Shown here one piece after another: positions 1 through 64,000 of a stretch of 64,000 nt of DNA. A program made the position numbers and the translations under genes. Origin of the DNA: a virus; the IMG/VR virus record IMGVR_UViG_3300025137_000026, positions 1 to 64,000 of that record. One strand, written 5' to 3'. Under the pieces are notes generated by a model. That model worked only from the letters and a program-made list of their open reading frames with translations. It ran no database searches and was not told the origin of the DNA. How positions within the stretch are numbered: the first letter of the stretch is position 1; the number at the start of each line of letters is the position of its first letter.

Positions 1-2282
1 ATAGAAAAATTGTAACCTTTACATCCGCAACATCAGTGGAGATTGACCACGCATGGAACACAACTCCTTGGCTCGATACAGTTCAAGATGTTGAACCAAT
101 TTCCACCGATTCATTTGTTGTATCCTACCTCCAATCCGATACTGCCTTTACTGACGAAACGAATGTTACGGACAATGGCGAGCAAGTAAGGATTTTTGGA
201 GTTGAGCTTACTGGTGGTGCTTATGTTCATTTTACCAACAAACAGGTAGACCTTCGTTCATCTAGGGTGGAGATTGGTCTAGGTGCGGGAATGATTTTTG
301 GATGGTATAAGTACATCGCAGGAGAAGACGCACAAGTCACTGACTCATGTCATATTATCGATGATTCCACTAACAATGTAGGGAATCAAATGGCTAGAGG
401 CACATCTTCAGGGGGCGATTTTGGAATGCTCGATATTTATGGAGGTACATTACTTGTAGATAAGGGTGAAGTCTTTTGGAGATTATATTGCGATGGCAAG
501 GCAGACCAAATGCAAGTGCGAGTCATCAATGTCCAATGTTTCGGTTCATATGGTTTGGGTAGCCGAGTAGATGGAAATCGCTCTATATTTATAGCAACCA
601 TTGTGGGGGCTGATAACAACACGGGTGCTTGCAATGCTCGAACTGCGGTTAGTCGAGTTTCTATAACTGCCATTGACTCAAATCAAGCGGGATATGTTTG
701 GTTAAGCACAAGTCAAGGAGGGCCAAGTGGACGGTTAATTTTCCCTCGTTTAAACGAATTAGGCAGAGTAATTAGGTCAGCAAATAGCGGACACTCTGGC
801 ACAAATGTAATGCAAGTAATCGCTAAGAAATCAGAGGTTGACCAGATTCCTATTTTTATCGTTGGTCAAGGCAATGTTACTGGAGGATCAACCCACACAT
901 ATAGGTACGGAAACTTATTGAAACCTAACTATGTGGATGCATCAAATTCCGTAGTTACGGACACAATCAAAACCGCAGTCATTGATTCGACTGACACTAT
1001 TGTGGATACAGAAGATGTTAGCACAGGAACTAGGTCTGAATTATTTATTCGCCACTCCGATATAGTTACAAGAAATGGTAATATGGTGCTGGAGAATGGT
1101 GACGGAACTTTGCCATCGTATGTCACCAAATATGCACCCTATGATTTAAATAGCTTTCTGTTTGGTAAACAGATAAATTCTGCGATTGTCACGGCAGAAG
1201 ATTTCTATGGAGCGACTCAAACATTATTGAACGACTTGGTATTAACAGAAACCAACAAAACAACCATCGATTCATATACCGAGATTGAGACAGCACAGAA
1301 GTTTTATGACAGAGCTAGTGCCTACCTTTATGACAACTATGCAGGGGAGGGGGCTACTATCGTTTCTCGTGCAAGTATCGATATTGATGCAGGTAGCTAT
1401 AACATAGAGGTGGATGCGAGTGCATCGAGTGCTTTTGCCTTTGATGGATCAAAAATCACCATAAAAGCCTCTTCATATTCTGGTAATCTCACAACTACTG
1501 GTTTGGTCACACTTGCTAATGGAGCAGTTGTACTTGGTACAATAACTGATGCGAATGGCAGTCGTGCCACCTTACAGTATTCTATTAGTGGATTAGTACA
1601 GCATAGCCGTGTACAGATTTACAATGTAACCGCAGATACCGAAATCTTCAATGGCTCTGTAAATGCAACAACCTATTCAGCCCAATACACAGAAGGGACA
1701 GAGGTAACTACAGGAGATGAGATTAGACTCAGAGTTACTAGGCAAAATGGAGTAACAGCTTATCTTCCATTTACAGCGACTGCTATTGCTACTGGTTCAG
1801 GATTCTCTTTCAAGGCATCTCAGTTGGATGACTTGGTATACAATTCCAATGGCATTGATGGTAGTTCAATAACAACTCTCACCGCTGACTTTCCTAATGT
1901 TCAGGTTGATGTAGATGATGCAGACGGTTCGTGTGATGTTCGTGAAATCTATGCTCGCTATGCAAATATCATAACCACAGAGGAAGGTATTCGTCAGTGG
2001 TTCGGTGGGATAACTGCACTAAACGCTGTTAATTACCAAGTCAATACTGCCGTAAATGACCTCACTATTCAGAATGTTGGTACGAATGGAGTGAACCTTG
2101 GTGTGGCTAGAATATTCCGTGACGATGGAGCAATCATACTCGCACAAGGTAATGCACCAATTACTCAGGACAACGGAGAGTTTGTTCAGTTTATCCAACC
2201 GCAAGTAGATTCAGCAATGAATACCAACACGAAACTGGATGGCGTTTCAAAGAATACTAATTTAATCCCAGCACTTCTTTAG
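1..2282 (+). CDS. Tail or baseplate-type structural protein (5' truncated)
   Basis: The frame is open back to base 1, so the true start lies outside the window; a GTG at 36 is only the first in-frame start codon. About 760 codons are visible. The product is rich in Thr, Ser, Asn, Val and Ile with alternating beta-type stretches and a Gly-rich N-terminal part, as in beta-helical phage tail proteins. No named domain is recognised. Two tail-fibre genes follow in the same direction after 12 bp, so a tail, baseplate or adhesin role is inferred from context. Confidence 0.6.
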   Translation, partial: RKIVTFTSATSVEIDHAWNTTPWLDTVQDVEPISTDSFVVSYLQSDTAFTDETNVTDNGEQVRIFGVELTGGAYVHFTNKQVDLRSSRVEIGLGAGMIFGWYKYIAGEDAQVTDSCHIIDDSTNNVGNQMARGTSSGGDFGMLDIYGGTLLVDKGEVFWRLYCDGKADQMQVRVINVQCFGSYGLGSRVDGNRSIFIATIVGADNNTGACNARTAVSRVSITAIDSNQAGYVWLSTSQGGPSGRLIFPRLNELGRVIRSANSGHSGTNVMQVIAKKSEVDQIPIFIVGQGNVTGGSTHTYRYGNLLKPNYVDASNSVVTDTIKTAVIDSTDTIVDTEDVSTGTRSELFIRHSDIVTRNGNMVLENGDGTLPSYVTKYAPYDLNSFLFGKQINSAIVTAEDFYGATQTLLNDLVLTETNKTTIDSYTEIETAQKFYDRASAYLYDNYAGEGATIVSRASIDIDAGSYNIEVDASASSAFAFDGSKITIKASSYSGNLTTTGLVTLANGAVVLGTITDANGSRATLQYSISGLVQHSRVQIYNVTADTEIFNGSVNATTYSAQYTEGTEVTTGDEIRLRVTRQNGVTAYLPFTATAIATGSGFSFKASQLDDLVYNSNGIDGSSITTLTADFPNVQVDVDDADGSCDVREIYARYANIITTEEGIRQWFGGITALNAVNYQVNTAVNDLTIQNVGTNGVNLGVARIFRDDGAIILAQGNAPITQDNGEFVQFIQPQVDSAMNTNTKLDGVSKNTNLIPALL

Positions 2283-2294
2283 GAATCTTTAACT

Positions 2295-2792
2295 ATGAAT
2301 GACTCAATTTTCACCGTCATAGGTAGAGCAACAAAACAGCTAGTTAATGAAAGGCTCTCGCTAAACGGAGGAACTTTATCAGGATCTTTAATATTGAATG
2401 GGAGTCCTACTATAGGGCTAGGAGCAGCAACAAAAGGCTATGTTGACAATGAGGTAGAAAATATAAGTACCGATCTTGGTACTCTAGAGGAGTTACTAGG
2501 TAATGCTCTACACTCTTTTGGCACTGCCAATGTTCATAAGCCGGAGTATGACGCTGTGGCAAGTGTCGGTAAGGTATCAATAGTAGGCACATCTTCACCG
2601 TTTCCTTCTACATTGATATTAACCTCCTATAGCATACCCACTGAGATAAGCTATCAGCTATCAGAGGTGAGTAATGATGGTACATATACCAATGTGGCTA
2701 TATCCATAACTAAAGCATCACAAGAAGCCTATGATCATCTGCTCAGCACAGGTACCATAACAATAGGAACAGATGTAATAACCTTTATCTAA
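2295..2792 (+). CDS. Short tail-fibre protein
   Basis: A 165-aa protein. Residues 25-55 contain the sequence LNGGTLSGSLILNG followed by AATKGYVDNEV; a 'GGT-L-G-L--NG ... AATKxYVD' pattern is typical of phage tail-fibre shaft repeats. The C-terminal half is beta-rich. It sits between the truncated structural gene and a large fibre gene, which supports an attachment-fibre or fibre-linker role. The receptor is unknown. Confidence 0.65.
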   Translation: MNDSIFTVIGRATKQLVNERLSLNGGTLSGSLILNGSPTIGLGAATKGYVDNEVENISTDLGTLEELLGNALHSFGTANVHKPEYDAVASVGKVSIVGTSSPFPSTLILTSYSIPTEISYQLSEVSNDGTYTNVAISITKASQEAYDHLLSTGTITIGTDVITFI

Positions 2793-2818
2793 CCCAACTA
2801 AAAGATTGGCCTTTTTAC

Positions 2819-2840
2819 GTAACCTAATTATTTTGATAAC
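2819..2840 (+). promoter_or_regulatory. GTAACCTAA start-proximal motif
   Basis: GTAACCTAA at 2819-2827 is followed by GATAAC ending directly at the ATG at 2841. No Shine-Dalgarno is visible. It is one of thirteen such sites in the window; promoter or operator function is inferred. Confidence 0.55.
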
Positions 2841-5522
2841 ATGAGCATAAATGCGATAACTTTCGGTTCACCAGTATACTCACCTGCCTTTGCCGTTTCA
2901 TCTGGAGACGTTGGTGTAATCAAGTTGAGGAGTCGAGAGACAGCACCTCTTTCACATGAAACACTTGATGAGAATTTCACTAACTTAGCTAATAAGATCA
3001 ATGAAATACTTGGCCTTAATACACACTTAATAAGTGTAGGTACTGATGGGAAAATTGCATTTGCAAACTTATCTTTATCAGCAGGTGAAGGATTGAACGT
3101 AAGTGGTACTGGGCTATTCACCCACGGTGCAAGGGGTTCGACAATTTCTGGATACAGTAGTTCTGATTTAACAAGTGCCAATTTAAAATTCGTTGATGCC
3201 CTAGACTTTGACTCTTTTGGTCATGTAAAGGGATATAAGACTGGGACTTTAACGTTTGCTACTTCAGGTCATATCGGTGTTTCAAACACAGGGAATGCAG
3301 TAACAATTGCTTCCTCAGCATATGGAAGCGGAGATAGCCCTTCTTTCGGAACTATTACAGCGAGTAATTTGCATTTAGAAACCAGCACCGCTACAGACAT
3401 CTTGCGTTTTGGCCCTGACGGCAGATGGGGGTTCCAGAGGACGAATGACGACAGTCGTTATGTGTCGTTTAGCAGACAAATGAATAAAACTGCTAAAGAG
3501 GTTTTCACAATAGATGGCGATACTAGCTACGTAGGTATTGGCACTGGTGCTACAACCCCGTTTGCTCTTCTTACCGTTCAGCATAGCGTCTCGAAAGTGC
3601 AACTTGAAGTTGATCCTGACGCAGACAGAGTTTTAATTAGTTCATACAACCGAAGCGGTACTCCTGCTCCCAAGCCATTAAAATTTTCTGCTTCTGCCTA
3701 TAGCTTCAGTGACGGCAACGTCGGTATTGGGACTGGGACTGAGACTCCTAGTGAAAAATTAGATGTCAGGGGCAGTATTAATTTAAAAAGCGGACATAAT
3801 TTAACGTGGGATAATCATGGTCAAATTGCCGCAAACGCCACTCAAATGGGATTTTATATGGCAGATGCTCAAATTATGAGCATCAAACCTGACGGAGTAG
3901 GTGGCGGCAAAGTTGGTATTTCTACTACGAATCCTTCTACCACTTTTGATATCAATCAACCCAAAAATGATTCAGATGGTAATCCATTAGGCAAAGATGT
4001 GCTAATGACTTTTAGCAAGGGTGAGACAGGTGAAGCTACAATTGGTTTAAGTGGTGGTAGCTCACAAGTTCTTCTTGGTTCACTAGCGGATGACTTATGC
4101 ATTAGAAGTAACGGAAAAAATATTAGATTTGGTACTGCATCTGCCACTCGAACAGATATGACTATCGATTCCAACGGCAATGTTGGTATTGGTATGACTG
4201 AGCCTCAAAAGACGCTTGATGTCAAAGGCACTTTTGCAATCTCAAATAGCAAAACGAGTTATTGGGATTTTGACAGAGATGACTCTGATGGTTCATTAAA
4301 AATAGCTGATACTGGCACAGAGCGTGTGCGTATCGATTCCAACGGCAACGTCGGTATTGGTGCGCTTCCTAGTTATAAATTGGATGTCTTTACTGAAAGT
4401 AGTGTCGGATTGCGATTACAGAATCCCGCTACTAGCCCAGTAAATGGAAGCAATGATTCTCCAGCACTCCTTTTTGCAGCAAATGGATGGGATACAGATG
4501 CAGGATCACGGGGACATCTAGGACGGATTAGGCTTAGTGGATTATATTCAGGAGCAGCGGATCGTGGAAATACGCATCCAGTGATGGTCTTTGATTTAGA
4601 AACAAACGAAAACAACCCAGACGATACTGCAAGCCCCAAGATGTCGATAGGAATTGATGCTGTGGAAATTCCGACTAAATTAGGTATTGGTACTACTGCG
4701 ACTCCTAGCGCACCTCTTGAGGTTGTCCAGCCTACAGCAAATAAGTATGCTTTTATGGCTTCTCGTGCAGACGGAACAAGATTAGGTGTAATATATCAAG
4801 ATAGTAATTCCAATGGTACAATTGGGGCTTATAACGCTAACAATGAGGCTAAGGTCTGGCTTAACACCAATGGTGATTCTTATTTTACAGGCGGCAGAGT
4901 AGGTATTGGTACACCAGTTCCCGCAAGTGATTTAACAATTGCTACGAATGCGTCCGATGCAACTTTTAAGATAGGTAGTGTTTTGAGTCAAAATCCTACA
5001 GATACAAACTATCCACTGTTTGCGAACATGACCTATAGAAGTTATGGTGATTTTGAAATTCACAATAATTACGCAAGTGGGGATATGGAATTTCATGTGC
5101 AGACAGGTCGATATATAAAGCTCAATGGCAATGTTACGGTTGGCGGGAGTGAAGTAATAACAGCAGCTAATATTTCTAATTATGCTACTGGAGGTGGGGT
5201 TGCAATTGGAACTACGGCTACAACTGCATTAGCTGGGAATACGACAACGATCACTACTACACAAGCTAATGCGATTGCGACAAACTCTGCAAAGGTAGGA
5301 ATCACTACTGCACAAACAGGGAAGCTGGAAAATATAGAAGCTCTTGCAAACAATTATTCTTTACCCACGGCAACCTCTACAGTTTTAGGGGGAGTTAAGA
5401 TTGGTGCTAATCTATCAATTGATGCAAATAATGTTGTTTCTGTTCCTGTAGCTACTTCAACCTCATTTGGCGTAGTTAAAGTAAGTTTCTCTGGTGGAAC
5501 TCTAAATATTTCAACCACCTAA
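2841..5522 (+). CDS. Large tail-fibre protein with NVGIGT repeats
   Basis: An 893-aa protein. From about residue 230 to 690 it repeats 'NVGIGTxTPSEKLDVxG'-like units (DNVGIGTGTETPSEKLDVRG-type, then VGIGMTEPQKTLDVKG, VGIGALPSYKLDVF and others). Such repeats are common in fibres and spikes that end in an intramolecular chaperone, but no S74-type catalytic C-terminus is present here; the protein ends in a Ser/Thr/Val-rich tail with LGGVKIGANL and FGVVKVSFSGG. The chaperone could be absent or supplied by another gene. The start ATG follows the GTAACCTAA motif. Near-identical DNA copies of the repeat occur at 4155-4185 and 4331-4361. Confidence 0.75.
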   Translation: MSINAITFGSPVYSPAFAVSSGDVGVIKLRSRETAPLSHETLDENFTNLANKINEILGLNTHLISVGTDGKIAFANLSLSAGEGLNVSGTGLFTHGARGSTISGYSSSDLTSANLKFVDALDFDSFGHVKGYKTGTLTFATSGHIGVSNTGNAVTIASSAYGSGDSPSFGTITASNLHLETSTATDILRFGPDGRWGFQRTNDDSRYVSFSRQMNKTAKEVFTIDGDTSYVGIGTGATTPFALLTVQHSVSKVQLEVDPDADRVLISSYNRSGTPAPKPLKFSASAYSFSDGNVGIGTGTETPSEKLDVRGSINLKSGHNLTWDNHGQIAANATQMGFYMADAQIMSIKPDGVGGGKVGISTTNPSTTFDINQPKNDSDGNPLGKDVLMTFSKGETGEATIGLSGGSSQVLLGSLADDLCIRSNGKNIRFGTASATRTDMTIDSNGNVGIGMTEPQKTLDVKGTFAISNSKTSYWDFDRDDSDGSLKIADTGTERVRIDSNGNVGIGALPSYKLDVFTESSVGLRLQNPATSPVNGSNDSPALLFAANGWDTDAGSRGHLGRIRLSGLYSGAADRGNTHPVMVFDLETNENNPDDTASPKMSIGIDAVEIPTKLGIGTTATPSAPLEVVQPTANKYAFMASRADGTRLGVIYQDSNSNGTIGAYNANNEAKVWLNTNGDSYFTGGRVGIGTPVPASDLTIATNASDATFKIGSVLSQNPTDTNYPLFANMTYRSYGDFEIHNNYASGDMEFHVQTGRYIKLNGNVTVGGSEVITAANISNYATGGGVAIGTTATTALAGNTTTITTTQANAIATNSAKVGITTAQTGKLENIEALANNYSLPTATSTVLGGVKIGANLSIDANNVVSVPVATSTSFGVVKVSFSGGTLNISTT

Positions 5523-5524
5523 TT

Positions 5525-6223
5525 ATGGCATTTAATTTTAATAATTCTGCTGTTAGCGGTGTCACCTTTAACGGAGAGCTAGTAAATAAAGTTATCTATA
5601 ATGGAAGCACAGTTTTTGAGCTAGACTCAGATGGTGATGGAGTTGCTGATAGTGCAGATGCGTTTCCGAACGATGCCTCTGAGACAACAGATTCAGATGG
5701 AGACGGTGTAGGAGATAATGCAGATGCATTTCCGAATGATCCGACACAGACTACTGCACCAACGAGAACCTTAAATCCTCAAGTTGTTTTCAGTTCTTTC
5801 ACTAATAGGTTAACCTTTCAGGTAACTCCAAATCCTGCATCTGGCGTTTGGGAGAGTTGGTATATGACCTATAGTAAATTGTACGACACTTCGGATGCAC
5901 AAGATATCACTGGTGTTGGTTCATCAAAGACTTCTATAGAGCGTTTGGATGCAGGACTATACTTTTATGGTTATGTAGATAATTTTTTCGGTGGCTCTTC
6001 TCTTGAGCGTACTTCAAGTCAGTCGGAAGTGCTGGATGCTTCATTTAACGGAGTATATAAGGCGCATTTTTATGGTTTTTCTAAGACACCGTGGACTGGC
6101 TCTTATGTTGCTGAGGCTACAAGTAGTCTTGTGACCATAGATGGCCAACCACACAATGGAATATCTGATGATCCTGCTAGTAACACCCTTTTCGAAACCG
6201 TGCAATTTACAATAAATATATAA
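5525..6223 (+). CDS. Putative adhesin with thrombospondin-3-type Ca-binding repeats
   Basis: A 232-aa protein starting 2 bp after the fibre gene. The first 35 residues (SGVTFNGELVNKVIYNGSTV) resemble the N-terminal anchoring segment of small phage tail-tip proteins. Residues 36-75 carry two units of DSDGDGVxDxADAFPND, the calcium-binding thrombospondin type 3 repeat, separated by ASETT. The rest is a beta-rich domain of unknown fold that could be the receptor-binding part. The repeats are usual in surface proteins of marine bacteria and suggest Ca-dependent adhesion (inference). Confidence 0.65.
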   Translation: MAFNFNNSAVSGVTFNGELVNKVIYNGSTVFELDSDGDGVADSADAFPNDASETTDSDGDGVGDNADAFPNDPTQTTAPTRTLNPQVVFSSFTNRLTFQVTPNPASGVWESWYMTYSKLYDTSDAQDITGVGSSKTSIERLDAGLYFYGYVDNFFGGSSLERTSSQSEVLDASFNGVYKAHFYGFSKTPWTGSYVAEATSSLVTIDGQPHNGISDDPASNTLFETVQFTINI

Positions 6224-6345
6224 TGAATGAGGAGCTTTTAAAATTACTTGAAGAGTTACAAAGTGCAGTTGGAGAGCAAGCATTATTAGTTGAACAAAAG
6301 ATTCAAGAGTATGAGTTTAATAAACTCAAGGAGGAATCAGAATGA
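6223..6345 (+). CDS. Small coiled-coil peptide (40 aa)
   Basis: The start overlaps the previous stop (TAATG) and the stop overlaps the next start (ATGA), so it is translationally coupled on both sides. The 40 residues are almost all helix formers (Leu, Glu, Gln, Lys) with heptad-like leucines. Its 3' end AAGGAGGAA provides the ribosome-binding site of the following gene. Function unknown. Confidence 0.6.
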   Translation: MNEELLKLLEELQSAVGEQALLVEQKIQEYEFNKLKEESE

Positions 6346-9300
6346 GTGATAAATTAAATGATGCCAGACTTCGGGCTATAGCTCCGGATGCTGGGGGTAT
6401 TAATGAAATTGCTGAAGTGCTTGGAATGGATACAGCTGGCAAGAAGGCTTTTAGCAGAAAAGACTATCAGGCATACTATGACGCACAGCCACATTTGCAA
6501 AATTATTGGAATCAAGTCGGTGGTGTGTGGCCTACGAAATCATTACAAGCTGGTGGTAAGTATGATTCTGGTGAAATTAAAAAGCAAATTAATCAGGGCA
6601 TAAGTGTACAAGGCCAACTAACTGGTGACCTTAAAGGAGTTAATACTAAAGGTAATCATACTGAATGCGAAAAGGAGAATATGGGGGGTAAGGCTATGAG
6701 TGAGGCTGGGTTTGGTTGTTGGCAGTTTTGGCATTCAGTAGCTAAACATAGCCCAGGGTACAAGAGTGGTGTGGGTGGCACTCTTACTCCAACTGGTTCA
6801 ACCATAACCAAGGAAGAATTGTACAAAGAACTTGAGAAGAATCCTTTGACAAAAACACAAGAGAAAAACCTTATGTTGCAAAGGTGGGGTGGTATGGGCA
6901 TTAGTGATTTCAATAATTTTATGACCCAGATAAAGAGGGGTGTAAAAATTTATTTTGGGAAGGACTTAGATGATGCAGGGGTTGCACAATATATGTCGCA
7001 AAACGGAGAAGATGTAATCACTTTAATGGAAAATGCTAAGGCTAAGTATGATGCGTCTAAAGCATTAAGTGATTTTAATAAAGCTAAGAGTGAACAAGAT
7101 GATGAGGCTATGGATGTTGCCTCTAAACTAGGTGAAGAAGCTGCGCAAAAAATAGCCGAGACAAGCAACCTTGTTCCACCTGCTTTTATTGACAACGAGG
7201 ATGGAACATCATCACTTGATCCAAGTTTAATGGATGATTTCGAGAGATTAACTGTTCCATATAGTTTTGAAACCAATAGTCGCTACTACAGCAATACAGT
7301 TATTGAGGATGGAGAGCGAGTAGATACAGATGATTATTGGCTTGGCTCTGATGTGCCTGGGTATATCACTCATCCGAAATTAGGAACGGTTTATCAATCT
7401 GAAGCAACTGGAGACTGGATGTATAGTCCTTCTCTAGGTGACTATATATATCAATCCCCTGAGAGTGATGAATGGTTCTACAGCCAAGACACTCAGACAT
7501 GGATGTACCCCACTATAACAGAAGGTGCTGGGTTATCATTTTACTCATTACCAGAGGGTGCAGAGCCTGATGAAGGTCAGTGGTTAGGCCCTGATCAAGA
7601 GGACGGGGAGGGTAGTTACTACAGTTACGAAACTAAGGAATTTGTTAATTTTGATGACATAAAGAATTTCTCTAAAGATGCAGAGACTGGTCTTAGTGTG
7701 CCTGCGGATAAAGGTTATGATGCTAATTCTGATTATCAGAGCATTCAGGGTAAACGCGATCAGCACCTAGCAGATATTGCCAATGGTTATGACTATATTA
7801 CTGCTGATCAAGCAGAGGCAATTTACATTCAGGAGATGACAGATTTTATGGAAAGAAATCCAGACTTTGACCCCGATCAAATTATTACTACTCCCAACCT
7901 AGATGGCACAGATCCTGGAGTTGTAGGTGAAGAAAGTCCCATCATAGAAGAACGTGAGTACGATGAGGTGGTATCAAGAACGGAAGTAGAAGAAGGTTAC
8001 GAATTGGTGGAATACAACGATGGTGAGAAGAGGTTAATTTATCAGCCAGATATGCCAGACTCAGGTGGTATGATACAGCCTACCGTAATGCCTGACAAGA
8101 GGACTGAAGCAATCCTTACTGATGATGAAGTTCAGCTTATTAAAACTGAGGGTCTGAGTGCATGGAAGACTCTTAAATATAATCCTCCAATGGCTGCCCC
8201 GCCACAAGAAGACAAACCAGCTTCTTTAATATCTTATGATCGGGCCGGTAGTATTGGGAGTGCAGAGGATCGTGCATATAAAATTGCTAATGCTCAGCGT
8301 GAATTAAGAGAGAAAGCACGTGACTTAAAGTACGAAGGGATGGACAAGGGACTCATCATGGGTCTTCTTTCCGAGACTGAAGCCTACAAGAAGTTCATGG
8401 ATTTCTGGACGGGTGAAGATGATAAAGTGGAAGCACAAATCCTCCTTGATGACATAGTTGAGCAAGTTGCAGAGGAGAATAAGCAAAGAGCTAATATAAC
8501 TGGTTCACTAGATATGTTTGATTCTAGTGGTGCAGGGATGCTTGACCCTAACATGTCAGATTCCCAGAAGCTTGCCATTAGAACAGCAAAGCCAAGTCGA
8601 CCTGCAACTGAAGGTGATGTGGCAGCAGGGCTAGCAACTTCAGTTGGAGAGATAATTGATAATCCTGACTATGATCCTAGGCTTAGTTATTACGCTGAGT
8701 ATCAGAATCCCATTACAGGTGAGCTAGAGACTATAGCATATCGCCCTGACATGCCAGGTAAGCAATCCTTCATGGCAATTCAGGAGAGACTTCTCGATGA
8801 ATCAAAGCGAACAATGGAGAACCACCTGAGTGACTTAGTTGATCCTGTTGGAGATACAGGGAAGTCCAAGTATCAGGCTGCGTTAGATAAGCAAATTTCT
8901 TCATTGAAAAAAGATGGCATAATGGCAGGTGGAGAAGATGATCCAAATACTGCTCTAGATGAAAGCCTTGGTCTTTATGCAAATGAGGGCGCTGCAGCTC
9001 TTAACTACGTCTACGGAGATAATGAAAACTCCCTTAAAGGAATAACAGACGATTACTATGAGATGCAGAAGAACTTCATGGATCAGCGTAACTACCTTAA
9101 TAGGATGGATGCTCAGAGAGACTTAGATATTTCCTCAAAGATACGTGCTGCAACAGATGACCTTGATCCAGTAGAACGAGCAAGAGACAGATCGGCAGAA
9201 AGAATAAAGCTAGCAAGATTTGGAGGAGGAGAAGTAAATAGTGACCTTGGTGGCATTTCTCAACCAGGGGGATTATACGAGCCTCAGCTACAAGAAGAAT

Positions 9301-9515
9301 TAAAATTCAAGAACCTAGATAATGTAACTGGTCTTGGAGACACCTATGATCAAGGAGAGCTTGAAGTAGCAGGAATAGATGGCGGCCTTTACAACATGCC
9401 AAAAGACTCTGAAGAAATAAAAGAAAACCAATTTTACGACAGCTTCAAGCCTTTAGGTAAGTCATCTTTTATTAAGGATAGTACTTTCGGGACAGAGAGA
9501 CAGAGAAGAGTATAA
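6342..9515 (+). CDS. Large virion-associated protein with Trp/Tyr repeats
   Basis: A 1057-aa protein with a strong AAGGAGGAA site. Residues about 1-230 form a Gly-containing globular region; about 340-400 carry aromatic repeats of the type GDWMYSPSLGDYIYQS and DEWFYSQDTQTWMYP, resembling Trp/Tyr-rich LGWLY-type repeats seen in surface proteins of Verrucomicrobiota and relatives. The remainder is acidic and helical. It is followed by other very large Ala/Gln/Asn-rich proteins, an order like the internal or ejection proteins of podoviruses. I do not recognise a catalytic domain; a virion or tail role is inferred from context. Confidence 0.55.
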   Translation: MSDKLNDARLRAIAPDAGGINEIAEVLGMDTAGKKAFSRKDYQAYYDAQPHLQNYWNQVGGVWPTKSLQAGGKYDSGEIKKQINQGISVQGQLTGDLKGVNTKGNHTECEKENMGGKAMSEAGFGCWQFWHSVAKHSPGYKSGVGGTLTPTGSTITKEELYKELEKNPLTKTQEKNLMLQRWGGMGISDFNNFMTQIKRGVKIYFGKDLDDAGVAQYMSQNGEDVITLMENAKAKYDASKALSDFNKAKSEQDDEAMDVASKLGEEAAQKIAETSNLVPPAFIDNEDGTSSLDPSLMDDFERLTVPYSFETNSRYYSNTVIEDGERVDTDDYWLGSDVPGYITHPKLGTVYQSEATGDWMYSPSLGDYIYQSPESDEWFYSQDTQTWMYPTITEGAGLSFYSLPEGAEPDEGQWLGPDQEDGEGSYYSYETKEFVNFDDIKNFSKDAETGLSVPADKGYDANSDYQSIQGKRDQHLADIANGYDYITADQAEAIYIQEMTDFMERNPDFDPDQIITTPNLDGTDPGVVGEESPIIEEREYDEVVSRTEVEEGYELVEYNDGEKRLIYQPDMPDSGGMIQPTVMPDKRTEAILTDDEVQLIKTEGLSAWKTLKYNPPMAAPPQEDKPASLISYDRAGSIGSAEDRAYKIANAQRELREKARDLKYEGMDKGLIMGLLSETEAYKKFMDFWTGEDDKVEAQILLDDIVEQVAEENKQRANITGSLDMFDSSGAGMLDPNMSDSQKLAIRTAKPSRPATEGDVAAGLATSVGEIIDNPDYDPRLSYYAEYQNPITGELETIAYRPDMPGKQSFMAIQERLLDESKRTMENHLSDLVDPVGDTGKSKYQAALDKQISSLKKDGIMAGGEDDPNTALDESLGLYANEGAAALNYVYGDNENSLKGITDDYYEMQKNFMDQRNYLNRMDAQRDLDISSKIRAATDDLDPVERARDRSAERIKLARFGGGEVNSDLGGISQPGGLYEPQLQEELKFKNLDNVTGLGDTYDQGELEVAGIDGGLYNMPKDSEEIKENQFYDSFKPLGKSSFIKDSTFGTERQRRV

Positions 9516-9530
9516 CTTGAGGAATTTAAC

Positions 9531-11615
9531 ATGGAATTTGGAAAACAACCTAAAAACAAAATAACAGGAGTGCCTGCAAATAATGGCATACTTAAGACTG
9601 AGTTTAATAACTTAGCTAATGCAGCAAGTAGCGTGAACCAATCAGGCAACAATGATAGTGTCACTTCTCTTCCATCCGCTGGGGCGTTTGATTATACTAC
9701 ACCTACACCTACTCAGACGAATTTCAATGCTGCAAATACAGGCAGTACAGATTTCACTGCAACAGACTTGAGTACTGGAATATATGGAGCTACAAGACTC
9801 TCCACTCAAGAAGATGTAAATAGTGGTCTTGCAACAGCAGTAGGTCAACAGATAGGCAATACGGTCAGTCTCCCACAGGCAGAAGGTGCAGTGCTTGGTG
9901 AGGTTCTAAAAGATGGTGATACTGCATACGACATGAAGATAGGTGCTATTGATGACAAGTATGCTAACTTGACAGGCGCTGCAGATGACTTAGCAAATTC
10001 AAGAATTGATGTTCTTAATGAGCAGAATGAAGATGCAGTAACAGCAACCAATACACTTATTGATGCAAGTGATACAAAGTTTAATTCAATTGAAGCTGCT
10101 TCCGAGAGCTTAACAGATGCTGCTCAAGCTTCTAGTACTGAAACTTTTAATAACACAAAAGCTGCCAAGGATTTGCTTGATGCTGAGAATGTAGCCGGAA
10201 AGATAGGGATAGACAATGCTGCTAATTCAGCAACAAATATTGCTACTAGTGCAGCACAGGGTCAATTTGATAAGACTGAAGCTGCATCTGCTGCATTATC
10301 TCAGGCAGAATATGATGCCAACCGAGCTAAGTATCAGAATGTAACAGATGCACTACGAGCAGATCGTCTTGGAGCGATGCGTCGTGGAGAATCAACCACT
10401 ACAGGGACTGGAGACAGAATGAGATTAGAAGCTGAAATGAATGCAGCTAGGGAGTATTCTAATCTAGATAATGCTAGTAGGGTTGCAGAAGCTAACAGGA
10501 CTTTAGCTAATACATCTAAGCTAGGTCAACAAGAGACGGATGCTACTACAAACATATTAGCTAAGAACACCCTAGAAAGTGCTGATGATTTTAATAAGCA
10601 GTCTATGTCAAATGTAAATCTTTTAGCCAATGCAACGATAATGAATAATCAATCTAAGCATATTACTGATCAGGCACAGAGGACGTTACAAAACACCGCA
10701 GCAAATCAATCAGAGGTAGCAGAGGCAAAGAAAATTTTATCAGATACTCAGTACGCAAGTAATGTTGCCAAGGCAAATCTTGTATCAAAGCAAGAGGTAT
10801 TTTCTTTCCTTAGAGAACGAGAAGAAGAGTCAATTGCTGCAGCCGATGAGCTAGCAAACATAACTCAATCCACTCAAGAGCAAACTTTGCCAGCAGTTAA
10901 GTTGGCAGAGCTTATTATTGAGCAAGCCATTGATGAAGGAAACCTTGAGGTTGAGACTGCCGAAGAAAGATACGAAGCTAAGATAGAAAAAGCAAAGGAG
11001 TTACTAAGTAATCCTAGCTTAATGCAAGTCATGGCAGAGGAGATGGATGGCAACTTACTGCGCTTGGGTGCAGAGTATGATTCAACTCAGCAGATGTTCT
11101 TGAACCGTATTAACAACCTTAAGAATATCCCTGGATTAGTTGATACTATTATCAATTCTGTTTCCGATAGCGTTTTTGCACAATACGAAGCAGAGTACGG
11201 AGAGTATGGCGCTATTTGGTTGGCAGGCTTTGAAATGGGACACGTAGATGCAGATGGAAAAGTCATACCTAAGAACACCTACGCAGAGAAAACGGTTGGA
11301 AGCTCAACTGAAGCTGCAGCTAGCGAGGCAACAAACATCCCAGGAGGTGACCCTGAGCCTCCTGTTGGTGCTGATGTTACTCTTAAGGATGGAACATTAG
11401 GTGTTAATATTGATGCATGCTGGGTGGCCCGTGAAGTGTATGGCATCAATAATTCGGCATGGATGGCATTCAGATTCTGGATGCTTAATAAATCGCCATC
11501 GTGGTTTAAAGCAACTTACTTGAGGTACGGAGAACGATTTGCACGTTTCATATCTGATAAGCCAAGATTGAAGTCACTCATTCGCACATGGATGGATTCG
11601 AAAATAGGAGGATAA
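9531..11615 (+). CDS. Ala/Asn-rich helical virion protein with CWVAREVYG-type C-terminus
   Basis: A 694-aa protein. Residues about 90-520 are Ala, Asn, Thr, Asp and Gln-rich and strongly helical, suggesting a long coiled or fibrous internal virion protein. The last 75 residues form a distinct compact domain with a single early Cys (CWVAREVYG), a Trp-rich stretch and a basic KPRLKSLIRTWMDSKI end; similar C-terminal domains occur in phage internal proteins, by recollection. An AGGAGG-type site precedes the next gene at once, so the genes are co-translated. Exact function unknown. Confidence 0.5.
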   Translation: MEFGKQPKNKITGVPANNGILKTEFNNLANAASSVNQSGNNDSVTSLPSAGAFDYTTPTPTQTNFNAANTGSTDFTATDLSTGIYGATRLSTQEDVNSGLATAVGQQIGNTVSLPQAEGAVLGEVLKDGDTAYDMKIGAIDDKYANLTGAADDLANSRIDVLNEQNEDAVTATNTLIDASDTKFNSIEAASESLTDAAQASSTETFNNTKAAKDLLDAENVAGKIGIDNAANSATNIATSAAQGQFDKTEAASAALSQAEYDANRAKYQNVTDALRADRLGAMRRGESTTTGTGDRMRLEAEMNAAREYSNLDNASRVAEANRTLANTSKLGQQETDATTNILAKNTLESADDFNKQSMSNVNLLANATIMNNQSKHITDQAQRTLQNTAANQSEVAEAKKILSDTQYASNVAKANLVSKQEVFSFLREREEESIAAADELANITQSTQEQTLPAVKLAELIIEQAIDEGNLEVETAEERYEAKIEKAKELLSNPSLMQVMAEEMDGNLLRLGAEYDSTQQMFLNRINNLKNIPGLVDTIINSVSDSVFAQYEAEYGEYGAIWLAGFEMGHVDADGKVIPKNTYAEKTVGSSTEAAASEATNIPGGDPEPPVGADVTLKDGTLGVNIDACWVAREVYGINNSAWMAFRFWMLNKSPSWFKATYLRYGERFARFISDKPRLKSLIRTWMDSKIGG

Positions 11616-11618
11616 ATC

Positions 11619-13973
11619 ATGATTAATACAAAACAAGTTGATATAACTCCTGCTAGAAGAGAGTCTCAGATGATTAGACCTTCATCTAATTTGATGAGTG
11701 GTAAGTCACCTAATACCTCAACTCAATGGGCAAGCCCAAATGTCATTAGTCCAGACTCAGGCGTTTATAATAGGGTCAATAAAGTTAAGCAAGATAGGCT
11801 TGATAGAAGCCGAGAGCTTGAAGATGCAGAAAGAATAAGAGGTCAGGTATTAGAGGACAATGCAGTTAAGAGGAACCAGCAGATTGAAGATTTAGATCGT
11901 AAGCGGATCGAGACTATTTCAGACACAGAATTGGATTATGAGAGAGGCAGAGAAGGTAGGGAATTTACAAGAAGAAAGAACAAAGAATATTTCAAAACTC
12001 TAGAGAGGGATAGGGCAAAGCAGAACAAGGATAATAAGCAGCTTAAAGATAAAATGCTAATTAATGCCAAGATTGCTTATGCTAAAGTGCTAGATCAAGA
12101 AAAACAGGGTGCCACAGATGATGAACTCAGAGAGGGGCTTGAGCAACAAAGGCAGGATCTAGCTAAGCAAAGAGAGTCTAATAAAAAAACTTTCATAGTA
12201 AATGTAATGTCGAGTGTGGGCATGACTATGGAAGGGGACGATGATGAATCTATAGATAAAATTAATAGCATTGTTGCATCTGAATTCCCTGGTAAGGTTT
12301 GGGAAGACCTAGTTACTTATGAACATAAATTTAGGGTTGCAAATAAACTAGCTTCTATGGCTGGTGACGGAGCAATAAGAGTGTCTGGTATAGAGGATAT
12401 GATTAATAATCAATCTGCCCAGACGGCTGAAATTCAAAAAAGCTTAAATGAAAGCATAGAGTCCTATGATAGTATGCTTCTTGAAATTCGTTCTAAATCA
12501 ATTTCCTCTAATTCAGTTTCAGGCCTGAAGGATATGTACAAGAATAGAATAATAGAACTTGGAGGAAATATAGACCAGTTCATGGCAGAGGGAGAAGATG
12601 AGAATGGAGATGAGCCTAAAGAGAAACCTGAAGAGCCTTCTAGTTCTGATCCTTTCTATGATAATTTTGCGAGTAAAGATGAGCAAGGTAAGATGGACAT
12701 ATCTCAAGCTAGGCAGAATGTAGAAGATATTGAGAAAGACCGCAGTTCTATTACGGGTAGTGTAACACAATCTATTTCTGATGGTGCATCTAATCTAAAT
12801 GAGGGAATTAAAAATGCCGGAGGTTATGGAAAAGTTGCAAAGGAAGGGCTTGTAACCATGGCAGAGAATCCTGGGGCAACTATTGCAGGAGGTTATTTAG
12901 CCAAGGAGGGTGTGGAAGGAGCAATAAAAGGTGGTAAATCCATGGTTGCATCTAATAACTCCGCAAAGAAAGCCGAGAAGATTCTAGAAATGATTGAGGC
13001 TGATGACTTCTTTAAGAATTATGATAAGGATTTCTTGAGTAAGAATGGTGTTAAGCCCTACCCCAAGCCCAAGCCCACAGTTACAGGTATGGGTGGAGCA
13101 GGAGTCAAAGAATATGTGGAATGGAAACAAGGATTCGATAAGCACATTGATGCTGAGGTTGCATCAAAGACGAAGACGTTTATTGGGAGGACTAGAAAGC
13201 TTCTTGATAAAGCTAGGGGAAATAAATTACTTAAAACCTTAGGTCTTATTGGAGTTGGTGCAGAAGTTATAAGTATTGGTAAGGATGCATTTCAGGCTCT
13301 TGGCTTTTATGTCCCTGACGAACTCAAGGCCGCCCAGCACGAACTTTACAAGTTACAGCAATTTCAGAAATCTAATGAGGAGAAAAGCAAGGCACTTGGG
13401 GAAATGCTCATTGAGGCTTCCGAGGATGATAATTCTACGGAGGTTGATAGCAATGCTACCCAAGTTGATGTTAACTCAGGGGCTAACTTAATTAAACCCG
13501 AAGTAAATGCTACTGCACCTATGGTTGAATCCAATGCTACAGCACCCATGCCCGAAGCTAATGCTACTGCACCTATGGTTGAATCCAATGCTACAGCACC
13601 CATGCCCGAAGCTAATGCTACTGCACCTATGGTTGAAGCCAATGCTACAGCACCAAGTGCTAGTGTAATTAAGCCTGAGCAACCAATTGCACCTACTTCT
13701 ATGCCATCGAGAGATAATGCTTCCGATCAACCGCAACCCGACATAGTTACTTCACAGATGTCTACGATGCTTGGTCAGCAGTTTGATTCTAATAAGATTA
13801 GAATTAATGATTTTAAGAGCAATGGTAGAGATTATGGATTTGGATATTTTGATGAGTCTGGTAGTTCCTACTATACTGGTATGGTTTCTCCCGATGGAAA
13901 AATTATTAGTCTCAAGAGGATTCCGATTGATGAGTACGGTAGACCTAGTTCAGAGCATGAGAAATTGTTATGA
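11619..13973 (+). CDS. Large coiled-coil protein with NATAP tandem repeats
   Basis: A 784-aa protein starting 3 bp after its neighbour. Residues 45-200 are highly charged coiled coil (Arg, Glu, Lys, Asp). A Gly/Ala-rich, possibly membrane-active region lies near 395-450. Residues about 625-685 consist of tandem ATAPMVESN / ATAPMPEAN units, a Pro/Ala linker. The final 75 residues look globular. Position between other large virion-type genes suggests an internal capsid or ejection protein (inference). Confidence 0.5.
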   Translation: MINTKQVDITPARRESQMIRPSSNLMSGKSPNTSTQWASPNVISPDSGVYNRVNKVKQDRLDRSRELEDAERIRGQVLEDNAVKRNQQIEDLDRKRIETISDTELDYERGREGREFTRRKNKEYFKTLERDRAKQNKDNKQLKDKMLINAKIAYAKVLDQEKQGATDDELREGLEQQRQDLAKQRESNKKTFIVNVMSSVGMTMEGDDDESIDKINSIVASEFPGKVWEDLVTYEHKFRVANKLASMAGDGAIRVSGIEDMINNQSAQTAEIQKSLNESIESYDSMLLEIRSKSISSNSVSGLKDMYKNRIIELGGNIDQFMAEGEDENGDEPKEKPEEPSSSDPFYDNFASKDEQGKMDISQARQNVEDIEKDRSSITGSVTQSISDGASNLNEGIKNAGGYGKVAKEGLVTMAENPGATIAGGYLAKEGVEGAIKGGKSMVASNNSAKKAEKILEMIEADDFFKNYDKDFLSKNGVKPYPKPKPTVTGMGGAGVKEYVEWKQGFDKHIDAEVASKTKTFIGRTRKLLDKARGNKLLKTLGLIGVGAEVISIGKDAFQALGFYVPDELKAAQHELYKLQQFQKSNEEKSKALGEMLIEASEDDNSTEVDSNATQVDVNSGANLIKPEVNATAPMVESNATAPMPEANATAPMVESNATAPMPEANATAPMVEANATAPSASVIKPEQPIAPTSMPSRDNASDQPQPDIVTSQMSTMLGQQFDSNKIRINDFKSNGRDYGFGYFDESGSSYYTGMVSPDGKIISLKRIPIDEYGRPSSEHEKLL
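13504..13659 (+). repeat. 60-bp in-frame tandem repeat (NATAPM linker)
   Basis: About two and a half copies of a 60-bp unit, each made of two diverged 30-bp halves (AATGCTACTGCACCTATGGT and AATGCTACAGCACCCATGCC as half-unit starts). It encodes alternating ATAPMVESN and ATAPMPEAN. The high identity between 60-bp units points to recent slippage or unequal recombination, so length variation between relatives is expected. Confidence 0.85.
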
Positions 13974-14593
13974 ATGAAGCCGGAGGCATGTCCTTTGAGG
14001 ACTATATGAGTAAGCGCCCAGTTTCTGTTGATTCAGAATCGAACGCTACAGAAGAGATTGACTATAAGCAATTAGGAGAGCAAATGGTGCAATCTGCTAA
14101 TGAGCGTTTAGCTCTTCTGGAAGAGCCTCTTACTACTGCTACTGAGGTATCACAAGAGCAAGGTGCTGAAAGCTTATCCAATAACATGGACACTTTATTT
14201 GGTTCAGGTATAAGCGGAATGGGTGCTACAGCACTTGGTGCTAATCCAGTAGGGGTGACAATGGCAAGCCTTGCTTATCCAATGCATAAGACTGGGACTC
14301 AAGTTATGGAAGAAGAAGGTATACCTCGATCTAGACCATACGATGAAAGCATAGATGGTATACCGTTAAATGACGTCGGTATTCCAATTGATATTGGGCG
14401 TCCAGTTAAGGCATTTAATGACATGATTAGACCAACTGCTATTGGGACAATAGAAACCATGAAGGGGTTGGGAGAAATGGTAATGCCAGAAGGCTCACCA
14501 GATACTTTTAATTCATCTGCTGAAAGAGAGGATTATTATAGATCAGATTCAGCATCAACATCACCGTCAGAATTAATTAGGTCTAAAAACTGA
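13970..14593 (+). CDS. Hypothetical virion-region protein (207 aa)
   Basis: The start overlaps the previous stop (ATGA). An acidic N-terminus leads to a Gly/Ala-rich stretch near residues 80-105 (GISGMGATALGANPVGVTMA) that could insert in membrane, then a polar C-terminus. No family is recognised. It is the last gene before a 40-bp gap holding a palindromic promoter-like motif. Confidence 0.5.
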   Translation: MNEAGGMSFEDYMSKRPVSVDSESNATEEIDYKQLGEQMVQSANERLALLEEPLTTATEVSQEQGAESLSNNMDTLFGSGISGMGATALGANPVGVTMASLAYPMHKTGTQVMEEEGIPRSRPYDESIDGIPLNDVGIPIDIGRPVKAFNDMIRPTAIGTIETMKGLGEMVMPEGSPDTFNSSAEREDYYRSDSASTSPSELIRSKN

Positions 14594-14600
14594 TAATCTT

Positions 14601-14632
14601 TACAACCTAAATATTTAGGTTACAATGTAACT
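14601..14632 (+). promoter_or_regulatory. Perfect palindrome AACCTAAATATTTAGGTT before the giant gene
   Basis: Positions 14604-14621 form a perfect 18-bp palindrome (AACCTAAAT / ATTTAGGTT), followed by GTTACAATGTAAC at 14619-14631, itself palindromic, and the ATG at 14633. It is the most symmetrical member of the GTAACCTAA family and lies in the only intergenic gap of the virion operon. Confidence 0.6.
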
Positions 14633-17600
14633 ATGCCAAGTGTAGCCGTATCTAGTTATAGGGAGTTCTTAAGGAATAATGGACAGGTTGATAAAGCTGA
14701 TAATTATTCTGATGGTGACTTAGCTTTAGAGCTTAAGCAACAGATTGAGCAAAGAGGTTGGAACATAGAGGAGTTTGCAGCAGGTCGTGGTGACACCGAG
14801 CTTGTTCCTTTAATCAAGGAAGCCTATGGCGCAAATAAGACATACTCAGGTATTCTAGATGCCCCTGCACAGCAGTACTACACAAAGAAGCAAGGCTTCA
14901 AACAGGGTGCAGCAGCTGGATTAGGTGCTATCGGGATGGATGAAACTGAGCGTGACTTAATGAGGTCTGCTCAGAGGGATGCTAGAAAGGGAGCTAGGGC
15001 TGGAAGAGAGATATTCGATGATTACACATTGATCGATAGTTTTGAAGACTTACTTAAGTATGTCGGGCAAGGTGCTACTAGGTCTATTGTAGACATCGTT
15101 CCTTCTATGGTAACTGCCGTTGCGGGTAGGGGGGTAGGTTCAAAAATTCAAAAGACTTTAGAGAAGACGGATAAACTTTCAGACCTTAAAAAGAAAGCCG
15201 AGAAATATCTTGGTGAAGACTACGGAGCAAAGGCTGGAATGGGAGCAGGGGCATTGGGTTCTTCAGCATTGGAGAATACGGGTCATGTTTACGGTGACCT
15301 TTATGAGTACACCAAACTTGACCCGACAGATAAAGACTACTTGTCTCCGGCTGAGGCAAGAGCGTTATCAATGTTTGCAGGTGGTGTATCAGGCGCACTT
15401 GATTCGGCATTACCAGTATTCCTTTTAGGGAAACTAAGTAAGTCAATCGGCAAAGATGCAGCTCAACAAGAGGTGGGTAAGTTATTTAAGTCATTACCAG
15501 ATGGTATGGTATTTCTTGCACAAGGTGCAGGTGGTGAGGGTATAACTGAGGCACTACAAGAGGTGGTGCAGATGGCTACCGTTAAGTACCACACTGGAGA
15601 AGAGTGGAATCAGAAGGACTGGGAAAGGATGATCAATGGTGGTCTTCTTGGTGCAATTGGTGGTGGAACGGTTACAGCTGCGACTGGTGGGGTGGCAAGA
15701 TTACTCCAGCCTGGGCAACCGAATGAGGATGCAGAACTTTCAGATGCACCACTTGAGCAGAGTACTCAAGAGCGAATTGATATTCGCAATAGGTTCGAGG
15801 AGAAGAAGCTCAATAAGTTAACTGAAGAGGGATTAGGTACTTTAGTCACACAGCGTGGATCGAAGCGATCTGCCCGAGTTCTTTCTGTAGATAATAAGGC
15901 TAAGGTTGCTGTCGTTGAATATGCCAATGGTAACACTGAGAAGATTAATGTAACTGAGCTTACTATATTAGAGGGTAAGACTAAGTTAATTAAGCCCGAG
16001 GATTTAAAGGCTATGTCCGATGAAAGGCTTGAGGACTTGAAAGCTCTAAAGCCAGCAATGGTTCAGGACATTGAAGCTGAGCAAGAGTCTAGGAAAGAAG
16101 AGGTTGATGACGATACTATCCAAACACAGACCACACAGCTTGAAGTCAAAGCAACTAAAGATGGTCAGCTTATAGTAAATGATTTATCTAGTCGTGAGCG
16201 TGTATACTCTGCAACTTTTCGGGAAGAGGATGGAGTTCTTTATATCGAGAACGAGGCTGTAGATGCCCCTACTGACCAACGTAAGCAACAATCTCAAGAC
16301 ATACTTTATAGGCAAGCTAGGAAGAAGGCTCAGGATGAAGGGCTTATTTTAAGCTTGGGTGGCAAGGTTGAGTTCCCTGTCCCAAGTTTTGATGCAATGG
16401 ACTTTGGTGATATGTATACCGAATTTGCTAAAGCTATTCAGGTTATCAATTCTCTTGAAGATGGAAGTGATGCACAGAATGCTGTAGTAGATGCATACAG
16501 ACCATTAATGCAGAGAATGCATACTGAAGGCTTGCTTGAGACTGATGGCGGGGCATCGCATCGAATGCTTGATAGCGTTGAGACAAAGAAGAATAACAGT
16601 GCTTTTCTAAAGAATAATCCTGTGCTTGCAAGGACTCTAGGACATCAGATTTTTACTGATATTGAAGCGGAAATAGAAAACTATGTTGATACACTTTCGC
16701 AGGAGCAAATAAACGAGGGTCAAATACAGAAGGATGCAAAAGCAATTGCTGATTTATATGTTGAGGAAATAGATGGGCTAAGTACTACTGATGCCCTTAC
16801 TCTTGCAAGGGCTGCTACTAAGAAATTTGCCGAGCAACATCTTCAGGATGGTCAGTGGAAGACCGAGACTAATTTTGATATACAGACGAGAGAGGATGAG
16901 AAGAAGGCAGAGGAGAATAAAAGACTTCAGACTGCTAAAGATAACTTTGATGAACATGAGCCTGAGGTTGGTAAGTTTGTACGACTAGATAAGGATGATA
17001 AAACTAAGTTCGTCCGAATTACCTCAGTGGATCCTGATACTAATTCTTTTAAGACTGAGGAGACTGGAGACAATTCTGTTTCTGCCTCAGCGATCATCAA
17101 GATTGATACGAGAAGGGGGTTAAGGATCGGAGATTTTAATGCCATCCAAAAACAGGATGGTAGCATAACTACAAAGCTGACCGTATATGGTAATGATACT
17201 GAGAACAAAAAGGGTAGACAGGGAGTTGAGCTTTCAGTCACTGAGGATGGTAAGGTTACTCATGTCAAGTATGGCGAGAAGACTATTGCTATTGATGAGG
17301 ACAAGAACCTCACCTTGGAATCTGATAATTTAAAGTCTGAGATTGGGAATCTTGTACTCGAAGAAAAGAAAGTAAAAACTCCAAGAACCAAGACAATATT
17401 TATTGCTCCAGGTATTGCTAAGAAGGGTGACAAGATTCTCATAAAGCCAATTAAGATAGCAAAATCTAACGGAGCAAAGGGTGGTTTTGAAGTAAAGCCA
17501 TTGCTTGATACCAATGGAGAGGTGGAGGGCTTCACTGAGGGTGAGGATGTATTTGCATTTGATAAGCCAGTACAGCCATCTGAGTGGATAGAAGCTGCAC

Positions 17601-20600
17601 GTTCAAAGCTAGCAGGGGAGGGCAAATTCAAGACTATTCCCACTCTTACAGCGGAGGAAAAGAAAGCAAGGGCAGAGGCAGAAGCAAATCCTAGTAATGT
17701 TCTTTCTTTCTTTAGTCGGCAGAAGAAGAAGTTAATTCCTTCTACGGAAATAATTGAAATCCCTGAGGGTGGTATCAAGGATTTTGATACTGCAAATAAG
17801 TTTATCAATAGCATTGATCTTGGAAAATCAGGTTCCACAACATCCAAAAAAGCTTTAGTACTTAGGTATTTCAAGGAAGGTGAAACTGAGAATCCGGTCT
17901 ACCTTGTGAGAACTATAACTGCCCCCACCGATGCAGATGGTAATAAGGGTAGAACAATAGTAGGGATGACCACTCATGCTAGTGGCAAGAATAAGAGTAA
18001 AAGGAAGATAACACCCTTAAGTTCTACGAAAGGTGGACTTGATTTAACAGATGAGAACTTCCAGGAACACTTCGATGATGATACCGATCTAGCTAGGCTT
18101 GAGATAGTAGAACTCCTTTCCTTCAGTGAGGAAGCCCGAGTGGAAGCAAACTTTGAATCCGAAGAAGCTTACAAGCAAGCCATAGAGCAGACAACTGATT
18201 ACGAATTTATCCGATCCAAGACTACCAAAGAGGTACAAGACTTCGTTAAACAGGGTAGTGACCGAGCAAAGCGAATTGAGTCATTGGTCATGGACGGAGA
18301 TAAGTTCAATCCATTACTGAATATTTATGGCCCTGACATTAATGCTGGAGTATTAAGCGACCTCAAGAAGGATATAAAGGATAGAGCTAGTAAGTCATCC
18401 GATAAGGATATAAAGGAGCTTGGTAAGAAGATTTCAAAATCTGAGCAAATCAGAATCGTTGACTTAGATGCTTTTATTACCCACATACAAGTAGGTGATA
18501 AAGGTGAAGTTACCCATGGGTTAGATGTTCTGACTCCCAAGGAGGGATACTATAATCAAGTAAAGGAAGCCTTAGAGAATTACCGAACAAAAGATGGTAA
18601 GGTTCAGAAGAGCGAGTCTAAGAAGAAAGCTAGCGCACAAGGGGGGGCAACTAACGTAGATCAAGTTAGTGAAAGCGGTATGCAGGGAGAGTCATCCATT
18701 CAGGGTTTGAGTCCAGTAGATATTTTAGCCCTCAAGGAAAATATAGAATCGAGAGAGAAAGATGAGGAGGAGACACCTGAAGTAGAGGAAGAAGAACCAT
18801 GGCATGACCCCATGGACTTACAGCAAGATGGTAGAGTATTTTATCCGAATGGAGATAGAGCCGAAAGCCCTGTTCATAAAGTTAATATAAATGGAAAAGA
18901 TACTTATGTTACTTCGGTCATTGAGATGGATGGAAGTAAGACATGGTATAGGTATGGGGATAAAGATGGAAACAATGGTAAAGTATATGCTCCTGCTTCT
19001 GACTATCCAGTACAGGCAGGAACCAAAAAGGAACTCATTCAAGAATTAGAAAAGGAAGAAGCACCTGTTAAGGAATCTGATGAGCTTACAGATACAGAAA
19101 GATTATTTAAAGATGAATCTTTCAATCTTGATGGCTTAAGTAGTCCCGATTTTAAATCAAGTGATACTTCTGAGGGGTCAGCAACTAACGAAGTTAATGA
19201 AGAAGCAGTTGAATTCGCAGAGGGAATACTTACGGCAAAAGGAATCAGTGAAGCAGATAAAGAAAGGTTAAAAGATAAAATAGCACTACATAAAGATGGT
19301 GCAGGCGTAGATGGCAATTCTCTGTACGCTACTGCCATGGATGTTTTTAATAACACTGAATCTAATAAACTGCTAGAATCAGTAGGTGAAATTGCACATA
19401 CAGAAGCTGCCTTAGAGGGAGAAATCCAAAGACATATTGATGAGCCTAAGAACCCGAGGTTAAAGAAGAATCCATTATCGCAAGAACTTCAGCAAGAGAA
19501 TGAACAAGCCGTCACTGGATTCCTAGATGGCATGAAGGTGGATGGTGAGCCAGTTAGGTTATCAGCACTTATTAATAGAATGATTCAAGGCATGGACGGA
19601 TCAACTGAGTTGTCCGGCGCTATCCTTGATATGGCACAGACCTTACTTGCTCATCCATTTGCAAAGAAATTAAAGGTAGAGTTTAGATCCTGGGATAACT
19701 TTAAGCATGGTATTCAGAATGATGGTAATAATGGCAAACTTACCCGAGCTTATGTTCGAGGTGATACTATTGTTATGGGGCCATCTTTTAAGTTACAAGC
19801 TGACTCCGACCTTAATGCAATGGAATCATTACAGATTACATTTATGGAAGAGGTTGCCCACAGGGTTTTGGGTACTGCTGTAGAGGCTGGCATCCAAGCT
19901 AAGCGTAAGGGTAAGCTACCTCGAGGTGTGGCTAAGATTATGTCCCTAAAGCAAGCGACTAAGTTCTATGATGAGACTAAGGAACTCATGGACTGGTTGA
20001 GGACAAAAACCGATGGCAAATACTACCATGGACTATTGAATCAGCACGAGTTCTGGGCAAACTTTGCAACCAATCCCGAGTTTAGAAAGTTCTTGAATCA
20101 GCCTATGCCTCAACAGATGAGGCGTAAGTTTAACTCTAGGTTCGAGAGGGTAATAGATTGGATATTAGACTTAGCTAGTAAGTTATTTGATGTAGACTTT
20201 ACTCTGAATCGCACAGCATCCACTGAGATTCGTAAACGCTATCGTACGCTATTACGTACAAGTGATAAGATGGCAGCTAATGATATAGACTTAATGTCAC
20301 AGAGTCAGAATAAGCTTTATTACAGAGGTGACTCAGCTAACCGAACAGACTCAAATGGATTAATAGTTTTTACGGAAAATGAGTTTGATGCACAAGGATA
20401 TGCTGCTCAAGGGATGGCAGATGAGGATGCAAGTGATGTTGAGCTAGAAGAAATGGCTGATAAAGCAGAGGCTAATACTCAAGCATTCAATTTGAATGTG
20501 AAAAACACTTTGGATTTAACTAAGGGCGTAGAAGGATGGAAAGTACTGCAAAGTCTTGATGATAAAGGTGACCGTAATGTTGGTAATATTCTTAATAAGG

Positions 20601-23600
20601 GTTGGCAGTTAAATGCAGAAAATGTATCTAATATTAGGTATACATGGTGGAGCAATACGACATCTAGCTTCCAGGTTTTTTGGAAGGATGTTATTGTTCC
20701 CCAGCTTATCGAAAAGGGTTATGACTCAATAAAGTATAGAGATGACAACCATGATACTATAGGAATCTTTGACGCCGAGAATGCTACAGAGATTTCACCT
20801 GAGTTACAACAGATGGAATCGGCTGGCTCTATAGATGACTCTGCTAGTGTCGCACAGGGCACTCTCCGCGCTCACATGGCATCACTCAAGGACTTTGGCT
20901 CAGTAGTTAAGGGTGCATTAGCTGACCTAGGTGAAGGGCTAGCTATGACACCTGAGAGAATGAAGGAGTTTATAACTATTGAAGGTAGAACAACTCCTGA
21001 TGTTCTTGCTAAGATACTGGGTAAAAAAGCGAAAGTACTCGCAGAAGAGGCACAACAGCAACTCGCTGAGGCAACTAGTCCAGACATAAAAGCCCTAGTA
21101 GACACAGCAGAGAACATAAACGACTTAGAGACAAGAGCCAACAAAGACACAGGCGCACGTAACCTATATAACTTGTTAACAGGAGCAAAGGAATCAGTCC
21201 AAAAGTTATACAGCGAAATAAAGCATAGTAAGGACACAGCCTTAAAAACCATAGAAGAGAAGAAGGCTCGTATGGAAGCAATGACTAAGCCTAAGTCTAT
21301 GTTTGATGCCCAAAAGACTCAGGCAGTATTTGCAAATTACTTCAAGAAGGCACTTTTCAATAAAACAGAAAAAGGTGAGTACTCTAATGCCCAAGCCTTT
21401 GAGGTTGCAATGGGACTGAAGCCTACACCTATTACACTCCTTAGGGAACTTAAGATAAGCGAGCAGAAGTTATATGAGTTGATGGACAGACTAGCAGAGG
21501 CACAAGATGCCAAGGACTTTCTTGAGTTAAAGACAGCTAAAGAGATATTCGACCTAATGGATATCAAGGCAGCAGATGTTGGGATAAAGAACCCCGACCT
21601 CGACCAAGCTGTTCAAGCTGCAATAGCACTCATGCTAGGTAGTGATCAGAAGAATGATGTACCACGTAGTGCATTTACCGTTCGTATGAGGTTAGCCCCA
21701 GGGCGAATTGCTGGAACTTCAGTAGAAGAAGCTGTCCAACTTATTAAAGCTGCATCCATGGGGCGTCCAACACCTGATGTTAAGGACAAGTCAATGATGT
21801 CTATCCTTAAGAATGTTCGTAAGTTGAGAGAGGAGATAGACTCCATAGAGGATGACTTAAAGAAAACACTAGAGGAGGAGAAGGTAGCTGAGAAGTTTAT
21901 AGAAGCTTACAATGACCGGATTGATGACCTAGATGAGTATTTTGATAGTACTGCGCCAGTTGAAATACATGAGGGAGCTAAGTACGAGATTCTAAGAATG
22001 GATGGAAGTGGCAAGATGATCAGTGAGATGCTTACCTTTTCTTTAGGTAAAGGGGAAAGCTCTAATGAAGCCAAGATGATGGCAGCCCGAGCTTCTGAGT
22101 TATTTAAGATAATGGATACTCAGGAGTATAAGGATCAGTATGAAGGTAAAGCCAAGGATCGTTACTTCAAGCAACTTGCTAAGGAATTAAGAAAACCTAA
22201 CTTTGGAATCCAATACACTTCTTCACATGCTGGATTCTTACACGCAGCTGCATCTGCACTACAAGAGAGATTTGCTAGGCTTGGCCCTCCAGGTAAAGCT
22301 ATTGCCACGGTGCTAAATGAATACACTCGAGATTACCAATCAGAAGCAGGTAAAATATTTGGTCAGGGCAGGAGGGTTTCTCAGGCAATGCAAAGACTGC
22401 ATCGTGAGATGTCTGCTAGTCACGAGAACTTAAATCAATTCATGAAGGGTTTTGGATCGAAGTTGTTTGATTGGTTCAATGAACGACCCGACCTACAAGG
22501 ACAAGAAGAGTTAGCTATCAATAAGGTATGGAAGGAGCTTAAGGAATTAGACCCAACTAGGGAGTATACTGAGGATGGAAGAAAAGCTCTTCGTGCATAC
22601 CTTAAGCAATGGAGTATACAAAATGAGAACTTTCAAAGGCTCTATAAAAAGTACGATATTTCGGTCTTAGATGAAGATGTTGAAAGAGAAAGATTAGCAG
22701 GTGGTACTCCAGATGCACTCTATCGTAGATTTGTTGACCAAGGTGTATTCACAACACCTAGAAGGTTGAACATGGATAAGATAGGTGCAGTTGTTAAACT
22801 ACTTAAAGTTGATGTAGCAGATAACTTCCAGTTTGAGTCATCCTTATTTGAGGAAATCTTTGAGGGTATGGGAGAGGCTGAGCAAGAAGGGTCTGATGCG
22901 ACTGAGAGTTTTACCCAGTCAATGGGCAAGCTAATCGATACGGAGCTTTCAAATTTATTCTTCAAGCCTTTATTTATGGGCAAGTCAGCCCACACTACAC
23001 CCTTTAGCCTGACAGCAGACAAGGATGAAGGTAAGAGTGTGCGTATACTCCTCCCTGAGGAGCTAGAAAGGGCTTGGAGGAATGCCGAAGGTAAGAACCC
23101 TGGTATTAGGGTTGCCAATGCCATACTAAACCTTACTAAAAATCTACCTGATGCAGACCAAACCACTCTTAAGAGTTTACTTGGTCAATTCGCACATCGT
23201 GCAAACGCACTTATAAGTGCAGAGCAAGAAGCTCGTGATGAGCTAAGGGATATTAGTGAGGAAGTCAGTGGACTAACCACAATGATGCAAGGCTCAAGAA
23301 TGCACTCCTCGATTCACTCTCGTACATTATATAATATCCTCCCTGGGGAGTTCTTTGAATATGAGATGTATGATGAGACTTCTTCTGGTCAGTACCTTTC
23401 CAAGATTATGATGACTGCCAAGTTTGGTAGAAACGGAGAGAAGATTACAGGGAACTATCAAGCAATCCTAGATAACTACAGTGGGTCTTATCGCAAGTAT
23501 CGAGCCTACATGGGTGAACTTGGTATCCAGCCTAGAGAAGGAGCTATGCCAAGCAGAGGTAACAGGATTTGGAACAATAGCGTTAAGAAAAAGATGACTG

Positions 23601-25681
23601 CCCTCATGGCAAGCAAGGGTGAATCGATGAGCTTCGATCAACTCGACCTTGAGTCTAGAAATTACATTGATGCGAAGAATGCTATGGCTGCAGCAAGTGC
23701 TGCCTTTACTGCGAGAAGCTCAAATAACCAAGATATAGGTTTGGGGCTAGAGGTCTTGCGCACATTAGCATTTGGAATGGTAAATACAATGAAAGGTGCA
23801 TGGACAGGTACAATGTCTATCCCTGATATTGGAAAAGCACTTGGATTGAATGCCACAATGCTAAGAACGGTAGGTGGAGCTTATGTAAACCTTGCAAAAG
23901 AGATGGCTGGTAGCTTACTGGAAAGCTTTGGCATAGAGATGCTCAGAGCAGACAAGTATGCATCAGACTTGAACGATGTATTTAGTAGAGAAGCCGGAAT
24001 GTCCACTTTTAGTGAGAATATCACTGAGGTAGGGAAGGAGGGTAGCTTATCGGGTATGCAACTTGGACTTCGTAAGCTAAAGAACTCCGTAAATGCTATT
24101 TCTATGATTGGTGCAGGGCAAAGAAAGAAGACCAGTGGGAATTATGTCCCAGCATCCTTACTTACTCCCTTAACTGCACCCTTTACTTACCTTGCTCAAG
24201 CAACCAACAAGTCAATAGCCCTGTCTATGGCAAATACAATTGAGCGTTTTGTAATACAAGCTGCACACGCTCTAGATGCCAAGGGAGTTACCCTAGATAA
24301 CAACACTTTTGAGATAAAGCCAAGTGACTTAGGTTATGAGGATAGTAAACTAGATGGCTATATTTTTGGTAACATAGCTATGGTGGAGAAGCTCAATGAA
24401 AGACTTGTCTCAGAGGGTATGTCTATAACTCAGCTAGCTCAAGATTACAGAAGGCGGACTGCTAATGACCCTGATGCAAAAGCCTTAACCAGAGATGCAG
24501 TTTTAGCCTCTTACAATATAGCTATGTCTGAGGTAACTTATGATACTATGTCTGGTAAAGGTTCTTGGACACAGAGTGGTGGAGGTCAGTTCCTTTCCCC
24601 ACTCGTTGGATGGTCAGTTTCTTCTTATAACAAGAGTATCAATCAAATGAGAAATAAGGAGGGTAGGCTAGCAATGAGGGAAAGCATTAGGTATATGCTT
24701 TTGACTTCTGCATGGCTATTACCTGCTGGTATTGCTTTTACTCTCTTTACTGATTGGTGGGACGAGGAGATACTGGGTAAACCAAGCTCACTTCGCAAAG
24801 TACCTTACAAGGCTGGGCTTCCTATCATGGGATTACCTTTGGCTATGACTGACCCTAGGTTTGATGCAATCTCTTTGATGGAAAGGGCAGGTCGAGCAAA
24901 CAATATCATGGGTATAGCTCAAGAGTTTGTGTCACCCTTACTTATCGGGCAACTTGACCCATCATCAATGGCAGGTCGATTTGACCCGACTAGGAGAGTG
25001 CTAGCAATATCTACACTAATGAACACCGTTGGTGCAGCTACCAATTACTTGAATGCAATCAGGACCAGTAATAAGGAAGCTGATGATTTCGTGCCGGATT
25101 ACTCTACAGTTGTTAGACCATTAATGTATGCCATGGGATTGAATGCAGTTGTACAGAATGCACAGATGGCAACTCACTTAACCGATATAGAAGAACTTGA
25201 CCCGACTGGATTCCTTTCAACGGAGAGAAGAGTAGCCGATATAACAGGCATGAGGAACTCCCTCAGAACATACTCTAAAGTTATGGGCATGGAGATGCGC
25301 AAGGGTGGATTCATGACCTATACTGCCACTGCTATGGGTAATGCCCTTAAGCGAATGGAGCGGGCAGCATACGCAAATGATAAGGAAGAGTTTAAGGAGG
25401 CATATAGAAAGGCAGTATCTTTATCTGAGTCAGAAGACCCAAGGAAGGATGTTATAGATAAATTCAAGAGACGGCATCTTCGTCAGGGAATTACTCGTTA
25501 CGCTTTAACTGACCGTGACTTGCAGGCTATATTAAGTGTACTGAGTGACGGAAGAAGAGATAAGCTAACAGACTCTATGAGGAATCATGAATTTTACTTA
25601 AGAGGTATAGGGGGCAAGCCTACTGAGTCTAGAGGTAAAGCATCAAATTACTCAGAGGAACTGAGACGTCTCGCACTATGA
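14633..25681 (+). CDS. Giant polyvalent-type virion/ejection protein (3682 aa)
   Basis: One uninterrupted frame of 3682 codons. Hydrophobic Gly/Ala-rich segments near residues 145-170, 200-265 and 335-360 suggest membrane insertion. Around 1735-1830 there is a zincin-like segment: EEVAHRVLG, then QHEFWANFATNPEFRKFL, the pattern of metallopeptidase domains in phage polyvalent proteins, but the first His of HExxH is Glu, so activity is doubtful. Around 1895-2045, YYRGDS, GLIVFTENEFDAQGYA and KGYDSIKYRD match the polyvalent ADP-ribosyltransferase-like fold. The C-terminal 550 residues have amphipathic helices and a membrane-like stretch near 3350-3375 (SAWLLPAGIAFTLFTDWW), recalling large-polyvalent-protein C-terminal domains. 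Known polyvalent proteins are injected with the DNA; that role is inferred. A virion RNA polymerase was considered but no polymerase motif was found. Confidence 0.65.
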   Translation: MPSVAVSSYREFLRNNGQVDKADNYSDGDLALELKQQIEQRGWNIEEFAAGRGDTELVPLIKEAYGANKTYSGILDAPAQQYYTKKQGFKQGAAAGLGAIGMDETERDLMRSAQRDARKGARAGREIFDDYTLIDSFEDLLKYVGQGATRSIVDIVPSMVTAVAGRGVGSKIQKTLEKTDKLSDLKKKAEKYLGEDYGAKAGMGAGALGSSALENTGHVYGDLYEYTKLDPTDKDYLSPAEARALSMFAGGVSGALDSALPVFLLGKLSKSIGKDAAQQEVGKLFKSLPDGMVFLAQGAGGEGITEALQEVVQMATVKYHTGEEWNQKDWERMINGGLLGAIGGGTVTAATGGVARLLQPGQPNEDAELSDAPLEQSTQERIDIRNRFEEKKLNKLTEEGLGTLVTQRGSKRSARVLSVDNKAKVAVVEYANGNTEKINVTELTILEGKTKLIKPEDLKAMSDERLEDLKALKPAMVQDIEAEQESRKEEVDDDTIQTQTTQLEVKATKDGQLIVNDLSSRERVYSATFREEDGVLYIENEAVDAPTDQRKQQSQDILYRQARKKAQDEGLILSLGGKVEFPVPSFDAMDFGDMYTEFAKAIQVINSLEDGSDAQNAVVDAYRPLMQRMHTEGLLETDGGASHRMLDSVETKKNNSAFLKNNPVLARTLGHQIFTDIEAEIENYVDTLSQEQINEGQIQKDAKAIADLYVEEIDGLSTTDALTLARAATKKFAEQHLQDGQWKTETNFDIQTREDEKKAEENKRLQTAKDNFDEHEPEVGKFVRLDKDDKTKFVRITSVDPDTNSFKTEETGDNSVSASAIIKIDTRRGLRIGDFNAIQKQDGSITTKLTVYGNDTENKKGRQGVELSVTEDGKVTHVKYGEKTIAIDEDKNLTLESDNLKSEIGNLVLEEKKVKTPRTKTIFIAPGIAKKGDKILIKPIKIAKSNGAKGGFEVKPLLDTNGEVEGFTEGEDVFAFDKPVQPSEWIEAARSKLAGEGKFKTIPTLTAEEKKARAEAEANPSNVLSFFSRQKKKLIPSTEIIEIPEGGIKDFDTANKFINSIDLGKSGSTTSKKALVLRYFKEGETENPVYLVRTITAPTDADGNKGRTIVGMTTHASGKNKSKRKITPLSSTKGGLDLTDENFQEHFDDDTDLARLEIVELLSFSEEARVEANFESEEAYKQAIEQTTDYEFIRSKTTKEVQDFVKQGSDRAKRIESLVMDGDKFNPLLNIYGPDINAGVLSDLKKDIKDRASKSSDKDIKELGKKISKSEQIRIVDLDAFITHIQVGDKGEVTHGLDVLTPKEGYYNQVKEALENYRTKDGKVQKSESKKKASAQGGATNVDQVSESGMQGESSIQGLSPVDILALKENIESREKDEEETPEVEEEEPWHDPMDLQQDGRVFYPNGDRAESPVHKVNINGKDTYVTSVIEMDGSKTWYRYGDKDGNNGKVYAPASDYPVQAGTKKELIQELEKEEAPVKESDELTDTERLFKDESFNLDGLSSPDFKSSDTSEGSATNEVNEEAVEFAEGILTAKGISEADKERLKDKIALHKDGAGVDGNSLYATAMDVFNNTESNKLLESVGEIAHTEAALEGEIQRHIDEPKNPRLKKNPLSQELQQENEQAVTGFLDGMKVDGEPVRLSALINRMIQGMDGSTELSGAILDMAQTLLAHPFAKKLKVEFRSWDNFKHGIQNDGNNGKLTRAYVRGDTIVMGPSFKLQADSDLNAMESLQITFMEEVAHRVLGTAVEAGIQAKRKGKLPRGVAKIMSLKQATKFYDETKELMDWLRTKTDGKYYHGLLNQHEFWANFATNPEFRKFLNQPMPQQMRRKFNSRFERVIDWILDLASKLFDVDFTLNRTASTEIRKRYRTLLRTSDKMAANDIDLMSQSQNKLYYRGDSANRTDSNGLIVFTENEFDAQGYAAQGMADEDASDVELEEMADKAEANTQAFNLNVKNTLDLTKGVEGWKVLQSLDDKGDRNVGNILNKGWQLNAENVSNIRYTWWSNTTSSFQVFWKDVIVPQLIEKGYDSIKYRDDNHDTIGIFDAENATEISPELQQMESAGSIDDSASVAQGTLRAHMASLKDFGSVVKGALADLGEGLAMTPERMKEFITIEGRTTPDVLAKILGKKAKVLAEEAQQQLAEATSPDIKALVDTAENINDLETRANKDTGARNLYNLLTGAKESVQKLYSEIKHSKDTALKTIEEKKARMEAMTKPKSMFDAQKTQAVFANYFKKALFNKTEKGEYSNAQAFEVAMGLKPTPITLLRELKISEQKLYELMDRLAEAQDAKDFLELKTAKEIFDLMDIKAADVGIKNPDLDQAVQAAIALMLGSDQKNDVPRSAFTVRMRLAPGRIAGTSVEEAVQLIKAASMGRPTPDVKDKSMMSILKNVRKLREEIDSIEDDLKKTLEEEKVAEKFIEAYNDRIDDLDEYFDSTAPVEIHEGAKYEILRMDGSGKMISEMLTFSLGKGESSNEAKMMAARASELFKIMDTQEYKDQYEGKAKDRYFKQLAKELRKPNFGIQYTSSHAGFLHAAASALQERFARLGPPGKAIATVLNEYTRDYQSEAGKIFGQGRRVSQAMQRLHREMSASHENLNQFMKGFGSKLFDWFNERPDLQGQEELAINKVWKELKELDPTREYTEDGRKALRAYLKQWSIQNENFQRLYKKYDISVLDEDVERERLAGGTPDALYRRFVDQGVFTTPRRLNMDKIGAVVKLLKVDVADNFQFESSLFEEIFEGMGEAEQEGSDATESFTQSMGKLIDTELSNLFFKPLFMGKSAHTTPFSLTADKDEGKSVRILLPEELERAWRNAEGKNPGIRVANAILNLTKNLPDADQTTLKSLLGQFAHRANALISAEQEARDELRDISEEVSGLTTMMQGSRMHSSIHSRTLYNILPGEFFEYEMYDETSSGQYLSKIMMTAKFGRNGEKITGNYQAILDNYSGSYRKYRAYMGELGIQPREGAMPSRGNRIWNNSVKKKMTALMASKGESMSFDQLDLESRNYIDAKNAMAAASAAFTARSSNNQDIGLGLEVLRTLAFGMVNTMKGAWTGTMSIPDIGKALGLNATMLRTVGGAYVNLAKEMAGSLLESFGIEMLRADKYASDLNDVFSREAGMSTFSENITEVGKEGSLSGMQLGLRKLKNSVNAISMIGAGQRKKTSGNYVPASLLTPLTAPFTYLAQATNKSIALSMANTIERFVIQAAHALDAKGVTLDNNTFEIKPSDLGYEDSKLDGYIFGNIAMVEKLNERLVSEGMSITQLAQDYRRRTANDPDAKALTRDAVLASYNIAMSEVTYDTMSGKGSWTQSGGGQFLSPLVGWSVSSYNKSINQMRNKEGRLAMRESIRYMLLTSAWLLPAGIAFTLFTDWWDEEILGKPSSLRKVPYKAGLPIMGLPLAMTDPRFDAISLMERAGRANNIMGIAQEFVSPLLIGQLDPSSMAGRFDPTRRVLAISTLMNTVGAATNYLNAIRTSNKEADDFVPDYSTVVRPLMYAMGLNAVVQNAQMATHLTDIEELDPTGFLSTERRVADITGMRNSLRTYSKVMGMEMRKGGFMTYTATAMGNALKRMERAAYANDKEEFKEAYRKAVSLSESEDPRKDVIDKFKRRHLRQGITRYALTDRDLQAILSVLSDGRRDKLTDSMRNHEFYLRGIGGKPTESRGKASNYSEELRRLAL

Positions 25682-26091
25682 GCAAAAATAAAAGGGCCGG
25701 TACTTTATATGAAACAATGTTTATCACGGATGCTCTTACTCATGGACTTGATGTATCAACCACAATCGGGGACTACTCTCAGTACGATTGCATTGTAGAT
25801 AATGGAGGGAGTCTTACTCGCATACAAGTTAAGGGAACTCAGTATAGGCAATCAAAAACTGGCTACAGTATAACAGTTGGAATGGGTGCTAGAACTTCAG
25901 AGAAGAATCATTATGCAAAAAATGCATTTGATGTGCTAGCAGCATTGGTAATTAGTGGAGGTGAAAGATTTTGGTATTTGATACCCAAGAAGGCAATCGG
26001 GAATCGAATAAGTATCAAGCTGTTTCCTAACCCAGAAAGCGAGGGAATGTGGGAGAAATACAGACATGGCTGGAATTTGATTTGCTCATAG
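25678..26091 (+). CDS. PD-(D/E)XK nuclease-like protein
   Basis: A 137-aa protein whose ATG overlaps the giant gene's TGA (ATGA). It has the endonuclease core in order: Glu in GTLYETMFI (about residue 12), Asp in YSQYDCIVDNGG (about 37), and IQVKGTQ (about 49), that is E...D...xVK. Archaeal Holliday-resolvase and group I intron-type PD-(D/E)XK domains of this size share the layout. Coupling to the giant gene suggests a DNA-processing or co-injected function rather than replication; the substrate is not known. Confidence 0.65.
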   Translation: MSKNKRAGTLYETMFITDALTHGLDVSTTIGDYSQYDCIVDNGGSLTRIQVKGTQYRQSKTGYSITVGMGARTSEKNHYAKNAFDVLAALVISGGERFWYLIPKKAIGNRISIKLFPNPESEGMWEKYRHGWNLICS

Positions 26092-26112
26092 TAACCTAAA
26101 GTATTAGGTTAC
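26091..26112 (+). promoter_or_regulatory. GTAACCTAA-TTAGGTTAC inverted repeat
   Basis: GTAACCTAA (26091-26099) and TTAGGTTAC (26104-26112) are perfect 9-bp inverted arms with a 4-bp spacer, 4 bp before the ATG at 26117. It lies at the head of the basic-peptide operon. Confidence 0.65.
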
Positions 26113-26116
26113 ATAT

Positions 26117-26203
26117 ATGGCTATCCCTAATAATTGTAAGAGAAGAGATTTAAGCATCAATAAACCCAAGAGGAAAATAACCAATGGTAAGAAGAAAACC
26201 TAA
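26117..26203 (+). CDS. Basic 28-aa peptide
   Basis: First gene of the tiny-protein operon, directly behind the inverted-repeat motif. Of 28 residues, 11 are Lys or Arg, with one Cys and a C-terminal GKKKT. It overlaps the next gene by 20 bp in another frame. Too short for family assignment; position, start motif and composition make it credible. Confidence 0.45.
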   Translation: MAIPNNCKRRDLSINKPKRKITNGKKKT

Positions 26204-26285
26204 GAAGTGTTGCTGTCAGAAAAAGGCAGATAAAACTAAGTTAAAACTTAACAAGCACATAAAGCGTCGTGGCAAGAAAGCCTAG
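26184..26285 (+). CDS. Basic Cys-triplet peptide (33 aa)
   Basis: A 33-aa product starting MVRRKPKKCCCQKK and ending RRGKKA. Three consecutive Cys and 15 Lys/Arg residues are unusual; metal binding or disulfides are possible. It overlaps the preceding gene by 20 bp and the following GTG-start gene by 17 bp. Confidence 0.45.
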   Translation: MVRRKPKKCCCQKKADKTKLKLNKHIKRRGKKA

Positions 26286-26517
26286 AATTTATAAGAAGGG
26301 TGCTAAGGACTCTGAGTACGATAGGTACAATGGTAAGCCTGAGCAAATAAAGCGTCGTGCGCAGAGGAATAAGGCTAGGAAGAAAGCCGGATGTAAGAAA
26401 GGGCAAGAGGCTCACCATGTGAAGGGCAAGCGTACAGGAAACCTTACTGGTCCTGTGAAATGTATTAGCAAGAAGAAGAATCGCTCAATGCAACCCAAGA
26501 GAGGGAAGAAGAAATGA
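26269..26517 (+). CDS. Basic HNH-relic-like protein (82 aa)
   Basis: Starts at GTG 26269 (MARKPRIYKKG). The central GKPEQIKRRAQRNKARKKAG and later EAHHVKGKRTGNL plus ISKKKNRSM follow the pattern of small phage proteins that look like a reduced HNH fold (EQ-KRR-RNKAR ... HH-K-N ... S--KNRS). The catalytic set is incomplete, so DNA binding without cleavage is as likely as nuclease activity. About 40 percent Lys plus Arg. Confidence 0.6.
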   Translation: MARKPRIYKKGAKDSEYDRYNGKPEQIKRRAQRNKARKKAGCKKGQEAHHVKGKRTGNLTGPVKCISKKKNRSMQPKRGKKK

Positions 26518-26723
26518 GCAAAATGGAATACCATGAGCAGGTTGATGCTTTTTCCATAGAGCTAGAGAATCTAATTAGTAGATTCCAGAACGAATTTGAT
26601 CTGACTTTAGAGACAATGATTGGATGCCTTGAGTGTACTAAATCAATATTATCACAACCTATGATCATAGATATGGGTTCAGAAATTTTAGAGGAAGATG
26701 GCGAAGAAGAAACAGAAGTCTAA
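26514..26723 (+). CDS. Acidic hypothetical protein (69 aa)
   Basis: ATGA overlap with the preceding gene. It is the only acidic product among the basic peptides (ends EILEEDGEEETEV), mostly helical, with two Cys in IGCLECTKS. It might be a partner or chaperone for the basic proteins (speculative). Its 3' end overlaps the next gene by 26 bp. Confidence 0.55.
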   Translation: MSKMEYHEQVDAFSIELENLISRFQNEFDLTLETMIGCLECTKSILSQPMIIDMGSEILEEDGEEETEV

Positions 26724-26859
26724 GAAAGACGCTTGCTACCATAAGGTTAAGAAGCGCTACACTAAGTGGCCTAGTGCATATGCATCAGGTGCATTAGTTA
26801 AATGCCGAAAGTCAGGAGCTAAGAACTGGGGGAACAAGTCCAAGAAGAAAAAGAAGTAA
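26698..26859 (+). CDS. Basic protein with KDACYHKVKKRY / PSAYASGALVKCRK motif
   Basis: A 53-aa protein. The core DACYHKVKKRYTKWPSAYAS followed by GALVKCRKSGAKNWGNKS is recognised from small proteins common in marine phages and large DNA viruses, where function is unproven. Two conserved Cys and a basic surface suggest nucleic-acid binding. The stop overlaps the next ATG (TAATG). Confidence 0.6.
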   Translation: MAKKKQKSKKDACYHKVKKRYTKWPSAYASGALVKCRKSGAKNWGNKSKKKKK

Positions 26860-27086
26860 TGGCTAAAGAGGGATTAAAGAAATGGTTCTCTAGAAATGGG
26901 GGCAAGGGATGGATAGATTGTCGCACTGGAAAGCCTTGTGGAAGGAAGTCAGCAAAGAAAGGGAAAAGTAAAAGACCATACCCAGCATGTAGACCAACTA
27001 AGTCCCAATGTAACTCTAGCATGAAGAAGAAGACTGGACCTAAAAGAATTTCGTGGAAGAAAAAAACTAAAAAACGAGGAAAATAA
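26859..27086 (+). CDS. Basic Cys-containing protein, WxDCRTGKPCGRK family
   Basis: A 75-aa protein. The run WFSRNGGKGWIDCRTGKPCG then RKSAKKGKSKRPYPACRPT is a recurrent small phage protein type with spaced Cys (CRTGKPC, PAC, QC). Four Cys could bind one zinc. Function unknown; packaged DNA-binding protein is one possibility. Confidence 0.6.
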   Translation: MAKEGLKKWFSRNGGKGWIDCRTGKPCGRKSAKKGKSKRPYPACRPTKSQCNSSMKKKTGPKRISWKKKTKKRGK

Positions 27087-27087
27087 A

Positions 27088-27219
27088 ATGCCAAATATAA
27101 ATGGGAAAAAATTCCCTTACACTAAAAAAGGAAAAGCCGCTGCTAAAGCATATAAAGCAAAGAAACCTGCCGGAAAGAAACCTATGGGGAAGAAGCCTAT
27201 GGGAAGAAAGAAGTACTAA
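27088..27219 (+). CDS. Basic peptide NGKKFPYTKKGKAAAKAY (43 aa)
   Basis: Starts 1 bp after the preceding stop with CGAGGA as ribosome-binding site. The N-terminal INGKKFPYTKKGKAAAKAYK is a known motif of small phage proteins; the rest is KKPAGKKPMGKKPMGRKKY, an AKP-type protamine- or histone-H1-like tail. Confidence 0.6.
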   Translation: MPNINGKKFPYTKKGKAAAKAYKAKKPAGKKPMGKKPMGRKKY

Positions 27220-27470
27220 TGCCAGCTAAGAAGAAAGCTTGTAAGCCCACGAAGGGTAAGCGCTTTGCTAAGAGAGTAAAGGGCAAGTGTCGTTCTTTCG
27301 GGCAGAAGGGTCAAGCCAAGGGTGGGGGTGACCGAATACGTCCTGGGACAAAGAAGGGTGATGCCTATTGCGCACGTTCTGCTGGTATAAAGAAATGCAA
27401 GAAGCCTCCCTGTGCTAATGCACTCTCGAGAAAGAAATGGAAATGTAGAGGCAAGAAATCAATGAAATGA
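27219..27470 (+). CDS. Basic Cys-rich protein, RIRPGTKKGDAYCARS family
   Basis: An 83-aa protein beginning in a TAATG overlap. The central GGDRIRPGTKKGDAYCARSA, then KKPPCANALSRKKWKCRGKK, matches a family of small phage proteins (DUF6321-like, from memory) with RPGT-x-KGD-x-YCARS and LSRxKWxC. Seven Cys and about 35 percent Lys/Arg suggest a zinc-stabilised nucleic-acid-binding protein. Confidence 0.6.
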   Translation: MPAKKKACKPTKGKRFAKRVKGKCRSFGQKGQAKGGGDRIRPGTKKGDAYCARSAGIKKCKKPPCANALSRKKWKCRGKKSMK

Positions 27471-27601
27471 AGAAGACAAGAACTCAAGTTAATAACATCA
27501 AGGAAAAGAATAAGTGCGGTATTAAAGCTAAGAATTCATTCAAGGCAGGAATGAGCATTGGGCGAAATATGAAAAAGCCTAAAGGTAAAAAGAAGAAATG
27601 A
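27467..27601 (+). CDS. Basic peptide (44 aa)
   Basis: ATGA overlaps at both ends (start 27467, stop 27599-27601). MKKTRTQVNNIKEKNKCGIK then KPKGKKKK: Lys-rich with one Cys. Too short for family recognition; kept for its coupled position. Confidence 0.55.
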   Translation: MKKTRTQVNNIKEKNKCGIKAKNSFKAGMSIGRNMKKPKGKKKK

Positions 27602-27819
27602 TTGACTCTCCTTTCGTCTTACTTGGCATTGGTGCTGCTGTATCTGTGCTTGGATTCTTTATTAAGAGGATGAAGGAGGAGATAGATGTGCTTAAATCTA
27701 AGAACACTAGGCTTGAGATTAATCAGGCAAGAAACTACGAGAAGATAATTAACCTAGAGAAGGTAACTGAAGACCGAAGGGAAGATATAAAGCGTTTATT
27801 TGATGTACTGGGCAAGTAG
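27598..27819 (+). CDS. Single-pass membrane coiled-coil protein (holin-like candidate)
   Basis: A 73-aa protein. Residues 5-22 (PFVLLGIGAAVSVLGFFI) form one transmembrane helix, then 45 residues of charged coiled coil ending RREDIKRLFDVLGK. Such proteins are found near phage lysis genes (haemolysin XhlA- or Rz-like shape), but no endolysin is seen here, so holin or spanin function is only a possibility. The stop abuts the stop of the convergent recombinase gene with no spacer. Confidence 0.5.
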   Translation: MIDSPFVLLGIGAAVSVLGFFIKRMKEEIDVLKSKNTRLEINQARNYEKIINLEKVTEDRREDIKRLFDVLGK

Positions 27820-28860
27820 TTACTTGTGTACATATCCTTCGGTAGTCTTGGTATTAGAATGACCTACAGCCTTACCAATCTCCTCTAAGCTAAGTCCTTG
27901 CTTCTCTAGTCTAGTGATACATGAGTGCCTCAGGGAGTGAAAGCTACGACCTACTATATTTAGCCTTTCGCAGAATCTAGAAAAGTAAACACTAGCCTTT
28001 GATCTTTTCTTAGGATCAGTAGTATCTTTATGCCATTCAGGAAAGCAGTAGATTTCATCTTCTACATCTATTTCGGATAGAACTTTTTTAAGGATTCCTC
28101 CACCAAAGTTTTCATTTGTGGTATCAATTGATACCATTTTATCACGCTTTTCTGTCCATACTACCATTCGGTTTCTATCCTTTATACTAGCCCACTCCAA
28201 GCTAGCAATGTCACCAAGCCTAAGACCAGTCCAATAAGATATTGCGATTGCCTGTCTAAAGAAATACGGAGCATGCTTGATCATCTTATCGACCTCTGCT
28301 TCCTTGAAGACTCTCTTCTTCTTGGGTGTTTTTTGATTATGAAGTAATTTAGATTTATCTATCTTGATGAACATTATTGGGTTAGTAATAACATACATCT
28401 TTATCTGTGCGAAGTTCCACAACTGATTAAGACTAGACCTGCGTAGCGCTCGATTACCCAAGCTTGTACCATCATCAGCATTAATGAAATTAAAGATATT
28501 GCTTTCATTGATCATAGCCATTGGTTTATCATTAAGCTTATAATCACGACCGAATTGATCGTATATTGACATCATGGTGTAGATCGAATTATCGGAGTTA
28601 GCCGAAAGCCTCATGTGCTGTTCATACTCTTTCAACACATCTTTATACTTCATTGACTTACTGCCAATTATTTTAGTTATTACATCGGAGGATAGAACAC
28701 CTATCTTCCCAGCATTCTCTAGCTCTTCGATCTTTAAGTCTTTAATTAATTGCCTAGCTTCTTTTTTATCTTTAGTCCTCAGATTAGTTGATCTTTGTGA
28801 GCCATTCACATCTCGGAAACGCACTGAATAGTTCCCACTCTCACTCTTTATTAATTTCAT
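27820..28860 (-). CDS. Tyrosine recombinase (second of two)
   Basis: A 346-aa phage-integrase-family protein. An N-terminal SAM-like core-binding domain (about 70-165) is followed by the catalytic domain: Arg in YWTGLRLGDIASLEW (about 217), HSLRHSC (about 307), VGHSNTKTTEGYVHK with the nucleophilic Tyr three residues from the end. No attachment site is visible beside it, unlike the other integrase at 57589-58593. It could serve dimer resolution, inversion or integration elsewhere. The upstream GTAACCTAA motif suggests its own transcription start. Confidence 0.85.
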   Translation of the reverse strand: MKLIKSESGNYSVRFRDVNGSQRSTNLRTKDKKEARQLIKDLKIEELENAGKIGVLSSDVITKIIGSKSMKYKDVLKEYEQHMRLSANSDNSIYTMMSIYDQFGRDYKLNDKPMAMINESNIFNFINADDGTSLGNRALRRSSLNQLWNFAQIKMYVITNPIMFIKIDKSKLLHNQKTPKKKRVFKEAEVDKMIKHAPYFFRQAIAISYWTGLRLGDIASLEWASIKDRNRMVVWTEKRDKMVSIDTTNENFGGGILKKVLSEIDVEDEIYCFPEWHKDTTDPKKRSKASVYFSRFCERLNIVGRSFHSLRHSCITRLEKQGLSLEEIGKAVGHSNTKTTEGYVHK

Positions 28861-28863
28861 TTT

Positions 28864-28888
28864 GTTACACTTCTATTAATTAGGTTAC
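28864..28888 (-). promoter_or_regulatory. GTAACCTAA start-proximal motif (recombinase)
   Basis: In gene orientation GTAACCTAA (28888-28880) is followed by GTGTAAC (28868-28864 core) 3 bp before the ATG. It lies in the 34-bp gap between the helicase stop and recombinase start. Confidence 0.55.
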
Positions 28889-28894
28889 ACTTAA

Positions 28895-31381
28895 TCAAGC
28901 TAATTGTTTATCTTGTATTTCAACATCAGCTTGTACGGCTAGCTTGCCTTTTAGCTTATGCCACTTGGCTTCCATTTTAATTTCAGGCTCAGTATCGACA
29001 CGCTCACTATCGAAGCTAAGGAAATGCTCAGCGAATATTTCACTGGCAGAACCCTCCTTGAAGTCAGCAGGTACATACTCACCTAGTAGGCAGATAGTTG
29101 CTGCATCCCTCTTGTCTGCAAGCTTATCGAACATTGCTTCCTCGATGGTATCTTGATTGAGCAGAACCTTGATATTCACATCCTTGGTTGAATTGAGTCT
29201 GTATACTCTACCCATAGCCTGATGAAATGCACCATAGCTCCAGTCAAACGAGCCTATGATCATATTGTTACACTCATTGAAACTATGACCAACTGCACAT
29301 CTTGAACCAAAGGCAAGAACTCTAGTCTTACCACTCTTAAAGTTGTTAGCTTCCCTTACATGGTTACTAGCCTCTGAATCAATTCTTGAGCATTCTATAC
29401 CAGCTTCACCAAGCCTCTTGATTAACTCCGTTGTCTGCCCGCATGAGGACGAGACATGGATAATCTGCTCACCTCGCTCTAGTGTCTCTCCGATAAGTTC
29501 AAGAGTAGTGATCAGCTTGGGATTGAAGTTAGAGTTTACCCATCCGTTATTGAAGTATCTACCAACAGGATCCGCGCAGATACCTCTGAGTCTTTGTAAC
29601 TGCACACCATACTTAGTCTTGGGGTCACGGAATGGAATATTTCTAATGTCAAGGTTGTGGGCATAGAGTTTCTTCTGTGCAAACCCAAGTGGTACACGGA
29701 TAGTCTCAACATTGCAGTCAACCACATCAGGATTGCACTCCTCCTTGGATATGTAGGCAACGATAGATTTAAGTACCTTGAGCAATCTTTGAGTCTGACT
29801 GATTGTTGGTGAAGTCTTTTGGCATACTGACCCATTGCCACGTAAGGACTCCTCGGTGTAGTCTCGCTCTTGAGTTAGAAATGTAGTTCTGAATGCAGTT
29901 TCAGACTCAATAGTGTAAGGCCATCTAGGATTACTTTTCTCTCCATGATACCAATTAGGAACTGCTAACCATCCGGCAAGTGGGAAAATATTGGGTAACA
30001 TGTTCGGCACTGGTGTAGCTGTTAAGCAGTAACGATACTTAGGTTGTAATCGTATTAAGCAACTAGTGATTGCTGAATCTAAGTTCTGCATGATATGTGC
30101 CTCATCAATCAGAGCCATATCAAACTGATGCTTAGTTAGAGTGCAGAGGCTAGGCTTAACAATACAAGTGAATCCATTGCGAGTCTGACCTACACCTCTA
30201 TGCCATTGATTTTCTGTAGCAGGTGGCTTCTCCTTGTCAAAGGGTGCATCAAGGTCAAAGTCTCTGAGCCGTGCGCGAAACTTCTCCTCACGCTTATTAG
30301 CAGCCCAAGCCTTAGGTATCTTCTCGAATGCCTTAGTAGTACAGAATGCATTAGGGTAAGTAATATAAACTCCTGGGGGAAGAGTACCACTCGGTCTAAG
30401 TAAAGACTTGTAATCATCCAATGTAAAAAGGTTATGCACCTTAGTATCAGGAGAGAACTTATTAATCTCTGCTACCCACTGGGCAGGATCATGCTTAGTG
30501 GAATTACCCGAAGCATCCTTCACCGTACCCTTAGGAGCAACAATCAGACATCTCTTAGAGTTCTTAGCATTCTTTATGGCAATAGCCATGCAAGTCTTAC
30601 CAGTGCCTACATCACCACTTACCATAGCCTCATCCACACAAAGGACTCGAGCAATGTAATCCTTCTGCCCAGGGTAGAACGGAATACCATTCAACTCTTC
30701 CAACTGCGTGAGCTTATGGTTGTAGTGTTCAAACAGCTTTGGTCTTAGTTCAGCAACCGTCTTAATATCTAGCATATCAAAGAAGCTCCACACCTTTGTA
30801 CTAGGGAACTCACCTTGTCCGACTGGATTATCTCGGAATGTGAACTCTTGGTTATCATCATCCTTGAATACATAACCAGCATCCACTCCATATCTCTCAA
30901 TCTCATGATCAATGACATAGGTTCTGCCGTCTGCATCGGTATGCATCTTCTTGCTAGATAACGGACGAGTATAAGAGTACTTGAGCCTACGGAACTTGTA
31001 CTTATTTCCCTTAGTTATCTTTGGCCATGAGCCTTCACCGAAGAACTTAAAGTCCTTGGGGCGCTCAGGTTGCTCGAGTGCTTCCAGTACTTTCACTTCA
31101 TCAATCATGCCAACCATCTCATAGGGAGTCATTGGGCGTATTGGTGGAGAGGTGAACTTGGATTCATTTAAAGCCTCATTGATTGAAGCTTTGGAGTTAG
31201 GCTCGATGTCTACGGAATCATGGTTGTATAACTCCTGTAGTACTCGTCTGTCTGTAGACACTACTACTAGTGCCATTGGAGTCATGCCATCCACATAGGA
31301 CAGCTTAGCATCGATGCTTTTATTTTTGGTAGGCTTGGTACGTATAGCACCAAGTGGGTTAAGCCACATATTATATTTCAT
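28895..31381 (-). CDS. SF2 (SNF2-like) DNA helicase/ATPase
   Basis: An 828-aa protein. Helicase motifs in order: Walker A SGDVGTGKTCMA (about 258), DEAHIMQN (about 427), LTATPVPN (about 451), and motif VI QAMGRVYRLN (about 735). The N-terminal 220 residues are a phage-specific region. Similar phage SNF2-type ATPases act in replication, recombination or DNA remodelling. It is the first large gene of the leftward cluster after the recombinase and is preceded by a 257-bp gap. Confidence 0.8.
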   Translation of the reverse strand: MKYNMWLNPLGAIRTKPTKNKSIDAKLSYVDGMTPMALVVVSTDRRVLQELYNHDSVDIEPNSKASINEALNESKFTSPPIRPMTPYEMVGMIDEVKVLEALEQPERPKDFKFFGEGSWPKITKGNKYKFRRLKYSYTRPLSSKKMHTDADGRTYVIDHEIERYGVDAGYVFKDDDNQEFTFRDNPVGQGEFPSTKVWSFFDMLDIKTVAELRPKLFEHYNHKLTQLEELNGIPFYPGQKDYIARVLCVDEAMVSGDVGTGKTCMAIAIKNAKNSKRCLIVAPKGTVKDASGNSTKHDPAQWVAEINKFSPDTKVHNLFTLDDYKSLLRPSGTLPPGVYITYPNAFCTTKAFEKIPKAWAANKREEKFRARLRDFDLDAPFDKEKPPATENQWHRGVGQTRNGFTCIVKPSLCTLTKHQFDMALIDEAHIMQNLDSAITSCLIRLQPKYRYCLTATPVPNMLPNIFPLAGWLAVPNWYHGEKSNPRWPYTIESETAFRTTFLTQERDYTEESLRGNGSVCQKTSPTISQTQRLLKVLKSIVAYISKEECNPDVVDCNVETIRVPLGFAQKKLYAHNLDIRNIPFRDPKTKYGVQLQRLRGICADPVGRYFNNGWVNSNFNPKLITTLELIGETLERGEQIIHVSSSCGQTTELIKRLGEAGIECSRIDSEASNHVREANNFKSGKTRVLAFGSRCAVGHSFNECNNMIIGSFDWSYGAFHQAMGRVYRLNSTKDVNIKVLLNQDTIEEAMFDKLADKRDAATICLLGEYVPADFKEGSASEIFAEHFLSFDSERVDTEPEIKMEAKWHKLKGKLAVQADVEIQDKQLA

Positions 31382-31638
31382 TATGTTTTCTTTCTGTTAG
31401 CGGGTTATTATTAAGCGGCCAAGGCTTTTGGTTTCTTTGGGTTTGGTTAACGCAACCAATAAGGGCAGGTTTCGGGTCTTCACATGGATTTGATGCCCAT
31501 GCTCGCCATATCCCTTCTCTCCGCATCCGCAGATTCCCCCGACTCGGGTAGCACAATACAAATGCTCCTTCGTCATAAAATGGGGGTATAGACGGAGAGT
31601 CTATAGAACCCTCTGGTTACAAATTTATTTAATGCGGA
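31382..31638. other. 257-bp intergenic region with a small hairpin
   Basis: No convincing gene. TATAGAC-GGAGA-GTCTATA at 31587-31605 is a 7-bp perfect stem that follows the stop of the leftward gene at 31639; the T-run after it is weak, so it may be a poor terminator or processing site. GTAACC occurs at 31617-31612 without a nearby start. The helicase promoter or leader presumably lies here. Confidence 0.5.
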
Positions 31639-31914
31639 CTATTCTTCTTCTGGCATCTTATGTAGGGCATAACCAAGTTGTCCTTGGTCATTCATTTCCC
31701 ATATCATAAGCATAGCTCCACCCTCTAGTTGAGTGTAGCAATCAGGGTACAAATCAATGGGCAGTTTAAGCTCCTCGAACCTATGCATAAGTGCTTCATT
31801 CTTATTCCACTTATCCATAGGAATTGCGTTATGCATAAACTGATCATAGGTTGCCTCGATGTTGAAGGGTGGGGGGGCAGGTAGTTCCTGCGCACCATCT
31901 ATACGATTACTCAT
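31639..31914 (-). CDS. Hypothetical protein (91 aa)
   Basis: Starts in an ATGA overlap with the upstream gene. It has a Pro-rich N-terminus (ELPAPPPF) and a C-terminal region with EGGAMLMIWEMNDQGQLGY, a mixed alpha/beta profile. No family is recognised. Confidence 0.6.
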   Translation of the reverse strand: MSNRIDGAQELPAPPPFNIEATYDQFMHNAIPMDKWNKNEALMHRFEELKLPIDLYPDCYTQLEGGAMLMIWEMNDQGQLGYALHKMPEEE

Positions 31915-32438
31915 TCTGCTATAGAGATATACATGGATTCAACAGCGTTAGACATTTCCTCTCGGACAACCTCTCGCACTATCTCCCTTACCCTCTCCTC
32001 GGTTATACCAGCATTGTTATGCTTAAGTAATGTAGATATAGCAGAAGCTATCTCTAGTTGCTCTGGCTCCCTCTTGGTAACCTTACCACTCTTGGTTACC
32101 TTTGTAGGCTTAGGCTTCTCCTCAACGATAGGCTGAGTAGGATCGGAAACCTCAACATATGCCTCGCGATCAATAGGATTACCCTTAATGAACGAGAGTA
32201 TATCCTTGTAGACCTTCTCCTTTGATGCGTCCAACTGATCATTGAACTCATCATTATCCTCATGCCAACCACCCTTGGGTACAGGGAGGAAGTCTCCATC
32301 TGTATCCATGACTAAGGCTTGCAGAGACTCTGCATCCTCATGGAGGTTATCTTGAAGCCATGCATTGACTGCACCTCTGACGTTATTATTAGCCTTTTGA
32401 AGGGCAATTATCTTTTTGTATGTATCACTCGTAGTCAT
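31911..32438 (-). CDS. Hypothetical acidic protein (175 aa)
   Basis: The start is placed at the ATG 32438 (MTTSDTYKKIIALQKANNN) because the GTAACCCAA motif lies immediately upstream; a longer form would run through that motif. An acidic N-terminal half is followed by a Lys/Pro linker (EEKPKPTKVTKSGKVTKREP) and a C-terminal helix with VREIVREVVREEM, perhaps a protein-binding segment. Function unknown. Confidence 0.6.
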   Translation of the reverse strand: MTTSDTYKKIIALQKANNNVRGAVNAWLQDNLHEDAESLQALVMDTDGDFLPVPKGGWHEDNDEFNDQLDASKEKVYKDILSFIKGNPIDREAYVEVSDPTQPIVEEKPKPTKVTKSGKVTKREPEQLEIASAISTLLKHNNAGITEERVREIVREVVREEMSNAVESMYISIAE

Positions 32439-32461
32439 AGTTATTTTTATTTTTGGGTTAC
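32439..32461 (-). promoter_or_regulatory. GTAACCCAA start-proximal motif
   Basis: GTAACCCAA (32461-32453) then AATAACT directly before the ATG at 32438. It overlaps the last 4 bp of the methyltransferase gene. Confidence 0.5.
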
Positions 32462-34089
32462 ATTTTAATGAACTCTGCAAACAATATTCTGTATGCACGT
32501 TCAGCTTGGGCTGGCACTATGCCATTCCCTAAGAGTCTGAGTCTTGGGACTCGTAGAGCCATGATTTCGGGAGAAGCGTAGTATTCTTGTGGAGTCCTTG
32601 GATTTGCTCCACCCATGCCGGATTCAACTTGCCGTGTATATTGAGTCTCCCCAAGTTCCTCGCTAGTGATGCTTGATTGCTGTTCACTTCGCTCTTCGGA
32701 TTCTTGTTGTGATCGTACTGGGCTGGCGTCCCCCATTGTGGTAGACGAGCTAAGTCCCGACCCAGGCACTTCTGATTCGAGTCCGTTGCTGTCCTTGCTC
32801 CCTCCACATGATCCGATGCTTGTGGGGTTGCCCACTTCTCGGGATTCTCCATATGTTCCACTGCGTCCCTCAGTTTCGCTCCGTACTTCGTTCCGTTCTC
32901 CCTCGTTGCCGTGAAGCCCGTGTCCGTCATCTTCACATCCTTGGCTACTCCTCCTTCTACTAGTCCTGCTACCGTTGGTGTTGGGAACATTATCTCGGGA
33001 TTCATCTCGGGATTCACTACATCTTCCCTCAGATTCTTGCATCCTCCCTTCTTCTTGTTGCGAGCAAGTGCTTCCCCTGTCTTCGGTGGAAGTACATCCA
33101 TCGTGTTTGGGGTTGCCCATGCTTTGGCGGATGCTTCCTTCGATTGTTGAATAGCCGTCTCCGTTATCGCCACATGGCTGAGCATCTTCTGCTTCTGATT
33201 GCCCAACGGACGAGTTGCTTTCTCCTCCCCCGTGGTTGGAGTTGGCCAAGTCTTCTGATCCGATAGAGCTACTGCCGACAGACTTGGATTCTGTCTGTTC
33301 TTCTCCGACTCGGGAGTCCCATCCGTCTTCCCCGTCCTTGGGGTAGGCCATGATGACCCTTGGTTCTTCCCATCCGTGCTGAGCTTCCCCTGGACGTGAA
33401 GGCCATGTACCTGCTCGCCAAGGTTGCTCTTCCCCCGATCCGTCAAGCAAGCTCGGGAGTCTTGCTCCTTCGGTGTCCCCCACTGATCGTTCAGACTCAT
33501 CTGGGTTTGCGTTTCGGAAGAGCATGAAGACACGCTTACGTTGGTGAGGCGCGCCTTCTTCACTCGCGCTGACCACTGTGAACGCACCCTCGTAACCAAT
33601 TTCTTCCATTCGTCCCAAGACATATTTGAGTACGCTTGTGTTCTGCTCGCCACCGAACTTACAACTGATGATGCCCTCGACATTTTCGAGTGCGACCCAG
33701 TTGGGACGGCAAAGATCAACTCCGTTTGCAATGAAGGGGAAGAGGTGTCTTGGGTCTTCAGTTCCTTTCCGAATCCCTGACGATGAGAAGGGCTGGCAAG
33801 GGAAGCCCGCAGATAAGATGTCCACGCATCCACGGAACTTTCCGTATGGGAACTCTTTAACATCCGTAAAGACAGGAGCCTCAGCCAATTCACCCTCTTC
33901 AATCTTAGCAACCAAGTTCGCGCAAGCGTATCCTTCCCGTTCCACGTATGCGATTTCTCGCAAGTTTGGGAATATTCCTCTAAGTCCTCTGCCCATTCCT
34001 TCGTATCCCGAACACATAGAGAGGTGAGTAACGACGTTATTGGTAAGTATACCTTGTATTTGCTTTTCTTCATAGTTTTCATCATTCAT
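32458..34089 (-). CDS. DNA (cytosine-5) methyltransferase
   Basis: A 543-aa protein with C5-MTase motifs: I (HLSMCSGYEGMGRGL, 21-35), IV with catalytic Cys97 (SAGFPCQPFSSSG), VI (ALENVEGI, about 133), VIII (EEGAPHQRKRVFMLF, about 175), and a C-terminal IX/X (RLRLLGNGIVPAQAERAYRIL, about 515-535). Residues about 195-495, where the target-recognition region should be, are low-complexity Ser/Gly/Glu/Arg with recurring VGDT, LANS, MGNP, VGNP and MGDA units. This stretch is overprinted by a second gene in the +1 frame, which explains its odd composition. Likely methylates phage DNA against host restriction (family knowledge). Confidence 0.85.
   Translation of the reverse strand: MNDENYEEKQIQGILTNNVVTHLSMCSGYEGMGRGLRGIFPNLREIAYVEREGYACANLVAKIEEGELAEAPVFTDVKEFPYGKFRGCVDILSAGFPCQPFSSSGIRKGTEDPRHLFPFIANGVDLCRPNWVALENVEGIISCKFGGEQNTSVLKYVLGRMEEIGYEGAFTVVSASEEGAPHQRKRVFMLFRNANPDESERSVGDTEGARLPSLLDGSGEEQPWRAGTWPSRPGEAQHGWEEPRVIMAYPKDGEDGWDSRVGEEQTESKSVGSSSIGSEDLANSNHGGGESNSSVGQSEAEDAQPCGDNGDGYSTIEGSIRQSMGNPKHDGCTSTEDRGSTCSQQEEGRMQESEGRCSESRDESRDNVPNTNGSRTSRRRSSQGCEDDGHGLHGNEGERNEVRSETEGRSGTYGESREVGNPTSIGSCGGSKDSNGLESEVPGSGLSSSTTMGDASPVRSQQESEERSEQQSSITSEELGETQYTRQVESGMGGANPRTPQEYYASPEIMALRVPRLRLLGNGIVPAQAERAYRILFAEFIKM
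32529..33500 (-). CDS. Overprinted WPTP-repeat protein inside the methyltransferase gene
   Basis: A 323-aa frame on the same strand, wholly inside the methyltransferase gene. From the internal ATG (MSLNDQWGTPKEQDS) it carries seven units: WGTP (7), WPTP (51, 85), WATP (about 128), FPTP, WATP, WGTP, and ends with GKLNPAWVEQIQGL. WPTPxAxD repeats closing with LNPxWVEWLMG are a recognised protein type associated with phage and bacterial methyltransferases. Each unit lies exactly opposite a (V/L/M)(A/G)(N/D)(S/P/T) unit of the methyltransferase frame. Function unknown; possibly the second half of a split target-recognition module. No clear ribosome-binding site; expression unproven. Confidence 0.6.
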   Translation of the reverse strand: MSLNDQWGTPKEQDSRACLTDRGKSNLGEQVHGLHVQGKLSTDGKNQGSSWPTPRTGKTDGTPESEKNRQNPSLSAVALSDQKTWPTPTTGEEKATRPLGNQKQKMLSHVAITETAIQQSKEASAKAWATPNTMDVLPPKTGEALARNKKKGGCKNLREDVVNPEMNPEIMFPTPTVAGLVEGGVAKDVKMTDTGFTATRENGTKYGAKLRDAVEHMENPEKWATPQASDHVEGARTATDSNQKCLGRDLARLPQWGTPAQYDHNKNPKSEVNSNQASLARNLGRLNIHGKLNPAWVEQIQGLHKNTTLLPKSWLYESQDSDS

Positions 34090-34121
34090 TTTATTTATTG
34101 TTATATTTATATTTAGGTTAC
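34090..34121 (-). promoter_or_regulatory. GTAACCTAA start-proximal motif (methyltransferase)
   Basis: GTAACCTAA (34121-34113) followed by ATATAAATATAAC and an AT-only leader to the ATG at 34089; no Shine-Dalgarno. Confidence 0.55.
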
Positions 34122-34135
34122 AATCTTATTATTCC

Positions 34136-34513
34136 TTATAGTCCGTACCTCGCTAGTTCAGCCTCTTCCTTGGCAGATTCCATGGCAGACTCTATAGCAT
34201 CCTCAAGTTCAACTTGCATAGCTATAGACTCCATCACTTTATCCTTACCCTCTTTGAGCAGAGTAAAGATATTTACCTCGCAAGCATCCAGCAGGCACTT
34301 CCCATCTTTATATTTACCACTGACATTAAGCTCAGATAAATCTGTTAGCTTTACATCAACAGCTTGATGTCCATTACCAGGGTGCCACACATAAGTGTCT
34401 CCATAAGGGAGAGAACCCACAGCAGTATCCTCGACACCAAACTCCACCGTACCCGAAGCGATTACATCGATTCCAAACACGGTCATTTCTTCTTGTTCAA
34501 ACGTATGTTCCAT
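34136..34513 (-). CDS. Hypothetical acidic protein (125 aa)
   Basis: Beta-type N-terminal part (VFGIDVIASGTVEFGVEDTA) and a helical, acidic C-terminus (ELEDAIESAMESAKEEAELA). Start follows the GTAACCTAA motif. Family not recognised. Confidence 0.6.
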   Translation of the reverse strand: MEHTFEQEEMTVFGIDVIASGTVEFGVEDTAVGSLPYGDTYVWHPGNGHQAVDVKLTDLSELNVSGKYKDGKCLLDACEVNIFTLLKEGKDKVMESIAMQVELEDAIESAMESAKEEAELARYGL

Positions 34514-34537
34514 ATGTTATATATTATATTAGGTTAC
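34514..34537 (-). promoter_or_regulatory. GTAACCTAA start-proximal motif
   Basis: GTAACCTAATATAATATATAAC (34537-34516) lies 2 bp before the ATG at 34513. A TATAAT sequence is embedded, so a -10 element with a near-leaderless transcript is possible. Confidence 0.55.
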
Positions 34538-34566
34538 AATTATAAAAAAAGCAGCTAGTTTCTTAA

Positions 34567-34902
34567 TCATTCTGCTGCCCATCCAACGAAGTAGTATAGT
34601 TTACTCTTCTTGGTACTCTGCTTCGAGGGGAACTCAATGCCATAGCACTCTCTCTTGTCGCACTCCTCAATGGCTTTTTCCTCGAACTTTTCTTTGCACT
34701 CCTTTAGAAACTTCTGAGTCTTCCGGCGAGTACCTAGTAGTTCATTGAACCACTTGCTCATATCTCTGAACCCGTCACAAGTGCTGATCGTTCCGTTGTA
34801 TGGATCATGTCCTGATTCATACTCTGCGCTCTTTACTAGTTGATTAAAGGCAGTACTCATATCGACTGCTCTTGTTGATGTGTATATATCTGATGCTCCC
34901 AT
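34567..34902 (-). CDS. Conserved-type phage protein (111 aa)
   Basis: The N-terminal MGASDIYTSTRAVDMSTAFN and YESGHDPYNGTISTCDGF resemble small phage proteins with an MGA... AFxxAVxxAxYExGHxxYxGTI pattern. The C-terminus is Lys/Cys-containing and ends YYFVGWAAE. The start touches the end of the upstream gene (1-bp overlap). Function unknown. Confidence 0.6.
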   Translation of the reverse strand: MGASDIYTSTRAVDMSTAFNQLVKSAEYESGHDPYNGTISTCDGFRDMSKWFNELLGTRRKTQKFLKECKEKFEEKAIEECDKRECYGIEFPSKQSTKKSKLYYFVGWAAE

Positions 34903-35318
34903 TATTCTGTTTCTCCTTTGTTTAGTATTACGTGGTTAATATCCATTTCAAGCCTATCGGCTCTGGCATTTAGTTCTTCTCTCATTTGACTAGCAAACTT
35001 GCCAAACTCATCAGTTGATTTCTCTCTCAATAGATGAACTACATCTTCCCAGGCAGTCATGCCCCGATCATAAACCTCTGACTCGACGTGTCGCTTTCCA
35101 CCAATGATGTCAGAAGGGCCTTGATGTAATTTGACTATAGCATTAGCCATATCTTGAGACATGTAGGGCGTTGGTTTTACACCTGTCTGTCCTCGCTTAT
35201 TCATATTCGTCCCACGTTTCACTTGGTATGCTTGGTACATTTTAGCATACTCATCCATTCTCACTAGGTTGCCCCCACAAAAGGGGACATACGTTTTAGT
35301 TATTGTTATTGTTTCCAT
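34902..35318 (-). CDS. Hypothetical protein (138 aa)
   Basis: Mixed composition, helical C-terminal half (REELNARADRLEMDINHVIL). AAGGAGGAAATAAATA precedes the ATG, a strong ribosome-binding site inside the preceding 48-codon gene. Function unknown. Confidence 0.6.
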   Translation of the reverse strand: METITITKTYVPFCGGNLVRMDEYAKMYQAYQVKRGTNMNKRGQTGVKPTPYMSQDMANAIVKLHQGPSDIIGGKRHVESEVYDRGMTAWEDVVHLLREKSTDEFGKFASQMREELNARADRLEMDINHVILNKGETE

Positions 35319-35442
35319 TATTTATTTCCTCCTTGGTTATTTTGATTTTGATTCCTTTTTCATAGCTTATCCACATGATCGTCTGACCACGCTTAACTTG
35401 TAGGCATTCATCATGTGTTAGTTTTATTTCTAGTTCTTCCAT
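35296..35442 (-). CDS. Small protein (48 aa)
   Basis: MEELEIKLTHDECLQVKRGQ... with AATGGAGGAAATAAAGAA before the ATG. Its last codons overlap the start of the next gene by 23 bp and encode an Asn-rich tail (NNGNNNN). A good ribosome-binding site and tight spacing support it. Confidence 0.55.
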   Translation of the reverse strand: MEELEIKLTHDECLQVKRGQTIMWISYEKGIKIKITKEEINNGNNNNN

Positions 35443-35446
35443 TTCT

Positions 35447-35746
35447 TTATTTCCTCCATTGGTTTAATCTATTGTCGTGCCATTGATTCCAGTCATCACT
35501 TATTGCTTTGTTCATTCCCTCAAGGATTCTATCGAAGTCCCCGTACTTTTCGGAATAACTCCACCTTAAGAAGTCTTCAGATGCGTGTAGTTCACCCGTT
35601 AGGCTTAGTTGCCTCCATGTGCATACTATTCGGTCATTCCAATCCACAGGGTAACTTCCGCATGATAACTTTAAGTCACCATTGGTATGCCTTTGGATTA
35701 GGATACTGAAGTTATCATCAATGTGATGGTGTATTGTTCTCATCAT
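35447..35746 (-). CDS. Hypothetical protein (98-99 aa)
   Basis: Two adjacent ATGs (35746, 35743) follow AAAGGATAA; the second has the better spacing. His- and Trp-rich (HHHIDD, TWRQLSL, DWNQWHD). Overlaps the upstream gene by 29 bp. Family not recognised. Confidence 0.55.
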   Translation of the reverse strand: MMRTIHHHIDDNFSILIQRHTNGDLKLSCGSYPVDWNDRIVCTWRQLSLTGELHASEDFLRWSYSEKYGDFDRILEGMNKAISDDWNQWHDNRLNQWRK

Positions 35747-35984
35747 TTATCCTTTCTGTATCGTAATTAGAGTCTCCGTCTTCTGTTATGAATCCAGCCT
35801 CTATAGCGAATCCTCGCCATTTTCGTGGGACTTTTACTGCATCGACAATTTCTCCTCTATCTAAAGTAAGGCCTAATTGACACGCCTCCCGAATATTTGC
35901 TCCATCATCAATCAACTTTGTTACAAACTTTAGGGTTTCCTTGCTTAACATACTTAATGGCCCAGTTCTTGTTCTCTTACTCAT
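35718..35984 (-). CDS. Hypothetical protein (88 aa), possible HTH
   Basis: Residues 15-45 (KETLKFVTKLIDDGANIREACQ) read like a helix-turn-helix of terminase-small or resolvase type. The C-terminus EDGDSNYDTERINDEN is shared with the 52-aa product of the next gene upstream, because the DNA is duplicated. Confidence 0.55.
   Translation of the reverse strand: MSKRTRTGPLSMLSKETLKFVTKLIDDGANIREACQLGLTLDRGEIVDAVKVPRKWRGFAIEAGFITEDGDSNYDTERINDENNTPSH
35748..35784. repeat. Gene-end/RBS repeat, copy 1
   Basis: A 37-bp block matching 35989-36025 at 32 of 37 positions. It carries the 3' end of one gene and the AAGGATA ribosome-binding site of the next. Confidence 0.75.
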
Positions 35985-36135
35985 TATTTATCCTTTCTGT
36001 TGTGTAATTGAAGTCTCCGTCTTCTAGGAAATCTCCATTACTTAGTTCTTGTACTTGTTGTATTGCATCGTCTTCATTCTCTGCATCCACCTCATGGGAC
36101 ACATAGACTTTCACTAAGACCCTGTACTTACTCAT
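35977..36135 (-). CDS. Small protein (52 aa)
   Basis: MSKYRVLVKVYVSHEVDAEN then DFLEDGDFNYTTERINNE. GGAGGAAAAACA precedes the ATG; the stop lies 8 bp inside the next gene. A beta-strand-first ferredoxin-like profile is possible. Function unknown. Confidence 0.6.
   Translation of the reverse strand: MSKYRVLVKVYVSHEVDAENEDDAIQQVQELSNGDFLEDGDFNYTTERINNE
35989..36025. repeat. Gene-end/RBS repeat, copy 2
   Basis: Second copy of the 37-bp block, 241 bp from the first; both encode EDGDxNYxTERIN. Confidence 0.75.
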
Positions 36136-36359
36136 TGTTTTTCCTCCTTCCTCTCATCGACCTTGCTCCTTATTGGGGCATTCATAGTCGCAACCTCAAT
36201 GAACTCACGACATGCGTTGACTAAGTCTTGCCACTCTGGGCAATCAGTATCCTCGCCATCTCTGATGCGTTCATTCTGTTTAGTTTCCCATTCGGAGAGG
36301 AGGCTACAGATTAAATCTGTAACCTCCTCCTCGGAGATGTGTTCGTAATTAAGACTCAT
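36132..36359 (-). CDS. Hypothetical protein (75 aa)
   Basis: The start is placed at ATG 36359 (MSLNYEHISEEEV), which follows GAGGAGGAAGAAGA and forms an ATGA overlap with the upstream stop. Acidic and helical, ending SKVDERKEEKQ. Function unknown. Confidence 0.6.
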   Translation of the reverse strand: MSLNYEHISEEEVTDLICSLLSEWETKQNERIRDGEDTDCPEWQDLVNACREFIEVATMNAPIRSKVDERKEEKQ

Positions 36360-36718
36360 TCTTCTTCCTCCTCTTCGTCTTCCCACACGGACTCATCATA
36401 GAAGTATCCTTGATCGGGGCAGTCTTCTGGTTTCTTGAAGAAGTAAGCACCGCATTCACTTAGGCTAGGGTACTTAACGTCATCATTATCATTGAAGAAC
36501 AGATCAATGCCACGCATACGATCACCTGTCCCTCCGTTCATTTCATCAAGGAGAGCATAGTAATCTTTACCTCCGAAGACTCCATAGCCCTCGTAATTAC
36601 TTTCCTCCCATTGATTCTCTTTATTGTCTGTCATGATTACCTTGAAGGTATTCTTGTTTGAGTAAGTATTTGGTATACTCTTACCCGTGTCTTGTGTTAT
36701 CCAGCTGAAGAAGCCCAT
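36356..36718 (-). CDS. Conserved phage protein, MGFFSWxTQDT family (120 aa)
   Basis: MGFFSWITQDTGKSIPNTYS, NYEGYGVFGGKDYYALLDEMN and a Glu-only tail. The start MGFFSWxTxDT and YEGYGVFGGKDYYxLLxEMNG are recognised as a widespread small phage protein of unknown function. No membrane segment or enzyme motif. Confidence 0.65.
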   Translation of the reverse strand: MGFFSWITQDTGKSIPNTYSNKNTFKVIMTDNKENQWEESNYEGYGVFGGKDYYALLDEMNGGTGDRMRGIDLFFNDNDDVKYPSLSECGAYFFKKPEDCPDQGYFYDESVWEDEEEEEE

Positions 36719-36719
36719 G

Positions 36720-36965
36720 TTATTTACCCTCCTCTGTATTAATATCTGCGTCTAGGTGACTAGCTAGGTCTGCGAAGGTGCTGTCACTGTTGAAGAATTT
36801 ATATGCATACTGCAATAAGGCCCGTATCTTGTCTTTGGGGTAGTCTTGAATCTCATCGTAAATCTCGAATTGATTAAGATTCCAATTCCAGCCCTCGACT
36901 TGTTTCTTGATGTCAGCATCAACCTCTAGTTGCTGTTCTGCTTGTTCTATTGTTATATCACTCAT
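36720..36965 (-). CDS. Hypothetical protein (81 aa)
   Basis: Acidic, with GWNWNLNQFEIYDEI and a helical middle. AAAAGGATAATAAA precedes the ATG. 1-bp gap to its neighbour. Confidence 0.6.
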   Translation of the reverse strand: MSDITIEQAEQQLEVDADIKKQVEGWNWNLNQFEIYDEIQDYPKDKIRALLQYAYKFFNSDSTFADLASHLDADINTEEGK

Positions 36966-36969
36966 TTTA

Positions 36970-37239
36970 TTATCCTTTTGTTGTTGTTACTTTTGCATCG
37001 CGGACGTTGACCTCAACTACCGCAGTTAGATTGTCTTTCTTGTACTTGAGAAAGAATGTGTTGTTCTTGTTTTCCAGTGAGATAAACTCAGCCTTAAGTG
37101 ACTCAGTTACACGCTTTGCTGAAGCAATGTACTCGCTCCACTCCTCACCATCGTACCCTTGTTCATCTTGCCATCTATCGAACAAGGTCATGGTATGATT
37201 GGCTAATGTCTCAGCTACTTCTTCGTTTGAATTACTCAC
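36970..37239 (-). CDS. Hypothetical protein (89 aa), GTG start
   Basis: GTG start overlaps the previous stop by 8 bp (GTGAGTAA). Helical N-terminal half and a C-terminal beta hairpin (NTFFLKYKKDNLTAVVEV). Function unknown. Confidence 0.55.
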   Translation of the reverse strand: MSNSNEEVAETLANHTMTLFDRWQDEQGYDGEEWSEYIASAKRVTESLKAEFISLENKNNTFFLKYKKDNLTAVVEVNVRDAKVTTTKG

Positions 37240-37603
37240 TTGGTAACCCCCTTGCTTCTGCTACTTCAGTGCCGGACTCTTCTTGATCAAGGATGCCTTG
37301 CTCGACATAGAGTTTATCCTCGAAGTTCTTCAATGCATTAGCAATTGACCCATCTATATCCTTCGGCTTGAAGTCCCTCATAAGAAGGATCGCTCCCCAG
37401 GCACAGAAGCCATGAAGCTCACTAGAAGAATGCCCATTGAACTCCTCGGCAACTCGTTGAATGGATATGCACAAGCCACGCACCATACCACGAGAGGTGT
37501 CAGTATATTGCATGGGCTTTAAGTTGCTTAATTCCAAGGTCTGCTGGATATCCTTGATGGCGTTAATAATGAATTTGATTATTAGTATTTTATTTTCACT
37601 CAT
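37232..37603 (-). CDS. Hypothetical protein (123 aa)
   Basis: Hydrophobic helical N-terminus (ILIIKFIINAIKDI), then FCAWGAILLMRDF. It does not look like a membrane protein overall. Function unknown. Confidence 0.55.
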   Translation of the reverse strand: MSENKILIIKFIINAIKDIQQTLELSNLKPMQYTDTSRGMVRGLCISIQRVAEEFNGHSSSELHGFCAWGAILLMRDFKPKDIDGSIANALKNFEDKLYVEQGILDQEESGTEVAEARGLPSE

Positions 37604-37619
37604 GTTATTTATTTCTATT

Positions 37620-37814
37620 TTAGTATGCGTTTAGTATTCCTCCGCCTGATCTGTTTTGTTTTCTGTAAAGTGCAGAAACATACGCCATTGCCTGTGATAC
37701 AGGTGAAGGATGTTTGCCACTTACATTTACGCTATGGGTTATGCCATCAGTCGTTTTAACTGTGACAGCTACGGTATTTTTCATATGGGAATCATCCCAA
37801 TTATTTTCACTCAT
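37620..37814 (-). CDS. Hypothetical protein (64 aa)
   Basis: A beta-rich small protein (AVTVKTTDGITHSVNVSG) with a helical Ala/Tyr segment. It begins right behind a GTAACCAAA motif. Confidence 0.55.
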   Translation of the reverse strand: MSENNWDDSHMKNTVAVTVKTTDGITHSVNVSGKHPSPVSQAMAYVSALYRKQNRSGGGILNAY

Positions 37815-37836
37815 GTTATCTATTTATTTTGGTTAC
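37815..37836 (-). promoter_or_regulatory. GTAACCAAA start-proximal motif
   Basis: GTAACCAAA (37836-37828) then AGATAAC directly before ATG 37814. Confidence 0.55.
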
Positions 37837-37838
37837 AA

Positions 37839-38597
37839 TTATGCCACAAGAAGGTGGCGGTTAGCGTTGCGACTAGACACAACAAATGGATCATTAGAAC
37901 CCTTAGCATCACCCTTAGCCTTAAGAGCGATAACATCATTCTTCTTAGTAAGATTAAACAAGTCTGACTTATCTCCATCATGTACTACACGACCAAGGAA
38001 CTCCTTAGGGAACTCACAATCAAACACCACTGCCATAGGGGCATCAGTCTTTAAGGCACGTTGTACAGAAGGTTGGTAGTTAGGCATACCACTCCAAGAG
38101 AACATCAATGGATAGTTATCAGGAGTCTTACCAATCCGACTAGACATCTTAGTGTAGTCATAGAAGAAAAGGTTAGGGAACTGCTGCGGTATCTCATATC
38201 TTTTATTCTCCCATACAATATCGGAGATAACATTGAGACGTACAACTCCTTGTACACCTTGCTTGGTAGTCAGTTTCTCGAAGTTATGTAACTCCTTAGT
38301 CAACTGAGCCAAGAAAGACTCACGATCATCCCTAAGCCAATCACGTTTCTTTTCACGACCTATCCGTACATTGTCGAACTTGCCATAGCCTGCTGACATG
38401 AGGCATGGTTTCTGACAACCTGCCAACCTAGAAGCTGGACAAGCCCAATCCGATGGAGCTAGGCTCAATCCGGCTACCCTCATTCCAGTAGGCTTCTTGC
38501 TCATAACCTTGCCGATCATAGTAAAGATACCATCACTGATATTTGCGTTATTCTTACGGAGCTTTGTGTTGCCCCCACCTGTATCTAATAGTTTCAT
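37839..38597 (-). CDS. GP88-like phage protein
   Basis: 252 aa from ATG 38597, which follows AAAGGATAAATAAT; a longer reading to 38657 lacks a ribosome-binding site. Features of the phage gene product 88 family: KLLDTGGGNTKL, a Cys cluster ACPASRLAGCQKPC at about 53-66, then VVRLNVISDIVW and FFYDYTK. The family's biochemical role is unknown; the Cys cluster suggests a metal site. Confidence 0.65.
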   Translation of the reverse strand: MKLLDTGGGNTKLRKNNANISDGIFTMIGKVMSKKPTGMRVAGLSLAPSDWACPASRLAGCQKPCLMSAGYGKFDNVRIGREKKRDWLRDDRESFLAQLTKELHNFEKLTTKQGVQGVVRLNVISDIVWENKRYEIPQQFPNLFFYDYTKMSSRIGKTPDNYPLMFSWSGMPNYQPSVQRALKTDAPMAVVFDCEFPKEFLGRVVHDGDKSDLFNLTKKNDVIALKAKGDAKGSNDPFVVSSRNANRHLLVA

Positions 38598-38613
38598 ATT
38601 ATTTATCCTTTCA

Positions 38614-38817
38614 TTATACTTGGTTTCCGATTTCACAGAACTCTGTTCCAGTATCATCTGCCCAGCAGTTCAGCAAATCCTCTTCCACTAGCTCTTCCCA
38701 TCCATCTTGCGTGTCGAAATCTGACTTGCGAGCAAGATCACCTTCGATCAAGATTCTAGTAAAAAGATTTTTAGCGTTATCAGAAAGATCACGGATTGTT
38801 TTTAGTGTGTTATTCAT
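38614..38817 (-). CDS. Hypothetical protein (67 aa)
   Basis: Helical, acidic C-terminal part (GWEELVEEDLLNCWADDTGT). Function unknown. Confidence 0.55.
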   Translation of the reverse strand: MNNTLKTIRDLSDNAKNLFTRILIEGDLARKSDFDTQDGWEELVEEDLLNCWADDTGTEFCEIGNQV

Positions 38818-38826
38818 AGTATTTAT

Positions 38827-39174
38827 TTAGTTAATTTGCTTCTTGTTTCTTTTATTAGTTCTTCTCCAATATTGGGCGGCGGACCTCGTCGCGACCTCAT
38901 TGGCAGAACCTGTTCTTAAGTTAATCCATGCCCAACAAACCTTGTTGATTACTTCCATCATACTACCTTCCACTATCTTATGTTCTAAGATAGTCTTATG
39001 GAGTGCAGATAGTGCAGGGTCTGCTTTGCCATAGTCCTTTTGAAACAGATCGTAGTCATGTCCTTGCATGAAATTCAGACCGATGATCGTTCCTTCGTAG
39101 TCCCTCACAATCAGGATCCACCGATCATTCTCGGCATCCCAATAGTGTTCGTTTTGTTTTATTAATTTACTCAT
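38827..39174 (-). CDS. Hypothetical protein (115 aa)
   Basis: N-terminal beta segment (DRWILIVRDYEGTIIGLNF), helical middle, basic C-terminus (YWRRTNKRNKKQIN). AGAAAGGTTAATGG precedes the ATG, and ATGA overlaps the upstream stop. Confidence 0.55.
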   Translation of the reverse strand: MSKLIKQNEHYWDAENDRWILIVRDYEGTIIGLNFMQGHDYDLFQKDYGKADPALSALHKTILEHKIVEGSMMEVINKVCWAWINLRTGSANEVATRSAAQYWRRTNKRNKKQIN

Positions 39175-39470
39175 TCCATTAACCTTTCTATTTTTTGTTT
39201 TACTGCTTTAGCTAGCGCTAGTTTATCCTCACCATGATCAGGATCCTCGGGCAGATTCATCTCAAGACTTTCAATCTCGAACTCCATAGCCACTTGAATG
39301 GCATTGAGTTGCTTGTCTGTTAGGAACAATGCATGAGGGTGATCTTGTACCTCACGGATTACCTTATCGATAGTCGGCAGACGCACTTCATAGGTCTTGC
39401 ACGATGAGTTGTGATACTTCCACGCAAGTTCATTGAGTCCTTGGTAGATTAGTTTCTGTATTAGTTTCAT
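39171..39470 (-). CDS. Hypothetical protein (99 aa)
   Basis: Mostly helical; C-terminal half EFEIESLEMNLPEDPDHGED followed by KLALAKAVKQKIERLM. Function unknown. Confidence 0.55.
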   Translation of the reverse strand: MKLIQKLIYQGLNELAWKYHNSSCKTYEVRLPTIDKVIREVQDHPHALFLTDKQLNAIQVAMEFEIESLEMNLPEDPDHGEDKLALAKAVKQKIERLME

Positions 39471-39473
39471 TAT

Positions 39474-40007
39474 TTATTCTCCTTTGTTTGGTTGTTTTGA
39501 TTGCTTCCTCTCATCGAGGACTTGCTCGTAGTTCTCTTCGAGCCATAGTTTCGCTCGGTATCTGTTGTCGAATGGCCCCTTGATATGCTCGACTTCGTTC
39601 TCTTCCCTGGAGAGCCATCTTCTAACGACTTCATATGTGCCATCCTCATGATCAATGACATAGAATAGACCATCTTTAGTCTCTACCTCATCGATCTTGA
39701 AGGTGTAGCACCATGCCTCAACAGACCAAGTACTATTCAGCCCACACATATACCATCTGCATGAGTTGAATAGGTCATTGATGATGCGTTCGATTGAACT
39801 GATCGCATTCATACCAAGATGATATCTGTCGGTTGAAACCTCACGCTCTGATGCGTTCCATTGGTCATACATATAATTCATGACTCGCCCTTGGTTCAGT
39901 AGCAGACGTCTGTTCCATGTATGTACGTTAATTAAGTCGGAGAACTTCTTAGCTTCGATAGCTACCATCTCCATGAATGATATTGGGTTTATTGTTTTCT
40001 TACTCAT
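39474..40007 (-). CDS. Hypothetical protein (177 aa)
   Basis: Trp/Tyr-containing alpha/beta protein; ends LDERKQSKQPNKGE, sharing the DERK tail with the 75-aa product at 36132. ATGA overlap with the upstream gene. Function unknown. Confidence 0.55.
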   Translation of the reverse strand: MSKKTINPISFMEMVAIEAKKFSDLINVHTWNRRLLLNQGRVMNYMYDQWNASEREVSTDRYHLGMNAISSIERIINDLFNSCRWYMCGLNSTWSVEAWCYTFKIDEVETKDGLFYVIDHEDGTYEVVRRWLSREENEVEHIKGPFDNRYRAKLWLEENYEQVLDERKQSKQPNKGE

Positions 40008-40540
40008 TTGATTTTTCCTATTTTTATTGATGTTAATTTGAGGTCTACGAATTTGCCGTCTCTGTTGAATACTTCTAGGTCTGCTACCTTAATTGCATTA
40101 TCCCATCCTATGATGCTTGGGTGTTGGAGATAGACTCCAAACTGATCCTGACCTTCATCTCTCAGCCTTAATGTATCCAAGTATCCAAACTGCTTATGGA
40201 TGAGTTCATTTTGCTCTTCTTGGGGAAGATCGAAGTGTAAGGTTTCGACAACAAGTGCTATTGTCTCGACATGACCATCACGCAACCAATTGACTCTTCT
40301 ACTTATACCAATTACGGCAGAGTCCTCGACTGCTTGCCCTCTATCTTCAAGAGGTACTGCAAAGAGCCTATCGAAGTGAGACTTTATCTCACTAGCTACA
40401 TCCTTAGGTAGCTCCTCGTAAGGTGTATCATTGGGTTGTGCCTCAATGGTATCTTCGTTTATATATATGTATCGCTCCTCCTTACCATCGGTAAAGAGGA
40501 GGCATATGCTAGCTATATTACTTGCTTTTATTATAATCAT
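40004..40540 (-). CDS. Hypothetical protein (178 aa)
   Basis: Beta-strand-rich N-terminus (ICLLFTDGKEERYIYINEDT), acidic middle. Preceded by a GTAACCCAT motif and a weak AGGAAA site. Function unknown. Confidence 0.55.
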   Translation of the reverse strand: MIIIKASNIASICLLFTDGKEERYIYINEDTIEAQPNDTPYEELPKDVASEIKSHFDRLFAVPLEDRGQAVEDSAVIGISRRVNWLRDGHVETIALVVETLHFDLPQEEQNELIHKQFGYLDTLRLRDEGQDQFGVYLQHPSIIGWDNAIKVADLEVFNRDGKFVDLKLTSIKIGKIK

Positions 40541-40566
40541 AATTGTTTCCTATATTTATGGGTTAC
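40541..40566 (-). promoter_or_regulatory. GTAACCCAT start-proximal motif
   Basis: GTAACCCAT (40566-40558) 26 bp before the ATG; the second half is degenerate (GAAAC). Confidence 0.4.
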
Positions 40567-41276
40567 TTTATTACTTCGTGGAAGAATGTGTAGAAGTCCC
40601 CGAAGGATACTTGTACGTTGAAGAACTTGCTTCCATTGCCTGTGTCTCCAAACCACTTGGATACTGCAATCTGTTCTTCATGCTGACCATCTTGATGATC
40701 CATTGGTGCGATCCACCACTCGCCATACTCTTCTCCACGAGAGTCTTCAAGACGATAGATGTATTGAGTATCATTATCTCTGTACCAAGTGGGTACTAGC
40801 TCAGCCACAAGCCCAAGGTTACCCTCAAGCAATTTCCTTACAACCTTGTGTCCGTTTTGCGATGCATCAAACCAAGTCGGCATGAACCTTGGGTCACCAT
40901 AGCAAGAGTCAGCATAATCCATCATATGATTAATCCATTTATATATATGAATATCACTATCCAAATCTCTCTGCTTCATGGTAAGAGCATCATCAAGTAA
41001 TGCATGAGGTTCATGGGAAGCATCGCCACCATCCCTCGATGCCTCTAGAATCCATTTCTCATCTTCAAATCCAAGGTAACGAGTAGCCTTATCGCCACAA
41101 GTTTCCCCTATGAATGATTGCAGATCATAGTATTCTTCATTAATAATTGCGCCGACGTCTGGAGAGGTATCACTCTCCAATGCCTTCTGTAATTTTCTTA
41201 CTGCACGACGTGCAAGCTTGATTACATACTGATATGTAGTGCTATGTTTATATGGTGTGTATTTATTTTCGTTCAT
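40563..41276 (-). CDS. Hypothetical protein (237 aa)
   Basis: AAAAAGGATAATCAAC precedes the ATG. An aromatic C-terminal region (YGEWWIAPMDHQDG, AVSKWFGDTGNGS). No family recognised. Confidence 0.55.
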   Translation of the reverse strand: MNENKYTPYKHSTTYQYVIKLARRAVRKLQKALESDTSPDVGAIINEEYYDLQSFIGETCGDKATRYLGFEDEKWILEASRDGGDASHEPHALLDDALTMKQRDLDSDIHIYKWINHMMDYADSCYGDPRFMPTWFDASQNGHKVVRKLLEGNLGLVAELVPTWYRDNDTQYIYRLEDSRGEEYGEWWIAPMDHQDGQHEEQIAVSKWFGDTGNGSKFFNVQVSFGDFYTFFHEVIK

Positions 41277-41281
41277 GTTGA

Positions 41282-41536
41282 TTATCCTTTTTTATATTGT
41301 TGTAGGTTTAGGTTAAATTCATCTTCAAGTAGTTCTAGAATCACATTGCTCGTTATGATTTCATAATGCTTATCCAAGATAGTCAGAGCTTCAACCAAGG
41401 CATCCCCAACCTCCTTCCTCTTATCATCACCGATCCATCTTAGATTTTCAGATTGTAGTTTTAGTTTACCAATGGAAATGGTGAATGTGTGAAACCCATC
41501 CTCATCTCCGATTAGTTCTAATTTAATTTCACTCAT
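41282..41536 (-). CDS. Hypothetical protein (84 aa)
   Basis: Beta-strand N-terminus (MSEIKLELIGDEDGFHTFTI) and helical C-terminus. 1-bp gap to the upstream gene. Confidence 0.55.
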   Translation of the reverse strand: MSEIKLELIGDEDGFHTFTISIGKLKLQSENLRWIGDDKRKEVGDALVEALTILDKHYEIITSNVILELLEDEFNLNLQQYKKG

Positions 41537-41537
41537 A

Positions 41538-42239
41538 TTATTTACTTTCTATTTTTAGTTTTAGTTGATTAGGATGATCCTTGAATAGGTTTAGCATCCT
41601 TGGGTTTTCTTCATCATCAATCCATGCCGTAGCATCATAGTCGCCAATTCTTTTTATCTCCCATGCCTCCTCTTCGATAGTCTCACCGACATCCAAGCCA
41701 CGTGCTATCTCAATGAGCCGATCCTTGACATAGACATTCCATTGAGCATCCCTCATCTCTTCATCGGAAGGTGAGCTATTCTCATCATGGCAGTATCCAT
41801 TATCTGTTAGATGTGAGTACATATCAGAGAAGTCATCCAATCCCTCACCAATCTCGAACCATGAATCAATGCAGTTCTCGATAGTCCTCAAGGCATCCTC
41901 ATACTCACGCTCTGAGTAATCTTCGTCATTAAGAATAGGATAGTTGGCAAGCGATGCTTCAATCTCTTCTGCCAACTTGTAAGCCTCAGGTATATTGATA
42001 TCTACAGATAGATACTCAACCCAACCACAAGCCCAATGACCGACGCGAGTAATATCATACTCAAGTTTTGCTTCATCAAACATCTTGATGGCACAATCCC
42101 AATTAGAATTAGATGCCAAACTAGAGTCACGATTACGACCAAGTACCACATATAGTTCTTGGCTAGGTCTTTCACCCATGTAGTTACCCCAAGAATCCAT
42201 ACCACTTGGGTTTTGCATTACATCATATAGTTTATCCAT
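41538..42239 (-). CDS. Hypothetical protein (233 aa)
   Basis: Acidic; segments NWDCAIKMFDEAK, GHWACGWVEYLSVDI and a Ser/Asp-rich middle. Phage accessory protein of unknown function. Confidence 0.55.
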   Translation of the reverse strand: MDKLYDVMQNPSGMDSWGNYMGERPSQELYVVLGRNRDSSLASNSNWDCAIKMFDEAKLEYDITRVGHWACGWVEYLSVDINIPEAYKLAEEIEASLANYPILNDEDYSEREYEDALRTIENCIDSWFEIGEGLDDFSDMYSHLTDNGYCHDENSSPSDEEMRDAQWNVYVKDRLIEIARGLDVGETIEEEAWEIKRIGDYDATAWIDDEENPRMLNLFKDHPNQLKLKIESK

Positions 42240-42243
42240 TATT

Positions 42244-42624
42244 TTATCCCTCCTCGTTGGTTATCTCAGCACCCTCATAGTATCTTGAGCCGAATACATT
42301 CTCGTATCCGTACTGCCAAAGAAGGTCTGATATTTTGTTAGGTAAGTCTCTTTTATCCCATTCATCCTTGGTGCATCCGAAGCTACTCAACAGAGACGCG
42401 AAGTCTGCCCAAGAATACTCTTCATAGATATCCATATTCTTATTATGTTCAGTCTTTTGGAATCTATTGTACTCACTTCCATCCATAGCCACGCCATAGA
42501 TAAAGATGTACTCTTCATCAGTCTCCTTCCATGCTAGTCCGTACTCAAAGAGGGATATATCTAGGCTTGCATCGCAACCCATATAGCCCTCTGTTTTTAA
42601 TTTAGTTATACTTGTATCTTCCAT
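42244..42624 (-). CDS. Hypothetical protein (126 aa)
   Basis: Aromatic and acidic (KETDEEYIFIYGVAMDGSEY; LWQYGYENVFGSRYYEG). The start touches the deformylase stop (1-bp overlap). Function unknown. Confidence 0.55.
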   Translation of the reverse strand: MEDTSITKLKTEGYMGCDASLDISLFEYGLAWKETDEEYIFIYGVAMDGSEYNRFQKTEHNKNMDIYEEYSWADFASLLSSFGCTKDEWDKRDLPNKISDLLWQYGYENVFGSRYYEGAEITNEEG

Positions 42625-43130
42625 TATTTTATTACCTTTCCTTTGTTAGATATGAGCAGACCCTTAGTGTGGTCACACTCATGTTGAAATACACGTGCTA
42701 AGTCTCCACTCATCCACGCAGTACATAAGTTCCCTCTCGTGTTGTACCAATTAGCACGAATCCTTTTGGATCGGCTTACCTTGTACTTGCCATCCAAGGA
42801 TAGGCATCCCTCTGCCTTGCGAGAAATACCTCTGTGTTGATCCACCCACGATGGATTACAGAATATAATATACTTACCTCTCTCAAAGGGATTAGCATAT
42901 TCTCCACTACTACGAATAAGCATCCTTGAGCTATAGTATTCGTTATCAATTATGAATGATGCACAATCGACACCGACTTGGTTCATAGCCAAGCCGACAC
43001 CATTATTTTCCTTCATCACCTGAAAAGCTTCATCTGCCATGCCTTCCAGTACGTTTTTATCCCATTTATCCTTCCTCCAAGGACTAGACTTAGCTAAGAG
43101 GAGAGGATGATCTGAATTAATAAGGTTCAT
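42624..43130 (-). CDS. def: Peptide deformylase
   Basis: 168 aa from ATG 43130. All three deformylase motifs are intact: GVGLAMNQVG (GxGLAAxQ), EGCLSLDG (EGCLS, Cys metal ligand), and HECDH (HExDH, two His ligands and catalytic Glu). It removes the N-formyl group from new proteins; the marine phage-encoded enzymes are thought to sustain processing during infection. A longer frame to 43211 runs through the neighbouring gene and lacks a ribosome-binding site, so the shorter start, in an ATGA overlap, is chosen. Confidence 0.85.
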   Translation of the reverse strand: MNLINSDHPLLLAKSSPWRKDKWDKNVLEGMADEAFQVMKENNGVGLAMNQVGVDCASFIIDNEYYSSRMLIRSSGEYANPFERGKYIIFCNPSWVDQHRGISRKAEGCLSLDGKYKVSRSKRIRANWYNTRGNLCTAWMSGDLARVFQHECDHTKGLLISNKGKVIK

Positions 43131-43285
43131 CTTCTTACTTTGTTGCGAGGCAAGTGATGCCTCATGGTTTGTGACTTTCTTGCGATGAAGTTCTGACGAA
43201 CCCCAGCCCAAGTATTATTACGCTCGGTCAGTTCATGGATGAACCAAACCAAGTACTGCTCAATGTCCCTCAATCTGAACTTCAT
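43127..43285 (-). CDS. Small basic protein (52 aa)
   Basis: MKFRLRDIEQYLVWFIHELT then KVRR at the end. ATGA overlaps at both ends (with the upstream 71-aa gene and the deformylase). Function unknown. Confidence 0.6.
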   Translation of the reverse strand: MKFRLRDIEQYLVWFIHELTERNNTWAGVRQNFIARKSQTMRHHLPRNKVRR

Positions 43286-43497
43286 GCTTTCCCTTTCCTT
43301 GCCCACTTTAAGCGAGTCTTCGAGTTAGGTTGCCCATGATGAGGGCGGTAAGATTTAGTCTTGCCCTTACGAATAGGAGGAACGAGTGACTCGTCCCCAA
43401 CATTCATGTCGAGATGGAAGTAATCAGAGTACTGACCTCTGATCATTCCATCGATGTGACTCAGGTTTTTGCGCTGACCATTGTATACTACTTTCAT
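43282..43497 (-). CDS. Basic hypothetical protein (71 aa)
   Basis: MKVVYNGQRKNLSHIDGMIR and a basic tail KSYRPHHGQPNSKTRLKWAR. Preceded by both a GTAACCCAA motif and AGGATACAATAAA. Possibly nucleic-acid-binding. Confidence 0.55.
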   Translation of the reverse strand: MKVVYNGQRKNLSHIDGMIRGQYSDYFHLDMNVGDESLVPPIRKGKTKSYRPHHGQPNSKTRLKWARKGKA

Positions 43498-43525
43498 TTT
43501 ATTGTATCCTAGTTATTTGGGTTAC
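43498..43525 (-). promoter_or_regulatory. GTAACCCAA start-proximal motif
   Basis: GTAACCCAAATAAC (43525-43512) then TAGGATACAATAAA and ATG; here an AGGA site coexists with the motif. Confidence 0.5.
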
Positions 43526-43614
43526 AGAAGGCCATCTAAAATGATGGCAAGAATCCCCATGCCAAATAGCATAGGGACGAGAATGTTTGGTTTATTCAAT
43601 AAAGATTCAATCAT
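43522..43614 (-). CDS. Single-pass membrane peptide (30 aa)
   Basis: MIESLLNKPNILVPMLFGMG and ILAIILDGLL form one hydrophobic helix. AGGTAAG precedes the ATG. Too short for assignment; a small membrane effector is possible. Confidence 0.45.
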   Translation of the reverse strand: MIESLLNKPNILVPMLFGMGILAIILDGLL

Positions 43615-43618
43615 GGTC

Positions 43619-44044
43619 TTACCTAGTTTGATCGATGACTGCTCCTTTAGTGGCAACCAACTGATAGTTGATATGATCGCGCTTGGCATCACACAAAATG
43701 GTGCAACCAATGATATGGGCTAACTCCATTGCCTCGGTCATGATGTTCTTTGCCTCTTCCTCTAAGAGATGCCTCAATTCGGCATACTCATAACCTTGTC
43801 CCATATCAGCATCCCACATATCGTGACATGCAGTGGTTATTTTCTCGTTTACCTTGATGAGTTTATTCAGAAGCCCCATGATCTTTGGCAAGGGACGTTC
43901 AGGTTCTGCAACACAGGGAAGCAGATTTGCAAGTTGGTAGAATGAATCATCCATATGTATTTTGTCTGTTTTAACGAGTAGACCTCTCGATTGAATTAAT
44001 TTGTTAGTGAATGCAAGGGACGAACAAAGTATTATTTTGCTCAT
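43619..44044 (-). CDS. Hypothetical protein (141 aa), first gene of the leftward cluster
   Basis: TTAGGAG precedes the ATG (good ribosome-binding site). Helical protein with Cys and His residues (ACHDMWDADMG, LAHIIGCTILCDAKRDHINY). It is the first gene after the large noncoding region, just behind a terminator-like hairpin, so its transcript may be attenuated. Confidence 0.6.
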   Translation of the reverse strand: MSKIILCSSLAFTNKLIQSRGLLVKTDKIHMDDSFYQLANLLPCVAEPERPLPKIMGLLNKLIKVNEKITTACHDMWDADMGQGYEYAELRHLLEEEAKNIMTEAMELAHIIGCTILCDAKRDHINYQLVATKGAVIDQTR

Positions 44045-44061
44045 CTCCTAAGGAAAATGAA

Positions 44062-44096
44062 AAAGCCCTCCCAGAACGTTTAGCTCTGGAAGGGCT
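44062..44096 (-). terminator. Strong intrinsic-terminator-like hairpin at the head of the leftward cluster
   Basis: AAGCCCTcCCAGA (44062-44074) pairs with TCTGGaAGGGCTT (44084-44096), 12 of 13 pairs, 9-nt loop. In the leftward direction it is followed by TTTTTCATTTT. It lies upstream of the first gene, so it ends a transcript made in the noncoding region or acts as a leader attenuator. Confidence 0.7.
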
Positions 44097-44129
44097 TAGT
44101 TTTGCATCGCATATGTAGCGTCAGCGAGA

Positions 44130-44213
44130 TACGACAGCCATACATACCGAATACGTGTTGGATACGTATAATCTACGTAGCGTACTACGTAACAAATACG
44201 TATCGATTAACGA
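44130..44213. repeat. Helically phased TACGTA iteron array
   Basis: TACGTA at 44163, 44174, 44186 and 44197, TACGTG at 44152, TACATA at 44141, TACGAC at 44130, and a poor TAACGA at 44208. Steps are 11, 11, 11, 11, 12, 11 and 11 bp, so all face one side of the helix. Array architecture suggests cooperative protein binding (replication initiator, partition protein or repressor). Confidence 0.8.
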
Positions 44214-45108
44214 TGTGATCGCAGATATTGCACTGCGGTTAATATGAACACCCTCTAAGGTAGCTCCCTAGTTATAGTACTAGTTACTTCACTCTTTCAT
44301 GGTTAACAACTCCACTAGGCATTGAATGATACCTAAGCATTTTTTCCGTTAGTCTAACGTTCTATCCCAAAGTTGCATACGGATTACTAATCTAGACAAG
44401 TTCATTGATCCACGTAGAGACTCACGTGTATGTACCCCATTAAATTCACATAGCGTGCTAATAGCCATGCTTCGCCCCCTTCCTCTCATCGACTACGTCC
44501 ATAAGAAGTAGGTTGGGTGGGAGATTGAAATATTCGATCAATGCACCAAATTGTAGAAATTATAGCCATGCTCCGAACATGATTCTAATATACTTATCTA
44601 TACGACTGCCCTTTTTCCAACTAGTTGTAACTAGTCGAGACTTTATCGCAATGCGGTTCGCGCATCGAACTCAATCAAAGTCTTTTCGTCCGCCCATGAG
44701 GAATTTTCCCCCACACTTGGACACCGCCATTCTTGACGCTTTGATTAAGCTAAATTCTGTGATTGATCCTAAGAGACAATCCTTTCGGGATTGATAACAC
44801 AACGAGTTGTTTCTGCCATGCTTATTCTTCTACGCGTGTCGCTATAAGTTTATTTGCTTTGTTCTTTAATGGTACGGAGTACTAGGTTAAGTCCGACTAT
44901 TTGCACCGACTTTGCAGATCGTACTAGTTTATTAAAAAACCGATCCTTTGATGGCAAAGCCTTTGCAACATGACGCTTTCACGCTAAATCCTAAGATATA
45001 CCGAACGCTACAAATTTCTGCGTCGATTGATCACAATTTATAATTGCTACATAGATAATTTTTATTCCATTGAAATAAAAATGTTTAACTTTCAAAGAGC
45101 ATCACAAG

Positions 45109-45170
45109 CCCCAATTTTTGGGGAACAAATCGAAAAAGTTTTATCTCAAATTTTGAGCAATTTCGATTTG
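45109..45170. repeat. Nested palindromes in AT-rich DNA
   Basis: CCCCAA-TTT-TTGGGG (45109-45123); CAAATCGAAA (45126-45135) with TTTCGATTTG (45161-45170), perfect 10-bp arms; inside them CTCAAA-T-TTTGAG (45145-45157). Cruciform-capable; no gene here. Confidence 0.7.
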
Positions 45171-45261
45171 CTATGATATAAAAAGAACATGACTCACAAT
45201 CATCTAAATTTTAGACTTGCGGGCTTGCCAACCGCTTAAAGCTTGTTTGCTATTCTCTTTG

Positions 45262-45290
45262 CCTTTGCCTAGTCCAACGCTAGGCAAAGG
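45262..45290 (-). terminator. Stable hairpin after the 209-aa gene
   Basis: CCTTTGCCTAG / CTAGGCAAAGG, perfect 11-bp stem, 7-nt loop, 15 bp beyond the stop codon at 45306. No T-run follows, so it may be a transcript-end stabiliser or a factor-dependent terminator. Confidence 0.5.
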
Positions 45291-45305
45291 ACATCTTCGC
45301 AGCGC

Positions 45306-45935
45306 TTAGCTATTTTCGAGCGCTTCGAGCCGTGCCATTAGATCGGCGTTGGCTTGTTGCAATTCGTCAATCTTTTGTTGCGCACTTCTATTGTTAGCCA
45401 TGTCATGATTTTTGTGGGTAACTTTTTTCAGTCGCTGATATTTTGCGACTGACTCGCCATTATTTTTTACCTTCATTCCTGTAAGGATTAATCCTTCTCT
45501 TTCCTCAATTTCCGCTCTGTAGGCGTTGGCTAAGTTTTTAAGATAGTTAACGCCATTGTAGAATCCATTTATATATCTATTCTTTACTGATAGCGTTAAA
45601 CGTTTTCCACCGCCGTTCTTTGGTTCTTTGCCAAACTCGTTAGCTAGCTCTTCATTTAGCGCTTTGCCGATTTCAGTCGGCGTGAGGTTTTTCAATTTTG
45701 GCTCAATCTTTCGAAAGGCATCCCAATGATAATTCGCGCTTGTATCTTTGTTTTCAATTTCAGTAACTTGCTCATTAGTTAGGCAATTTAGATTCGAGAA
45801 TTTAATCTCATAGCCAACTTGATTGCCTCCACTTTGAACTAACGTTTCCTTGTTAGTTGTAACTTTACTCAGTAACATTGTAGTAGTAAAGCCATTGGTT
45901 TGACTTTGTTTATTTTCTTGGATTGTAAGGCTCAT
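45306..45935 (-). CDS. Hypothetical protein with C-terminal coiled coil (209 aa)
   Basis: Start at ATG 45935 (MSLTIQENKQSQTNGF). Central helical region with KNLTPTEIGKALNEELANEF, which could be a helix-turn-helix-like segment; the C-terminal 30 residues (QQKIDELQQANADLMARLEA) form a leucine-zipper-like coiled coil. It is the only gene facing the noncoding iteron region from the right, so an origin- or operator-binding role is possible but unproven. No ribosome-binding site is visible. Confidence 0.55.
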   Translation of the reverse strand: MSLTIQENKQSQTNGFTTTMLLSKVTTNKETLVQSGGNQVGYEIKFSNLNCLTNEQVTEIENKDTSANYHWDAFRKIEPKLKNLTPTEIGKALNEELANEFGKEPKNGGGKRLTLSVKNRYINGFYNGVNYLKNLANAYRAEIEEREGLILTGMKVKNNGESVAKYQRLKKVTHKNHDMANNRSAQQKIDELQQANADLMARLEALENS

Positions 45936-46042
45936 AACTTTTATATTTTGATTTGATTTGGTTATTGTTGATATACATAAGTGTACACTAAGGATATTGC
46001 CACAAGCAAAAGCTTTGCCTATCAATGACTTATGTAATATGT

Positions 46043-46066
46043 GTTACCTTATGCCCATAAGGTTAC
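46043..46066. promoter_or_regulatory. GTTACCTTATG-CC-CATAAGGTTAC palindrome
   Basis: Arms GTTACCTTATG and CATAAGGTTAC (one mismatch) with a 2-bp centre. It combines both halves of the GTAACC motif away from any start codon, as expected of an operator. Confidence 0.55.
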
Positions 46067-46168
46067 AAAGGGGGGCTTGGGGGGGAGCCGGGCCGGCCTG
46101 TATATTATATATATGCACCGTTTCTGAACTTTCCTTATTCCAGCACAATCCGACTTGCAGCTTTGTTA

Positions 46169-46190
46169 GTTACCAAGTAATATAAGTTAC
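46169..46190 (+). promoter_or_regulatory. GTTACCAAG...GTTAC start-proximal motif
   Basis: GTTACCAAG (46169-46177), AATATAA, GTTAC ending directly at the ATG 46191; no Shine-Dalgarno. Confidence 0.5.
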
Positions 46191-48254
46191 ATGCAAATAA
46201 AAGCGGACAGTGGAGGAGGTCATTACGATGGAGTTACTGCATATGAGCCACGAGATATGTTTAAAGACACTTGGGCTGGTAGAACCTTTGGAGGTGATGG
46301 TAATTATAATTTCGCTGAAACCTTAAGTGCCAATCAAAATCTATTTAGGGACTATAATGTACCTAAACAAAACTACATCCTTGATCCTAGTGTGCAGGAG
46401 GGTTTGTTTGGGGAACAGCCGGATACATTTAACTGGCTAGATGGTGTACTTAACAGTGAGGGGGGATATGACTCTAGTTGGTGGGAAAACAACTTTAATA
46501 AAGAAGAAGATTTCATAAATACTGATTTTTTTGACCCTGCACTAGGTTATACTAACGAAGAAGCAGCAATGCTTGAGGACATAACCTCTATTAATCCGAA
46601 CGAGAAGAATTATTTAGATGATTACGGATTAATTAGCTACAATGATGATGGTACAGTCAATGCCCTTGATACAAATGAGGCTATAGCTAAGTTAACTGAA
46701 GCGGCAAACAACACTGATCTGTCTGCATACGAACGTAAGGAAATTTTAGACCTTGCGGGTCAACTTTCAGCCGCTGCGGATGCAGATTTGGACAGATTTG
46801 ACTTAACTACTCCTGATGAATCGTATGGAGTATACGATACTCAATATATTGAGGATTATAGCACTCCTGATTTACCTATTGGCGCATATCCGTATGAAAC
46901 CATGGGAGGTACAGTTTATGCTGATCCTACTTCACCTGAATACATTCCCCAGGGGGCATATGTTGCTGGGCCTAATGGTAAAGTGCCGTTCTTGGGTAGT
47001 ATGGCTAGTAATTACCTTGGTTCTGTTGGTGCTAATGGTTATGTGTCGGATCCTGCTACTAATGGTGGCTATGTTTTTCCCCAGCAGACACAGACAATGG
47101 GACAGGCAATGAATTACCAAACCCCAGAAGGTTTTGTTTCTCAGAATCCCTTGACTGCTGGTGATCTTGCCCGTTCTCCAATGCTAAGTAAAATTGCAGC
47201 AGATAAATACGGAACAAATAGTAGGGGAGAGCCTAATCAGATGATTCCTGGGCAGAGGTACACACCTCAACCTACTATGGCATCTCGTGTTGATGACTTC
47301 ACAGATGGTGTAAGAAATATTGGAGGTATGCTTCTAAAGCCGTTAAACTGGACAACTGACTTGATTGGTGGGGGTCTTAGTTCAGTTGGTCAAATGGTTG
47401 GAGATAACAAAATAGGTAATGGCATTCTGAATTTTGGAAATTTAGTGGATGGCACTGGGGATTATTTATTTGGAGATAGTAACAAAACTAGTTTACTTGG
47501 AAACGTATTGAGTATGCCTGACTCTTTAGCTAGAGTGGGTCAGGGCTTAGCATATGGCGATATGGATATGGCTAAGAGTAGTGCTTTAGGGTTATTGGGC
47601 GCACCACTTAATATATTAGGTAACTTAGCCAGTCCATTAGTTAGTGGTCTTGTGGATGTTGCCGGAATTGATGAACTTAGGTTAAGTGTCGGAGGCAAGG
47701 GTGGATCAGGGAACAGAGGACAAAGAAAAGGTTCTAGTAGTACTAAAGCACGTAAGAGCATACCAATCAGAAACACTGGTAAAATAGATAAAGGCAGTAA
47801 TTCATCGAAATCTAACATACCAACAGGCAAGGGAAGTGGAGGAAGTATCAGTGAGGGTGGCTCACAATATGATTTAACTGAATCAGATGGTAGGGATAGT
47901 TATGCTGAGGAATTTGGTGAGGATGCATTAGCTAGAAGACTAAAAGACTTAAACATAGTCGGAGGTGGTTCTGGATTGGGTCAAAATACACCTGCTTTTA
48001 AATCATCTGATGCTGATAAGAGTAATTTGGTTTCATCCATTGCTCAGAACCAAGGAAATCCAAGTGGTGTAAGAAGAGCTGCTTCACCAAAGGTCTATGA
48101 TCATATAGACACTATTGCTGGTGCCGGCCCGCAAGTTGATCAAGACTCGGCATCTAGTAATGTTGCATTTCAAGGTGAGCGAGAAGATATATTTAAAGAA
48201 CCTGAAGAAACAGCCGAATTTGAGTACAAGAAAGGCGACAAAGCCTTTGCATGA
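46191..48254 (+). CDS. Large Gly/Asp/Asn-rich protein, possibly structural (687 aa)
   Basis: Acidic N-terminal 220 residues rich in Tyr, Asp and Asn; a Gly/Leu-rich stretch at about 370-505 (GNGILNFGNLVDGTG; SSALGLLGAPLNILGNLASP) that may insert in membrane; a Ser/Gly/Lys linker (SGNRGQRKGSSSTKARKS); acidic C-terminus. The layout resembles the other virion/ejection-type proteins, but the gene is far from that operon. No domain recognised. Confidence 0.5.
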   Translation: MQIKADSGGGHYDGVTAYEPRDMFKDTWAGRTFGGDGNYNFAETLSANQNLFRDYNVPKQNYILDPSVQEGLFGEQPDTFNWLDGVLNSEGGYDSSWWENNFNKEEDFINTDFFDPALGYTNEEAAMLEDITSINPNEKNYLDDYGLISYNDDGTVNALDTNEAIAKLTEAANNTDLSAYERKEILDLAGQLSAAADADLDRFDLTTPDESYGVYDTQYIEDYSTPDLPIGAYPYETMGGTVYADPTSPEYIPQGAYVAGPNGKVPFLGSMASNYLGSVGANGYVSDPATNGGYVFPQQTQTMGQAMNYQTPEGFVSQNPLTAGDLARSPMLSKIAADKYGTNSRGEPNQMIPGQRYTPQPTMASRVDDFTDGVRNIGGMLLKPLNWTTDLIGGGLSSVGQMVGDNKIGNGILNFGNLVDGTGDYLFGDSNKTSLLGNVLSMPDSLARVGQGLAYGDMDMAKSSALGLLGAPLNILGNLASPLVSGLVDVAGIDELRLSVGGKGGSGNRGQRKGSSSTKARKSIPIRNTGKIDKGSNSSKSNIPTGKGSGGSISEGGSQYDLTESDGRDSYAEEFGEDALARRLKDLNIVGGGSGLGQNTPAFKSSDADKSNLVSSIAQNQGNPSGVRRAASPKVYDHIDTIAGAGPQVDQDSASSNVAFQGEREDIFKEPEETAEFEYKKGDKAFA

Positions 48255-48628
48255 AGCGCATAAAAGAGTTTATTAGGGTGTTTCGTATAGAAAACCCAAG
48301 CCTACTGGCTACTTATCGTATATTTTTAGGTATATCCAAGGTTTTGCCCTATATATCATTCAAATCAGCCGAAGACATCAATGAATGGAAGAGAAGGTTC
48401 AAGATATGCCTTAAATGCCCGATATATGATGCAGAATTAAAAAGATGCCGACCATTTAACGGATCGGGTAGGGGATGTGGGTGCTATGTACCTTTTAGTA
48501 ATATAATTTATGACAAATGCTGGGGAAGAAACTATTATGGAAGACCATTCGGATGGGGAGCTTCGGATAAGCTCAAAAGGATTAAGCGTATTCGTAGAGG
48601 AAGAAGAAATCCAATTCTCGGAAGATAA
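48251..48628 (+). CDS. Cys-rich zinc-binding-type phage protein (125 aa)
   Basis: ATGA overlap with the large gene. ICLKCPIYDAELKRC, then GRGCGCYVPFSN and DKCWGR place Cys as CxxC...C...CxC...C, typical of small phage zinc-ribbon-like proteins. Basic C-terminus (KLKRIKRIRRGRRN). Likely nucleic-acid or protein binding. Confidence 0.6.
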   Translation: MKRIKEFIRVFRIENPSLLATYRIFLGISKVLPYISFKSAEDINEWKRRFKICLKCPIYDAELKRCRPFNGSGRGCGCYVPFSNIIYDKCWGRNYYGRPFGWGASDKLKRIKRIRRGRRNPILGR

Positions 48629-48704
48629 ATGGAATAACGCATCAGGAGGTTTTAATACCTTAGAAGAAGCAGTAAGGGAGGCTATGGCTCGTGCGAGGAG
48701 TTAA
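48537..48704 (+). CDS. Small acidic protein overlapping its neighbour (55 aa)
   Basis: Starts at ATG 48537 behind GGGGAAG; the first 92 bp overlap the preceding gene in another frame. ISSKGLSVFVEEEEIQFSED and FNTLEEAVREAMARARS look like a genuine folded protein. Function unknown. Confidence 0.5.
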   Translation: MEDHSDGELRISSKGLSVFVEEEEIQFSEDKWNNASGGFNTLEEAVREAMARARS

Positions 48705-48960
48705 AGCCCCTAGTTACATCCGTGAGTTCAGAGCAGTTCCTGAGGGGGACGGGGTGGCAGTAAAGTACTTCTCTGAGATAATGGGTTATCAAAATATCGG
48801 ATTAAAATTAAGTAAGACTGGCAAATTACCAGATTTTTCAAGAAAGGCCGACAACCAGGGTGACGCTCTAGTATTATTAGGGCAATGGAACAAGTGGCTA
48901 AAGGAAGAGTCCATACATTCATCTGGGACTCGGAAGAAACGTACATCGAGGCAAAGGTAA
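48691..48960 (+). CDS. Hypothetical protein (89 aa), GTG start
   Basis: GTG 48691 overlaps the previous stop region. Small alpha/beta protein; ends in basic HSSGTRKKRTSRQR, the part that overlaps the next gene by 76 bp. Confidence 0.5.
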   Translation: MRGVKAPSYIREFRAVPEGDGVAVKYFSEIMGYQNIGLKLSKTGKLPDFSRKADNQGDALVLLGQWNKWLKEESIHSSGTRKKRTSRQR

Positions 48961-49082
48961 ACGCTGAAACCTTTGACTGGAGAACTTTTTGGTATTTTTA
49001 CGAAATCAGCGTTGAGCATGCTTTAGCAGTCATGCCACAAATAATTAGCGTATTAGATTTACACTATATTGAAGAAGAATGA
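48885..49082 (+). CDS. Hypothetical protein (65 aa)
   Basis: ATG follows TTAGGGCA. VHTFIWDSEETYIEAKVN and FDWRTFWYFYEISVEHALAV are protein-like and aromatic. Its last codons overlap the HNH gene start (ATGA). Function unknown. Confidence 0.5.
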   Translation: MEQVAKGRVHTFIWDSEETYIEAKVNAETFDWRTFWYFYEISVEHALAVMPQIISVLDLHYIEEE

Positions 49083-49393
49083 AAAGAACTCCTCTAAAAA
49101 GAAAGACTCCTATGAAAAGAGTGTCGAAGAAGAGACAGCAGGAATCAAAAGAATACTCGAGACTGCGAAAGAACTTCCTACAGGAATTGCCGTACTGCGA
49201 GGTCTGTGCAAAATCAAAAAGTACAGACATACATCACCGAAAGGGAAGAGGTAAGTATTATCTGGATGTGGAGAGTTGGCTTTCTACGTGCCGAAGTTGC
49301 CACGACCGGATTCACAGGAATCCGATTTGGGCTAGAGAAAAAGGTTTTCTGCTAGAGCCTAGCGACAAGGTAGAAACAAATAGTAAGAGTTAA
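49079..49393 (+). CDS. HNH endonuclease
   Basis: A 104-aa protein with a basic N-terminal arm (MKRTPLKRKTPMKRVSKKR) and a full HNH core: PYCEVCAKS, DIHHRKGRG, WLSTCRSCHDRIHRNP. The two CxxC pairs bind structural zinc; HH and the final H form the nuclease centre. Phage HNH proteins often assist terminase in packaging; here the terminase is 10 kb away, so repair or homing roles remain open. Confidence 0.75.
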   Translation: MKRTPLKRKTPMKRVSKKRQQESKEYSRLRKNFLQELPYCEVCAKSKSTDIHHRKGRGKYYLDVESWLSTCRSCHDRIHRNPIWAREKGFLLEPSDKVETNSKS

Positions 49394-49412
49394 GACGGTG
49401 ATAACCATTAAG

Positions 49413-49601
49413 TCATAATTCATCGTCTTCACAGTTATTAAACTCTGGTTTTAATTTAACCAGTTCCTCACGAATCTCCTTTGCTTTTCTACGAGCATCG
49501 GTTTCGATGTCCGTGATTAAGCGAAGGTAATTCGCAAGAGCAACAACTCGCTCCTGTATAGTTTCCCCTGGCGCATCAACTGCATAAGTTGCTACGTTCA
49601 T
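49413..49601 (-). CDS. Hypothetical helical protein (62 aa)
   Basis: Helical, coiled-coil-like (NYLRLITDIETDARRKAKEI), acidic end. Overlaps the upstream gene by 26 bp. Function unknown. Confidence 0.5.
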   Translation of the reverse strand: MNVATYAVDAPGETIQERVVALANYLRLITDIETDARRKAKEIREELVKLKPEFNNCEDDEL

Positions 49602-50082
49602 GATTGGGCATTGGTTTTAACTCTTTGATAGTTAAAGCATAAACCAAAGACCTTAATGTTAGCAAGTTTTTTGGGTTACAAATGTCTTCTTTTTTAGCAA
49701 ACCCACGAAAGATATAATATGGTAGTTTGCCAGTAGCTAAGACATAGGAGTCACATACTTTCTTATCTTCCATTTTATATGGAGGTACAATTAAACGAGC
49801 ATTGTCATAGTCAGATTGCTTAACATCTATTGTTTTACCTTTAATTACGAAGTCGGCAGAGCCGCTCCTCGGATGAACATCCATGGGTGGGTAAAGATTA
49901 TATATCTTTGCAAATGCAAATTCTGCACCAATGCCTTCAATATCCCTCTGGAGAGGGTCTTCTTTAGCTACCAGCTTGTCTGTAACACCCTTGGAGCGGT
50001 TCTGCCTTCGTCTAGCATCACCAAGGTATCTCACGACTTCGCACTCCTCCCTACTGAGATTTACCTTGATTTGACCATTCAT
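49576..50082 (-). CDS. PD-(D/E)XK-type nuclease
   Basis: 168 aa from ATG 50082 (a TTG one codon earlier is possible). Core pattern: Glu in GIGAEFAFAKIY (about 53), SADFVIKGKTIDVKQSDYDN with the D...(D)VK signature (about 75-90), then the strand RLIVPPYK. It resembles phage restriction-like or resolvase-like nucleases. TGATG coupling with the RHH gene upstream. Substrate unknown. Confidence 0.6.
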   Translation of the reverse strand: MNGQIKVNLSREECEVVRYLGDARRRQNRSKGVTDKLVAKEDPLQRDIEGIGAEFAFAKIYNLYPPMDVHPRSGSADFVIKGKTIDVKQSDYDNARLIVPPYKMEDKKVCDSYVLATGKLPYYIFRGFAKKEDICNPKNLLTLRSLVYALTIKELKPMPNHERSNLCS

Positions 50083-50261
50083 CAACCAATAACGCCATTT
50101 TTCTTAAGCAAGTCCCTCATGAACCGCGAAACACTTTTCCTTTTCCTGTGGGCATAATTAATTAACTCCTTCTTTTGATCCTTCGTCATGCTAATACTTA
50201 GCTGACTGGTCCTGGGGAGTTTTTGACCCTCGCAAAAATCTGTGGATTTGTACCGTGCCAT
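50082..50261 (-). CDS. Ribbon-helix-helix-type DNA-binding protein (59 aa)
   Basis: MARYKSTDFCEGQKLPRTSQ then LSISMTKDQKKELINYAHRK and SVSRFMRDLLKKNG: a beta strand followed by two helices as in Arc/CopG-like repressors. Coupled on both sides by TGATG overlaps. A candidate to bind one of the repeated operator motifs. Confidence 0.55.
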   Translation of the reverse strand: MARYKSTDFCEGQKLPRTSQLSISMTKDQKKELINYAHRKRKSVSRFMRDLLKKNGVIG

Positions 50262-50344
50262 CAGCTTGCAAGTAAATAACTAGCTGCCATAACCAAGCCT
50301 AGGCATAACAAAATAAACATCCAATCTTTTGTTACTTCATTCAT
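50261..50344 (-). CDS. Membrane peptide (27 aa)
   Basis: MNEVTKDWMFILLCLGLVMA ASYLLAS in one hydrophobic helix; stop overlaps the RHH gene start (TGATG). Ribosome-binding site weak. Kept for its coupling; may be a small membrane effector. Confidence 0.4.
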   Translation of the reverse strand: MNEVTKDWMFILLCLGLVMAASYLLAS

Positions 50345-50356
50345 ATTTTATTTTTT

Positions 50357-50566
50357 CTATATACTTTCTGGGAATCGCTTTATACTCCACGCTTCATTTA
50401 GTTCTGATATATCTATTTTAACTATTGGGATGCCACCTAACTCCATTAAGTATTCCCTCGCCTCAGCCTTAGTCTGGAAGAAGGCTTTAGTAACACCCCA
50501 CTCGCTTATCAACTCCCAAGCTCCTCTATTCGGCCCTAAACCTTTCCTGTACTTTATCGTGATCAT
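50357..50566 (-). CDS. Hypothetical protein (69 aa)
   Basis: Alpha/beta small protein: MITIKYRKGLGPNRGAWELI, FFQTKAEAREYLMELGG. The stop of the kinase overlaps its ATG (ATGA). Function unknown. Confidence 0.55.
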   Translation of the reverse strand: MITIKYRKGLGPNRGAWELISEWGVTKAFFQTKAEAREYLMELGGIPIVKIDISELNEAWSIKRFPESI

Positions 50567-51096
50567 ATTATAATCTCCTTATCTATATGCTCTTCCGGCA
50601 GTCCATCCTCGGAACAATGATTGTCCTCCTTGGTTGAATAACCTTTTCGTTTTAACTTCCAAACCTCTCCACCTAGCTCATGGATCATTTCTGCTTCATT
50701 CTTGAATCGAATATCATCAATGATTACTCGTGCGTCTACTAGTCCAGTAGCTTCGTAAGCCTTGAGCCTTCTGTTTGCTTCAACCTTGGCAATGTTAACC
50801 CAAATTAATGGGTGACACTCCCTTCCAAACTCAGTCCCAAGTCGTTGCATTAATACTCTCGATGTAATTCCATCAGGAAACCCAGGTATCTGCTTTTCCT
50901 TTTCCTCGTAGATGTAAATTCTAGGAACTATGAGTTCAAGCATCTGCTTGATTGGCGTTGCTAAACTTAGAATTTCTCCCCCAATTTGTTGGGCAAAGGT
51001 GGTCTTGCCCATGCCCTTAGGTGCTGTAAGCCCAATCAATCTTGGGAAGGCAAATTCTGGCGAATTAATGTCTTCACTGTACGTAAGTGTCTGCAT
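50563..51096 (-). CDS. Deoxynucleoside monophosphate kinase-like P-loop protein
   Basis: 177 aa. Walker A-type loop GLTAPKGMGKTTFAQQ (about 22-37), VLMQRLGTEFGRECHPLIWV (about 85-104) and VIIDDIRFKNEAEMI (about 128-142, Walker B plus Arg) are the signature arrangement of phage dNMP kinases. It would supply dNDPs for phage DNA synthesis. It sits at the downstream end of the replication module. Confidence 0.75.
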   Translation of the reverse strand: MQTLTYSEDINSPEFAFPRLIGLTAPKGMGKTTFAQQIGGEILSLATPIKQMLELIVPRIYIYEEKEKQIPGFPDGITSRVLMQRLGTEFGRECHPLIWVNIAKVEANRRLKAYEATGLVDARVIIDDIRFKNEAEMIHELGGEVWKLKRKGYSTKEDNHCSEDGLPEEHIDKEIII

Positions 51097-51278
51097 TGTT
51101 TTAATGGTTTTTTTCCTTTTTTTAATTGTGGCCCCATCTTAAAGGTAAAGTATTCACATGAGCATTCCCCATAGCCGTCATACTCGTCTAAATCGACAAG
51201 GTGGACATTCTCAGGATTCGATAAACTAGTTAGCAAAAATCTTTTTGCCTCTAGGTATTGAATCTCGAATTTCTTCAC
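51036..51278 (-). CDS. SWIM-type zinc-finger protein (80 aa)
   Basis: GECSCEYFTF ... KQCRHLR gives CxC-x(n)-CxH, the SWIM zinc-binding signature. Such domains bind DNA or protein. The gene overlaps the kinase start by 61 bp and touches the preceding gene with ATGA. Confidence 0.6.
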   Translation of the reverse strand: MKKFEIQYLEAKRFLLTSLSNPENVHLVDLDEYDGYGECSCEYFTFKMGPQLKKGKKPLKQCRHLRTVKTLIRQNLPSQD

Positions 51279-51604
51279 AGGGAATATTCATGCTTCCATA
51301 CATTTGGTCTTTCTCTAGGAATGCCAGTGCCTATCCGTTTTCCGTCTTCTGTGAACCCACACACTTGATCTTTTCTCCAGAATCTCTCAAACCCTTCCTC
51401 AACTGCAATTTTTAAGCTAGCCATCTCATCTTTCCAAGGGTTGTAATCAAGCTGGGAGAGGAGAAAATCGTCTCCTCCCCCATGCTCAAGTGAATATTCT
51501 TTCCTATCGTCTTTCAACAATCTGTTGAAGGCTTGCTGGCTGGGATCGGAGTTAGAATTATTCCGACTCACCACCTTGAGCCTGAAGCTTTTGCTTAAGC
51601 TCAA
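51275..51604 (-). CDS. Hypothetical protein (109 aa)
   Basis: Basic N-terminus, central GGGDDFLLSQLDYNPWKDEM. Overlaps the upstream gene by 47 bp. Function unknown. Confidence 0.5.
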   Translation of the reverse strand: MSLSKSFRLKVVSRNNSNSDPSQQAFNRLLKDDRKEYSLEHGGGDDFLLSQLDYNPWKDEMASLKIAVEEGFERFWRKDQVCGFTEDGKRIGTGIPRERPNVWKHEYSL

Positions 51605-51794
51605 GATTCTCGAGGCGGAGAGCTATAGTCTCTACCCTTTCCAGTATTTGCTCCATTCGTTGTATGCCCTCTTGGCGAGACATTGCGTTATTGGCAACTA
51701 CGTTGATCTTTTCTTCAGCGCTCATTGCTTCCCATTTTGCTTTAGCTTCATCCTCTTCAGGATTAGCTACTTCTTCTTTTTTTTCTTCGCTCAT
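51558..51794 (-). CDS. Acidic coiled-coil protein (78 aa)
   Basis: MSEEKKEEVANPEEDEAKAK, then a coiled coil RMEQILERVETIALRLENLE. ATGA overlap upstream. Function unknown; sits between SSB-proximal genes. Confidence 0.55.
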   Translation of the reverse strand: MSEEKKEEVANPEEDEAKAKWEAMSAEEKINVVANNAMSRQEGIQRMEQILERVETIALRLENLELKQKLQAQGGESE

Positions 51795-51985
51795 ATAGTT
51801 TGTGCGTTTTTTATCAGTTGGTAAACTTTTGACATCGGCATTGTAACCTTGGCTTTCGCAGTTCGACCCTTCGGCTTAAATTCAATCTCATTAGTTTCAG
51901 AGTTTAATGTGACAATCAGGAGACGCCCGTTTCCGTCATCAACGGACGTCTCCCTGCAAATGTTCTTCAGTAACTTAGTTGCCAT
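51791..51985 (-). CDS. Hypothetical protein (64 aa)
   Basis: Start at ATG 51985 in a TAATG overlap with SSB. Beta-rich (NGRLLIVTLNSETNEIEFK) with a short C-terminal helix. May act with SSB given the tight coupling. Confidence 0.55.
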   Translation of the reverse strand: MATKLLKNICRETSVDDGNGRLLIVTLNSETNEIEFKPKGRTAKAKVTMPMSKVYQLIKNAQTI

Positions 51986-52416
51986 TACCAAGGTACATCG
52001 TCGCCAGCAGGATCCTCTACCTTATCGGCAGTCTGAGGCTTACGAGCTTTGGGTTCAGAACGCTGATCAGTTCCTTCGGAACTGATCTCACCTTTAGAGG
52101 TGCTGCCAGATTGAAAACCGAAAGTCATCGGAATGACAATGAACTTAATCTTTTTCTGGGTTTTTCCGTTCTTGTCCTCGTAATGGCTATTGCGAACTTG
52201 TGCGTCGAGGAAAACAGCATCTCCTTTTTTTGCAAACTTGGAAATGTATTCTCCTGCTCCGCGCCAAGCTTCAAAGTCAAAGAAGTGAGCAATTTTCTCA
52301 CCACCTTTCCCTGGGAGATTAACTGCTAAGCTAAATGTCGTGAGAGTAGTCTCACCTATCGTTTTTGTTTCAGGATCAGCCGTGAGGCGTCCTAACCAAT
52401 TTGAATCTGCTTTCAT
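51985..52416 (-). CDS. ssb: Single-stranded DNA-binding protein
   Basis: 143 aa from ATG 52416. OB-fold segment NWLGRLTADPETKTIGETTL, FSLAVN, FFDFEAWRGAGEYISKFAKK and DAVFLDAQVRNSHYEDKNGK match bacterial-type SSB; a Ser/Glu-rich linker ends in the acidic tip DDVPW, the docking peptide for partner proteins. It coats ssDNA in replication and annealing. ATGA overlap with the DnaB gene. Confidence 0.85.
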   Translation of the reverse strand: MKADSNWLGRLTADPETKTIGETTLTTFSLAVNLPGKGGEKIAHFFDFEAWRGAGEYISKFAKKGDAVFLDAQVRNSHYEDKNGKTQKKIKFIVIPMTFGFQSGSTSKGEISSEGTDQRSEPKARKPQTADKVEDPAGDDVPW

Positions 52417-53681
52417 GATAATACTGGGCGTGGTGTGAATTTTTGTATCTTTGGTTTGAAGCAAACTTCCACGTCACCACATCGTCCGTTTCGTTGCTTA
52501 CTTATTGAAATTATTGTTTCGTCAGGATCATCGTTCTTTCTCCATAGAAGGGCGCATAAGTCGGCATCTTGTTCCAATGCACCTGACTCCCTCATATCGG
52601 AAAGACGAGGCTTTCTGTTTAATTCATCTGCCCCTCGGTTTAGCTGACTGAGAAGGATGACTGGAATATTTAATTCCATCGCCAAATTCTTCATGGACCC
52701 TGCGATTTCTGCTACTTGTTGCTCCCTTGGAATCCGTGGGTCTAAAGCAGACATCTTTTGGGCATAATCGACAACGATCATATCTAAGCCTTTTCGCGCA
52801 AATTTCCTAGATTTAGCTCTGACTTGGGCTGAATTAATCATTCCTCGATCATCAATCCAAAAATCTTTACCGCGCATCCAGTGCATTGCTTGCCTGTATG
52901 CATCAACATCCTTTTGGACGGCTGTTTTATCTACTATATAGCCAAGTGGAACTTCGGAGAGATTTGAAACTAGTCTTTGCATCACTGCTTCGGCTTTCAT
53001 TTCTAGGCTGAAAAAGAGGACTTTATTCCCAGTCTTCAATGCATTTAATGCTAACTCACATCCGAAAGCTGTTTTTCCTACTGAGGTTCTAGCTGCTAGA
53101 ACGATAAGGTCTGCTGGTTGCCATCCATTGGTCATCTGGTCGATTCGATGTAACCCTGAAGGTATTCCATTCATTCCACCGCACTCCATCCTTTTTTGAA
53201 TGTCTGCCCACATAGAGTCTATTACCTCATCGGCTTTACGGACTGCATCGGAATTTTCTACTGCAATGGATGTTAGCTCCTTATCAGCCTTCTCCATGAT
53301 TCTCTTTGCTGACTCGTTTTCTCGCAAGGCGTCCTCGATGCCTAATCCAACGAGCCGGAGCTTTCTTTTGTAAAAATCTTCCCTAATTTTCTCGAAGAAA
53401 GAATTATAAGGAGCAGAAGTTTCGCAGGCCTCAGCAATATATTTTGATCTGTCTCTGTCCTCCTGATCATCAAACGACAGCATTATATCAATGTCCATCA
53501 TGTCTGACGGCTCTTCCACAGCTAAAATAGCTTCCCAAAATTTCTGATGGAAAGGTTCAGTAAACCAATCTTTGTTAACCCCAGCGTCCAGGGCATCCGA
53601 AAAATTATTTACATTTTTGCAGACGCAGGATAAAAATCCGCGCTCTGAGGTTACATCACTATTGGTTGTCAGCAAATTCAT
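52413..53681 (-). CDS. dnaB: Replicative DNA helicase, DnaB family
   Basis: 422 aa. N-terminal DnaB domain (about 1-120); RecA-like domain with Walker A AARTSVGKTAFG (about 195), FFSLEMKAEAVMQRLV (about 225), Walker B DMIVVDYAQKMS (about 300), LLSQLNRGAD (about 343), RLSDMRESGALEQDADLC (about 358). It unwinds the phage fork; SSB and a putative loader are its neighbours. Overlaps the upstream loader gene by 23 bp. Confidence 0.92.
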   Translation of the reverse strand: MNLLTTNSDVTSERGFLSCVCKNVNNFSDALDAGVNKDWFTEPFHQKFWEAILAVEEPSDMMDIDIMLSFDDQEDRDRSKYIAEACETSAPYNSFFEKIREDFYKRKLRLVGLGIEDALRENESAKRIMEKADKELTSIAVENSDAVRKADEVIDSMWADIQKRMECGGMNGIPSGLHRIDQMTNGWQPADLIVLAARTSVGKTAFGCELALNALKTGNKVLFFSLEMKAEAVMQRLVSNLSEVPLGYIVDKTAVQKDVDAYRQAMHWMRGKDFWIDDRGMINSAQVRAKSRKFARKGLDMIVVDYAQKMSALDPRIPREQQVAEIAGSMKNLAMELNIPVILLSQLNRGADELNRKPRLSDMRESGALEQDADLCALLWRKNDDPDETIISISKQRNGRCGDVEVCFKPKIQKFTPRPVLS

Positions 53682-54198
53682 CTATGTAAAGTTGGTCTAT
53701 GTCACTAATTGACTTGGCGCTTCTGTATTTATCGAAAACAGGTGGACGCTTATCCTCTGCCCATTCTAGAAATTCATTAAGTGAGACGGTTTCCTTTTTC
53801 GTGGAAGGAACAGGACGCCACTCGGGGTTATTTCTAAGCCAAATAGTTAGGCATGAACCCCAGTGCTTCACAGGGGATTTTCCTACCACCCACCCTTTAC
53901 TCATGTAATGGTCATAAAATAACTCAGCTTTTGGCTCTAAAGGCTCAGCCACCTGACGCTGTTTGAAGTATTCCACTACCTCTTTCTTATCCTTTGGCTT
54001 ATTCCCTTCACCTAGGCTGTCCACATTCTTAGAGCGTCTTTTGCGAGTGGTTGCAGGTTTTGATTTAGGCTGAATGTTTGGCATGTACTGGGCAAAGGCG
54101 GCTAATAATACTTGTGTCCTTTCCATGCCAAACATCTCAGCCATCATGTCCAACCGAACATCAACCGTATCCGTAATTCTAACTTCCATCCGCTTCAT
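53659..54198 (-). CDS. Putative helicase loader / replisome organiser
   Basis: 179 aa from ATG 54198 behind GGAGGAAATTG. The N-terminus MEVRITDTVDVRLDMMAEMF looks ribbon-helix-helix-like; after a basic linker, the domain LFYDHYMSKGWVVGKSPVKH with WGSCLTIWLRNNPEW matches the xYxxxGWxVGKxPMKxW module of phage replication proteins. Its place directly before DnaB supports helicase loading (inference). Confidence 0.6.
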   Translation of the reverse strand: MKRMEVRITDTVDVRLDMMAEMFGMERTQVLLAAFAQYMPNIQPKSKPATTRKRRSKNVDSLGEGNKPKDKKEVVEYFKQRQVAEPLEPKAELFYDHYMSKGWVVGKSPVKHWGSCLTIWLRNNPEWRPVPSTKKETVSLNEFLEWAEDKRPPVFDKYRSAKSISDIDQLYIDEFADNQ

Positions 54199-54613
54199 CA
54201 ATTTCCTCCAAATGAACATAAATACCTGCTGACTCTGCTCGCCTTTTAGTAAACCTTAATACCACAACTTGAGCGTCATCATTCCAAAAGAGGAGCTTCC
54301 CCATAGCGTCTAGAAACATTTTGCACAAATTATCTGCATCAGGTTTCTTCGAATGGTATGCCCATCCCCTTATCTTTATTTCCTTTTTTTCATTAGAGAG
54401 AAAAGGGAAGCTGTAATGTATCGTAAGCCTAAGAGGCCCCTCGCAAGGTTTCTCAGGGACAAACGGCATAAGCAGTGACAAAAAGTCGGCTTCTTGCTGT
54501 TTTCCTTTGGCTGTAGTGAATGAAAATGGCTTTCCATCTTTTTTAACTCCTACTCTTTTTGCCGACTGAGCAGTACTCCGCGGCGGGTTACATTTTACGA
54601 AAAAGGCTTTCAT
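54179..54613 (-). CDS. rusA: RusA-like Holliday junction resolvase
   Basis: 144 aa. The core HSKKPDADNLCKMFLDAMGK followed by LFWNDDAQV and TKRRAESAGIYVHL carries the Asp residues and Lys that define RusA. It resolves branched DNA from recombination-dependent replication. ATGA overlap with the nuclease gene upstream. Confidence 0.85.
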   Translation of the reverse strand: MKAFFVKCNPPRSTAQSAKRVGVKKDGKPFSFTTAKGKQQEADFLSLLMPFVPEKPCEGPLRLTIHYSFPFLSNEKKEIKIRGWAYHSKKPDADNLCKMFLDAMGKLLFWNDDAQVVVLRFTKRRAESAGIYVHLEEIDEADGS

Positions 54614-55692
54614 TCTGCTGAAACGGACTTAGCCTTATCCTTTTGAAACATTACTTGCTCTAGCTTCTGACGAAGGTCTTTTCGGGCATCACCTTTTTTC
54701 TGACCAGTGTATTCTGACCAAATGGTAACTAAGTCCGGCTCCGATATTTTCGTAGCTTTAATAAAGTCCTCGATAGGAAGATTTGCGCTGAAAAGAATTT
54801 TTGATGCCCCCACTGCATCAAACGACGTAGTTTTTCCAGTATTACGCAACCTGTACCCAGGAACATCAACACCAGCCTCAAGACGCCCCTTAAGGGCAGA
54901 TTTAACACTCTTGCCAAAACGCTCAATAAGCCCGACAAGCCCCATCTTTTCAGACAATTCTTCATTTGAAATATTTTCCATATCAATCTCTTTGGTTTCA
55001 TTTTTTAAGTATTCGTAGGCAGTTTGGCAGTGTGCCAATGCCTTGCAGTATTTACATTGTTTCGGGCCGGCAGTAGCTTTGGCATCTTCATCCTCAACTT
55101 TTTCTGCTAGCTCCTGAATTAACTTTTTAAGCATTAAGCCTAAGTCTCGGTGCATAACACCTGTGGTCATCTTGCCCAAAGCAGGTTGTAGTAATGCTAA
55201 TTGAATTACTTGCACCTCGGGGTAATTCTCGAAGATTAGAGTAGCATATACTTGTAGCTGTTTGTTTTTGTGAGCTGGTTCATAAGCACCATACAGCATT
55301 TTGTAGTCAATGATGGAGGCATTCTCTCCGTCAATTTCTAACCGATCAATCTGACCAGAGAGAATGCCATCCTCACCTTTCTCGTCATATAACCATAAAC
55401 GAGGCTCTCTACTAACTACACCACACAACCCAAATTTCTTGGTTACACTTTCTTCCATTCTACGGCACTCTCTAATGATGAACTGATCGCTAGGATCAGG
55501 GATTTCATCAATGTCAGTTCCGTTTTCCATATGCTCATGAAGCATTGTCCCCGTCGTAGCATCAGATGTGTCATAGTCTTTAAATTTCTTACTAGCATTA
55601 AAGCGAGCTAGGCAAAGCATGTTCTCAAAAACAGAACTTCCCGACATCTTGGGAGTTCCCTTCCATGCTCTCTCGTCCTTAGTTATTGCCAT
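54610..55692 (-). CDS. Cas4/RecB-type PD-(D/E)XK nuclease (DUF2800-like)
   Basis: 360 aa. GTMLHEHMEN (His/Glu), LSGQIDRLEID and ASIIDYKMLYGA (D...xYK), QLQVYATLI, and CKYCKALAHC near 215-225, which with an earlier Cys could ligate Fe-S. The layout is that of phage DUF2800/Cas4-like 5'-3' exonucleases. Sits between RusA and the Rad52-type annealing protein, forming an exonuclease-annealase pair. ATGA-type overlap with its neighbours. Confidence 0.75.
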   Translation of the reverse strand: MAITKDERAWKGTPKMSGSSVFENMLCLARFNASKKFKDYDTSDATTGTMLHEHMENGTDIDEIPDPSDQFIIRECRRMEESVTKKFGLCGVVSREPRLWLYDEKGEDGILSGQIDRLEIDGENASIIDYKMLYGAYEPAHKNKQLQVYATLIFENYPEVQVIQLALLQPALGKMTTGVMHRDLGLMLKKLIQELAEKVEDEDAKATAGPKQCKYCKALAHCQTAYEYLKNETKEIDMENISNEELSEKMGLVGLIERFGKSVKSALKGRLEAGVDVPGYRLRNTGKTTSFDAVGASKILFSANLPIEDFIKATKISEPDLVTIWSEYTGQKKGDARKDLRQKLEQVMFQKDKAKSVSAE

Positions 55693-56156
55693 CCTGTAAG
55701 CTCTGCTTTCTTTTCGGAAGTAAGATTCTTAGGTAATGCCCACGAGGGAAGGGTAGGAGGGTTCTCGATTTGGCGATACTTATTCATTTCTACCCACTTC
55801 ACAGGTAAATAATAAAGGTATCTTCCGATTCCCCATCGTACAGCTGCTCTTTTCAATGCATCACTTATTCCGCCCTTTGCACCTTCAATTGCAGAATCTC
55901 CTGCACCATCTGCTTTCCCTATCCATTCACCATCGATGCGAATATATAAAGTGCAAATTAATCTTCCTGAAGAAAATTCCTCGTATGAATCTTTCCAATT
56001 CTCAGGGCCAACTGCTTCATCGAGACGTTTCATAACATCTCTGGCATCAACGTAAGCTAATGCTATGCATTTTGTTTTATCCTTGTTGGTCGATCCTGGA
56101 CGCCAATGAATGACGTTGGCCGCAAAAGGTTCTTTAAATTGCTTTTCTAAACACAT
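55683..56156 (-). CDS. Rad52/22-type single-strand annealing protein
   Basis: 157 aa. WRPGSTNKDKTKCIALAYVD, ARDVMKRLDEAVGPENWKDS, RIDGEWIGKADGAGD and KGGISDALKRAAVRWGIGRY are hallmark blocks of the Rad52/22 annealase family. It anneals complementary ssDNA with SSB and exonuclease. 1-bp overlap with the excisionase-like gene upstream. Confidence 0.85.
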   Translation of the reverse strand: MCLEKQFKEPFAANVIHWRPGSTNKDKTKCIALAYVDARDVMKRLDEAVGPENWKDSYEEFSSGRLICTLYIRIDGEWIGKADGAGDSAIEGAKGGISDALKRAAVRWGIGRYLYYLPVKWVEMNKYRQIENPPTLPSWALPKNLTSEKKAELTGWQ

Positions 56157-56368
56157 TAGCTGATTTCCTCCATAATGGTTAATGCCTCAACTTCAGATTT
56201 GAGGACGCGTTTATTTCGGCTGTATGGAGTGCGAAAACTTTTCAACTTTTTCTTACGAATCAATTCATTAATTGATCGGAAGGAGTCGAATTTTAAGACC
56301 ATAGCAGCTTCGCTAAGGCTTAATGTTTCGTCCAATCTTATTTTTTTATCACCACTTTTTTCACTCAT
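56156..56368 (-). CDS. Excisionase-family (MerR-like) HTH protein (70 aa)
   Basis: Start at ATG 56368 (MSEKSGDKKIRL). LSLSEAAMVLKFDSFRSINE with LIRKKKLKSFRTPYSRNKRV and LKSEVEALTIME is the winged-helix HTH_17 pattern (LSxxEAAxxL...RVxxxEV). Could be an excisionase for the integrase 1.2 kb away or the first regulator of the replication operon. A longer frame would add a hydrophobic N-terminus without a ribosome-binding site. Confidence 0.65.
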   Translation of the reverse strand: MSEKSGDKKIRLDETLSLSEAAMVLKFDSFRSINELIRKKKLKSFRTPYSRNKRVLKSEVEALTIMEEIS

Positions 56369-56475
56369 GCTCAAGGTTTTAGCGGATATTGATTTACAAG
56401 AAAAGAAAAAAAATAGCAAAATGCAAAATAAAATAGCAAACTCTATAATTGAGTGTAATAAAATGATAAAAAGTA

Positions 56476-56505
56476 TTGACATGTTACTTATTTTTACATT
56501 TTTAT
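56476..56505 (+). promoter_or_regulatory. Sigma70-like promoter for the RHH gene
   Basis: TTGACA at 56476-56481 and TTTTAT at 56500-56505, 18-bp spacer, in the 189-bp AT-rich divergent gap. It would start transcription about 45 bp before ATG 56558. Confidence 0.45.
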
Positions 56506-56557
56506 GTGTGAGCTTCTGCCTAAGTATTGCATCAAAAAAACAAACAAACTATGTAAG

Positions 56558-56782
56558 ATGAAAAAAGAATTAGAAAAATCAATCGGAGTTAGAGTTAGCC
56601 CTGAACTCTACTCTAGAATATCAGAACTTTGCGAGAAGTTGGAGGGCATACCAATTAATAATTTCGCGCAAAATTCCATGGAGGTGGCAATTCAATTACT
56701 CACACAACAAGAACCAACGATGCCAAAGTGGATTGCGGTAGGACGCTACGCTTTGGATTTTAAAAAAGGACAAAAACTATAA
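56558..56782 (+). CDS. Ribbon-helix-helix-like regulator (74 aa)
   Basis: MKKELEKSIGVRVSPELYSR then ISELCEKLEGIPINNFAQNS and MEVAIQLL: strand-helix-helix as in CopG/MetJ-type proteins. It diverges from the HTH gene and lies 480 bp from the TACGTA palindrome, so it is a candidate ligand for those boxes. The upstream ATG at 56504 is less likely. Confidence 0.6.
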   Translation: MKKELEKSIGVRVSPELYSRISELCEKLEGIPINNFAQNSMEVAIQLLTQQEPTMPKWIAVGRYALDFKKGQKL

Positions 56783-57097
56783 ATGAAAGAAATTGAAGTA
56801 AAACTACGAGGTGAAACTCGTTATGTTGAATTTGATAAGCCCGTGCTTAGTTTTGATATCCCGACTACGGGGTTTTATCGATCAAGGAATTTTTGGCTTG
56901 GAGTTCTTATTGGAATTTTCATTACAGCTATTTTGATTTTCAAGTTTTTCCCAAATGAGAAAGGAGGAACTTCAGATGTTTACGAGAATCGGATTAATCA
57001 ACTTGAACAAACTAGAAAAATTTATGCCACTAAGCTCAAACAAGAAGGCTGGCATTGGTACAATGGTAAGTGGATAAAAAAACATCCCTCTCCTTAA
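56783..57097 (+). CDS. Single-pass membrane protein (104 aa)
   Basis: Starts immediately after the regulator stop. Residues 36-56 (FWLGVLIGIFITAILIFKFF) form one membrane helix; the C-terminal part is coiled and ends EGWHWYNGKWIKKHPSP. Might be a superinfection-exclusion type protein given its place next to a lysogeny regulator (speculative). Confidence 0.6.
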   Translation: MKEIEVKLRGETRYVEFDKPVLSFDIPTTGFYRSRNFWLGVLIGIFITAILIFKFFPNEKGGTSDVYENRINQLEQTRKIYATKLKQEGWHWYNGKWIKKHPSP

Positions 57098-57588
57098 CAA
57101 TCCTCTCCCTTGTATATATGCTATTCCTTTAATATATATACTTTACTTTATGCTATGCAGGAGAACCTCCTTAATCCCCCCCTATAGTCCCCCCCTTAAT
57201 GGTTCCAGAATCGGCTGAAATCGTGATCAATAAAGGGTTCTTAAATCTTCCAAAAACCTAATTTCCGGTAATGTTACGTAGTGACTACGTAGTGACTACG
57301 TAACATTACCGTAGTCTGACCGGATTATGAGTTAGGTAAATGTACAAAAACAACGGCTAAAGCAGGCCCCCTTTAGCGAACTTAGGAACTTAGCTCTGGA
57401 GTTGGGGTGCAAGTAGCTGATATGAAGTACTTTACGGAAACTGAGCAAAATTGACATTTGGCAGAGAGCTTGACTTCTATGCTTCTATGCTTCTGTGCTT
57501 CTGTGTTGTTTTTTATAACTTGTGATATAGGTATAGCATATAGTTATAGTCATAGATACAGAATCAGACTCAGATTCATACAAATATC
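57098..57588. other. 491-bp intergenic region with C-runs, palindrome and octamer repeats
   Basis: No gene seen. In order: TATATAT tracts (57113-57140), two C7 runs (57176-57182, 57189-57195), the 46-bp palindrome, and four tandem octamers CTTCTRTG-like at 57473-57504. Lies downstream of the membrane-protein gene and beyond the integrase stop, so it is between converging genes. Confidence 0.6.
57266..57311. repeat. 46-bp near-perfect palindrome with three phased TACGTA boxes
   Basis: 22 of 23 base pairs are symmetrical around 57288/57289. TACGTA occurs at 57275, 57286 and 57297, exactly 11 bp apart, the same box and phasing as the array at 44130-44213. Confidence 0.85.
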
Positions 57589-58593
57589 TTAAGGGCATAT
57601 TTTAAAAAAGTCGTTCGCTTCTTCCGGCCCAACTCCTGTATTCAAATAATGTTTGTTGAATACCTTTTCATTGCTGTGTCCCATACACCGCATAGCCCAG
57701 CTTTTACCACCATAAAAATATCCGTAAGTTCCAAATGAATGCCTAGCTCCGTCATGAGGGTAAATTATCCCTGAGGCAACTATTGCTTTCTTTCTATTCT
57801 TCGCAAAGACACGATACCGATTAAGCGGGCCAATTTTGCCCAAACAATGTTTTTTATACTTCCCGATCCAATCCCATAGATTCGGTGGAAGGTCAGTTAG
57901 TTTCCGATTCTTTCGTGTTTTGGAAGACTTACCCTCAATGATAATTAAGTTTTTCTCAGGGTAAAATAATTCCCATTTTAATCGATCCAATTCATAAGGT
58001 CTTATTCCTGCAAAAAAGGAAAGTGCAGTTGCTACTTTATAGCGATCCATTGTGTTAGATAAAAGCTCTGCTGTTTCCTCAGGAGTTAGGATTCCGATTA
58101 ATTCTTCGTCCTCAAACTTAGACTCCCATTTTACTTTGTAGAAATGAGTTTGAGTTAAATCCGATTCATGGCACCAGTTAAGAAAACCACCGACCTCTGA
58201 CCGAGTAGTTTTTCGAGTAGTTTCTGTATTTCCTAAAAGAATATATTCCTTAAAAATCTGCCGTGTGACCTTAGATAATCGAGCGTCCTTCATCCACCTG
58301 ACAAAATGATTACATTTAGTTCTTCTGGAGGTTATTGTAATGGGTCTAGCACCTAGGTCAGATAAGTTATCTAAGTGGTTTTTTAAAGCCGTAGATAGCA
58401 ATATAGCGCTAGGCTCAGACTCTTCATGGTAACCCTCTATGAAAGGTTTTTCTAGTTCACGTTTATATTCGTAAGCTATTTCCCTGGACGAAAGATATTT
58501 TCTTTTTCTTTTTTTTCCAATTTTTAGTTCAACACACCAAGCACTTTCACCTAAATCTTTTTTCCTCTGATCAATGTAGACTCTTATTTTCAT
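57589..58593 (-). CDS. int: Tyrosine integrase adjacent to attP
   Basis: 334 aa from ATG 58593 (MKIRVYIDQRKKDLGESAWC). N-terminal arm-binding-like region, core-binding domain about 90-190, catalytic domain with Arg in SFFAGIRPYELDRLKWE (about 228), HDGARHSFGTYGY (about 287; the second-box His is shifted or replaced by Asp) and MGHSNEKVFNKHYLN with the Tyr. The longer frame to 58710 would cross the CGTGACA repeats and has no ribosome-binding site. It recombines attP with the host tRNA-Phe gene (inference from the adjacent core). Confidence 0.88.
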   Translation of the reverse strand: MKIRVYIDQRKKDLGESAWCVELKIGKKRKRKYLSSREIAYEYKRELEKPFIEGYHEESEPSAILLSTALKNHLDNLSDLGARPITITSRRTKCNHFVRWMKDARLSKVTRQIFKEYILLGNTETTRKTTRSEVGGFLNWCHESDLTQTHFYKVKWESKFEDEELIGILTPEETAELLSNTMDRYKVATALSFFAGIRPYELDRLKWELFYPEKNLIIIEGKSSKTRKNRKLTDLPPNLWDWIGKYKKHCLGKIGPLNRYRVFAKNRKKAIVASGIIYPHDGARHSFGTYGYFYGGKSWAMRCMGHSNEKVFNKHYLNTGVGPEEANDFFKICP

Positions 58594-58700
58594 GCTTTTC
58601 CCGTGACAAAACCCGTGACAAATTTTACGGAAAACAGCTTCCCGTGACAAAATCGTGACAGATTTTTCGCATAACCATATTACACTAGTCAACATAAAAA

Positions 58701-58739
58701 AACACCCCAAGCCCTTTGTTTATAGGGGCTTGAGGTGTT
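58701..58739 (-). terminator. Intrinsic terminator between tRNA core and integrase
   Basis: AACACCCCAAGCCC (58701-58714) pairs with GGGCTTGAGGTGTT (58726-58739), 13 of 14 pairs, followed leftward by TTTTTTTATG. It lies 6 bp beyond the encoded CCA of the tRNA fragment, so in a lysogen it would end the rebuilt host tRNA transcript. Confidence 0.8.
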
Positions 58740-58745
58740 AAAAAG

Positions 58746-58792
<47 letters not shown>

Positions 58793-58866
58793 GTAGTGCT
58801 ATGCCTTATAAATAAAGGCTTTTAGCCTATTCGTGACAATTCGTGACATAGACCTTGCATTATCAA

Positions 58867-59100
58867 ATGCACGAGTTTATTATCAAAAATGTGAAGGATG
58901 AAGAAATATTGGACAGGCTTGAGCCGATTATAAAAGAATACTTTTCTAATTTTTTATTAGTGGGTTTCCACGCTGACACTGGGAAAGTGGGATGCATCGG
59001 TGAAATTGGAAAGGTTGGCTCACAGAGTCGAAGGAGGTTGAAGAGAGTTCATTCAGAAATTCAAATGATGATAAATATAGAAAATGAGAAAAATCCGTAA
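58867..59100 (+). CDS. Hypothetical protein (77 aa)
   Basis: ATG 58867 (MHEFIIKNVKDEEILDRLEP); a TTG four codons upstream is less likely. Ferredoxin-like alternation then a basic stretch KVGSQSRRRLKRVHSE. First gene rightward of attP; overlaps the next by 17 bp. Function unknown. Confidence 0.55.
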   Translation: MHEFIIKNVKDEEILDRLEPIIKEYFSNFLLVGFHADTGKVGCIGEIGKVGSQSRRRLKRVHSEIQMMINIENEKNP

Positions 59101-59476
59101 AGGCTGGGCAGTATTCGATGAGTTCCCTCCTATTTTTGTAAGGCTACTTGCTAGGGAAAGAATTTTAAATAGTAACGGAAAAACGAGTGTTGTTAGAGTT
59201 TTATCTGACGAAGAAATTGCAATCAACTCAGAGCTAGACATTGACCGAGTTAAGAGTCTTAGCTCGAGGCACAACTGGAATGATGTGGAAGTAGGTGAAG
59301 CTAAGAGTTTCTGTCTAGGGTGCAATTTTGATTTATTTGACTGGCAGGTACGAAACTCAGCCTACGCTTTAGCTTCTAATGGCAGCTTTGCTTATCTTCG
59401 ATCTAGTTCGGATTGGGGCAAAAAGTATAAGCCAATGTTAATGTCTTTTTTCAATGCCCAGACGCAGAAAGTATAG
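59084..59476 (+). CDS. Conserved-type phage protein before terminase (130 aa)
   Basis: FPPIFVRLLARERI, LSDEEIAINSELDIDRVKSL and SSRHNWNDVEVGEAKSFCLG then AYLRSSSDWGKK: an HTH-like middle segment (EEIAINSELDIDRVKSLS) in a protein placed directly before the small terminase. I have seen this arrangement as a conserved unknown in related phages. A regulatory or packaging role is possible. Confidence 0.55.
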   Translation: MRKIRKGWAVFDEFPPIFVRLLARERILNSNGKTSVVRVLSDEEIAINSELDIDRVKSLSSRHNWNDVEVGEAKSFCLGCNFDLFDWQVRNSAYALASNGSFAYLRSSSDWGKKYKPMLMSFFNAQTQKV

Positions 59477-60125
59477 CACCGATGAGCTGGCTACCCTCAT
59501 GCGTAAGCATGATGGAAACTACGGATCGGCATCTAAGGAATTAGGTATAGGTGAGCATAACCTTCGTGAGAAGGTGAGGCGTGACCCGAAGCTTAAAGCT
59601 TTATGGCAGGTTGCTGGAGAGCAAGGTCATGCTCCAACCGAAGTTGAGTTAATGGCTAGATCGGAACCGCCGGAAGCTCCAAGCCATAAGGATTTTATTG
59701 GAGCTTTAAAGAAAAACGGCAAAGAAGTCTTCATGAACGATATCGAAGGGATGCTTAAAAATCCTGACAATATTGAGAAGCTAAAAGTATTTGAGAACTT
59801 ACAGGGAGGTATAGGACGCTTGATGTCCAATGCCCTAGAGGTAACACAAAAGATTGCGATTCGTCAGAATATGGCTTTGTTCGAGGTAGCAGAGAAATTA
59901 AGGGACGATATCTCTGGCGGTGGATTAGATCCTGAGGAAGAATTATTAAGGACTAAATTATTTCTTCAAACGGCTGAGCAACAAGGCAAGTTTTACGACA
60001 GGTTGCTACATGGGTTGGATTTAATGATTAAGATGTCCGAAAAAGACAAAAAGGAAGATAAGCGTAAGCCTGGGTTCAGACCACTCAAAGAAATGCAAGC
60101 AGATGCCAAGGCTGAAGAAGATTGA
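59454..60125 (+). CDS. Terminase small subunit (candidate)
   Basis: 223 aa. Residues 1-50 (RKYSTDELATLMRKHDGNYG, SASKELGIGEHNLREKVRRD) form an HTH of the type used by small terminases to bind pac/cos DNA; the middle is helical and the end basic. It overlaps the large subunit by 23 bp, the usual TerS-TerL order. Confidence 0.7.
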   Translation: MPRRRKYSTDELATLMRKHDGNYGSASKELGIGEHNLREKVRRDPKLKALWQVAGEQGHAPTEVELMARSEPPEAPSHKDFIGALKKNGKEVFMNDIEGMLKNPDNIEKLKVFENLQGGIGRLMSNALEVTQKIAIRQNMALFEVAEKLRDDISGGGLDPEEELLRTKLFLQTAEQQGKFYDRLLHGLDLMIKMSEKDKKEDKRKPGFRPLKEMQADAKAEED

Positions 60126-61641
60126 TCCTAAGGCTTTTCTTGGTGCTTTTGACGAAGAAGAAGAAGAGCAAGTAGAGCAGGAACCATGGAGTCCTTCACT
60201 ATCTGGAAGCCAGCAGGAATTATTTGAGAGCAGAGCTAAGTATGTCCTTGCCTATGGAGAAAGAGCATCGGGTAAAACTTTTGTATTAGGTGGTCATAAA
60301 TTGGTTCGTCATGCCTATGAGAATTTCAATGCTCTGTGTTTAATAGTTGTTGGAGTTAAGTCACAAGCAACCCAAGGGGGAGTTTGGCATAAATTGCAGA
60401 CAGAAATATTACCTGAGTGGAAAGAGGGTCTTGGGCTTGAGCATACGGACGAGAAAATGGATTTACAGAAAGCACCATATATTGATGTGCAGAACCGATA
60501 TGGTGGTTGGTCTAGAATAAGTCTTATGTCTGCACCATTTGGGAACATTTTGTCTGATCGAATAAAAGGTTTTGAGCCTAGCTATGTTTTCGTGGATGAG
60601 CTAACAAACCTAGAGTCTCCGGCTTATTTCAATGCCATCGTTCAGCAGTTGGGAAGGCGTCAAGGAATTGAGGGCTGTCAACAATACTGCGCTGCCTGCA
60701 ATCCGAGTGGCCCGTCTCACTGGGTGTACAAAAGATTCTTTGAGTCACCATTAGATGAATACGGTAATTACAATAAAGCCTACCATGTAGTACATGTTAG
60801 GATTGCCGAGAATGTAGATAACTTACCCGAGGGTTACTATGACCGAGTTATGGAAGCGGTTTCTAATGACCCAATTGAAGCAAAACGAATGCTTGAGGGT
60901 GAGTGGGTAGATAGACCATCGGGCGATGCTATATTAGCTCCGTACTTTTCAAAACCTTTACATGTCGTAGGTGATTCTCGAAAGGGAATAGTTCCCAACC
61001 CAAGTTTTCCTGTAATAATTGGATATGACCCTGGGGCAGTAAACAATGCGATGATATTTATGCAGTGCCTGATTGGGAAAGAGAAATCGATTTGGACGGT
61101 ATTTGATGAATTAGTTACTATAAATAAGAAGATTCCTTACACCACAATAATCCCTCTTATATACAGGAAGATGGCATATTGGAATGAACGTGTCGGTCAA
61201 AAGCTAAAATTCGTACACATTTCAGATAACTCAGCTTTCAACCAGTACCGAGCAAAAACAGGATCCTACGATGTTCGAGACTTTGAGGAAATATCAAAGG
61301 AGAAGTGTGACCATTTTGACCTTGAGCCTATTCGTATGAAGGCAGCTCCAAAATTCCAAGGTTCAGTCGAGGGTAGGGTGAGGCTAATGATTGCCAAACT
61401 TGTGCAGGAGGAAATAATATTTTCAGCCCAATGCACTGAGTCTTTAAAAAGTATTCGTCACCTTTCTTCAGAAAAACAAAAAGATGGCAAGTATGACCCT
61501 ACACTAGGCTTAAAACCAAGGCGTTCAGTCTATATTCATGCCTTCGATGCACTGACATATCCAATTATGTATTATGATGTTAAATCAGGAACACCATATG
61601 CTAATGTGAAAACCTCAAGTATAATAGAAATTAATGCTTGA
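60103..61641 (+). CDS. terL: Terminase large subunit
   Basis: 512 aa. ATPase: Walker A AYGERASGKTF (about 50-60), Walker B SYVFVDEL (about 160-167), coupling motif CNPSGPSHW (about 199). Nuclease: GYDPGAVNNA (about 308), SDNSAFN (about 375), HAFDALTYP near the end. It pumps DNA into the procapsid and cuts it. An acidic N-terminal extension (DEEEEEQVEQE) may bind the small subunit. Confidence 0.92.
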   Translation: MPRLKKIDPKAFLGAFDEEEEEQVEQEPWSPSLSGSQQELFESRAKYVLAYGERASGKTFVLGGHKLVRHAYENFNALCLIVVGVKSQATQGGVWHKLQTEILPEWKEGLGLEHTDEKMDLQKAPYIDVQNRYGGWSRISLMSAPFGNILSDRIKGFEPSYVFVDELTNLESPAYFNAIVQQLGRRQGIEGCQQYCAACNPSGPSHWVYKRFFESPLDEYGNYNKAYHVVHVRIAENVDNLPEGYYDRVMEAVSNDPIEAKRMLEGEWVDRPSGDAILAPYFSKPLHVVGDSRKGIVPNPSFPVIIGYDPGAVNNAMIFMQCLIGKEKSIWTVFDELVTINKKIPYTTIIPLIYRKMAYWNERVGQKLKFVHISDNSAFNQYRAKTGSYDVRDFEEISKEKCDHFDLEPIRMKAAPKFQGSVEGRVRLMIAKLVQEEIIFSAQCTESLKSIRHLSSEKQKDGKYDPTLGLKPRRSVYIHAFDALTYPIMYYDVKSGTPYANVKTSSIIEINA

Positions 61642-61663
61642 GTAACCTAACCTTTTGGGTTAC
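61642..61663 (+). promoter_or_regulatory. GTAACCTAA...GGGTTAC inverted repeat after terL
   Basis: GTAACCTAA (61642-61650) begins right after the terL stop; GGGTTAC (61657-61663) completes the inverted repeat, 9 bp before ATG 61673. Confidence 0.6.
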
Positions 61664-61672
61664 AAAAGACAT

Positions 61673-61945
61673 ATGCAGGATTTACTTCAATTAGGACTAG
61701 GGGACGAAGAGGTTGCTGAACTTTTCGAGGGTGTTTCAGCAGGATCAAAAATTAAATTAACGCTGGAAGTTACCGTTTCCGAAATCGATGATGAGAGAGT
61801 CAACTCTACTGTTGATTTAGTACACGATGAAGTTGAAGTACTAGATGATGGTGAAGACCTCGAGGACGAGGATGATTACGAGGAAGAAGAAGATGATGAA
61901 GACGAGGTTGAGGAATACGAGGAAGACGAGGCTGAAGAAGAGTGA
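61673..61945 (+). CDS. Extremely acidic protein (90 aa)
   Basis: Start at ATG 61673 behind the inverted-repeat motif. Residues 1-55 are a folded-looking domain (LEVTVSEIDDERVNSTVDLV); the last 35 are almost only Glu, Asp and Tyr. Possible scaffold-, histone-mimic- or basic-protein partner; unknown. Confidence 0.6.
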   Translation: MQDLLQLGLGDEEVAELFEGVSAGSKIKLTLEVTVSEIDDERVNSTVDLVHDEVEVLDDGEDLEDEDDYEEEEDDEDEVEEYEEDEAEEE

Positions 61946-61994
61946 TTACTCTCCAGCTTCACTCTTAATATCGACTCACTATAAGCACTGTAGG

Positions 61995-62270
61995 GTAAAC
62001 GAGATATGGGACAGAAACAGGGTACAACGATTACTTGGGTATCTCCGTATGTCCGAAAAGGAATTGGTGGCGTTACTAAACACTACTATCAGCAGTTTCA
62101 AATCAAGTTATCTCCGAGGAAGCATCACTGGGCCATGTGCGCTTCTTCTGACCGTTCTAGAACAAAACTACATGGGGGACTTTGTAACAGACTCAGTACC
62201 CAATCTATTTAATTTTTATGGTTCATCCGGACATACTTCTCAAAACAAACACGACTCAAGCGCGGCTTAG
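61995..62270 (+). CDS. HTH protein without a standard start codon (about 91 aa)
   Basis: NEIWDRNRVQRLLGYLRMSE, KELVALLNTTISSFKSSYLR and GSITGPCALLLTVLEQNYMG form a Cro/C1-like HTH as in small phage regulators. The family-like start falls on GTA (61995), which is not a usual start codon; the first ATG (62049) would remove helix 1. It may start at GTA, be read by a +1 shift from the acidic gene, or be broken. The 3' end overlaps the portal gene by 53 bp. Confidence 0.5.
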   Translation, partial: VNEIWDRNRVQRLLGYLRMSEKELVALLNTTISSFKSSYLRGSITGPCALLLTVLEQNYMGDFVTDSVPNLFNFYGSSGHTSQNKHDSSAA

Positions 62271-64000
62271 GGAAGTATTTACCTGCAAAAAGTCAGACTC
62301 CAAGGATTGGAAAATCAGGGAGCGTCTTACTGATTTAGTCCGAAGTCGAGTCCACGAGGGGATTTATCACTCATGCAAAAATCACTCTTTGTACCTCTCT
62401 GTGGACTTGGCTTGGGATAGCCTTCCTATTAATAAGTTTACGATTCCATTGCTACAGTATGCACAAGGTAAAATCAATATTGAGCAATGTGGGCAGAAAC
62501 TTGAGGGTATAGACCCAGACTTAAAAGATAAGTTTGTAGAGTATGACGATGAAGGTGCAGTTAAGGATATTAATCTTATGCGTCTTTATGAGGTTTCGGT
62601 TTCATTAATTCGTTCTTATGTGACTCGAAGAGTCGCTGCTCAGACGTCGAGATTTTCAAACCTATTCCCATACTTTAAGTATGAGGCAAGAGGTACTGAC
62701 ATACCCTCTAGGGTTAGGGCGGAAGTTCTTTCTCAACGAGTTGAAATGATGGCCGAGCAGTTTGGATACAGGCATCAGTTTGAGCAAAGCATTCGTTCGA
62801 TGTTTATGTATGGTTACTCTCTGATGTTTCCATCTGAGCCTTGGACTCGTGAAGTTCACTGGAGAGATTCACCTGATGGAATGGAATCTTATGTTGAGAA
62901 AGAAGGTATACATTTTGTTAGCCCACACCCAACTCGTACATTTTGGGATAACTCAGCACCTTTAGCTGCAGTTAACACTAATCTTGGCCCGACTTGGTTG
63001 GGGTATTGGGACATAGTCAGGTATTCAACGGTTAGAGATAACCCAGGATATTGGAACATGGATGATATAGCATATACCAATTCACTTCATGGTTTAGTTA
63101 ATAGCTACAAAGACTTCTTTGATTATTATTTTGATGGCTCAGTCATGGCTTTCCCAAAGAAAACTGATTGGTTTCCATTTGGTAACGACAGAACATCTAA
63201 TAAGGGTATATATGCAGGTGAGGACGAAGATAAAGCTATGTTCGTCTCTACTATGTACATGAAATTAAACCCGAAGGCTGAAGGGCTAGGGGATTATCCT
63301 TTTGACTGCTGGTTAAAAGTAATTGTGGCATCTGATGAAACAATTATCTATGCCGAGTGGATGCCCTCAATTCCGGCTATTTATGGTGGAATTAACCAAA
63401 ACGATGATCGAATGGCTAACTGCTCGTTCGCTCATGACTTGATGCCTTATCAGGACCAGATGAATAACATCGTCTATGCGATGCTTCATCATATGAAAAT
63501 ATCTATGTTTAAGATTCTGACTATTGATCAGGATGCACTGGATGAAGATGTAAAGGAATACTTACAGGCATCGTTAGCAGAAGATAATTTCTATCAAAAG
63601 CCTAAGGCTATGTTCTACTCAGGAGCTAAAGCTGCAGACTTAGGAATTGATACAAAGAATATAATAAATGTGGTAGATGTATCACAAGAGTTAGCTCAAG
63701 GCATTAGTATGTCTCTTAATTCTTTGTTCCAATTACTTAATTTAGTTGAGAAGCTGATGATTCTTTCTCCACAAGAGTTGGGTCAAGCTGCACAAAGAGA
63801 AATATCTGCAACGGAGGTTAGTGAAATAGCTAACACGACTAACACGATTTACGCATTTATATCAGAAGGTATTGATGAGATGCGCGCTGCAGCCAAGAAG
63901 ATGATTTACGAGCATCTAGTATGCTGTAGCACCACAGAGTTTAATGTACCTGTAAAGCAAAGGTTCTCACTGAAAACAATTACCGATGCAGGGCTTGAGA
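62218..64000 (+). CDS. Portal protein (3' truncated by window edge)
   Basis: Open from ATG 62218 (MVHPDILLKTNTTQARLREV) to the end, 594 codons seen. Place directly after terL, large size, and segments such as SRVRAEVLSQRVEMMAEQFG, MFMYGYSLMF, FAHDLMPYQDQMNNIVYAML and ELGQAAQREISATEVSEIAN fit portals of podovirus-like phages (dodecameric DNA gate). The assignment rests on position and general pattern rather than one strict motif. Confidence 0.7.
   Translation, partial: MVHPDILLKTNTTQARLREVFTCKKSDSKDWKIRERLTDLVRSRVHEGIYHSCKNHSLYLSVDLAWDSLPINKFTIPLLQYAQGKINIEQCGQKLEGIDPDLKDKFVEYDDEGAVKDINLMRLYEVSVSLIRSYVTRRVAAQTSRFSNLFPYFKYEARGTDIPSRVRAEVLSQRVEMMAEQFGYRHQFEQSIRSMFMYGYSLMFPSEPWTREVHWRDSPDGMESYVEKEGIHFVSPHPTRTFWDNSAPLAAVNTNLGPTWLGYWDIVRYSTVRDNPGYWNMDDIAYTNSLHGLVNSYKDFFDYYFDGSVMAFPKKTDWFPFGNDRTSNKGIYAGEDEDKAMFVSTMYMKLNPKAEGLGDYPFDCWLKVIVASDETIIYAEWMPSIPAIYGGINQNDDRMANCSFAHDLMPYQDQMNNIVYAMLHHMKISMFKILTIDQDALDEDVKEYLQASLAEDNFYQKPKAMFYSGAKAADLGIDTKNIINVVDVSQELAQGISMSLNSLFQLLNLVEKLMILSPQELGQAAQREISATEVSEIANTTNTIYAFISEGIDEMRAAAKKMIYEHLVCCSTTEFNVPVKQRFSLKTITDAGLE

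Follow-up and report, generated by a model that had tools for sequence, protein, structure and literature searches.

The locus and its features

The DNA analysed here, referred to as the window, is a stretch of 64,000 nucleotides from the IMG/VR virus record IMGVR_UViG_3300025137_000026. The contig is that of a tailed phage, with an integrase, a DnaB-like helicase and a large terminase. A single open reading frame of 3682 codons on the plus strand (14633-25681) takes up about 11 kb of the 77 kb contig. On the minus strand two frames remain open together for more than 1.5 kb, as had been noticed in an earlier reading of the letters alone (the sequence-only reading). The outer frame, alpha, is a predicted methyltransferase gene starting with an ATG at 34089; the inner frame, beta, is nested in it at +1, with an ATG at 34085, 4 nt after that of alpha. 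Their features are as follows.

32458..34089, minus strand: alpha, predicted C5-cytosine methyltransferase large subunit (motifs I-VIII, low-complexity linker, motif X)
33982..34026, minus strand: alpha motif I, HLSMCSGYEGMGRGL
33775..33807, minus strand: alpha motif IV, GFPCQPFSSSG, holding the catalytic Cys (aligned to M.HhaI)
33670..33693, minus strand: alpha motif VI, ALENVEGI
33526..33546, minus strand: alpha motif VIII, HQRKRVF; here the substitution pattern turns from alpha-like to beta-like
32554..33531, minus strand: alpha low-complexity linker, overprinted by beta; 73% G/E/S/N/D/R/T/Q, position spectrum p1>p2>p3
32494..32538, minus strand: alpha motif X, RLLGNGIVPAQAERA, nearly all past the stop of beta
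32529..34085, minus strand: beta, nested +1-frame ORF, 518 codons from ATG 34085 (cassette array and putative motif IX)
33351..33482, minus strand: beta cassette 1, WGTPKEQDSRA.., type F
33249..33350, minus strand: beta cassette 2, WPTPRTGKTDG..
33120..33248, minus strand: beta cassette 3, WPTPTTGEEKA..
32988..33119, minus strand: beta cassette 4, WATPNTMDVLPPKT.., type A (the commonest type)
32835..32987, minus strand: beta cassette 5, FPTPTVAGLVEGG..GAKLRDAV
32736..32834, minus strand: beta cassette 6, WATPQASDHVEGA.., type J
32628..32735, minus strand: beta cassette 7, WGTPAQYDHNK..
32592..32627, minus strand: beta putative motif IX, LNPAWVEQIQGL, assigned by profile comparisons via single-chain forms

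By its sequence alpha is a C5-cytosine methyltransferase, C5 methylation itself being predicted. It matched PF00145 at 2.9e-28 in the Pfam search, limited to aa 22-190, and phrog_363 at 9.1e-38 over aa 20-534 in the PHROGs search, and it aligned with M.HhaI at 7.1e-12. The catalytic-domain motifs I, IV, VI and VIII of the C5-cytosine DNA methyltransferases (PF00145) are all present. Motif VIII is followed by the linker of about 300-325 residues and then by motif X, which lies in the chain of alpha itself: the alpha tail was matched with Dcm at 1.1e-4, aligned at motif X only. The outer frame had been credited with all methyltransferase motifs; this holds for I-VIII and X but not for motif IX, which a pattern search found in none of 144 nested alphas.

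The inner frame had been given 323 codons from an ATG at 33500, which is probably too late a start because the family of the window avoids beta-frame stops from the start of alpha onwards; the frame is open from ATG 34085 and probably has 518 codons. Its seven units (WGTP, WPTP, WPTP, WATP, FPTP, WATP, WGTP) correspond one to one, all at phase +1, with outer units in alpha (in order VGDT, MAYP, LANS, MGNP, VPNT, VGNP, MGDA), as the sequence-only reading had described. What they share is the phase and not an exact DNA repeat, since TGGCCAACTCC occurs exactly in only one of the seven, contrary to the proposed origin of both series from one DNA repeat. The terminal motif, given earlier as LNPxWVEQ, actually reads LNPAWVEQIQGL in the window.

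Constraint on the inner frame

Substitutions were counted by alpha codon position in 33 pairs aligned on alpha, a choice that works against a beta-type pattern; each sequence was used once, and some related families were included, so that independence is incomplete. For positions 1, 2 and 3 the catalytic part gave 354:253:751 and the linker 1178:409:283, both patterns being seen in all 33 pairs; for the window against its relative L002 the counts were 3:1:16 and 104:36:25, respectively. As the first position of an alpha codon is the third of a beta codon, the conservation of the linker is that of beta. The inversion begins where motif VIII ends and reverts about 20 codons past the start of motif IX, at the stop of beta, and well upstream of motif VIII there is little beta-specific constraint. 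Within the linker, beta-nonsynonymous changes run at about 0.51 of neutral and beta-synonymous changes at 2.5 times neutral, while alpha-nonsynonymous changes are in excess and no clear constraint on alpha is seen except that of staying open. These rates bear out the earlier proposal of an outer linker dictated by the inner frame. The omega of beta is about 0.2, and its protein is conserved across phyla at about 30% identity.

Stop codons give the same picture: synonymous shuffling of 67 non-redundant loci predicts 132 stops in the +1 frame of the linker and none is observed, so that the homologues leave the dual-coding reading unrefuted. Taken by itself the window departs only mildly from chance, with p of about 0.08-0.13 in synonymous shuffles of its linker and N-terminal part; with the homologues the signal becomes overwhelming. 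Beta is a real coding sequence and dual coding is firmly shown. It is one-sided in the linker: constraint in one frame only had been named as a sign against dual coding, and there it does act on beta only, alpha being just kept open. The alpha linker stays free of stops because motif X lies downstream.

Initiation of the inner frame

Beta starts differently in two families, the window belonging to family A. In family B (47 non-redundant loci) the open frame of beta starts, at most loci, 94-105 codons upstream of the end of motif VIII, and an internal Shine-Dalgarno sequence with ATG stands at this start in 35 of the 47 loci, where 9.0 would be expected. In the region upstream, stops in the +1 frame number 198 against 199.7 expected, a clean negative control without avoidance. 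The GenBank entry of Paenibacillus phage Jacopo annotates both nested frames, in agreement with the family-B internal start. In family A the beta frame is open from the start of alpha (1 stop observed, 27.7 expected) and the two starts overlap or adjoin, as in the ATGTG of relatives of the window, where the ATG of beta and a GTG of alpha are combined. No Shine-Dalgarno sequence precedes the alpha or the beta start of the window.

Single chains, adjacent genes and motif IX

In the phages Rita, Daenerys and Jabberwocky the corresponding enzyme is a single chain in one frame, in the order motifs I-VIII, PTP repeats, motif IX, motif X, and more such single-chain loci were found in IMG/VR. In Upyo gp53, Heather gp36 and Peaches gp76, each the second of two adjacent genes, the repeats are followed by IX and X together. 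The repeats of the actinophages read LLPTP and are followed in the same frame by an LNPxWVE-like motif and then by motif X; several actinophages have just a short overlap between the two ORFs. A structure model made for one single-chain relative resembles M.HhaI (match at 1e-14) and is confident for most of the catalytic domain and for IX-X, but not for the array.

These forms connect the end of beta with motif IX. The C-terminus of beta matches the single-chain motif IX at 2.4e-14, and the single-chain IX-X region matches that of Dcm at 1.4e-5, whereas nested beta compared directly with Dcm profiles gives a weak match (E 0.019), yet in register. On these profile comparisons the LNPxWVE motif of beta is homologous to motif IX, by an assignment that is transitive through the single-chain forms. 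The window has a divergent version, with IQGL where LMGxP is expected.

Two loci show mixed arrangements. In Gordonia phage Neville (L090, 1989-2852) IX and X lie in the frame of alpha and one PTP cassette is left in +1, perhaps as an intermediate or decayed form. In Mycobacterium phage Daenerys (L185, 532-2163) the array starts in the alpha-like frame (VADPEG..) and its later cassettes are in the PTP frame; it looks as though the frame had been changed by an indel inside the array.

Occurrence and phase among homologues

An IMG/VR search with the inner protein alone gave 80 loci, and a profile scan of bacterial genome contigs with the beta alignment gave another set of 80, attributed by record title to Paenibacillus, other Bacillota, Bacteroidetes, Pseudomonadota, Planctomycetes, Nitrospirales, Acidobacteria and Treponema. 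All resolvable loci found with beta (77 viral, 79 from genomes) have phase +1, so the phase relation of the window recurs throughout. At the IMG/VR loci neither cut off nor missed by the patterns, a methyltransferase frame one base back spans the overlap and the remaining frame is closed. An alpha-only search with the catalytic domain of one relative, made so that loci would not be selected through beta, showed beta nested at +1 in 79 of 79 untruncated loci.

A match to phrog_1008 was present in 24/398 genomes sampled (phylum of L154) and in 4/398 genomes sampled (phylum of L099). Of 37 loci from a PHROG-based genome survey, motif patterns resolved 21, all at +1; the other 16 were not classed by the patterns, and one of them, L346, shows the +1 overlap when its frames are read by eye. 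L154 had been scored by pattern as a single chain, which was ruled out, as its frames show the usual +1 overlap. On this sequence evidence, phages and prophages with the arrangement number in the hundreds and span many bacterial phyla. Five near-identical nested loci (L115-L119) lie on one chromosome, that of the Roseovarius MAG OX638333.1, which suggests repeated prophages.

A proposed two-subunit methyltransferase and the alternatives

In C5-methyltransferases motifs I-VIII and X form the large domain, and the recognition region and motif IX form the small one (PMC3404938). We propose, with a probability of roughly 0.86, that the product of the locus is a C5-cytosine DNA methyltransferase split into two subunits, each made from one of two fully overlapping frames of the same strand. 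Alpha would fold the catalytic AdoMet domain from motifs I-VIII and the C-terminal motif X, and beta would supply the missing small domain, with the cassette array at the position of target recognition, plus motif IX; beta is most likely the sequence-recognising half. The split would thus follow the structural domains. Alpha and beta would assemble into one enzyme that methylates the phage DNA, probably countering host restriction, and the alpha linker would be a mere shadow of the coding sequence of beta. Initiation of beta would take place beside the start of alpha in the family of the window, and at the internal Shine-Dalgarno sequence and ATG in the other large family. We infer complex formation, joint enzyme activity and the biological role of the pair from sequence. 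That two proteins may act as one methylation system, as suggested earlier, gains support from the single-chain and adjacent-gene relatives and from the complementary split of the motifs.

Beta might instead be a distinct protein whose function is unrelated, such as anti-restriction or regulation, and which merely overprints the linker. Such a protein would fit the searches of beta against Pfam and NCBIfam, which returned nothing over threshold and no convincing match, and the AlphaFold model (62 homologues), which has low confidence (pTM 0.26) and in which no recognition-domain fold is seen. A phmmer search of the PDB gave no match to beta, and in the PHROGs search the beta of the window itself did not match phrog_1008. 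That family does, however, match beta in relatives and also the single-chain Rita in its C-terminal half; the single-chain phage enzymes hold the same repeats and the LNPxWVE-like motif between VIII and X; and the motif missing from alpha is exactly the one found in beta. We therefore regard an unrelated function as unlikely.

A ribosomal +1 frameshift after motif VIII, yielding one chain of I-VIII, array and IX, either alone or alongside alpha, is an improbable alternative. It would agree with the order of the DNA, which is the order of the single-chain enzymes, and with the brief ORF overlap of several actinophages. In the nested form, however, a single shift would lose motif X, which stays in the frame of alpha, and stop avoidance begins at the internal Shine-Dalgarno sequence and ATG in family B, or at the start of alpha in family A, as for independent initiation.

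An untranslated inner frame, open by chance, composition or a DNA-level repeat, has a negligible probability and is already refuted for the family: the absence of stops in the window alone is just mildly improbable, but position-specific beta constraint in 33 of 33 pairs, stop avoidance, an omega of about 0.2, a protein of about 30% identity across phyla and conserved start signals in the homologues led us to reject it.

Comparison with known systems

M.EcoHK31I and M.EaeI are two-subunit C5-methyltransferases; in the former, an alternative frame of the large-subunit gene encodes the small subunit. In M.EcoHK31I the large subunit comprises I-VIII and X, to which the predicted target-recognition region is also assigned, and motif IX is on a small second polypeptide (PMC3404938). 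By this published description of motif layout it is the closest precedent to the two-subunit enzyme proposed here, in which I-VIII and X would likewise be on the large subunit and motif IX, by the transitive assignment, on the small one. It differs in that the target-recognition position appears to lie in beta, with up to seven cassettes (the PTP array holds this position in the single chains), and in that the system of the window is fully nested, phage-borne and widespread. M.EcoHK31I itself was not identified in a plasmid search. In M.AquI, two polypeptides form one enzyme split in the variable region, with IX and X on the small subunit (PMC3404938); this layout is like that of Upyo and Heather and unlike the nested one of the window.

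PHROG 1008, named 'DNA methyltransferase', and the nested CDS pairs of Paenibacillus larvae phages belong to the same beta family. With the ShiLan-type HNH insertion, too, a phage C5-methylase gene hides a second protein in another frame, where it is tolerated as a loop; the insertion is a homing element present in some phages only, whereas beta is non-HNH (no HNH endonuclease match in Pfam, PHROGs or NCBIfam) and a constant part of the locus. The open-access literature searched contained no description of this family or of its overlap as a split enzyme, an absence that is no proof.

Long same-strand overlapping genes in prokaryotes and phages are usually doubted. The present overlap covers 1.5 kb and has clean evolutionary evidence of second-frame coding and hundreds of relatives; since one chain, adjacent genes and nested genes form a natural series, the origin and upkeep of overprinting are directly testable.

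Possible cassette exchange

In the multispecific Bacillus phage methyltransferases such as M.SPRI, a tandem series of recognition modules, each about 40 residues long, separates motifs VIII and IX. They are single chains in one frame, unlike nested alpha and beta, and the likeness would lie in the tandem layout of the modules. Beta arrays hold up to seven cassettes with a median of 43 residues. Cassette types were defined by greedy clustering, as single-linkage lumped the cassettes, and they recur in differing slots and orders among unrelated phages: type F is first in the window and third in L017 and L031, and type J is sixth in the window and second in L009 and L010.

We infer that the cassettes are DNA-recognition modules. 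More tentatively, beta could be an array of interchangeable recognition cassettes of about 40 residues, each with its own target and gained, lost or reordered by recombination, which would make the overprinted gene an evolvable multi-target methylation system. As all cassettes have the same phase to alpha, each exchange would then keep both frames.

Annotation of relatives

For many methylases of phages and prophages the annotation covers just one half, and activity tests on alpha alone would wrongly score such enzymes as inactive. In many relatives only one of the two frames is annotated. In Acidovorax phage Alfacinha1 (L092, 2017-3150) the CDS deposited as 'cytosine-specific methyltransferase' corresponds to the beta frame, and the catalytic alpha is unannotated.
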